NCBI GenBank assembly: GCA_024709365.1
Contig: JANJWV010000070.1
Coordinates: 1 to 32,625, forward strand
Reading direction: 5' to 3'
Source of the DNA: Desulfomicrobium sp.
GTDB taxonomy: Bacteria > Desulfobacterota > Desulfovibrionia > Desulfovibrionales > Desulfomicrobiaceae
DNA length: 32,625 nucleotides
The translations under genes and the position numbers were made by a program. Shown in pieces: positions 1 to 32,625 of the stretch. Position 1 is the first letter of the stretch, and each line of letters starts with the position of its first letter. Under the pieces are notes generated by a model. That model saw nothing but the letters and a program-made list of their open reading frames with translations, ran no database searches and had not been told where the DNA came from.

Positions 1-66
1 GGGCCCGTACCTTTTGGCGGCGCAAAATCAACCACCGCCCGACATTCACGCAATCCAACTAAAAAA

Positions 67-87
67 CGCCCCACCGGGGCTTTTTTT
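67..87. terminator. Bidirectional rho-independent terminator
   Basis: The sequence GCCCCACCGGGGC is a GC stem flanked by A6 on the left and T7 on the right, so it can terminate from either side. It lies just beyond the stop codon of the minus-strand lipoprotein gene that ends at 110 and most likely serves that gene. Confidence 0.85.
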
Positions 88-109
88 CGTTGCAGGGGAC
101 GTCCGGCGG

Positions 110-979
110 CTATCGAGGCAGGATCTGCTTCAGGTTGCCGAGCTGCTGGATGAGCCGACCGTACTCGTTGATCCGTTCGGCATCGCAGGTGTTGTTCCGC
201 ACGCCGGAAACGATCTCGGCATTGGCTTTTTTCAGAGTCTCGATGGCGGTCTGCATGCGCAGGCCGATTTCCACGACCCTGACCCGGATGTTCCTTGCCT
301 GGTAGGACGCGAGAACGATCCGTCTGCGTTCCCCCATGTCCGCAAATCTGCCCGTGTCGAGCATGGAGTCGGCCATGCTCTGGAGCTGGCGCGCTTCGGA
401 ATCGTAGGCCGCCAGAAAGCTGGCATCCTGGCCGTCGATGACGAAGTCGGCCAGGATGCGGTCCGCCAGGGCGTTGATCACGTCCTCGAAGGCCAGGACG
501 ACCTCGCGGATGGAATCGGTCTTGCGCCTGTCGGTCCAGAGGCGTGAGAGGCCGGTGATGATGTCGTCGATGGCCGCCTGCTGGCGCTGGTTCAGGCTCA
601 TCCCCATGGTTTCGCCGGCGCTGTCGGCGAAGGTGATGGCGGACCTGCGGACGAACTGCGTGCGGTCGTCGGAGGCCAGCCTCATGAGCAGGTCTCCATA
701 CATGCGCAGGGTCTTGCAGGCCGAGATGCGCTCGGCCGTGGCTTCGGCCGTGGCGGGCCCGTCATATTGCAGGTCATCGGATTTAGCTTTTCCGTCGAGA
801 ATGGCCTGGTTCGTGTTCAGACGAATGATGCCGGCACGGACTGCGGCGTATTCATCTTCGCCCAAACGGCCGATGCGTTCCGTAGCCAGTCCGAATGCCT
901 CGGTCGCGTCCCGCTGCGAAGCTGTAGTTGCGCACCCCGCGGCCAGGATGCAGAGGCAGACGAGTAAGAGGTTTTTCAT
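110..979 (-). CDS. Predicted outer-membrane or periplasmic lipoprotein, function unknown
   Basis: This 289-residue protein opens with a lipoprotein signal peptide: a basic MK start, a hydrophobic stretch and the lipobox LAAGC, with the acylated cysteine at residue 16. The mature part is mostly predicted helical, with many Arg, Asp and Glu residues and heptad-like stretches, and I recognise no enzymatic motif. It may be a helical envelope-associated lipoprotein. The ATG was chosen because the signal peptide starts there. The gene stands alone, ends at a strong hairpin terminator, and is separated by about 360 bp from the phn regulator transcribed in the same direction. No function is assigned. 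Confidence 0.75.
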   Translation of the reverse strand: MKNLLLVCLCILAAGCATTASQRDATEAFGLATERIGRLGEDEYAAVRAGIIRLNTNQAILDGKAKSDDLQYDGPATAEATAERISACKTLRMYGDLLMRLASDDRTQFVRRSAITFADSAGETMGMSLNQRQQAAIDDIITGLSRLWTDRRKTDSIREVVLAFEDVINALADRILADFVIDGQDASFLAAYDSEARQLQSMADSMLDTGRFADMGERRRIVLASYQARNIRVRVVEIGLRMQTAIETLKKANAEIVSGVRNNTCDAERINEYGRLIQQLGNLKQILPR

Positions 980-1336
980 GCCATTTCTCTAGTTATTCCG
1001 GTTGGATGCACTTTGATTGCGTTGTAATGCCGTAACGTGATCCGAACGCTTTTCAAATGCTTGTACGATATGAAATGGCTTCATGCAAGGGCGATGCATT
1101 ATTTATGTTGTCATACAACATAAATAATGAGCCTCAATGCGCTCATCGGTGTTCCCCATTTTGTAGTCGGCCTTGATGTGTATTCGGCTGGTGACAGTGG
1201 TCATTGAGTATTTTGGATCGGTGTTGGCGAGCTTCGAGTATCGAAGCGGCCGTAAGGCTGGGTGCGTGCAGCTCCATGCTGCACGGAGCGTCTGCACTGC
1301 ATTCTGCCGATTATGACATGAACCGTGCCCGTGGCA
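980..1336. other. Intergenic region with several hairpins and no convincing gene
   Basis: These 357 bp separate the lipoprotein gene from the phn regulator. Besides the large palindrome at 1097-1129 there are two smaller perfect inverted repeats: GCTTCGA-gta-TCGAAGC at 1231-1247 and GTGCAGC-tccat-GCTGCAC at 1266-1284. Both lie downstream of the regulator gene on the minus strand and could be transcript 3' structures, but neither has a U-run. A 64-codon open frame on the minus strand here has no good ribosome site and runs through the palindrome, so it is not called. Confidence 0.5.
1097..1129. repeat. Perfect 15-bp inverted repeat with 3-nt spacer, A+T-rich
   Basis: The arms CATTATTTATGTTGT and ACAACATAAATAATG are exact reverse complements around the spacer CAT. 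The element is strongly A+T-rich in a GC-rich region and has no T-run, so it does not look like an ordinary terminator. It lies about 120 bp upstream of the lipoprotein gene. It could be an operator for that gene or an mRNA stem-loop. No known regulator motif was recognised. Confidence 0.8.
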
Positions 1337-2059
1337 TCAGGTCTCGATGACGAACTGAACCCGGTCGGCGCAGAAGCGGGATTCGCAGTATTCGATGGGC
1401 CAGTCGCGGGTGTCGACGTTGACGCTTTCCGTGACCAGGATGGGGCGGGTCCGGGGCTGGGCCAGAATGCGGGCCTCACGGGCCGTGGGCAGCCGTCCGG
1501 AGATCTGTGTCCGTCTGCGGCGGTAGTCCTTGACGCCGAAGTGCCGCAGGGCCTGCGTGACCGAGCCCGTCTGCCGGTACAGGTCGTCGAGGCCGGGGAA
1601 GCGGGACTGCGGGAAGTGCGCGCTGGCCAGACAGATGCGCACGCCGTCGGCTTCGCCGAGGGTTTCGAGAACCAGGACCGGGTCTCCCTTTTCCAGCTCC
1701 AGGACCCGCGCCACCAGCGACGTGGCCGGGATGACGCCGGACGAGATGAGTTCGCCGCGCGGCTTGCGCTCTTGCCGCAGGAGGTTTTCATGGAAGCGCG
1801 TGCGAGTCCCCACGGCGTAGTCGATGAGCTGTTCGCGCACGAAGCTCCCGCTGCCCTGTTCCGTGCGCACGAGGTCCTTTTCGGCGAGCAGGGACAGGGC
1901 CCTGCGCACCGTGTGGCGGTTGACCCCGAACTGCGCGGCCAGTTCCTGCTCCGTCGGAAGCCTGCTTCCGGGCTTCAGTTCCCCTTCCTTGATCCGGTAT
2001 TCCAGCCAGTCCTGAATCTGCCTCCACAAGGCCACGCCGCTTCTGCGCTGTAACTCCAT
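1337..2059 (-). CDS. phnF: GntR-family (HutC subfamily) phosphonate operon repressor PhnF
   Basis: This 240-residue protein has an N-terminal winged helix-turn-helix at residues 10-75, with the GntR hallmark sequence RLPTEQELAAQFGVNRHTVRRAL, read here in two parts around residues 33-54. A C-terminal UTRA/HutC-type effector domain follows (about 90-235). It is transcribed divergently from phnG, and family members in this position repress C-P lyase or phosphate/phosphonate genes and respond to a small phosphorylated ligand. The ATG at 2059 is preceded by a GGGGAGG ribosome site. The shared motif upstream of both phn operons is its likely binding site. Identity as PhnF rests on family and context; the ligand is unknown. 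Confidence 0.88.
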   Translation of the reverse strand: MELQRRSGVALWRQIQDWLEYRIKEGELKPGSRLPTEQELAAQFGVNRHTVRRALSLLAEKDLVRTEQGSGSFVREQLIDYAVGTRTRFHENLLRQERKPRGELISSGVIPATSLVARVLELEKGDPVLVLETLGEADGVRICLASAHFPQSRFPGLDDLYRQTGSVTQALRHFGVKDYRRRRTQISGRLPTAREARILAQPRTRPILVTESVNVDTRDWPIEYCESRFCADRVQFVIET

Positions 2060-2161
2060 CGCCGCCTCCCCGAATGCAACTTGTCACATTCCGATGCCAA
2101 ACCGTGCTTGTCAAAAAGACATAGACATCTAGACAAATTTTCCTATTGTGGAGCTTCTTTC
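2060..2161. promoter_or_regulatory. Divergent phnF/phnG control region with candidate PhnF operator
   Basis: Three AGACA repeats lie at 2118-2135 and include the 10-mer ATAGACATCT at 2121-2130, which recurs exactly, in the same orientation to the gene, upstream of phnC. A candidate phnG promoter is TTGTCA (2108-2113), a 16-bp spacer, then TAGACA (2130-2135), placing the operator across the spacer and -10. On the opposite strand TTGACA at 2109-2114 could be the phnF -35. HutC-type sites resemble GT-N-TA-N-AC, and the TAGAC core fits that pattern. The phnG ribosome site GGAG is at 2150-2153. Confidence 0.6.
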
Positions 2162-2611
2162 ATGTCAACAACCGAATCACGACGCCGGGAGTGGATGGGC
2201 GCCCTGGCCCTGGCCGACGGGGCCAGGCTGCAGGAAGCCTGGGATGCGTTGCCCGCAGCGCCCGAATACCGCGTCATACGTGGGCCCGAAACAGGCCTGG
2301 TCATGGTCCGGGCCCGGGCCGGCAACACCGGCCGCCGCTTCAACCTCGGCGAAATGACGGTCACGCGCTGCACCGTCGGCCTGGGCGACGGCATCATGGG
2401 CCATGCCTGGATCGCGGGCATAAAGCCGGAACACGCCAGGTTGGCAGCCCTGTTCGACGCGCTGATGCAGATTCCTCACCATTCGGAAGAGATCGGCGTC
2501 ACCCTGATCGAACCGTTGCTGCGCGACCGCGGCGAGCATCTGGCCCGCCGGGCCGAAGAGGTGCGGCCCAGCAAGGTTGATTTCTTCACGCTCGTGCGGG
2601 GGGAGGACTGA
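2162..2611 (+). CDS. phnG: C-P lyase core subunit PhnG
   Basis: This 149-residue protein is the usual size of PhnG, a small subunit of the PhnGHIJ carbon-phosphorus lyase core complex. With PhnI, H and L it is needed to attach the phosphonate to ribose triphosphate from ATP. Typical sequence features are the central run RFNLGEMTVTRC (about residues 60-71) followed by GDGIMGHAW. The reading frame continues upstream, but the ATG at 2162 has a GGAG site eight bases before it and matches the family start. The stop TGA overlaps the phnH start in the sequence TGATG, which indicates translational coupling. Confidence 0.93.
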   Translation: MSTTESRRREWMGALALADGARLQEAWDALPAAPEYRVIRGPETGLVMVRARAGNTGRRFNLGEMTVTRCTVGLGDGIMGHAWIAGIKPEHARLAALFDALMQIPHHSEEIGVTLIEPLLRDRGEHLARRAEEVRPSKVDFFTLVRGED

Positions 2612-3213
2612 TGCTGCAGCCCATCCCCGCCGGTTTCTCCCGGCCCGTCTTCGAAAGCCAGAGCACCTTCCGCGCCGTGCTGCAGGCCATGGCCAACCCC
2701 GGTCGGACAGTCCCCATGCCGGTCGCGGCCCAGGGACCGCAGGGATGGTCCGGGTCCATGGCCGCCCTGGTCCTGACCCTGTGCGACATGGATACGCCCA
2801 TCTGGCTCGACCCCTCGGCCGCCAGCCCCGAGGCGCTTCGCTTCGTGCGTTTCCATTGCGGCAGCCCGCAGGCGTCCGCACCGCATGAGGCCGCTTTCGC
2901 CGTGGTTCTGGAACCGAAGGACATGCCCGCGCTCCGCGCCTTCACGCCCGGGACGGCTGAATTCCCGGAACGCTCGTCCACGCTGCTGCTCTGGTCCGCA
3001 AACCTCGGCCAGGCCGGCTCCGGAGTCCGGGAGCTGAACATTAAGGGCCCCGGCATCGACGGCCGCGGCGAACTGCCCCTGCACTGGCTGCCCGAGGGTT
3101 TCGCCGAGCAATGGCGGGCCAACGCCGGACTCTTCCCCTGCGGCGTGGACGTGATCCTCGTCGGACCCGAAGCCGTCGTCGGCCTGCCGCGCACCGTCAC
3201 CATGGAGGGTTGA
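2611..3213 (+). CDS. phnH: C-P lyase core subunit PhnH
   Basis: This 200-residue protein matches PhnH in size and position. PhnH is a non-catalytic subunit of the C-P lyase core, related in fold to PLP-dependent transferases but lacking cofactor residues. The N-terminal sequence QSTFRAVLQAMANPGR is characteristic: the family carries an F-R-x2-L-x-A-M-A-x-P-G motif. The ATG overlaps the phnG stop, and phnI begins two bases after the phnH stop, so the three genes are translationally linked. Confidence 0.92.
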   Translation: MLQPIPAGFSRPVFESQSTFRAVLQAMANPGRTVPMPVAAQGPQGWSGSMAALVLTLCDMDTPIWLDPSAASPEALRFVRFHCGSPQASAPHEAAFAVVLEPKDMPALRAFTPGTAEFPERSSTLLLWSANLGQAGSGVRELNIKGPGIDGRGELPLHWLPEGFAEQWRANAGLFPCGVDVILVGPEAVVGLPRTVTMEG

Positions 3214-3215
3214 TC

Positions 3216-4304
3216 ATGTACGTTGCCGTCAAAGGCGGAGAAAAGGCCATCGCCGAAGCCCACGCGCTGCTGGCCCGAGAGCGGCGGGGCGACCCGGCCG
3301 TGCCCGAACTTTCCCTGGATCAGATCCGTGAGCAGCTTTCCTTGTCCGTGGACAGGGTCATGAGCGAAGGGTCCCTCTACGATGAGGATTGCGCCGCCCT
3401 GGCCGTCAAACAGGCTCGCGGCGACCTCGTGGAGGCCGCCTTCCTTCTGCGCGCCTACCGCACGACACTGCCGCGCTTCGGCTACAGCCTGCCCGCGGAC
3501 ACCTCGCGCATGCACGTGCGCCGGCGCATTTCCGCGACCTTCAAGGACGTGCCCGGCGGACAGCTCCTGGGCCCGACCTTCGACTACACCCACCGCCTTC
3601 TGGACTGGAGCCTGGCCGGGCAGTCGGAGTCGGACCTCCCTCGGGACGCGGAGCAGGAGTTCCCCGACCCGGCGCCCATGCCCCGCGTCCTCGACGTGCT
3701 CGGGCGAGAAGGCATCATCGAGGCCGAGGACAGAGGAGACGACCCCGAACCCGCTGACCTGACCCGCCAGCCCCTGGACCTGCCCGCCGCTCGCGACGTG
3801 CGCCTTCAGAACCTGGCCCGGGCCGACGAGGGCTTCCTTCTGGCCATGGGCTACTCCAGCCAGCGCGGCTTCGGCACGACCCACCCCTTTGTCGGCGAGA
3901 TCCGCATGGGCGAGGTGGAGATCGAGTTCGCGCCCGAGGAACTGGGCTTCCCCGTGACCATCGGCGAGATCACCCTGACCGAGTGCGAGACCGTCAACCA
4001 GTTCGTCGGTTCCGGCGACGCCCGGTTCACCCGCGGCTACGGTCTGACCTTCGGCCAGGGTGAGCGCAAGGCCATGAGCATGGCTCTCGTGGACCGCGCC
4101 CTGCGCGCCCCGGAACTGGGCGAGGAGAAGAAGGGACCGGCCCAGGACGCGGAATTCGTCCTCTACCACAGCGACAACGTCGAGGCCTCGGGCTTCGTCC
4201 AGCACCTGAAGCTCCCGCACTACGTCGATTTCCAGTCCGAGCTCGTCCTCGTCAGAGGGCTGCGCCGGGCCATGCGGGAAGAGGAGAGCGGCCATGACAG
4301 CTGA
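3216..4304 (+). CDS. phnI: C-P lyase core subunit PhnI (ribose triphosphate phosphonate synthase component)
   Basis: This 362-residue protein is close to the usual PhnI length of about 355. PhnI is the nucleosidase-type subunit that, with PhnG, H and L, converts phosphonate plus MgATP to alpha-D-ribose-1-methylphosphonate-5-triphosphate type products. The N-terminus MYVAVKGGEKAI and the segment YSSQRGFGTTHPFVGEIR are recognisable family sequences. The start at 3216 follows a GGAGGG site and lies just two bases after phnH; an open frame extends upstream but overlaps phnH. The 3' end overlaps phnJ by 11 bp. Confidence 0.94.
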   Translation: MYVAVKGGEKAIAEAHALLARERRGDPAVPELSLDQIREQLSLSVDRVMSEGSLYDEDCAALAVKQARGDLVEAAFLLRAYRTTLPRFGYSLPADTSRMHVRRRISATFKDVPGGQLLGPTFDYTHRLLDWSLAGQSESDLPRDAEQEFPDPAPMPRVLDVLGREGIIEAEDRGDDPEPADLTRQPLDLPAARDVRLQNLARADEGFLLAMGYSSQRGFGTTHPFVGEIRMGEVEIEFAPEELGFPVTIGEITLTECETVNQFVGSGDARFTRGYGLTFGQGERKAMSMALVDRALRAPELGEEKKGPAQDAEFVLYHSDNVEASGFVQHLKLPHYVDFQSELVLVRGLRRAMREEESGHDS

Positions 4305-5142
4305 AACCATGCAGGGCTACAACTACGCCTACCTCGATGAGCAGACCAAGGCCATGATCCGCCGCGCCATCCTGAAGGCCGTGGCCATCCCCGGCCACCA
4401 GGTGCCCTTCGGCAGCCGCGAGATGCCTCTGCCCTACGGATGGGGCACGGGCGGCATCCAGATCACGGCCAGCATCATCGGACCCCTGGACGTGCTCAAG
4501 GTCATCGACCAGGGCTCCGACGACACGACCAACGCCGTGTCCATCCGCTCCTTCTTCGCCAGGACGGCCGGGGTCAAGACCACGACCGCGACGGAGGAGG
4601 CAACGGTCATCCAGACCCGCCACCGCATCCCCGAGGCGCCCCTGACCGACGGGCAGATCATCGTCTATCAGGTGCCCATCCCCGAGCCCCTGCGCTTCAT
4701 GGAGCCCAGCGAGTCCGAGACGCGGACCATGCACGCCCTGGAGGAGTACGGGGTCATGCACGTCAAGCTCTACGAGGACATCGCCGAGCACGGCCGCATC
4801 GCCAAGAGCTACGACTACCCCGTCAGGGTCCAGAGCCGCTACGTCATGGCCCCGTCGCCCATCCCCAAGTTCGACAACCCCAAGATGCACGACAGTCCGG
4901 CCCTGCAGCTCTTCGGCGCCGGGCGAGAGAAGCGCATCTATGCCATCCCGCCCCACACGCGGGTCGAAAGCCTCGATTTCGAGGACCACCCCTTCGAAAT
5001 CCAGAAGTGGGACGAGGCCTGCGCCATCTGCGGGGCTCGCGACAGCTTCCTGGACGAGATCCTCACCGACGATCGGGGCGGGCGCATGTTCGTCTGCTCC
5101 GATTCCGACCACTGCGCACGCAGGGTCCGGGAGGATTGCTAG
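4294..5142 (+). CDS. phnJ: Radical SAM C-P lyase PhnJ
   Basis: This 282-residue protein is the catalytic C-P lyase. It uses S-adenosylmethionine and a [4Fe-4S] cluster to cleave the carbon-phosphorus bond of ribose-5-phosphate-1-phosphonate, releasing the hydrocarbon and a 1,2-cyclic phosphate. The cysteines lie near the C-terminus as C243-x2-C246-x21-C268-x5-C274, exactly the spacing known for PhnJ. The N-terminal GYNYAYLDE and the GTGGIQITAS segment are also typical. The gene overlaps phnI by 11 bp and its TAG is directly followed by the phnK ATG. Confidence 0.96.
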   Translation: MTAETMQGYNYAYLDEQTKAMIRRAILKAVAIPGHQVPFGSREMPLPYGWGTGGIQITASIIGPLDVLKVIDQGSDDTTNAVSIRSFFARTAGVKTTTATEEATVIQTRHRIPEAPLTDGQIIVYQVPIPEPLRFMEPSESETRTMHALEEYGVMHVKLYEDIAEHGRIAKSYDYPVRVQSRYVMAPSPIPKFDNPKMHDSPALQLFGAGREKRIYAIPPHTRVESLDFEDHPFEIQKWDEACAICGARDSFLDEILTDDRGGRMFVCSDSDHCARRVREDC

Positions 5143-5916
5143 ATGGACCAGGAACTGCTGCGGGTCTCCGGCCTGACCCGCTATTACGGCAGCCGCGTGG
5201 GCTGCCGCGACGTGAGCTTCAGCCTCTGGCCGGGCGAGGTGCTGGCCATCGTCGGAGAGTCCGGGTCGGGCAAGTCGACGCTGCTGAGCCTGCTCTCGGG
5301 ACGGCTCGCGCCCACCGCGGGCGACGTGTCCTACCGTGACCGCGACGGCCGCTGGCTGTCCCTGCCGAACCTGTCCGAAGCCGACCGGCGGCGGCTGCAG
5401 CGCACGGACTTGGGCGTCGTGCACCAGAACCCGCGCGACGGCCTGCGCATGCGCGTCAGCGCCGGCGGCAACATCGGCGAAAGGCTCATGGCCCTGGGGC
5501 ACCGGCACTACGGCCGACTGCGCGGCACCGGCCTGGACTGGATGGAACGGGTCGAACTGGACCCGCAGCGCATCGACGACCACCCCTCGGCCTTTTCCGG
5601 CGGCATGCAGCAGCGTCTGCAGATCGCCCGCAACCTCGTGACGGAACCGCGCCTGGTCTTCATGGACGAGCCCACCAGCGGCCTCGACGTCTCCGTCCAG
5701 GCGCGCCTGCTGGACCTGCTGCGCCACCTCGTCGCCTCCCTCGGCCTGGCCGTGGTCCTGGTCACCCACGACCTGGCCGTGGCCCGCATCCTGGCCCACC
5801 GCATGATGGTCATGCGCGGCGGCGAGGTCGTCGAGACGGGCCTGGCCGACCAGGTCCTGGACGACCCGTGCCACCCCTACACACAGCTTCTCGTGTCCTC
5901 CATCCTGCAAGCCTGA
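5143..5916 (+). CDS. phnK: C-P lyase-associated ABC ATPase PhnK
   Basis: This 257-residue ABC-type ATPase has the Walker A motif GESGSGKST (residues 38-46), signature FSGGMQQ (151-157), Walker B LVFMDEP (171-177) and the H-loop VTHDLA. There is no partner permease next to it. In the known C-P lyase complex, PhnK binds the PhnGHIJ core through PhnJ rather than acting in transport. The sequence YYGSRVGCRDVSF near the start is typical of the PhnK branch. The start codon immediately follows the phnJ stop. Confidence 0.93.
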   Translation: MDQELLRVSGLTRYYGSRVGCRDVSFSLWPGEVLAIVGESGSGKSTLLSLLSGRLAPTAGDVSYRDRDGRWLSLPNLSEADRRRLQRTDLGVVHQNPRDGLRMRVSAGGNIGERLMALGHRHYGRLRGTGLDWMERVELDPQRIDDHPSAFSGGMQQRLQIARNLVTEPRLVFMDEPTSGLDVSVQARLLDLLRHLVASLGLAVVLVTHDLAVARILAHRMMVMRGGEVVETGLADQVLDDPCHPYTQLLVSSILQA

Positions 5917-5923
5917 GGAAGCC

Positions 5924-6622
5924 ATGAACGCCCCCATGATCTCCATTCGCGCCCTGGCCAAGACCTTCACCCTGCACACCCAGGGCGGCACGCGCATCCG
6001 CGCCTTCGACGGCGTGGACCTCGACGTGGCCGCAGGGGAATGCGTGGCCCTGCACGGCCCATCCGGCGCCGGCAAGTCGAGCCTGCTGCGCTCCATCTAC
6101 GCCAACTACCGCCCCAGCTCCGGCCGCGTCGTCGTCCGCCACAACGGCGGCAGCGTCGACATGACCGCGGCCGAGCCGCGCGCCATCCTCGACGTGCGCC
6201 GCAAGACCCTGGGCTACGTCAGCCAGTTCCTGCGCGTCATCCCCCGCGTATCCACCCTCGACCTGGTGGCCGAGCGCCTCACGGCCATGGGCGTCGAGGC
6301 GGGGGAGGCCGTGGCCCGCGCCTGCGGACTCCTGGCCCGCCTGAACATCCCCGAGCGCCTCTGGCCCCTGGCCCCGGCCACCTTCTCCGGCGGCGAGCAG
6401 CAGCGCGTCAACATCGCCCGCGGCTTCGTCCGCGACTACCCCATCCTGCTCCTGGACGAGCCCACGGCATCCCTCGACGGCGAGAACCGCCGCACCGTGG
6501 TGAACATGATCCTCGAAGCCAAGGGGCGCGGCGCGGCCATCGTCGGCATCTTTCACGACGACGAGGTCCGGGAGGCCGTCGCCGACCGCTGCCTGCACCT
6601 GACCCGACCGGAGGAGGCGTGA
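5924..6622 (+). CDS. phnL: C-P lyase ABC ATPase PhnL
   Basis: This 232-residue ABC ATPase has Walker A GPSGAGKSS (45-53), signature FSGGEQQ (154-160) and Walker B LLLDEP (175-180). PhnL is required with PhnG, PhnH and PhnI for the first step, nucleophilic attack of phosphonate on ATP ribose, and it lacks a membrane partner here as in other phn operons. The N-terminal segment AKTFTLHTQGG is typical of the family. A GAGGA ribosome site precedes the ATG, seven bases after phnK. Confidence 0.93.
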   Translation: MNAPMISIRALAKTFTLHTQGGTRIRAFDGVDLDVAAGECVALHGPSGAGKSSLLRSIYANYRPSSGRVVVRHNGGSVDMTAAEPRAILDVRRKTLGYVSQFLRVIPRVSTLDLVAERLTAMGVEAGEAVARACGLLARLNIPERLWPLAPATFSGGEQQRVNIARGFVRDYPILLLDEPTASLDGENRRTVVNMILEAKGRGAAIVGIFHDDEVREAVADRCLHLTRPEEA

Positions 6623-6627
6623 CCGCC

Positions 6628-7761
6628 ATGATCCTGACCAACGCCCGCATCGTCCTGGCCGACCGCGTCGTCCACGGCACCCTGACCGTGCGCGACGGCC
6701 GCATCGAGTCCGTGCACGAAGGACCCGCCGTCAGCCCGGGCGACTTGGACATGGCAGGGGACTTCCTCGTCCCCGGCCTCGTCGAACTGCATACCGACAA
6801 CCTCGAAAAGCAGCTCCTGCCACGCCCCGGCGTCCTCTGGCCCTCGGCGCGCGCGGCCCTGCTGGCCCACGACGCGCAGCTCGTGGCCGCCGGCATCACC
6901 ACCGTCCTCGACGCCCTGTCCTGCGGACAGTACTATGAAAAGAGCGACCGTCGGACCATGCTGACCCTGGCCCTCGACGCCCTGCGCGAACTGCGGCCCG
7001 CCGGGCACCTGCGCGCCGATCACCTCCTGCACGTGCGCTGCGAAATCTCAGACCCCGACCTGCCGCGGCTTTTCGAGCCCTTCCGCGACATGGACGAAGT
7101 CCACCTCGTCTCCCTCATGGACCACACCCCCGGACAGCGGCAGTTCGTCGACCTCGGCGCCTACCGCACCTACTACAGCAAGGACCGGAAGTGGACCGAC
7201 GAGGAGTTCGAATCCGAAATGGCCCGCATGCGCGACGCCCAGGCCCGCTTCGCCGGTCCCCACGCCGAGGACATCCTGGCCTGGTGCCGTGAACGCGGCG
7301 TGCCCGCCGCCAGCCATGACGACGCCACCACCGCCCACGTCGACTGGGCCTACGCCCAGGGCATGGCCATCAGCGAATTCCCGACAACCATGGACGCCGC
7401 CCGCCGCGCCTGCGAACTCGGCCTCCTGACCCTCATGGGCTCGCCCAACGTCGTGCGCGGCGGCTCCCACTCGGGCAACGTCTCCGTGCGCGAGGTGGCC
7501 GCTGCCGGCTTCCTGGGCGGCCTGTCCTCGGACTACGTGCCCGCGAGCCTCCTGCACGCCGCCTGGATCCTGCACGCCGACGTCTCTCTGCCCCTCTGGG
7601 ACGCCGTGGCCCTCGTCACCGCCAACCCCGCCCGCGCCCTGGGCCTGTCCGACCGCGGACGCATCGAACCCGGCCTCAAGGCCGACCTCGTCCGTGTCCA
7701 CATCGACCGCGACCTGCCGGTGGTGCGCCGGGTCTGGCGGGATGGGGTGCGGGTGTATTAG
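6628..7761 (+). CDS. phnM: Ribose-1-phosphonate-5-triphosphate diphosphatase PhnM, first copy
   Basis: This 377-residue amidohydrolase-superfamily enzyme removes pyrophosphate from ribose-1-phosphonate-5-triphosphate to give the PhnJ substrate. Recognisable motifs are the metal-binding HTDNLEK (residues 55-61), LMDHTPGQRQ, SHDDATTAH, EFPTTMDAA and a final SSDYVPASLL. The ATG at 6628 follows GGAGG and lies five bases after the phnL stop. A diverged second copy is encoded at 12848-13984 in the convergent phn operon, and this copy differs from it along its whole length, so they are paralogues rather than a recent duplicate. Confidence 0.94.
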   Translation: MILTNARIVLADRVVHGTLTVRDGRIESVHEGPAVSPGDLDMAGDFLVPGLVELHTDNLEKQLLPRPGVLWPSARAALLAHDAQLVAAGITTVLDALSCGQYYEKSDRRTMLTLALDALRELRPAGHLRADHLLHVRCEISDPDLPRLFEPFRDMDEVHLVSLMDHTPGQRQFVDLGAYRTYYSKDRKWTDEEFESEMARMRDAQARFAGPHAEDILAWCRERGVPAASHDDATTAHVDWAYAQGMAISEFPTTMDAARRACELGLLTLMGSPNVVRGGSHSGNVSVREVAAAGFLGGLSSDYVPASLLHAAWILHADVSLPLWDAVALVTANPARALGLSDRGRIEPGLKADLVRVHIDRDLPVVRRVWRDGVRVY

Positions 7762-7833
7762 AGGGGGCGAAGAAAGGCGGACCCGACGAACCGTCGCATG
7801 ATGCGGCACCGGATGATTGGGCGGGATGCCGTA

Positions 7834-7861
7834 GGGGCGAAAAATATTTCGCCCCCCCCCC
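7834..7861. other. Perfect 9-bp stem-loop running into a C10 tract between phnM and phnN
   Basis: GGGGCGAAA-aata-TTTCGCCCC forms a nine-pair stem with a four-base loop, and the right arm runs into ten consecutive C residues (7852-7861). There is no U-run, so it is more likely an mRNA processing or stabilising element than a full terminator. It sits in the only sizeable gap (143 bp) of the operon. Confidence 0.65.
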
Positions 7862-7904
7862 ACCACGATGTCGGTAACATAAATTGTTCTGCCACAGGAT
7901 TGTT

Positions 7905-8465
7905 ATGCCAAGACTGATCAACATCATGGGCCCCTCGGGGTGCGGAAAGGACGCGCTGATGGGCGAGGCGAGAGGAATCCTGCCGCCGGAGAAGCTGGTG
8001 GTTTTCGCCCACCGCTACATCACCCGTCCCGCCGACGCGGGCGGGGAGAACCATGTGGCCCTGTCGCGGGCCGAGTTCCAGCTGCGTCTCAATCGCGGAC
8101 TCTTCGCCCTTTCCTGGGAAAGCCACGGCTTCGTCTACGGCATCGGCCGCGAGATCGATCTCTGGATGGAGAAAGGGTTCAGCGTGGTCATGAACGGCTC
8201 GCGCGAGGCCCTTCCGGCGGCCCTGCGCGCATACCCCGGAATGCTGCCCGTGCTGGTGACCGTGCCTGAGGAGGTGCTCCGGCATCGACTGGCAAGCCGG
8301 GGCAGGGAGGGTGCGGCGGACATGGAACTGCGTTTGGCGCGGGCGCGCATGGACGTGGCCGATGTCCCCGGGCTCGTGCGCTTCGACAATTCAGGCCCGC
8401 TGACGGAGCGCGGCCGGGCCCTGGCCGAGCTCATCCTAGAAACTCTTGACGACAGAAGGGAATGA
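7905..8465 (+). CDS. phnN: Ribose 1,5-bisphosphate phosphokinase PhnN
   Basis: This 186-residue P-loop kinase of the guanylate-kinase-like fold phosphorylates ribose 1,5-bisphosphate to PRPP, closing the phosphonate pathway into nucleotide metabolism. Walker A is GPSGCGKD at residues 9-16, and the segments RYITRPAD and [12 protein letters not shown] match the family. The ATG at 7905 was preferred over an upstream in-frame TTG because the protein then starts, like its relatives, just before the first beta strand. The stop overlaps the next start in ATGA. Confidence 0.92.
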
Positions 8466-9070
8466 CAGTGCTTTCACCGGAACCGACCATCCACCCCACG
8501 GCGGTGGTGACCGACAGCAGCCTCGGCTTCTGGACCGAGATCGGCGAGCAGACCGAGATCATCTCCTCGACCATCGGGGACTACTCGTATTTCTGCGACC
8601 GCTGCCACGTGATGTACGCGGCTGTGGGCAAATTCTGCTCCGTGGCCAACCACGCACGCCTGAACCCGAGCAACCACCCGACCTGGCGCGCCACCCAGCA
8701 CCACTTCACCTACAGAAGCGCCAAGTTCGGCCTGGGGCCCGATGACGACGCCTTCTTCGCCTGGCGCAGGGAACACCCCGTCACCCTCGGTCACGACGTC
8801 TGGATCGGCCACGGCGCCCTCGTCATGCCCGGCGTGACCATAGGCACGGGCGCGGTTGTCGCCTCGGGAGCCGTGGTCACCAAGGACGTTCCGGACTACG
8901 CCATCGTCGCCGGCATCCCGGCCAGGGTCATCAAATACCGCTTTCCGGCCGAACTGCGGGAAAAACTCATCTCCCTGGCCTGGTGGGACTGGGAACACGC
9001 CAGACTGGCGGCGGCGATGCGGGATTTTCGGGAGATGAGCGCGGAAGCGTTCGTGGAGAAACACGGCTGA
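8462..9070 (+). CDS. Hexapeptide-repeat acyltransferase of phosphonate operons
   Basis: This 202-residue left-handed beta-helix protein shows imperfect hexapeptide repeats at about residues 10-60 and 105-150 (for example [16 protein letters not shown] and [14 protein letters not shown]), followed by PARVIKYRF, as in CatB/XAT-type acetyltransferases. A family of such proteins is annotated as phosphonate-metabolism transferases because it recurs in C-P lyase operons. Its substrate is unproven; acetylation of an aminophosphonate, as PhnO does with an unrelated fold, is one possibility. The gene overlaps phnN by four bases (ATGA), so it belongs to the operon. Confidence 0.85.
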
Positions 9071-9086
9071 AACGCATCGCGGGAGT

Positions 9087-9350
9087 CTAGCCGTTTTTGT
9101 AGACATCCCGCCGGTGACCGACTTTCACCACCACGACGATGAGCTCGTGGTCGCGAATTTCGTACAGTATTCTGTATATACCCTGCCGCACCCTGTACCG
9201 TTCCTGCCCTGAGAGCTTTTCGCACCCAGCGGGCCGGGGATCCTCGGCCAGACCTTCGATCCTCCCGAGCACAAGGCGTACGTCCCTGGCGGGAAGGCTC
9301 CGCAGATCCTTGGCCACCGAGGCTTTGATGCTCAGCTCATATCTTGCCAT
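9087..9350 (-). CDS. RelE/ParE-type toxin, module 1
   Basis: This 87-residue basic protein has the RelE/ParE pattern: YELSIKASVAKDLRSLP at the start, then the ERYRVRQGIYRILYEIRDHEL core and the VGHRRDVYKNG end. RelE-type members cut ribosome-bound mRNA, and the conserved Arg/Tyr/His residues in the last third fit that activity, but ParE-type gyrase inhibition cannot be excluded. The gene overlaps its antitoxin by 14 bp and lies tail-to-tail with the phosphonate transferase, only 16 bp away. No terminator is visible between them. Confidence 0.85.
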   Translation of the reverse strand: MARYELSIKASVAKDLRSLPARDVRLVLGRIEGLAEDPRPAGCEKLSGQERYRVRQGIYRILYEIRDHELIVVVVKVGHRRDVYKNG

Positions 9351-9570
9351 GGGCCTTGAGGTCGTCGAGGAGCGCTTCGTAAGTCATGGTCGGTTCGGCC
9401 AGGCGCATCTCAAAGGCCGCCAGGTCTTCCTGATCCTCGGCCAGAGCCCGTCTGACGGCATCGTTGACGATATCGGACAGGGAGCGGTTCGCGTGCGCAG
9501 CCTTGAGCCGGAGCGCCGCATGAAGCTGTGGGTCGAAGTAGATAGTCGATCTTCTCGTGTTTTCGGACAT
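9337..9570 (-). CDS. Ribbon-helix-helix antitoxin, module 1
   Basis: This 77-residue protein starts with a ribbon-helix-helix DNA-binding domain: RSTIYFDPQLHAALRLKAA as the beta strand and first helix, then NRSLSDIVNDAVRRAL. The acidic C-terminal part (residues 45-77) is the expected toxin-neutralising tail. It is encoded first and overlaps the toxin gene, the usual order. A GGAGG ribosome site precedes the ATG. The tandem octamers at 9593-9616 immediately upstream are its probable operator. Confidence 0.85.
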   Translation of the reverse strand: MSENTRRSTIYFDPQLHAALRLKAAHANRSLSDIVNDAVRRALAEDQEDLAAFEMRLAEPTMTYEALLDDLKAHGKI

Positions 9571-9592
9571 GGCATACCCTCCGCTTCATATC

Positions 9593-9616
9593 TGACGTTG
9601 TGACGTCATGACGTCA
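9593..9616. promoter_or_regulatory. Tandem 8-bp operator for the module 1 antitoxin
   Basis: Three contiguous octamers read TGACGTTG, TGACGTCA, TGACGTCA; the last two are perfect palindromes. Tandem 8-bp palindromic boxes are how MetJ/Arc-type ribbon-helix-helix repressors bind, one dimer per box. The array lies 23 bp upstream of the antitoxin start, and on the minus strand a TTGACG sequence just outside it could be the -35 element, so binding would cover the promoter. Confidence 0.7.
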
Positions 9617-10130
9617 ATGGGCAGGATGCCGTATTTTGAGAATGCTTGGGGGAAGGGCGGTCCCGAGTTCGCCGATCTGACAGTTTTAGGCATGCGGGCT
9701 CTGCACTTTTGTGCTGCTGTCAATGGTGGGGACAAGTCCGATCCTGGGCCTCCTCTGGCCCGGCAAGTCATGTGAATTCTGCTGGCAATGCAGGATTTCA
9801 GGAGTTTTGCGCTCGGTCTTTCGCAGAGAAACCTGGAAATGGAGCAGGAAAGATGTCAGTGTAATGATGATTTGGCAATTATTTTTCTCGGAATTTATAT
9901 TCATTTAAATGATAAAATAGAGACTATTGAATACAAATATAAGATTTGTGAAAAAATAAATTGATAATATTCATTGACAATGTCTATTCACGCCCATATT
10001 TGTCTCTGGCTTCGCAGGATTTCGTGTTTTCATTCTTTATGACTTGAAAGATGAATCTGAATTTTTGATGATATCTGTTTTCATCGGAATTGAAGCATTT
10101 TATTCCTTTTTTTTCTCTGGAGTTATTCTT
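9617..10130. promoter_or_regulatory. Gene-free region with promoter and leader of the RNA-binding protein gene
   Basis: The left part (to about 9860) has GC near the window average and no convincing gene in any frame. The right part is strikingly A+T-rich. It holds a 12-bp palindrome TCATTTAAATGA at 9901-9912 and a promoter candidate TTGACA (9974-9979), 17-bp spacer, TATTTG (9997-10002). This would give a leader of about 120 nt before the TTG start at 10131, rich in U and A, as often seen upstream of cold-shock or RNA-binding protein genes. Confidence 0.5.
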
Positions 10131-10394
10131 TTGTCTAAGAACATCTATGTTGGTAATCTGTCCTGGTCGACCTCCAATTCCGATCTTAACGCCATGTTTT
10201 CCCAGTATGGTCAGGTCACTTCCGCGAACGTGATCGAAGATCGTGACACCGGCCGTTCGCGCGGTTTCGGTTTCGTCGAAATGGACGAAGAAGGCGCTCG
10301 CAAGGCCATCCAGGCTCTGAACGGCACCGATTTTCAGGGACGCAACCTGAAGGTCAACGAAGCTCAGCCCCGCGAGAGCCGCAGCCGCTACTAA
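10131..10394 (+). CDS. Small single-RRM RNA-binding protein
   Basis: This 87-residue protein is essentially one RNA recognition motif. RNP2 is IYVGNL (residues 5-10) and RNP1 is RGFGFVEM (44-51), with a short Arg/Ser tail. Bacterial proteins of this type bind single-stranded RNA and often rise in the cold. The start was set at TTG 10131, which has GGAG eight bases upstream and gives the usual family N-terminus (M)SKNIYVGNL; an open frame runs 29 codons further up, but those residues are unlike the family. A terminator follows directly. It is monocistronic and coding GC is lower than in the phn genes. Confidence 0.92.
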   Translation: MSKNIYVGNLSWSTSNSDLNAMFSQYGQVTSANVIEDRDTGRSRGFGFVEMDEEGARKAIQALNGTDFQGRNLKVNEAQPRESRSRY

Positions 10395-10418
10395 GCCTCT
10401 GCAAAAAGCACTCTGAAA

Positions 10419-10443
10419 GCCCGTCCCTGACGGGCTTTTTTTT
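10419..10443 (+). terminator. Rho-independent terminator of the RRM gene
   Basis: GCCCGTC-cct-GACGGGC is a seven-pair GC stem followed by T8 and preceded by A3. It lies 25 bp after the stop codon of the RNA-binding protein gene. Confidence 0.92.
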
Positions 10444-10603
10444 GGACTTACGCCCGGAAGGGTGCACCCACTTGGACGTGACAGTGAGAGTCTGCTGCGC
10501 GCTCGACAGACTAAAACGTCAACCGCACGGCACGGATGTCATTCTCGGGGTGGAATCTGAAAGAAAACGATGAGTGCGGAGAGGTGTATTGAATCTGTCA
10601 GGA

Positions 10604-10906
10604 TCAGGGCGTTTCATCCAGTTTCGTGAGCAATCGCTGGCCATGGATTACTGCGACTATCAATACCCGTTCGGTTTCTATGCGATAGATGAGACGGTAG
10701 CTGTAGACCAACCTTTCCCTGATGCATGGATCGCCGAATTCCGGCACGACTCGTCCACGGTTCGGCAGGGAGCCAAGGCTCCGTGCGCTTTCCACAACCG
10801 CCTGAACGACAGCGCGCGCATAAAAATCGGAATCACGCGCAATATACTCCGCGATCAGTTTCAGGTCTTCGAGCGCCTGGGGTGACCAGTCGATCAGGAG
10901 ATCCAT
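10604..10906 (-). CDS. ParE/RelE-superfamily toxin, module 2
   Basis: This 100-residue protein shows the ParE-type order: IDWSPQALEDLKLIAEYIARDS at the start (the W-s-p-x-A-x2-D-L-x2-I-x2-Y-I pattern), a helical hairpin ending SLGSLPNRGRVVPEFG, then IRERLVYSYRLIYRIE and VLIVAVIHGQRLL. Targets in this branch are usually DNA gyrase, sometimes mRNA. It overlaps the preceding small gene by 13 bp, as toxin and antitoxin genes commonly do. It is unrelated at sequence level to the module 1 toxin beyond the superfamily fold. Confidence 0.88.
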   Translation of the reverse strand: MDLLIDWSPQALEDLKLIAEYIARDSDFYARAVVQAVVESARSLGSLPNRGRVVPEFGDPCIRERLVYSYRLIYRIETERVLIVAVIHGQRLLTKLDETP

Positions 10907-11079
10907 CGAGCAAGCTTTTTTTCGACGTCCTTTTGGCTCAACGTCCCATCCTGCTCCGCTTTGGCAATACCACTGCGAATTTTTTCAACAACGTACAGAT
11001 GATATTGGACATCCTGAAGAGAACAGTCGTCGGGAAGGGAATCAAGGAGATCTCTAACGGTTTCTTTTGCGGCATTCAT
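10894..11079 (-). CDS. Putative antitoxin, module 2
   Basis: This 61-residue, mainly helical, charged protein is encoded immediately upstream of and overlapping the ParE-like toxin gene. No clear DNA-binding fold can be named; the segment LDSLPDDCSLQDVQYHLYVV and a basic C-terminus are its main features. It resembles short antitoxins that pair with ParE-like toxins but lack an obvious RHH or Phd domain. The ATG at 11079 has GGAGG upstream; the frame extends 18 codons further but without a better ribosome site. The NYN gene ends 50 bp upstream in the same direction. Confidence 0.75.
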   Translation of the reverse strand: MNAAKETVRDLLDSLPDDCSLQDVQYHLYVVEKIRSGIAKAEQDGTLSQKDVEKKLARWIS

Positions 11080-11129
11080 GGTTGCGCCTCCGAAGCAAAT
11101 TTGGGGCTGTCTTCGAGTAGAGTCAAGGG

Positions 11130-11864
11130 TCATTTTTTCTGAGTGTCTTTAACGTACACCCCCTTTTCCCGCCGGTCGATTTCAAAAAGACCGCTGGCTG
11201 CGATGAGTTCGCTCAACTTGTTGAATCCATAGTTTCGAGGGTCAAAATCATTGGCAGTCTTGTTCATGTGCCCGCCAACTGGTGCAAGGCCAGCCCAACC
11301 GTTTTCATCGGAAGTCGCCTCGACGGCTGACCTGACGAGAGTCATGAGCGTAGTATCTCCCCTCAGTTCTTTTGCGGTTTTGGGGAGTTTTGCTTTTGCC
11401 ACGACAGTTTCCTGAGTTTCAGCGAACACATCCGTATAAATGAATCTGTCGCAAGCGGAAACAAAGGGGCGTGGAGTCTTTCTTTCGCCAAATCCGTACA
11501 CGCTCCGCCCTGATTCGCGGATGCGTGCAGCCAGACGAGTGAAGTCGCTGTCGCTGGAAACGAGGCAAAATCCTGAGAAATGGCCGGAATACAGCAAGTC
11601 CATGGCGTCGATGATCATGGCGCTGTCAGTGGAATTTTTGCCTGTCGTATAGCTGAATTGCTGTATGGGTTGGATCGAATATTCCAGCAGCTTCGATTTC
11701 CATGTTCCCAGATTCGGTGTTGTCCAGTCTCCGTAAATGCGCTTGACGCTGGCAACACCGATCTTTGCGATTTCGGCAAGCAGGCCTTCGATGACAGCGG
11801 GACTGGCATTATCGCCGTCGATGAGAACTGCCAGTGATGAGTTCGATTCAAATCCGTTTGCCAT
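11130..11864 (-). CDS. NYN-domain (PIN-like) nuclease-type protein with C-terminal LOTUS/OST-HTH domain
   Basis: This 244-residue protein has an N-terminal NYN domain of the LabA/DUF88 type, with acidic residues placed for metal binding: LIDGDN (D16, D18), NSTD (D80) and SSDSDF (D105, D107). A C-terminal OST-HTH/LOTUS module (about 170-240), ending FEIDRREKGVYVKD, is an RNA- or G4-binding domain often found with NYN. RNase activity is likely but unproven. The ATG at 11864 has GAGGG upstream; an upstream in-frame extension lacks support. It lies just before the module 2 toxin-antitoxin pair on the same strand and has lower GC than the flanking phn genes. Confidence 0.85.
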   Translation of the reverse strand: MANGFESNSSLAVLIDGDNASPAVIEGLLAEIAKIGVASVKRIYGDWTTPNLGTWKSKLLEYSIQPIQQFSYTTGKNSTDSAMIIDAMDLLYSGHFSGFCLVSSDSDFTRLAARIRESGRSVYGFGERKTPRPFVSACDRFIYTDVFAETQETVVAKAKLPKTAKELRGDTTLMTLVRSAVEATSDENGWAGLAPVGGHMNKTANDFDPRNYGFNKLSELIAASGLFEIDRREKGVYVKDTQKK

Positions 11865-12026
11865 GCAACCCTCTGTGTCGAAGTTGTCTTTCAGCATCCA
11901 GCGTTTTGAGCCGCCTGTTGATGGCAATGCGGTGGCTCGGCACAACATGCTCGGTCCAGATAACGCGGCATTATTGCAAGACGCAAGGGCAAACGCGACG
12001 GCGGTCGGACCGTATGATCACCAGGA

Positions 12027-12773
12027 TCAAGAAATGTCCGGTTCGGGGATCAGGGCGAGGTCGAACCGCTGCATTATGGCGAAGGGTTCTATCGAACACC
12101 TCTGGCGGAACACGCAGATGTCCCGTACCTGGACGGGCGTGTGGAGAACGGGGGAAAGCAGGGGGGCAAGCGACGCGCGGAGAAGTTCCCGCTCTTTGGA
12201 GGTCGGAATTGTGTCCGTCAGGGTCAGGTGAAATCTGAACTCGTCCAGCACATAGGGGTAGCCCCAGCGTTCCAGCAGCCGGTCCTGGCCGGCTGTCAGT
12301 CCCCTGGCGCGGCGGCGGGCCAGTTCCTCTGCCGAAGGTGGACGCCGGAAGGGGTCCAGTTCCGTGACGCAGGCCCGGGCCAGGGCGTCCAGTTCAGGAC
12401 AGGGGGCCGAGGGGATCAGGGCCAGGAAGGAACCGAGGCTCTCCAGGCGCAGGGGTGGAAGCTCGAAGGCGGGCCTGCCCGCGGCCAGCAGGGCCACTGC
12501 GTCCAGCAGACCGGCCTCCGTCATTCCTTCGGCCAGGAAGAAGGGCGGCTTGAGGGTGCCGTGAAGCCCGTAGCGCCGCGGTGAAGCCGTCAGTTCTGCC
12601 AACCGCTGCGGCTCCACGCCCGCAAGCCCCGGCTGCGCCAGCTCCTTCCCCGTCCGGGCACAACGCCCGAGAACCGAAGCGCAAACGCGCTCCAGCCCCG
12701 ACCCCGCACCCGGCGCAAAATACACGCCATACCGCGCATCGAACACGCTCACCTCATCCGCATCACGCCGCAT
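12027..12773 (-). CDS. DUF1045 phosphonate-operon protein, predicted 2H phosphoesterase
   Basis: This 248-residue protein matches the DUF1045 family found in C-P lyase operons. Two HxT motifs, H71-G-T73 (in YGLHGTLKPPF) and H182-L-T184 (in FHLTLTDT), are the signature of the 2H phosphoesterase superfamily, which opens 2',3'- or related cyclic phosphates. No phnP is present in the window, so this protein could hydrolyse the 5-phosphoribosyl 1,2-cyclic phosphate that PhnJ produces; that is inference. It is the last gene of the phnCDEM operon. The ATG at 12773 was chosen because relatives begin near ARYGVYFAP; upstream ATG/GTG codons overlapping the phnM end would place a G9 tract inside the coding region. 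Confidence 0.8.
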   Translation of the reverse strand: MRRDADEVSVFDARYGVYFAPGAGSGLERVCASVLGRCARTGKELAQPGLAGVEPQRLAELTASPRRYGLHGTLKPPFFLAEGMTEAGLLDAVALLAAGRPAFELPPLRLESLGSFLALIPSAPCPELDALARACVTELDPFRRPPSAEELARRRARGLTAGQDRLLERWGYPYVLDEFRFHLTLTDTIPTSKERELLRASLAPLLSPVLHTPVQVRDICVFRQRCSIEPFAIMQRFDLALIPEPDIS

Positions 12774-12776
12774 CGT

Positions 12777-12785
12777 CCCCCCCCC
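12777..12785. repeat. C9/G9 homopolymer tract at the DUF1045 start
   Basis: Nine consecutive C residues (G9 in the mRNA) lie four bases upstream of the chosen ATG. In the mRNA the tract could serve as a ribosome-binding sequence. If translation starts at the ATG or GTG codons near 12848-12851, the tract would be coding and prone to slippage. Confidence 0.6.
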
Positions 12786-12847
12786 ATGATCGGGGTGCAG
12801 GGGGTGATCCCCCTGCCCGCCGGAGGCATCCCACCGCTCCATCCCCA

Positions 12848-13984
12848 TCACATCACCTTCCGCCCTTCACGCCATACTGCGACAACCACGGGCACGTCGT
12901 CCACCATGCGCACGCGCAGGAGGTCGGCGCGTTTGCCTGGGTCGAGTTCGCCGCGGTCGGACAGGCCCAGGGCCTTGGCCGGGTTGGCGGTGACGGCGGC
13001 CAGGGCCTGGTGCAGGGGCGTGCCCAGGCGCTGGGCCATGACGAAGGGGGCCTGGAGGAGGCTGGCGGGCATGTAGTCCGAGGACAGGATGTCGACGAGG
13101 CCTTCGGCGGCCAGGTCCAGGGCCGAGACGTTGCCCGAGTGGGACTCGCCGCGCACGACGTTGGGTGCGCCCAGGACCGTGGCCAGTCCCAGTTCGCGTG
13201 CCCTGGCTGCGGCGTTGCGGGTGGTGGGGAACTCGGCGATGCGCATGCCCAGGCGGGCGGTTTCCTCGACGTGCTCCACGGTGGTGTCGTCGTGGCTGGC
13301 CATGGGCAGTCCTCGTTCGCGGCACAGCCCCAGGATCGTCTCCCGGTTGGGCTCGGCGTGGCTGGCCTGGATGGCGCGCAGGCGTTCTATCTCGGCCAGG
13401 AGTTCCTCGTCGGTCCATTTCTTGTCGGCGTGGAAGGAGCGGTATTTTTCCAGGTCGCTCCATTGGCGCTGTCCCGGGGTGTGGTCCATGATGGAGACCA
13501 GGCGCAGGAGGGGGTGGTCCATGACGGCGGTGAACATTTCGACCACGGCGCAGTCGGCCAGTTCGCAGCGGATGTGCAGCAGGTGTTCGGCGCGCAGCAG
13601 GTTGTTGGCGCGGGCCTGGGCGAGGGCTTCCAGCGTGGCGGCGAAGATTTCGCGGCGCATGCGCTTGGCGCTGAACTCGCCGGCGCTGACGGCGTCGAGG
13701 ACCGTGGTCACGCCGGCCGCGGCCATGTGCGCGTCGTGGGCCATGATGGCGGTGAGGCTCGTGGGCCAGCGCACGCCGGAGCGGGGCAGGAAGTGCTTTT
13801 CGATGTTGTCGGTGTGGATCTCGACCAGGCCGGGCAGGAGATAGTCGCCCTCGAAGTCCTCGGCGCCGGGGACGGACGTGTTGCCGTCCATGGCGTCGAT
13901 GCGCCCGTCCAGGGCCGTGAGGGCGCCGCGGACGACGCCGTGGGGCGTGACCATGCGCGCGTTGGTGCAGCGGAAGGAGTGCAT
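12848..13984 (-). CDS. phnM: Ribose-1-phosphonate-5-triphosphate diphosphatase PhnM, second copy
   Basis: This 378-residue amidohydrolase of the PhnM family shares with the first copy the HTDNIEKHFLP metal motif (H57), SIMDHTPGQRQW, SHDDTTVEHVE, EFPTTRNAA and SSDYMPASLL. All visible catalytic motifs are intact, so both copies should be active. It lies in the phnCDE transport operon between phnE (13 bp gap) and the DUF1045 gene. Its substrate is expected to be the same triphosphate, perhaps with a different phosphonate preference, but nothing here shows that. Confidence 0.93.
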   Translation of the reverse strand: MHSFRCTNARMVTPHGVVRGALTALDGRIDAMDGNTSVPGAEDFEGDYLLPGLVEIHTDNIEKHFLPRSGVRWPTSLTAIMAHDAHMAAAGVTTVLDAVSAGEFSAKRMRREIFAATLEALAQARANNLLRAEHLLHIRCELADCAVVEMFTAVMDHPLLRLVSIMDHTPGQRQWSDLEKYRSFHADKKWTDEELLAEIERLRAIQASHAEPNRETILGLCRERGLPMASHDDTTVEHVEETARLGMRIAEFPTTRNAAARARELGLATVLGAPNVVRGESHSGNVSALDLAAEGLVDILSSDYMPASLLQAPFVMAQRLGTPLHQALAAVTANPAKALGLSDRGELDPGKRADLLRVRMVDDVPVVVAVWREGRKVM

Positions 13985-13997
13985 GTGGGGCTCCGGT

Positions 13998-14801
13998 TCA
14001 GACGAAGAGTTTGCGCAGGCGCTGTGAGGCCAGGTCGATGATGGTCACGGAGACGATGATGAAGAAGATGATGGCGCAGGTCTGGGCGAAGTAGAATCCG
14101 CGGATCATCTCCCAGAGGATGACCCCGATGCCGCCCGCGCCGACCATGCCCAGGACCGTGGCCGAACGGACGTTGGATTCGAAGCGGTACAGGGAGTAGG
14201 AGATCCACAGCGGGATGACCTGCGGGATGACGCCGAAGATGACCTCTTCGAGGATGCTCGCGCCCGTGGAGCGGATGCCCTCGACGGGCTGCGGGTCGAT
14301 GGCCTCGACGGCCTCGGAGAAGAGCTTGGCCAGGACGCCCGTGGTGTGCACCCACAGGGCCAGGACGCCGGCGAAGGGCCCGAGGCCCACGGAGACGACG
14401 AAGAGCATGGCGAAGACCATCTCGTTGATGGCCCGGCAGGCGTCCATGACGCGCCGCATGGGCTGGTAGACCCACCAGGGGGCGATGTTTTCGGAGCTGA
14501 GGATGCCGCAGGGGATGGCGCAGATCACGGCCAGAAAGGTGCCCCACAGGGCGATCTGGAAGGTGATGACGATTTCCTCGACGTACATCCGCCAGTCCGT
14601 GAAGTCCGGCGGGAAGAAGTCGCCGGCCAGGGTTGCCATGTTCGCGGAATCCTTGATCAGGGCCAGGGGCCGCATGTCTGCGCCGTCCCAGGACCAGGCC
14701 AGGGCGGCCATGACGATGCCCCAGCCGAACAGGCTGCCGAGGGTGTTCTGGAGGGACCTGGGCGGTCGGGTGCCGACGAGAATCGTTTGCTGGGTGGTCA
14801 T
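13998..14801 (-). CDS. phnE: Phosphonate ABC transporter permease PhnE
   Basis: This 267-residue membrane protein is the permease of the phosphonate uptake system. Hydrophobic segments are visible at [54 protein letters not shown] and near the C-terminus ([12 protein letters not shown]). The cytoplasmic loop [20 protein letters not shown] is the ATPase-contacting segment typical of PhnE. The ATG at 14801 has AAGGA upstream; the longer open frame includes non-membrane Pro/Ser residues and lacks a better site. It is downstream of phnD and upstream of phnM. Confidence 0.93.
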
Positions 14802-14859
14802 GAAGTCGTCCTTGTCGGCGGCCGACGCGAGGGTGCCGGCCGCCGGGGGGAGTGGAGGG

Positions 14860-15825
14860 CTACATCCTGGCCTTGATGGCTTCGAGCTTGGTGTCAATCT
14901 CGGCGAGCTTTTTGGTCTTTTCGTCGGCGGCGATGTTGGCGTCGCCTTCGACCTTGATGCGGCTCTTGAAGAGTTCGAGCTGGCGGATGGGCAGGAGCTG
15001 GTCGTCGGTGGACTCCTTGAAGGGGGCCCAGCCCAGGGCGGCCAGGATGGCCTTCTCGTTTTCCTTGCCCGTGGTGCCGTAGGTCATGATGAACTTCTTG
15101 ACCTTGGCCTTGACGTCCTCGGGCAGGTCCTTGCGCCAGACGAGGGGGTCGCTGGGGATGAGGGGCGAGGTCCAGATGACTTTGATGTCCTTGCGCTTGT
15201 CGGGATGGCTCTTTTCGAGCTTGGCCAGGTTCTCGCTGTTGTTGGTGGCCACGTCGACCTGCCTGTTGGCCACGCTCAGGGCGTTGGTCTCGTGGTTGGC
15301 GTTGACCACGGTCTTGAAGATCCTTTTGGGGTCGACCTTGTTCACGGCGAAGACGTAGTAACCGGGGACCAGGAAGCCGGAGGTGGAGTTGGGGTCGCCG
15401 TTGCCGAAGGTCAGGTCGGCGGCCTTCTTCAGGACGTCTTCGAGGGAGGCCAGGGGGGAATCCTTGTGTGCGATGAGATGGGAGTAGTAGCCGGGAGTGC
15501 CGTCGGCGGGCACGGTCTGGGCGAAGATCTCGCCGTCGGCGCGGTCCACGGCCTCCATGGCGCTCTTGTTGCCGTACCAGGCCACCTGGACCTTGTTGAA
15601 GCGCATGCCCTCGATGATGCCGGCGTAGTCCGAGGCGAAGAAGGCGTTGATCTTGAGGCCCGTGGCCTTCTCCATTTCGGCCAGGAAGGGCTCCCAGTCC
15701 TTCTTGAGGTTCATGGTCGCCTCGGTGGAGATGATGCCGAAGTTGATTTCCTTGATCTCGGCGGACACGGTCTGCGCCCCCAGCAGGGCGAAGAGGACGA
15801 AGAGGCCGAATAGCTTGCGAATCAT
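14860..15825 (-). CDS. phnD: Phosphonate ABC transporter substrate-binding protein PhnD
   Basis: This 321-residue periplasmic binding protein starts with a signal peptide (residues 1-22, ending TVSA, then EIKEINFG). The mature part carries the PhnD/phosphate-phosphonate-binding signature: [45 protein letters not shown], and [18 protein letters not shown], where the Ser/Thr cluster contacts the phosphonate oxygens. The start has AAGGAG nine bases upstream. It is the second gene after phnC and delivers alkylphosphonates to PhnE. Confidence 0.95.
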
Positions 15826-15856
15826 GGTCTGGACTCCTTTGAAACGTGATCGGTTA

Positions 15857-16696
<840 letters not shown>

Positions 16697-16748
16697 GGCG
16701 TTTCCTCGCGTTTTGTCTTCACTAGGAAACGTCTGTGACGGGACTGTG

Positions 16749-16790
16749 TCCGGAAAAAGACAATTCCGGAGCGAGATGTCTATACAATTT
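16749..16790 (-). promoter_or_regulatory. phnC control region: candidate PhnF operator and inverted repeat
   Basis: Read toward phnC, GTATAGAC (16778-16785) sits within TTGTATAGACATCT. This fits the HutC-family pattern GT-N-TA-N-AC, contains the same ATAGACATCT as the phnG promoter, and also supplies a TATAGA -10-like hexamer. Immediately downstream, TCCGGAA (16749-16755) and TTCCGGA (16764-16770) form a perfect 7-bp inverted repeat spaced by 8. The elements lie 53-90 bp upstream of the phnC ATG. Confidence 0.6.
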
Positions 16791-16872
16791 CGGGGGTTGT
16801 CGGCAGTTTTCGGCAGGGACGCGTCGCTGGTTGCCGAAGATCCGGCATGGAGGCCGGGCGCGGGGGGATGGT

Positions 16873-17058
16873 TCAGTCGTCGTCGAAACCGGCCGCGGCG
16901 AGGTCGCGCTTGAGTTCGTCGAGTTCCGTCAGGATGGCGATGAGCACCTCGCGCCGCGGGTCGTCCTCGGCCAGGTCGGCGAGGCGGTCCTGGAGCCTGA
17001 GGATGCGCGCGCCGAGGATGTCGTAGAATCGGGCGGATTGGTTCGGGCGCATGGTCAT
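16873..17058 (-). CDS. Small charged protein, function unknown
   Basis: This 61-residue protein (ATG at 17058; alternative ATG six bases later) is rich in Arg, Asp, Glu and Leu. Its sequence [20 protein letters not shown] and onward reads as an amphipathic helical or coiled-coil hairpin. It has no signal peptide or known motif. It follows the TPR lipoprotein on the same strand with a gap of about 105 bp. The open frame extends up toward that gene, but the upstream part has no ribosome site and an unlikely composition. An AAAGAG sequence precedes the ATG. I am moderately sure it is a gene. Confidence 0.5.
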
Positions 17059-17162
17059 ACGCTCTTTGGAGAAGGGTTCGGGCTTGGGTCCGCGTTCGGG
17101 ATGCATGGAAAAGGCGACGCCGCCGAGATTCCAGCCGCAAAGGAGCGCCAGTTTACACCGGC

Positions 17163-17747
17163 TCACGGCTGGATGTCGACTCTTTCCCCGGGGGCGGCCC
17201 GCAAGGCGCGTTCGCGAAGGGCGGCGGCATCCGGGCGCAACGGGTCGTCACCGGGCAGGGTGCGCAGCACGCCGTCGAGGAGGGCGACGGATTCGTCCCG
17301 GCGGCCGGCCTGGAGCAGGGCCAGGGCTCTGGTGCACGTGAACAGCGGGTTGCCGGGGTCCAGGTCCAGGGCCTTGCCCGACCATTCCAGGGCCTCGGAG
17401 TCGCGTCCCTGCCGCGCCAGGCTGTAGGCCAGATTGTTCATGGCCTCGGGGTTGCCGGGGTTGCGGCGCAGGGCCCTGCGGTATCCGTCTTCGGCCTCAG
17501 GCCACCGGCCGAGGGCCGCATGCACGTTGCCGAGGTTGATGAGCGGCTGGTCCCAGGTCGGGTCCTTGTCGGCGGCCTCGGCGTAGGCCTGCAGGGCCAG
17601 GTCCGGTTCTCCGGCCGATTCGTGGGCCACGCCCAGGTCGTTGCGCTCGCGGGCGTCGAGGGGGTCCGAGAGCACGACGATCCTGGGTGCGGCGCATCCG
17701 GCGAGGAGCAGGGTCAGGAAAAGGATGGCGCGCAGGGCGATGTTCAC
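17163..17747 (-). CDS. Tetratricopeptide-repeat lipoprotein
   Basis: This 194-residue protein begins with a lipoprotein signal peptide ending LLAGC (cysteine 18). At least four TPR-like units follow, each about 34 residues: about 34-67, 68-101 (with NLGNVHAALGRWPEAEDGYR), 102-135 (NNLAYSLARQGRDSEALEW) and 136-170. TPR proteins hold protein partners together, so it is probably a scaffold on the periplasmic face of a membrane. The GTG start has GGAG six bases upstream. It begins three bases after the stop of the C39-like gene, so the two are co-translated; in PA2778-type proteins these two halves are one polypeptide. Confidence 0.88.
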   Translation of the reverse strand: MNIALRAILFLTLLLAGCAAPRIVVLSDPLDARERNDLGVAHESAGEPDLALQAYAEAADKDPTWDQPLINLGNVHAALGRWPEAEDGYRRALRRNPGNPEAMNNLAYSLARQGRDSEALEWSGKALDLDPGNPLFTCTRALALLQAGRRDESVALLDGVLRTLPGDDPLRPDAAALRERALRAAPGERVDIQP

Positions 17748-17750
17748 GGT

Positions 17751-18296
17751 TCACTCCACCACGAGGTACAGTTTGTTCATGCGTGTCCAGCCCGTGAGCA
17801 GATCGTCGTCCCGGACGTACTGGTTTCCCTGCGTCCCGGCGTGCAGGAGGAAGCCCGCCGCGTCATGGCCGTAGACGACGAGGAAGTGTCCCTGGCTGTA
17901 GAGGGGGGCGCCCATGTCCGCCAGGACGATGACCGGGTAGCCGGCGTCGAGAGCGTTCCGCAGCTGGGCCGCGTCTCCTCTGCCCGAACGGGTCGAAAGG
18001 CCCAGGGAGCGCGCGTAGTTCTCCATGTCCGGCAGCAGGGTGCGCTGCATGGCGGGCGTGTAGACCCGTGCCGTGACTTCGGCCAGGGGAACCGGCCGCC
18101 CCCGGAAGGCCAGGACCGAAGCCAGGGCCGCCGGGCCGCAGTCGGTCCTGTCGGTTTGGGCCACGAACGGCACGTCGAGACGCACGGCTCCCGGGTCCGC
18201 AAACGATTCCGCGCGGAACGCGGAGCCGAGCCCGCACCCCGCGCAGAGCAGAAGAAGTGCCAGGGTCACGGCCCGGCACAGGTCATTGGATGACAA
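17751..18296 (-). CDS. C39/papain-like cysteine peptidase lipoprotein (PA2778-like)
   Basis: This 181-residue protein has a lipoprotein signal (LALLLLCAGC, cysteine 21) followed by a C39-like peptidase domain. The motif TDCGPAALASVL places the nucleophile at C53, and GHFLVVYGHD gives H137 as the likely catalytic histidine. The third residue is less clear: the usual DP turn is replaced by HAGTQGNQY. It resembles the N-terminal half of PA2778-family proteins, whose substrate is unknown. The start is a TTG at 18296 overlapping the upstream gene by 14 bp; a GTG nine codons later is possible but would remove the basic residue of the signal peptide. Confidence 0.85.
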   Translation of the reverse strand: MSSNDLCRAVTLALLLLCAGCGLGSAFRAESFADPGAVRLDVPFVAQTDRTDCGPAALASVLAFRGRPVPLAEVTARVYTPAMQRTLLPDMENYARSLGLSTRSGRGDAAQLRNALDAGYPVIVLADMGAPLYSQGHFLVVYGHDAAGFLLHAGTQGNQYVRDDDLLTGWTRMNKLYLVVE

Positions 18297-18681
18297 TGCG
18301 TCTGTCGCTGATCTTGAGGATGACCACGACCAGGAGGATGATCAGCAGCACGCCGATCACCACGCCGATCACGCCGCCGCCCACGTCGTCCGAGAGGCTG
18401 GCCAGCTGGTGGAGCTGCTCGTCGTTCAGGGAGCCGAGCTTGGCGCCGACCTCCTCCGGCGTCAGGCCGTAGTCGGCCAGCCGCTGGGCCACGACTTTCT
18501 GCTCCAGGGCGTTGCGGATGGACGCGATGTCGGCTTCGCGCTGTTCGATGGACTGGCCCGTGGACAGTCTGCTCTGGGCCAGGAAGGCCGCCGCGTCGGT
18601 CGGGATCAGGGCGAGGACGAGATATGAGAGCAGGACCGCCCAGCAAAGGCGGGGGTCGAAAAACCATTTGTCGCTGAACAT
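18283..18681 (-). CDS. PA2779-like membrane protein
   Basis: This 132-residue protein has an N-terminal hydrophobic segment (about 12-27) and a C-terminal transmembrane helix (about 101-124, GGGVIGVVIGVLLIILLVVV). Between them lies a helical periplasmic part with LADYGLTPEEVGAKLGSLNDEQLHQLA, which resembles PA2779-family proteins. Members of that family travel with PA2778-type C39 peptidases, exactly as here. The ATG at 18681 follows AAGGAGG. The gene overlaps the C39 gene by 14 bp, so the products are probably made in step. Function unknown; a peptidase substrate or membrane anchor are both possible. Confidence 0.85.
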   Translation of the reverse strand: MFSDKWFFDPRLCWAVLLSYLVLALIPTDAAAFLAQSRLSTGQSIEQREADIASIRNALEQKVVAQRLADYGLTPEEVGAKLGSLNDEQLHQLASLSDDVGGGVIGVVIGVLLIILLVVVILKISDRRIVIQ

Positions 18682-18913
18682 TGCAGCCTCCTTCGGAAAG
18701 TGGGTCTCAAACAGGTACGCAGGCAAGAATGGCCCATGCGTCCATTCCCAGTCAAGCCCACTGCTTCGGCCGGAGCGCCATTCAGGAAGCCGGAAACCTG
18801 CGGCTGTGCGGATTGGCTCGGCTGAATCCAGACTGCATTGGTTGCGGGCCGGGAGGTCCGGCCACGCTGGGGCCATCCCCGCGCCCACACGGTCATGGAC
18901 GCAGGAGGCCGGG
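18682..18913. other. Intergenic spacer before the PA2779-like gene
   Basis: About 230 bp without a supported gene lie between the small secreted protein gene and the PA2779-like gene, long enough to hold a promoter for the three-gene envelope operon. I see no strong sigma-70 or sigma-54 element and no clear terminator. Confidence 0.35.
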
Positions 18914-19234
18914 CTATTTGCAGGAATTCAGGGGTTCGCTGTCGATCTCGTGAACCCTGCCGTTGCGAATCTTCACCTTGGCGCAGCCGCCGATTCCCAG
19001 CGGGCCTTCGGCCTGGTCGAATTCCGTCGCCGGGTCGGTCAGTACGACGCGCCCGCCGATGACCCATTCCCCGGAAAACCCGCCCGCCGGCATCTCCGTG
19101 ACGATGCCGCGGAACTCGCTGCGTATGTCGTCGCCTCCTCGCTTGGCCGAGGCGGGGGAGAGGAAGACGGCCAGGAGCAGAAGGACGCAGATCATGGCCG
19201 TTATCGTGATCGGTCTGCGGTGCATGCTTTTCAT
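18914..19234 (-). CDS. Small secreted protein resembling DUF5666 domains
   Basis: This 106-residue protein has a Sec signal peptide (residues 1-30: basic MKSMHRR, a hydrophobic core and SPASA before the mature KRGGDD). The mature part, with FRGIVTEMPAGG, GEWVIGGRVVLTDPATEF and CAKVKIRNGRVHEIDSEPL, looks like a single all-beta OB-like DUF5666 domain: the pattern G-x-V/I-x-P, G-x-W-x-I-G-G and V-x-G-x-V is typical. It has two cysteines in the second half, possibly a disulfide. AAGGAGG precedes the ATG at 19234. Its role is unknown; its position suggests an envelope function linked to the PA2779/C39/TPR genes. Confidence 0.7.
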   Translation of the reverse strand: MKSMHRRPITITAMICVLLLLAVFLSPASAKRGGDDIRSEFRGIVTEMPAGGFSGEWVIGGRVVLTDPATEFDQAEGPLGIGGCAKVKIRNGRVHEIDSEPLNSCK

Positions 19235-19567
19235 AGGGGCCTCCTTGGTGGCAGATCGCGAGAGGGATTCCGCGGCTGGTCCGTATATCGCTGGGTGCAT
19301 GCCCGGATCGCCGCGCTGGCAGGGGAGCAGCCTTGAGATATTAACCTACGTTCGCTGCGTGCGAAGTCAATGTCGGCGGTCGTCTTCTCCACGGCTGAGG
19401 CGCACTTCGGGACAATACGTGGGGAAGGGGCAACGTGAAGCAGGCCGCTCCGGATCATGCCCGGGGCGGCCTGCAGTATGGCTGGATGAACAGGCCCGGG
19501 CGCTTCATGCCCGCTTCCTGCCTGGTGTCGTCACTCGCGGAAGCCCTGTCCGGCCGGGACAGGGATG
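19235..19567. other. Intergenic region with a long hairpin beyond nifV
   Basis: No supported gene is visible in these 333 bp. At 19440-19474, GCAGGCCGC-TCCGG and CCGGG-GCGGCCTGC pair as a 14-bp stem (one T-G wobble) with a 7-nt loop. It lies about 95 bp past the nifV stop on the minus strand and may end or protect the nifV transcript, although there is no U-run. The part near 19235-19300 should hold the promoter of the small secreted protein gene, but no strong promoter was recognised. Confidence 0.5.
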
Positions 19568-21833
<2,266 letters not shown>

Positions 21834-21898
21834 GCGATCGTCACGCTGGAAATGAATCCAACCATCCGAAATCGATAATTTTTAAGGAGAGAAAACAT

Positions 21899-22240
21899 AT
21901 GATCATGGTCAGAGCAATCGTACGCCCCGAAAAGTCCGACGACGTCCTCGCCGCCCTCATGGATGCGGGTTTCCCGGCGGTGACCAAGTATTCCGTGGCC
22001 GGACGCGGCAAGCAGCGCGGCATCAAGATCGGCGAAGTGACCTATGACGAGATTCCCAAGACCATGCTCATGAGCGTGGTCAAGGCCGAGGACAAGGACT
22101 TCGTCATCAGCGTGATCATGAAGGCCGCCCGCAGCGGCGCCAAGGGCGCCTTCGGCGACGGCAAGATCTTCGTAAGCGAAGTGGGCGACGTCTACACCAT
22201 CAGCTCCGGCATCTGCGACAGCGCCCCGACAGGAGCCTAG
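21899..22240 (+). CDS. nifI1: Nitrogen regulatory PII-family protein NifI1
   Basis: This 113-residue GlnB-like protein is one of the pair that switch nitrogenase off by binding the dinitrogenase when 2-oxoglutarate is low. The fold is recognisable from MIMVRAIVRPEKSDDVLAAL, the T-loop region around KYSVAGRGKQRGIKIGEVTYD and the C-terminal GDGKIFVSEVGDVYTI. Its T-loop lacks the uridylylated Tyr arrangement of GlnB. AAGGAG precedes the ATG. It lies between nifH and nifD, the hallmark position of NifI in archaea and anaerobic bacteria. Confidence 0.93.
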   Translation: MIMVRAIVRPEKSDDVLAALMDAGFPAVTKYSVAGRGKQRGIKIGEVTYDEIPKTMLMSVVKAEDKDFVISVIMKAARSGAKGAFGDGKIFVSEVGDVYTISSGICDSAPTGA

Positions 22241-22242
22241 CC

Positions 22243-22617
22243 ATGAAAGAAGTGATCGCGGTCATCCGCATGAACATGATGAACAAGACCAAGAAGGCCC
22301 TGCAGGACGCGGGCGTGGTCGCCTTCTTCGCCCACGAGGCCTACGGCCGCGGCAAGGGCCTGGTGGACCTGAAGCCCCTGGAGGGGGCCAAGAAGGGGAT
22401 CGAGGAGGCCGTGGCCGTGCTCGGCGAGAAGGGCAAGCTCTACCCCAAGCGCATGCTGACCGTGGTGGTCACCGACGACCTGGTGCCCGAGGTGGTCAGG
22501 GTCATCACCGACACCAACAAAACCGGCCAGCCCGGCGACGGCAAGATCTTCGTCCTGCCCATGATCGACGCGGTGCGGGTCAGAACCGGAGAAAAGGGCG
22601 CCAAGTCCATTGAATAG
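22243..22617 (+). CDS. nifI2: Nitrogen regulatory PII-family protein NifI2
   Basis: This 124-residue second PII-like protein starts two bases after the nifI1 stop. Features are KEVIAVIRMNMMNKTKKALQDAG, a longer T-loop with EAYGRGKGLVDLKPLEGAKKG, and the conserved GDGKIFVLPMIDAVRVRTGE end. NifI1 and NifI2 act together as a hetero-oligomer that inhibits NifDK, with ATP and 2-oxoglutarate as relief signals. The order I1-I2 after nifH is the classical arrangement. Confidence 0.93.
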   Translation: MKEVIAVIRMNMMNKTKKALQDAGVVAFFAHEAYGRGKGLVDLKPLEGAKKGIEEAVAVLGEKGKLYPKRMLTVVVTDDLVPEVVRVITDTNKTGQPGDGKIFVLPMIDAVRVRTGEKGAKSIE

Positions 22618-22618
22618 A

Positions 22619-22640
22619 CCCGATTTCGACTGAAATCGGG
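22619..22640 (+). other. Perfect 9-bp stem-loop between nifI2 and nifD
   Basis: CCCGATTTC-gact-GAAATCGGG starts a few bases after the nifI2 stop and ends 18 bp before the nifD ATG, with no U-run. It could separate or stabilise the nifD-distal mRNA. Confidence 0.7.
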
Positions 22641-22658
22641 ACAGATAAGGAGAACACC

Positions 22659-24299
22659 ATGGCATCGACTGCAAAAAAGCTCGTCAACTGGACGCCCACG
22701 GACGTGAAGGCGGAAATGCTCGCCAAGTATCCGCCCAAGGTGGCCAGGAAGCGCGCCTCCCAGATCCTCGTCAACGAGGCTCTCGGCAACGAGACGCCTG
22801 AAATATCGGCCAACGTGCGCACCATCCCCGGCATCATCACCATGCGCGGCTGCACCTACGCCGGCTGCAAGGGCGTCATCCTCGGGCCCACCCGAGACAT
22901 CGTCAACATCACCCACGGCCCCATCGGCTGCGGCTTCTACTCCTGGCTGACCCGCCGCAATCAGACCGACGCGTCGGGCGAGGGCGACGAGAACTTCATG
23001 CCCTACTGCTTTTCCACGGACATGCAGGACCAGGACATCATATTCGGCGGCGAGAAGAAGCTGGAGGCGGCCATCCAGGAAGCCTACGACCTCTTCCACC
23101 CCAGGGCCATCGCGGTCTTCGCGACCTGTCCCGTGGGCCTCATCGGTGACGACATCCACGCCGTGGCCCGCAAGATGAAGGCCAAGTTCGGGGATTGCAA
23201 CGTCTTCGCCTTCAGCTGCGAAGGCTACAAGGGCGTCAGCCAGTCGGCCGGCCACCACATCGCCAACAACAAGATCTTCAGCGAGGTCGTGGGCGAGAAC
23301 GATGCCGAGAAGCCCGGCAAGTTCAAGATCAACCTCCTGGGCGAATACAACATCGGCGGCGACGGGTTCGAGATCGACCGCATCCTGAAGAAATGCGGCA
23401 TCACCAACATCGCCACCTTCTCCGGCAACTCGACCTACGACCAGTTCGCCTCGGCCCACAAGGCCGACCTGTCCGCCGTCATGTGCCACCGCTCCATCAA
23501 CTACGTGGCAGACATGCTCGAAACCAAGTTCGGCATCCCGTGGATCAAGGTCAACTTCATCGGCGCCAAGTCCACGGCCAAGTCCCTGCGCAAGATCGCG
23601 GAATACTTTGCCGACCCTGAACTGACCGCGCGCGTGGAGGAGGTCATCGCCGAGGAGATGCCGGCCGTCGAGGAGGTCATCGCCGACGTCCGCCCGCGCA
23701 CCGAAGGCAAGAAGGCCATGCTGTTTGTCGGCGGCTCCCGCGCCCACCACTATCAGGACCTCTTCGCCGAGATGGGCATGAAGACCCTGGCCGCCGGTTA
23801 CGAGTTCGCCCACCGCGACGACTACGAAGGCCGCCAGGTCATCCCGGACCTGAAGGTCGACGCCGACAGCCGCAACATCGAGGAAATCCACGTCGAGGCC
23901 GACGAGAAGCGCTACGCCCCGCGCAAGAGCTCCGAGGAGATGGCCAAGCTGGAAGCGGCCGGGTTCAAGTTCAAGCACTACGACGGCCTGATCCCGGACA
24001 TGGAGCACCAGACCCTCATTGTCGACGACCTGAACCAGTACGAGGCCGAAAAGCTGGTCGAGATCGTCAAGCCCGACATCTTCTGCGCGGGCATCAAGGA
24101 GAAGTTCTCCATCCAGAAGCTGGGCGTGCCCATGAAGCAGCTGCACAGCTACGATTCCGGCGGGCCCTACGCGGGCTTCCAGGGCGCGGTGAACTTCTAC
24201 AAGGAGATCGACCGCCTCGTGAACAGCAGGGTCTGGGGCTACATGAAGGCGCCCTGGCAGGAAAACCCGGAACTCTCGGCCACTTACGTCTGGGAATAA
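22659..24299 (+). CDS. nifD: Nitrogenase molybdenum-iron protein alpha chain NifD (group III type)
   Basis: This 546-residue subunit carries the FeMo cofactor and half the P-cluster. P-cluster ligands are C65 (RGCTYAGC), C91 (GPIGCGFYS) and C157 (ATCPVGLIGDD). Cofactor ligands are C276 (VMCHRSINY) and H496 (LHSYDSGGPYAGFQG), and Q195/H199 in GVSQSAGHHIAN are also intact. An insertion of roughly 50 residues before the C-terminal cofactor region (about 381-435) is typical of group III nitrogenases of anaerobes and explains the length. RBS AAGGAG precedes the ATG. Cysteine and histidine ligands fit a Mo, not V or Fe-only, enzyme, as does the lack of a delta subunit. Confidence 0.97.
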   Translation: MASTAKKLVNWTPTDVKAEMLAKYPPKVARKRASQILVNEALGNETPEISANVRTIPGIITMRGCTYAGCKGVILGPTRDIVNITHGPIGCGFYSWLTRRNQTDASGEGDENFMPYCFSTDMQDQDIIFGGEKKLEAAIQEAYDLFHPRAIAVFATCPVGLIGDDIHAVARKMKAKFGDCNVFAFSCEGYKGVSQSAGHHIANNKIFSEVVGENDAEKPGKFKINLLGEYNIGGDGFEIDRILKKCGITNIATFSGNSTYDQFASAHKADLSAVMCHRSINYVADMLETKFGIPWIKVNFIGAKSTAKSLRKIAEYFADPELTARVEEVIAEEMPAVEEVIADVRPRTEGKKAMLFVGGSRAHHYQDLFAEMGMKTLAAGYEFAHRDDYEGRQVIPDLKVDADSRNIEEIHVEADEKRYAPRKSSEEMAKLEAAGFKFKHYDGLIPDMEHQTLIVDDLNQYEAEKLVEIVKPDIFCAGIKEKFSIQKLGVPMKQLHSYDSGGPYAGFQGAVNFYKEIDRLVNSRVWGYMKAPWQENPELSATYVWE

Positions 24300-24312
24300 T
24301 GAGGACACAGTC

Positions 24313-25689
24313 ATGCTACTTCGACACACACCCACCGAAATAAAGGACCGCAGCGCCTTGACCATCAATCCGGCCAAGACCTGCCAGCCCATCGGGGCCA
24401 TGTACGCGGCCCTGGGCATCCACGGCTGCCTGCCTCACTCCCACGGCTCCCAGGGCTGCTGCGCCTACCACCGCAGCGCCCTGACCCGGCACTACAAGGA
24501 GCCCGTCTCGGCGGCCACCAGCTCCTTCACCGAGGGCGCCTCGGTCTTCGGCGGTGGCGCCAACCTGCAGACCGCCATCGAGAACATCTTCACGGTCTAC
24601 GAGCCCGACGTCATCGCCGTGCACACGACCTGCCTGTCCGAGACCATCGGCGACGACCTGCCGCAGATGACCGACAAGGCCATCAAGGCCGGCAAGGTCC
24701 CGGCCGGCAAGCACGTCATCTACGCCAACACCCCGAGCTACGTCGGCTCCCACGTCACGGGCTTCTCCAACATGGTCAAGGGCATGGCCAAGGGTTTCGC
24801 CGTCGCCACGGGCAAGAAGAACGGCCGCGTGAACATCATCCCCGGCTGGGTCGAGCCCTCGGACATGGAAGAGGTCAAGCGCCTGGCCGCCCTCATGGGC
24901 CTGGACATCATCCTTTTCCCCGACACCTCCGGCGTCCTGAACGGCGCGCTGACGGGCGAGTACAAGATGTTCCCCGAAGGCGGCACCCCCATCGCCGACC
25001 TCGTGGCCGCGGGCGACGCCATCGGCACCCTGGCCCTGGGCGAGTGGTGCTCGGCCGACGCGGCGCGCTGGCTCGACACCCAGTGCAAGGTGCCGTGCTC
25101 GGTCCTGGACATGCCCTTCGGCCTCAAGGCCACGGACCGCTTCATCGACACCCTGCGCAAGGTCGGCGGCGTGAGCGTGCCCGAATCGGTCGCCTTCGAG
25201 CGCGGCCAGCTCGTGGACCTCATCTCCGACATGCACCAGTACTTCTACGGCAAGAAGGTGGCCCTGGTCGGCGACCCCGACCAGGTCATCGCCCTGACCG
25301 AATTCCTGGTTTCCCTGGACATGAAGCCCATGCACATCGTCACCGGCACGCCGGGGTCCAAGTTCGAGAAGCGCATCGACGAGATCACGGCCGAGGCCGG
25401 ATACAAGGCCAACGTCAAGGCCGGCGGGGACATGTTCCTGCTGCACCAGTGGATCAAGAACGAGCCCGTGGATCTGATCATCGGCAACACCTACTGCAAG
25501 TACATCGCCCGCGACGAGGACATCCCATTCCTGCGTTTCGGCTTCCCCATCCTCGACCGCGTCGGCCACCAGTACTTCCCGACGGTCGGGTACAAGGGCG
25601 GGCTGCACATGCTGACCAGGATCCTCGACCTGATCCTGACCCGCACGGACCGCGACGAAACCGAAGAGAAGTTCGAACTCGTCTACTGA
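24313..25689 (+). CDS. nifK: Nitrogenase molybdenum-iron protein beta chain NifK
   Basis: This 458-residue subunit holds the other P-cluster ligands: C24 (PAKTCQPIGA), C49 (GSQGCCAYHR) and C107 (HTTCLSETIGDD). It lacks the roughly 50-residue N-terminal extension of the Azotobacter beta chain, as expected for the same lineage as this NifD. The ATG lies 13 bases after the nifD stop. The two chains form the alpha2-beta2 dinitrogenase. Confidence 0.97.
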   Translation: MLLRHTPTEIKDRSALTINPAKTCQPIGAMYAALGIHGCLPHSHGSQGCCAYHRSALTRHYKEPVSAATSSFTEGASVFGGGANLQTAIENIFTVYEPDVIAVHTTCLSETIGDDLPQMTDKAIKAGKVPAGKHVIYANTPSYVGSHVTGFSNMVKGMAKGFAVATGKKNGRVNIIPGWVEPSDMEEVKRLAALMGLDIILFPDTSGVLNGALTGEYKMFPEGGTPIADLVAAGDAIGTLALGEWCSADAARWLDTQCKVPCSVLDMPFGLKATDRFIDTLRKVGGVSVPESVAFERGQLVDLISDMHQYFYGKKVALVGDPDQVIALTEFLVSLDMKPMHIVTGTPGSKFEKRIDEITAEAGYKANVKAGGDMFLLHQWIKNEPVDLIIGNTYCKYIARDEDIPFLRFGFPILDRVGHQYFPTVGYKGGLHMLTRILDLILTRTDRDETEEKFELVY

Positions 25690-25695
25690 TTGCCC

Positions 25696-25718
25696 GGCGG
25701 CGGGGCTTTCCCGCCGCC
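25696..25718 (+). other. Perfect 9-bp GC stem-loop after nifK
   Basis: GGCGGCGGG-gcttt-CCCGCCGCC lies just past the nifK stop and before the next ribosome site (AAGGAG). It could lower transcription beyond nifK or protect the nifHDK message, giving more structural than accessory protein. Confidence 0.7.
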
Positions 25719-25734
25719 ACCCAAGGAGCCGACC

Positions 25735-26076
25735 ATGACCTGCGCACCCCCTCAAGGAAAACGTCCGTTGGTGGCCGTCGCCAGCAGCACGGGCTCCATC
25801 GTGGACACCCACCTCGGACATGCCCGGGAGTTTAGGATCTACGGCAGCGACGAGGGCGTGGTCGGCCTGATCGGCACACGGCCCGCGCCCCAGCCCGGCT
25901 CCGGCGACGCCCGCTGGGAGGGCGTGGCCGAGATCCTTTCGGACTGCACCTACCTGCTGGTGGCGGGGGTGGGGCGCAAGCCCCTCGAACTCCTGGCCCA
26001 GCGAGGGCTGACGGTCATCGAGGCCGAAGGCTGGGTGCAGAGCCTCGTGCGGCAGCTTTACTGCGGAATTGATTAA
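25735..26076 (+). CDS. nifX: NifX/NafY-type dinitrogenase-cofactor-binding protein
   Basis: This 113-residue protein consists of one dinitrogenase iron-molybdenum-cofactor domain, the kind found in NifX, NafY and at the end of NifB. It starts VAVASSTGSIVDTHLGHAREFRIYG, whose G-x-h-x-D-x-H-L-G-H-A pattern is diagnostic. These proteins carry FeMoco or its precursors between NifB, NifEN and NifDK. The nifB gene in this operon has its own such domain. The precise NifX or NafY assignment is uncertain. AAGGAG precedes the ATG at 25735. Confidence 0.82.
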   Translation: MTCAPPQGKRPLVAVASSTGSIVDTHLGHAREFRIYGSDEGVVGLIGTRPAPQPGSGDARWEGVAEILSDCTYLLVAGVGRKPLELLAQRGLTVIEAEGWVQSLVRQLYCGID

Positions 26077-26102
26077 AATATTTCAATATATTGGAGATAA
26101 AA

Positions 26103-26405
26103 ATGGCCATTCCCGAGAGACAGATCCTGGTGTGTCAGAGTTTCAGGGTCGGCGGCGACCCCAAGGGCGTCTGCTTCAAGCAGACCGACGGCTTCCTGCA
26201 GTACCTGGAGGAGGAGATCCTGGCCCGGGGCCTCGATATCCTGGTCACGGCCACGGGCTGCATGAAGCTGTGCGAGAAGGGCCCGGTCATGGTCGTCCAG
26301 CCCGACAACTGGTGGTTCGGCGGCGTGAACAGCGAGGAGGCCATCGACGCCATCCTGGACGGCATCGAGGCCGGCGAGGCCTGCGCCGAGTATGCCCTGG
26401 CGTAG
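26103..26405 (+). CDS. Thioredoxin-like [2Fe-2S] ferredoxin
   Basis: This 100-residue protein has the ligand set C11-x12-C24 and C53-x3-C57, the pattern of thioredoxin-fold [2Fe-2S] ferredoxins of the Shethna/FdI type found beside nif genes in clostridia and Azotobacter. Sequence around them: LVCQSFRVGG, GVCFKQTDGF, TGCMKLCEKGP. It probably donates electrons to cofactor assembly or the Fe protein. GGAG precedes the ATG at 26103; a TTG four codons upstream is less likely. Confidence 0.88.
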   Translation: MAIPERQILVCQSFRVGGDPKGVCFKQTDGFLQYLEEEILARGLDILVTATGCMKLCEKGPVMVVQPDNWWFGGVNSEEAIDAILDGIEAGEACAEYALA

Positions 26406-26425
26406 ATCCGGAACACAATTTTCGT

Positions 26426-26510
26426 CCCCCGGTCCTGCCCGGGCGCACCTCCCTCATAACCGGGGCGGGTCCGGGGGTACGGAAGCGACAGCGCGGCCCG
26501 CAGGGGCCGC
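26426..26510 (+). other. Two GC-rich hairpins upstream of nifE
   Basis: A long imperfect stem pairs 26426-26443 with 26460-26477 (18 positions, two mismatches and one wobble, 16-nt loop). A second stem GCGGCCC-gcag-GGGCCGC follows at 26493-26510. Both precede the AAGGAG of nifE. They could be a partial terminator or an RNA processing site that lowers expression of nifEN and nifB. Confidence 0.6.
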
Positions 26511-26525
26511 ACCAAGGAGCACACC

Positions 26526-27914
26526 ATGAGCCAGACCATACTCGACGAAAGAAAAAGCCAGGTCCACCGCATCGGCGAAGAGCCCTTCGCCATGGCCTGC
26601 AACCGCCCGAGCCTGGCCGGCGCGGTCAGCCAGCGGGCCTGCGTGTTCTGCGGCTCGCGGGTGGTGCTCTATCCCATCGCTGACGCCCTGCACCTCGTGC
26701 ACGGCCCCATCGGCTGCGCCACTTACACCTGGGACATCCGCGGCGCCATCTCCTCGGGCCCGCAGCTGCACCGCCTGAGCTTCTCCACGGATTTGCAGGA
26801 GATGGACGTCATCTTCGGCGGAGAGAAGAAGCTGGAGGCAAGCCTTCGCGAACTGATCAGCCTGCACAGCCCCAAGGCGGCCTTCGTCTACTCGACCTGC
26901 ATCGTCGGCCTCATCGGCGACGACATGGAGGCCGTCTGCCGCCGCGTCGCGGCCGACACGGGCATCCCGGTCCTGCCGGTCATGAGCGAAGGCTTCAAGG
27001 GCAACAAGCGCGAAGGGTACACCGCGGCCTGCAAGGCCATGTTCCGGCTGGTCGGCACCGGCGACGCCACGGGCATCTCGCCCATGAGCGTGAACATCCT
27101 GGGCGACTTCAACCTGGCGGGTGAGACATGGATCGTGCGCGAATATTTCCGGAAGATGGGCGTGGAGGTCGTGGCCAACGTCACGGGTGACGGCCGCGTG
27201 GACGACATCCGGCGCTGCCACGGCGCAGCCCTGAATCTCGTGCAGTGTTCCGGGGCGACCATGGAGCTCGCCAAGATGATGCAGGCGGAATACGGCACGC
27301 CCTACCAAAGGGTATCCTACCTTGGCGTGGAGGACATGGCCGACTCGCTGTACAAGGTGGCCGACTTTTTCGCCGACCAGGACCCGACCATCAAGGCCAG
27401 GACCGTTGAGCTTGTCCGCGCGGAGCTTTCGGATCTCATGCCGAAGCTGGCGGAGCTCAGGCAGGACCTCGAAGGCAAGAAGGTCGCCATGTACGTCGGC
27501 GGGTCCTTCAAGGCCTTTTCGCTGATCAAGGCCTTCCGGCACCTGGGCATGCGGGTCGTGGTCGTCGGCTCCCAGACGGGAACCGAGGAAGACTACAAGG
27601 AACTGGCCGAGATTTCCGACCCCGGCACCATCATCGTCGATGACGCCAACCCCCTGGAGCTGGCCCAGTTCATCAAGGAGAAGGACGTCGACGTCTTTGT
27701 CGGCGGCGTCAAGGAGCGTCCCATCGCCTACAAGCTGGGCGTGGGCTTCTGCGACCACAACCACGAGCGCAAGATCGCCCTGGAAGGGTTCGTCGGCATG
27801 TACAATTTCGCCAGGGAGATCCACGCCTCGGTCATGAGCCCGGTCTGGAGGTTCATGCCCCGCCGATCCCCCGCCCGCGCGGCCTGCGCCGCCAAGGAGG
27901 CCGTCAATGGCTGA
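26526..27914 (+). CDS. nifE: Nitrogenase iron-molybdenum cofactor biosynthesis protein NifE
   Basis: This 462-residue NifD homologue is half of the NifEN scaffold that converts the NifB cofactor to FeMoco, adding Mo and homocitrate. Cysteines C39/C42 (RACVFCGS), C64 (GPIGCATYTW) and C125 (STCIVGLIGDD) mirror NifD ligands, and the segment NLVQCSGATMELA carries the residue corresponding to NifD C276. The motif GPIGCATYTWD is distinctive of NifE. The last 8 bp overlap nifN. Confidence 0.95.
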   Translation: MSQTILDERKSQVHRIGEEPFAMACNRPSLAGAVSQRACVFCGSRVVLYPIADALHLVHGPIGCATYTWDIRGAISSGPQLHRLSFSTDLQEMDVIFGGEKKLEASLRELISLHSPKAAFVYSTCIVGLIGDDMEAVCRRVAADTGIPVLPVMSEGFKGNKREGYTAACKAMFRLVGTGDATGISPMSVNILGDFNLAGETWIVREYFRKMGVEVVANVTGDGRVDDIRRCHGAALNLVQCSGATMELAKMMQAEYGTPYQRVSYLGVEDMADSLYKVADFFADQDPTIKARTVELVRAELSDLMPKLAELRQDLEGKKVAMYVGGSFKAFSLIKAFRHLGMRVVVVGSQTGTEEDYKELAEISDPGTIIVDDANPLELAQFIKEKDVDVFVGGVKERPIAYKLGVGFCDHNHERKIALEGFVGMYNFAREIHASVMSPVWRFMPRRSPARAACAAKEAVNG

Positions 27915-29259
27915 GAACTACGTATCCACCACCAACGCCTGCAAGATGTGCACGCCCATGGGCGCGGCCCTGGTGTTCAAGGGCATCGAGAACGCCGTCC
28001 CCTTCCTGCACGGCTCCCAGGGCTGCGCGACCTACATGCGCCGCTACATCATCAGCCACTACCGCGAACCCGTGGACATCGCCTCCTCGGCCCTGGGCGA
28101 GAAGAGCGCGGTCTACGGCGGCGGGCCGAACCTGAAGAAGGGCATTTTAAACGTCATGCGCAAGTACGACGTGTCCCTGGTGGGCGTGGCCACGACCTGC
28201 CTGACCGAGACCATCGGCGACGACGTGGGGCGCTACCTGAACGAGTTTCGCGAGGAGTTCTCCGACCTGTCCCTGCCCGAGCTGGTCCACGTGTCCACGC
28301 CGAGCTACTCGGGCACGCACATGGAGGGCTGGCACGCGGCCGTGCGCTCCCTGGCCGATCAGGTGGTCAAGGAGAAGGGTAGAGCGCACGACGGGGTGAA
28401 CCTGCTGCCCGGCTTCCTCTCGCCGGCCGACTATCGCTTCCTGAAGGCCCTGGGCGAGCGGGCGGGCGTGCGCTTCACCATGCTCCCCGATCTGTCCGAG
28501 ACCATGGATGGCGTGATCTGGGACGACTACCACTCCCTGCCCGACGGCGGCACCCCCGTGTCCGAGATCCGGGCCATGGGCGGCGCGGCCGGGACGGTCG
28601 AGTTCGGCATGTCGGGCGGGCTGTTCGAGTCCGCCGCCGGGGTGCTGGATCGCAAGTTCGGCGTGCCGGCGCGGCGGACCACTATGCCCATCGGCCTGCG
28701 GGCGACGGATGCGTTCATGGACGTCCTGGCCGAGTTCGCGTCCTGCGACATGCCGGCCAAGGACGCCTTCGACCGCGGCCGCCTGCTGGACGCCATGGTC
28801 GACGGGCACAAGTACATTTTCGGGAAGCGGGCGGTGGTCTACGGCGAGGAGGATTTCGTCGTGGCCCTGTGCTCCTTCCTGGGCGAGATCGGCGTGCAGC
28901 CGGTGCTGGTGGCCACGGGCGCCAAAAGCGACCGGTTCAAGGCCGCCGTGACGAACGCGTTGGCCGAGGTCTGCCAGACCATGCCGGTCATCCGCGACGA
29001 CGCGGACTTCAAGGACATCGAGGATGAGGCCGCCGAGCTGAACCCCGACCTGCTGGTGGGGCACAGCAAGGGCTACAAGCTGGCCCGGGCCAAGAACATC
29101 CCGCTCATCCGCGTCGGCTTCCCCATCCACGACCGCTTCGGCGGCCAGCGCATCCTGCACGTCGGTTACGAGGGGGCGCTGGCCCTCTACGACAGGCTGG
29201 TCAACGCCGTCCTGGAGAAGAGCCAGGACGAGTGCCCGGTCGGATACGGCTATCTCTAA
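27907..29259 (+). CDS. nifN: Nitrogenase iron-molybdenum cofactor biosynthesis protein NifN
   Basis: This 450-residue NifK homologue forms the alpha2-beta2 scaffold with NifE. Ligand-like cysteines are C12/C15 (NACKMCTPMGA), C40 (GSQGCATYMRRY) and the one in ATTCLTETIGDD. It overlaps nifE by 8 bp, and nifE and nifN sequences keep their family distinctions (GCATYM rather than GCCAYH). The C-terminal GYEGALALYDRLVNAVLE is typical. Confidence 0.95.
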   Translation: MAENYVSTTNACKMCTPMGAALVFKGIENAVPFLHGSQGCATYMRRYIISHYREPVDIASSALGEKSAVYGGGPNLKKGILNVMRKYDVSLVGVATTCLTETIGDDVGRYLNEFREEFSDLSLPELVHVSTPSYSGTHMEGWHAAVRSLADQVVKEKGRAHDGVNLLPGFLSPADYRFLKALGERAGVRFTMLPDLSETMDGVIWDDYHSLPDGGTPVSEIRAMGGAAGTVEFGMSGGLFESAAGVLDRKFGVPARRTTMPIGLRATDAFMDVLAEFASCDMPAKDAFDRGRLLDAMVDGHKYIFGKRAVVYGEEDFVVALCSFLGEIGVQPVLVATGAKSDRFKAAVTNALAEVCQTMPVIRDDADFKDIEDEAAELNPDLLVGHSKGYKLARAKNIPLIRVGFPIHDRFGGQRILHVGYEGALALYDRLVNAVLEKSQDECPVGYGYL

Positions 29260-29291
29260 CACTGCACGTTCAACACGAAAGGGAGGACGCC

Positions 29292-30548
29292 ATGTCCGAA
29301 GCCAAAGACAGATCCAAGCATCCGTGTTTCAATAAGAGTTCCTCCGGTTCCTGCGGTCGGGTCCACCTGCCCGTGGCCCCGGGCTGCAACATCCAGTGCA
29401 ACTACTGCAACCGCAAGTACGACTGCGTGAACGAGTCCCGTCCCGGCGTGACCAGCGCCGTGCTGCCTCCGGACAGGGCCGTGGAGTACCTGGACGAGGT
29501 GCTGCGTAAGGAGCCGCGCATCACCGTGGTCGGCATCGCCGGGCCCGGCGACCCCATGGCCGAGGCCGAAAAGACCATCGCCACCATCGAGCGCATCAAT
29601 GCCAAGTACCCCGACATGCTCTACTGCCTGTCGTCCAACGGCCTGGCCCTGCCCGAGCATGTGGACCGCCTGGTCGAGCTTGGCGTGACCCACGTCACCG
29701 TGACCATGAACGCCGTGGACCCCGAGATCGGGGCGAAGATCTATTCCTGGGTGCGGGTGGGCAAGGTCGTCTACCGCGGCGTCGAGGGGGCGCGCATCCT
29801 GCTGGAGCGTCAACTGGAGTCCATCAGGCTCCTCAAGGCCAGGGGCGTGACCGTCAAGGTCAACAGCATCGTCATCCCCGGCGTCAACGATCATCACCTG
29901 GCCGAGGTGGGCCGGGTGGCGGCGGAGCTTGGGGCCGACATTCAGAATCTCATTCCCCTGCACCCCACGGGTGACACCCCCTTTGCGGACATGGAGGAGC
30001 CGTCCAAGGAGCTGATCCACGAATTGCGGGCCAAAAACGGCGAGACGATCCTGCAGATGACCCATTGTCGCCGCTGCCGGGCCGACGCCGTGGGCCTGTT
30101 GTGCTCGGACCGGTCGAGTGAGCTCATCCCGACCCTGAACGCCCTGGCCTGCGGCTCCAAAAAGACGGCCAGGCCCTATGTGGCCGTGGCTTCCCGCGAA
30201 GGCATGCTCGTCAACATGCACCTGGGCGAAGCGCCGTCCTTCCAGATCTGGGCGCCGCAGGGCAAGGGTGCGCGCATGATCGAGGAGCGGGTCGCCCCCG
30301 AGGTCGGCTGCGGGCCGGACCGCTGGCGCAGGCTCGCGGAAATCCTGCACGACTGCTCCCTCGTGCTGGTCGAGGCGGCGGGCAAGCAGCCAAAGCAGGT
30401 GCTGGGCGAAGAGGGGATTTCCGTGCTGGAATGTTCCGGTCTCATCTCCGACATCGTTTCCGAGCATTTCCAGGGAGGTGACATCACCCGTTTCAGGACC
30501 CGCAGTCACAAGGCTGGGTGCGCGGGAATGGGAGTGGGGTGCGGGTGA
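29292..30548 (+). CDS. nifB: Radical SAM FeMo-cofactor biosynthesis protein NifB
   Basis: This 418-residue protein fuses two [4Fe-4S] clusters and inserts the carbide to make the NifB cofactor. The radical-SAM motif C32-x3-C36-x2-C39 (GCNIQCNYCN) is near the N-terminus, and further cysteines (PCF, SGSCGR, TGDTPFADME through MTHCRRCRADA) bind the substrate clusters. From about residue 295 a NifX-like cofactor-carrier domain follows (RPYVAVASREGMLVNMHLGEA). The short tail is Cys/Met/Gly-rich. GGGAGG precedes the ATG. It is the last gene before the operon terminator. Confidence 0.96.
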   Translation: MSEAKDRSKHPCFNKSSSGSCGRVHLPVAPGCNIQCNYCNRKYDCVNESRPGVTSAVLPPDRAVEYLDEVLRKEPRITVVGIAGPGDPMAEAEKTIATIERINAKYPDMLYCLSSNGLALPEHVDRLVELGVTHVTVTMNAVDPEIGAKIYSWVRVGKVVYRGVEGARILLERQLESIRLLKARGVTVKVNSIVIPGVNDHHLAEVGRVAAELGADIQNLIPLHPTGDTPFADMEEPSKELIHELRAKNGETILQMTHCRRCRADAVGLLCSDRSSELIPTLNALACGSKKTARPYVAVASREGMLVNMHLGEAPSFQIWAPQGKGARMIEERVAPEVGCGPDRWRRLAEILHDCSLVLVEAAGKQPKQVLGEEGISVLECSGLISDIVSEHFQGGDITRFRTRSHKAGCAGMGVGCG

Positions 30549-30619
30549 TCCGTGCGGACGGTTGTGACCATTTGAAACGGCGGCCGGGATATCCGTCGCC
30601 GCTTCAGCTGCATGAACCT

Positions 30620-30661
30620 GGGCGGCCAGAACGTTTTTTCCGGTGGCCGCCCTGTTTTTTT
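30620..30661 (+). terminator. Rho-independent terminator of the nif operon
   Basis: GGGCGGCCA and TGGCCGCCC form a 9-bp stem around a 15-nt loop, followed by TG and T7. It lies about 70 bp after the nifB stop. A weaker upstream inverted repeat near 30575-30606 (CGGCG with CGCCG) may also contribute. Confidence 0.85.
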
Positions 30662-30943
30662 CATCCGGAGGAGACACGTCGTCGGGCCTTTGTCCTACAG
30701 GATGCGTTTTGAAGGCCGGCGGTGTCTGACCGCTTCGATTCATTCGCAATACGGTTGTTTTTTCAGCGTTTCCGATTGAAATGCATGAGGAAATGATGTA
30801 AGACGCGATTGTCTGAAGGAAGGGCAGCCGCTCCCGTTGTTCTGCTGAAAATATGTAATAAGCTGAATTTACAGGATAAAGTCTGGTTTTTCGGGCCGCA
30901 TTCTTCCTTGACCTGTGTCTGCTTCAACCGTATGGCAAGGCCC

Positions 30944-32371
30944 ATGAAGAAAAGAGCTTTTCTGAACTGTTTGTGTTTTCTTCTTCTCGTTGTGGTCTCA
31001 GCCGGTCAGGCTGGGCCCATCCAGGTTGCCACGGCGCCTTCCGGGTCGCATGTCTACAGGGCCTCCATAGCTCCCAGGCCCGAATCCAAATCCGCCAGCG
31101 TCTCAGCCAAGACCGAGCAGGTCCAGGCTCCGGCGAAGGCGCCCGCAAAGGCCGAATCGGCTCCGGCCCCTGCGGCCAAGGAAGTGAAGTCCCAGCCCGC
31201 CAAGTCGGTGAAGAAGACCAAGGCCGCGGCGACCTCGAAGAAGTCCCGGTCCGCCTCGTCTTCGAAGAAGGCCAAGGCCAAGGCATCGTCGACGGCGAAG
31301 GCCAAGCCCGCATCCGTCAAGACGGCATCGAAGTCCGCCGCGCCCGTGAAGAAGAGCGCCAAACACGTCGTGCGCCGGACCGTATCCGCACCGTCTCCCG
31401 CGACAGCGCAGGCTGTCGAGACTCCCCGGGCCGCAGAGCCGGCGCCCGAAACGCCCAAGGCCGAGACCGTCATGCCCGACGTGCAGGAAACACGGGACGT
31501 GGCCGCCGTCGAACCGGATTCCGGGACCAGGGTCAGGCCTGCGGCCGGCGATGACGAGACGGCTTCGGCCAAGGACCTCTTCCTCAACGTCAAGTCCGCC
31601 ATCCTCATCAACATGACCACCGGTCAAGTCTACTACGAACACAACGCGGACAGGACCATCCAGCCCGCCTCCATCACCAAGCTGCTGACGCTCTACCTGA
31701 TTCGCGAAGCCATTGCTCAGGGGCGAATTTCGCCGAACACGCCCATTCCCGTCAGCGTCCAGGCCGTCAAGACCGGCGGTTCGCGCATGCGCCTCAAACG
31801 CGGGGAGAAGGTCCCCCTGAGCGAACTCATCAAGGGTATCAGCGTGGTTTCGGCCAACAATGCCTGCGTGGCCGTGGCCGAGTACATGGGCGGCGGCGAT
31901 CCGTCGAAGTTCGTGGCCCAGATGAACGACAAGGCCAGGAAGTTCGGCATGACCAGCAGCCGCTTCAGGAACCCCAGCGGCCTGCCCGACAGGGCGCAGC
32001 TCTCCACGGCCAGGGACATCGCCAAGCTTTCCATGAACTATCTGCGCACGTTCCCCGAATCGCTGCAGATCCACTCCATGACCACCCATACCTACCACGG
32101 GTCGACCCACCGCAACGCCAATTCGCTCCTGAAGACGTACAAGGGGGCGGACGGGCTGAAGACCGGTTTCGTCTGCGAGGCGGGGTACAACATCACCGCC
32201 ACGGCCAAGCGCGGCAACACGCGCCTCTTGGCCGTCGTGCTCGGGGCGCAGAATTCAGCCGTGCGCCAGCGGGAAACCGCCAAGCTGCTCGATTTCGGGT
32301 TCAAGCGGGTTGAGCGTGAGAACGGCCTGGGCAACCGGGCGTCAGGACCGTCCAAGAAGCCCAAGGCCTGA
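30944..32371 (+). CDS. D-alanyl-D-alanine carboxypeptidase (PBP5/DacA family)
   Basis: This 475-residue serine peptidase trims the terminal D-Ala from peptidoglycan stem peptides. Active-site motifs are S243-I-T-K246 (SxxK), S303-A-N305 (SxN) and K406-T-G408 (KTG), with correct order and spacing. Residues 1-24 form a signal peptide, and about 25-205 is an Ala/Lys/Pro-rich linker, unusually long, before the catalytic fold. There is no clear C-terminal PBP5-type domain, so the linker probably spans the periplasm. Of the two in-frame ATGs (30932, 30944), the second was chosen because AAGG lies a few bases upstream and the signal peptide then begins MKKRAF. Confidence 0.9.
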   Translation: MKKRAFLNCLCFLLLVVVSAGQAGPIQVATAPSGSHVYRASIAPRPESKSASVSAKTEQVQAPAKAPAKAESAPAPAAKEVKSQPAKSVKKTKAAATSKKSRSASSSKKAKAKASSTAKAKPASVKTASKSAAPVKKSAKHVVRRTVSAPSPATAQAVETPRAAEPAPETPKAETVMPDVQETRDVAAVEPDSGTRVRPAAGDDETASAKDLFLNVKSAILINMTTGQVYYEHNADRTIQPASITKLLTLYLIREAIAQGRISPNTPIPVSVQAVKTGGSRMRLKRGEKVPLSELIKGISVVSANNACVAVAEYMGGGDPSKFVAQMNDKARKFGMTSSRFRNPSGLPDRAQLSTARDIAKLSMNYLRTFPESLQIHSMTTHTYHGSTHRNANSLLKTYKGADGLKTGFVCEAGYNITATAKRGNTRLLAVVLGAQNSAVRQRETAKLLDFGFKRVERENGLGNRASGPSKKPKA

Positions 32372-32405
32372 GCTGCGCGACGGGGGCTGAGCCCCGAAAG
32401 AAGAG

Positions 32406-32437
32406 AAGGGATTTTGGCGACAAAATCCCTTTTTTTA
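32406..32437 (+). terminator. Rho-independent terminator of the carboxypeptidase gene
   Basis: AAGGGATTTTG-gcga-CAAAATCCCTT is an 11-bp stem, with the last bases merging into a T-run. It lies 35 bp past the stop codon. Confidence 0.9.
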
Positions 32438-32565
32438 TGGTTCGCCGGGCAAGGGGGGGCTGGGGAAAAATCGTCCCGGCGGCTGCCGGCCGGGGAACTG
32501 GTTCCGGACTTCCGGTGCAGACGAGCGGGCCCGTCAGACGGTTCGGGGCCCGGCAGTTCCGACGA

Positions 32566-32625
32566 TCAGAATCTCTGCGAGGCGGCCTGCTTGAGGGGCA
32601 GGAGGTCGTCGAACTCGATGCCGAC
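32566..32625 (-). CDS. Partial gene, C-terminal 19 codons, function not assignable
   Basis: On the minus strand the frame VGIEFDDLLPLKQAASQRF, then TGA, enters from the right edge. The sequence is compatible with a normal protein end and has no upstream context here. A resemblance of VGIEFDDL to the last strand of PilZ-type domains is noted but is too short to be evidence. The gene converges on the carboxypeptidase gene. Confidence 0.4.
   Translation of the reverse strand, partial: VGIEFDDLLPLKQAASQRF

Follow-up and report, generated by a model that had tools for sequence, protein, structure and literature searches.

The window, the whole 32,625-nucleotide stretch of Desulfomicrobium sp. DNA analysed here, carries the unfused form of the known PA2778/PA2779 pair: a PA2779-family membrane protein followed by a C39 cysteine peptidase lipoprotein and a TPR lipoprotein. 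This separate arrangement is probably the older one, judging from C39 trees. PA2779 and the protease are near-obligate partners, and we propose that PA2779 may be the dedicated substrate of the C39 enzyme. Both families are catalogued by NCBI and named after Pseudomonas PA2778 and PA2779. Our search of the open literature, in which many subscription journals are not covered, returned no functional study of PA2778, PA2779 or DUF6627 and passing mentions only: a transposon insertion beside PA2779 whose effect came through the divergent regulator BswR (PMC3985676), an expression list that includes PA2779 (PMC10155442) and a mention in a strain SNP list (PMC3697988). We therefore describe the window as an unfused variant of a known pair.

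Three adjacent genes on the minus strand

The three genes of the window are transcribed from the minus strand in the order PA2779-family gene, C39 lipoprotein gene, TPR lipoprotein gene, with the following features:

18283..18681, minus strand: PA2779-family protein, putative substrate, 132 aa (ATG at 18681, stop at 18283; NF033919, 84.1 bits against an NCBIfam cut-off of 40; DUF6627, 40.0 bits against a cut-off of 27); predicted layout of signal peptide, periplasmic helices, Gly motif, C-terminal transmembrane helix and short basic tail
18586..18681, minus strand: predicted Sec signal peptide of PA2779, with predicted cleavage after Ala32, from the conservation of Ala at -1 in relatives
18373..18381, minus strand: Gly101-Gly102-Gly103 motif of PA2779, membrane-adjacent, proposed C39 cleavage site from glycine conservation in relatives and a leader-like hydrophobic pattern
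18313..18372, minus strand: predicted C-terminal transmembrane segment of PA2779, then KISDRRIVIQ; the hydrophobic segment is conserved in relatives
17751..18296, minus strand: C39 cysteine peptidase lipoprotein, 181 aa (TTG at 18296, stop at 17751; PF03412, 51.5 bits against a cut-off of 22); lipobox Cys21, Gln47, catalytic Cys53, His137
17163..17747, minus strand: TPR lipoprotein, 194 aa (GTG at 17747, stop at 17163; TPR families over cut-off, NF033920 positions 166-254); lipobox Cys18, conserved PRIVVLSDPL stretch, TPR repeats

The C39 ORF overlaps the PA2779 ORF by 14 bp, and the TPR ORF begins 3 bp past the C39 stop in the same reading frame. The lipobox reads LCAGC at Cys21 of the C39 protein and LLAGC at Cys18 of the TPR protein. 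The ORFs thus bear out the initial annotation, which had described separate lipoboxes at Cys21 and Cys18, a catalytic Cys53, a 3-bp gap and an overlapping PA2779-like gene upstream. All three ORFs are real genes, and the same three-gene order is found in relatives across the genus, the order and the phylum. The window genome holds a single copy each of PA2779 and of a C39 gene of this type.

Around the module, the downstream genes at 14860-16699 (minus strand) encode PhnD and PhnC of a phosphonate ABC transporter and show no sign of belonging to it. Upstream of PA2779 are a small protein with a weak DUF5666 match (18914-19300, minus strand; 19.3 bits, cut-off 27) and a relative of NifV-like homocitrate synthase (19568-20689, minus strand; 304 bits, below the curated cut-off of 463).

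Separate and fused forms of PA2778

The C39 and TPR proteins together tile a single model, NF033920 (PA2778): the C39 protein aligns to positions 4-144 of 255 with 83.1 bits, and the TPR protein to positions 166-254 with 42.9 bits. As an equivalog, NF033920 describes one C39-plus-TPR protein scoring over 150 bits, and the window has instead two proteins, each under that cut-off; the companion PA2779 gene that the model also expects lies directly upstream of the C39 gene. This tiling upholds the initial annotation's view of the two lipoproteins as the two halves of PA2778. That view was to fall if their homologues never occurred fused or together, and homologues of the two are found in both states.

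We sampled about 80 loci from the window's phylum via PA2779 and 80 named loci via C39 alone, the two sets partly overlapping; the collection was scanned for C39 with an 8-row profile. Among 150 C39 genes, 75 have an adjacent separate TPR gene, 71 are fused to a TPR part and four have no TPR nearby. "Split" is therefore a misleading label, since separate genes are as common as fused ones. A lipobox is present in all 75 separate TPR proteins, in 70 of 71 fused proteins and in 66 of 79 separate C39 proteins. In one clade of separate C39 proteins (L100, L102-L105, L108, L109), the signal peptide lacks the lipobox Cys and the TPR partner retains its own lipobox.

In a tree of 140 C39 domains, all fused forms fall on one side of a single branch (SH-aLRT 99). 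The fused/separate label changes once on this tree, as against about 47 times when labels are shuffled, which rules out the alternation of fused and separate forms that had been suggested as a check. The fused forms are mainly from Pseudomonadota, with some Thermodesulfobacteriota nested within them, and the separate forms are mainly from Thermodesulfobacteriota and Nitrospirota. When the phylum's other C39 lipoproteins are added to the tree, the fused group is again one clade (100), surrounded by single-domain proteins, and fusion is therefore probably the derived state. These outgroup C39 lipoproteins are distant, long-branched and scattered rather than forming one group, so the direction of the rooting is provisional. 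The split of a fused ancestor, implied by the original wording, finds no support, as the separate form looks ancestral on the C39 tree. The lipobox carried by every separate TPR gene likewise rules out a recent split by a stop codon, even though the two window frames are in register.

PA2779 and the C39 protease are near-obligate partners

In a draw of 249 Pseudomonadota genomes, PA2779 occurs in 32, and PA2778 scoring over its cut-off occurs in the same 32. All 34 PA2779 copies in these genomes have PA2778 108-206 nt downstream, measured from profile match to profile match, and two of the genomes carry two PA2779-PA2778 systems each. Across 297 genomes of the window's phylum, with C39 presence taken as 100 bits or more, 71 have both genes, two have PA2779 only and four have C39 only (Fisher p 7e-61). 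Four of these six discordant genomes have the genes at contig ends, leaving G057 and G272. The latter is the one clear protease-side exception to the partnership: a C39 and TPR pair stands beside a gatB-like gene (L232, 3756-5096), and PA2779 was not detected in the genome. In G057 (L083, about 7475-8700), a divergent PA2779-like gene lies directly before a TPR lipoprotein gene; this locus lacks a C39 gene, and no strong C39 match turned up in the genome.

Similarly, loci retrieved by C39 alone have PA2779 upstream in 73 of 79 cases, one of them by a weak match. In two loci of this retrieval, L166 and L196, the sequence starts at the gene. Thermodesulfovibrio-type genomes (L174, L176; with L230, L231) carry C39 alone before a glgC-like gene, with PA2779 and a TPR lipoprotein gene as neighbours at another site of that genome. 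In L144 (before 2376), the PA2779 gene upstream of C39 looks broken, with only the Gly-motif part and the transmembrane end in frame. Tandem PA2779 pairs precede one C39-TPR pair in L096, L150 and L151, and several other genomes carry two or three PA2779 copies.

Across the 150 loci, no further neighbour is conserved beyond near relatives, and only the three genes recur widely, which rules out a wider operon. The module is self-contained and three-part, since its genes co-occur and no other neighbour recurs in this way. This co-occurrence supports the three-component envelope system first proposed from the window, for which our search found no published function. The module is also dispensable, as several members of the window's genus, mostly with smaller genomes, lack PA2779. 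Within G000-G015 of this genus, PA2779 is found mainly in genomes of 3.7-4.5 Mb, and those of 2.3-3.2 Mb lack it. A search for plasmid carriage of PA2779 gave no match.

The C39 enzyme

A C39 profile search of the PDB found the peptidase domains of ComA (5e-14), LahT (3e-10) and PCAT1. The structure model of a fused relative, L179, matched the ComA, LahT and PCAT1 domains at Z 16-18, with 6mpz at Z 17.7. These double-glycine peptidases are the closest solved relatives of the C39 enzyme. The catalytic Cys and His are present in 140 of 140 C39 relatives and the oxyanion Gln in 135 of 140; the corresponding window residues are Cys53, His137 and Gln47. The Asp that completes the triad is not kept, being replaced mostly by Ser (the commonest), Ala or Thr in relatives and by Ala153 in the window, as aligned with ComA. 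From the profile and model matches and the invariant Cys and His, we assign the domain to the double-glycine-type peptidases by descent, with a predicted Cys-His pair and an altered third residue.

A leader-like helix before the membrane

The N-terminal hydrophobic segment of PA2779 ends in a signal peptidase I-type site, with Ala at -1 in 81 of 82 relatives. Next, in the relatives, comes a short helical region whose last helix is conserved; a near-invariant Gly follows and, immediately afterwards, a transmembrane helix. Among 129 non-redundant relatives, the motif Gly is present in 123 and replaced by Ala in the other six. The residue after it is mostly Gly, Ala or Ser, with Gln, Thr, Glu or Lys in roughly a tenth. 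A sequence search for a solved relative of PA2779 found none (best E 0.04).

With the conserved Gly taken as P1, bulky hydrophobic residues occupy P4 at 0.80-0.88, P7 at 0.71-0.98 and P11 at 0.90-0.98; overall, P4, P7, P11 and P14 are bulky hydrophobic in 71-98% in both classes of relatives, and the intervening positions are mostly polar. When bound to the LahT protease, a leader is helical from residue -4 to residue -11, and its V-4, L-7 and L-12 sit in a hydrophobic groove (PMC6363468). The hydrophobic positions before the PA2779 Gly thus appear to resemble the leader pattern read by C39 double-glycine proteases. Positions -4 and -7 match the LahT leader exactly with the conserved Gly as P1, and -12 fits better with Gly as P2, so the candidate scissile bond is uncertain by one residue; the PA2779 register fits the LahT leader only with P11 in the place of L-12. 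The window's genus and its near relatives are two residues shorter just before the motif, which reads VGGG there, and the register is therefore less clear; taking the third Gly as P1 restores a hydrophobic residue at -4. In P. stutzeri, all four tested conditions place the PA2779 gene among the top 3% by expression (PMC10155442), a level more in keeping with a substrate or structural protein than with an enzyme.

Structure models of the module

The TPR start is in register with the C39 stop in the window, which allows one natural C39-TPR chain, and we modelled it with the TGA stop read as a residue. AlphaFold gave a pLDDT of 93.4 and a pTM of 0.56, the latter about the expectation for two independently placed domains; the C39 and TPR domains are thus predicted to fold well, with a mutual arrangement that is not fixed. 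Foldseek matches to this model were filled by TPR proteins.

At locus L179 a single TAA separates PA2779 from an in-register fused PA2778 frame, and natural read-through gives one chain. Its AlphaFold model reached a pLDDT of 89.2 and a pTM of 0.84, a confidence that tethering may inflate. By our own estimate, the protease and TPR part alone, about 282 of the 436 residues, could give a pTM of roughly 0.7, and the higher value therefore suggests that the PA2779 helical domain is also placed with some confidence. The L179 model suggests that PA2779 may dock on the protease-TPR unit. The last helix of PA2779 stops just before a non-helical HLPAGAS, followed by the transmembrane helix, a leader-like look.

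A proposed mechanism and its rivals

We propose that PA2779 is a dedicated substrate, cut at its membrane-side Gly motif, and that the TPR protein is a docking partner, a reading whose chances we judge evenly balanced. PA2779 would be exported by Sec, lose its signal peptide and remain anchored by its C-terminal transmembrane helix, with the helical domain in the periplasm. The C39 lipoprotein would recognise the last periplasmic helix as C39 domains recognise a double-glycine leader, and would cut at the conserved Gly motif at the membrane border, freeing the helical domain from its anchor. The TPR lipoprotein, whose counterpart in Pseudomonadota is fused to the protease, may dock or present PA2779 and keep the protease at a membrane. 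What we observe directly is how the genes lie, their homology, a near-obligate co-occurrence, retention of the catalytic Cys and His, and a conserved motif; that PA2779 is cut, at which bond, and what becomes of the freed domain and to what end, we infer.

Co-occurrence, the leader-like Gly motif, the conserved Cys and His and the L179 joint model would all support PA2779 as a substrate, and tandem PA2779 genes beside single proteases (L096, L150, L151) suit one. Against it stand the lipobox sequences, the lost triad Asp, the variable residue after the Gly and the imperfect register. The strongest objection is one of location. In E. coli, a lipoprotein without Asp at +2 goes to the outer membrane; sorting rules differ between bacteria. 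Asp at +2 is found in none of 211 lipobox sequences of C39, TPR and fused proteins, and by the E. coli rule the C39 and TPR lipoproteins should lie in the outer membrane, whereas the PA2779 helix is expected in the inner membrane.

In the main rival, PA2779 would be an uncut partner, a pseudo-substrate whose helix fills the C39 groove and may anchor, activate or inhibit the enzyme, with another envelope protein as the true substrate. Placement in opposite membranes, as predicted, would be easier to reconcile with a bridge than with a protease and its substrate. Co-occurrence and a confident joint model would suit any stable partner, the window genome has only one PA2779, and an enzyme that has lost the catalytic Asp might be weak or regulated. 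A partner of this kind would not, however, readily account for a membrane-side Gly motif that is among the most conserved positions and follows a groove-like hydrophobic pattern, nor for invariant Cys and His or tandem PA2779 copies beside one protease, and we consider this account unlikely, if clearly the most serious competitor.

The altered third residue could also mean that the C39 domain is no longer a protease and now serves for binding, as do the C39-like domains of type 1 secretion transporters; the module would then be a structural envelope complex or bridge. The module has no transporter, bacteriocin-like cargo or other conserved neighbour, as such a complex might. Yet C39-like domains that have lost activity are known to lack the Cys, and here Cys and His persist in all 140 divergent sequences, with Gln in 135, which makes this reading improbable.

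We rate as very improbable that the module exports or matures a small peptide encoded at another locus, in the manner of bacteriocin or signal peptide systems: C39 domains mostly belong to such systems and the next-best NCBI model for the C39 protein after PA2778 is the NHLP bacteriocin export peptidase, but C39 exporters join the peptidase to an ABC transporter and the 181-aa window protein has no ABC domain, no transporter or small-peptide neighbour is conserved across 150 loci, the enzyme is a predicted periplasmic lipoprotein and the adjacent ATPase is PhnC of the phosphonate transporter. Of the "export or processing job" first suggested for the module, export thus lacks support, having no transporter partner and no other conserved neighbour, and processing is the better reading, with PA2779 as the putative substrate.

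Comparison with known systems

Compared with the Pseudomonas PA2778/PA2779 type (NF033920, NF033919), the window has both halves of PA2778 in the same order, homologous C39 and TPR parts, and PA2779 directly upstream. The Pseudomonas type makes one fused protein where the window makes two separate lipoproteins, and the window C39 lies on a different deep branch of the C39 tree. The PA2779 proteins also differ, with GGG and a basic tail in the window and PAG and a TDILG-x-T-x-VFPF tail in the Pseudomonas type. With ComA, LahT and PCAT1 (MEROPS C39), the window enzyme shares the fold, the catalytic Cys and His, the oxyanion Gln and, in its candidate substrate, a Gly motif preceded by a helix carrying hydrophobic residues at intervals. 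Unlike them, it has no transporter, is a predicted periplasmic lipoprotein rather than a cytoplasmic domain, and has its catalytic Asp replaced; moreover, the leader-like helix lies in a Sec-exported protein and its motif abuts a transmembrane helix.

CTERM sorting systems (PEP-CTERM/exosortase, GlyGly-CTERM/rhombosortase) combine a substrate motif, a transmembrane helix and a short basic tail with a dedicated enzyme. PA2779 has such a tail (GGG, a hydrophobic segment, KISDRR), conserved in its separate-gene relatives, and by analogy a dedicated partner enzyme. Unlike the multi-pass membrane enzymes of CTERM systems, the window enzyme is a C39 lipoprotein, and the candidate substrates number one to three in a genome. 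Another C39-family peptidase beside envelope proteins and outside a transporter gene is FapD, from the Pseudomonas functional amyloid operon; membership in that family is ruled out by an NF058616 score of 17.9 bits against a cut-off of 330. The sampled loci have no conserved Fap-like neighbours.

More broadly, the module may represent a widespread form of C-terminal processing, in which a lipoprotein C39 enzyme, with a TPR adaptor, frees a Sec-exported anchored protein at a Gly motif, and leader logic serves as an anchor-release signal outside a transporter; we rate this generalisation slightly short of an even chance. The unfused form allows the protease and its TPR partner to be deleted and purified separately. 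Two large bacterial groups commonly carry the trio: it occurs in 32 of the 249 Pseudomonadota genomes drawn and in about a quarter of the genomes sampled from the window's phylum. If PA2779 is the substrate, an unstudied family pair would become an enzyme and its target with a testable cleavage site, and C39 peptidases would gain a role outside peptide export.
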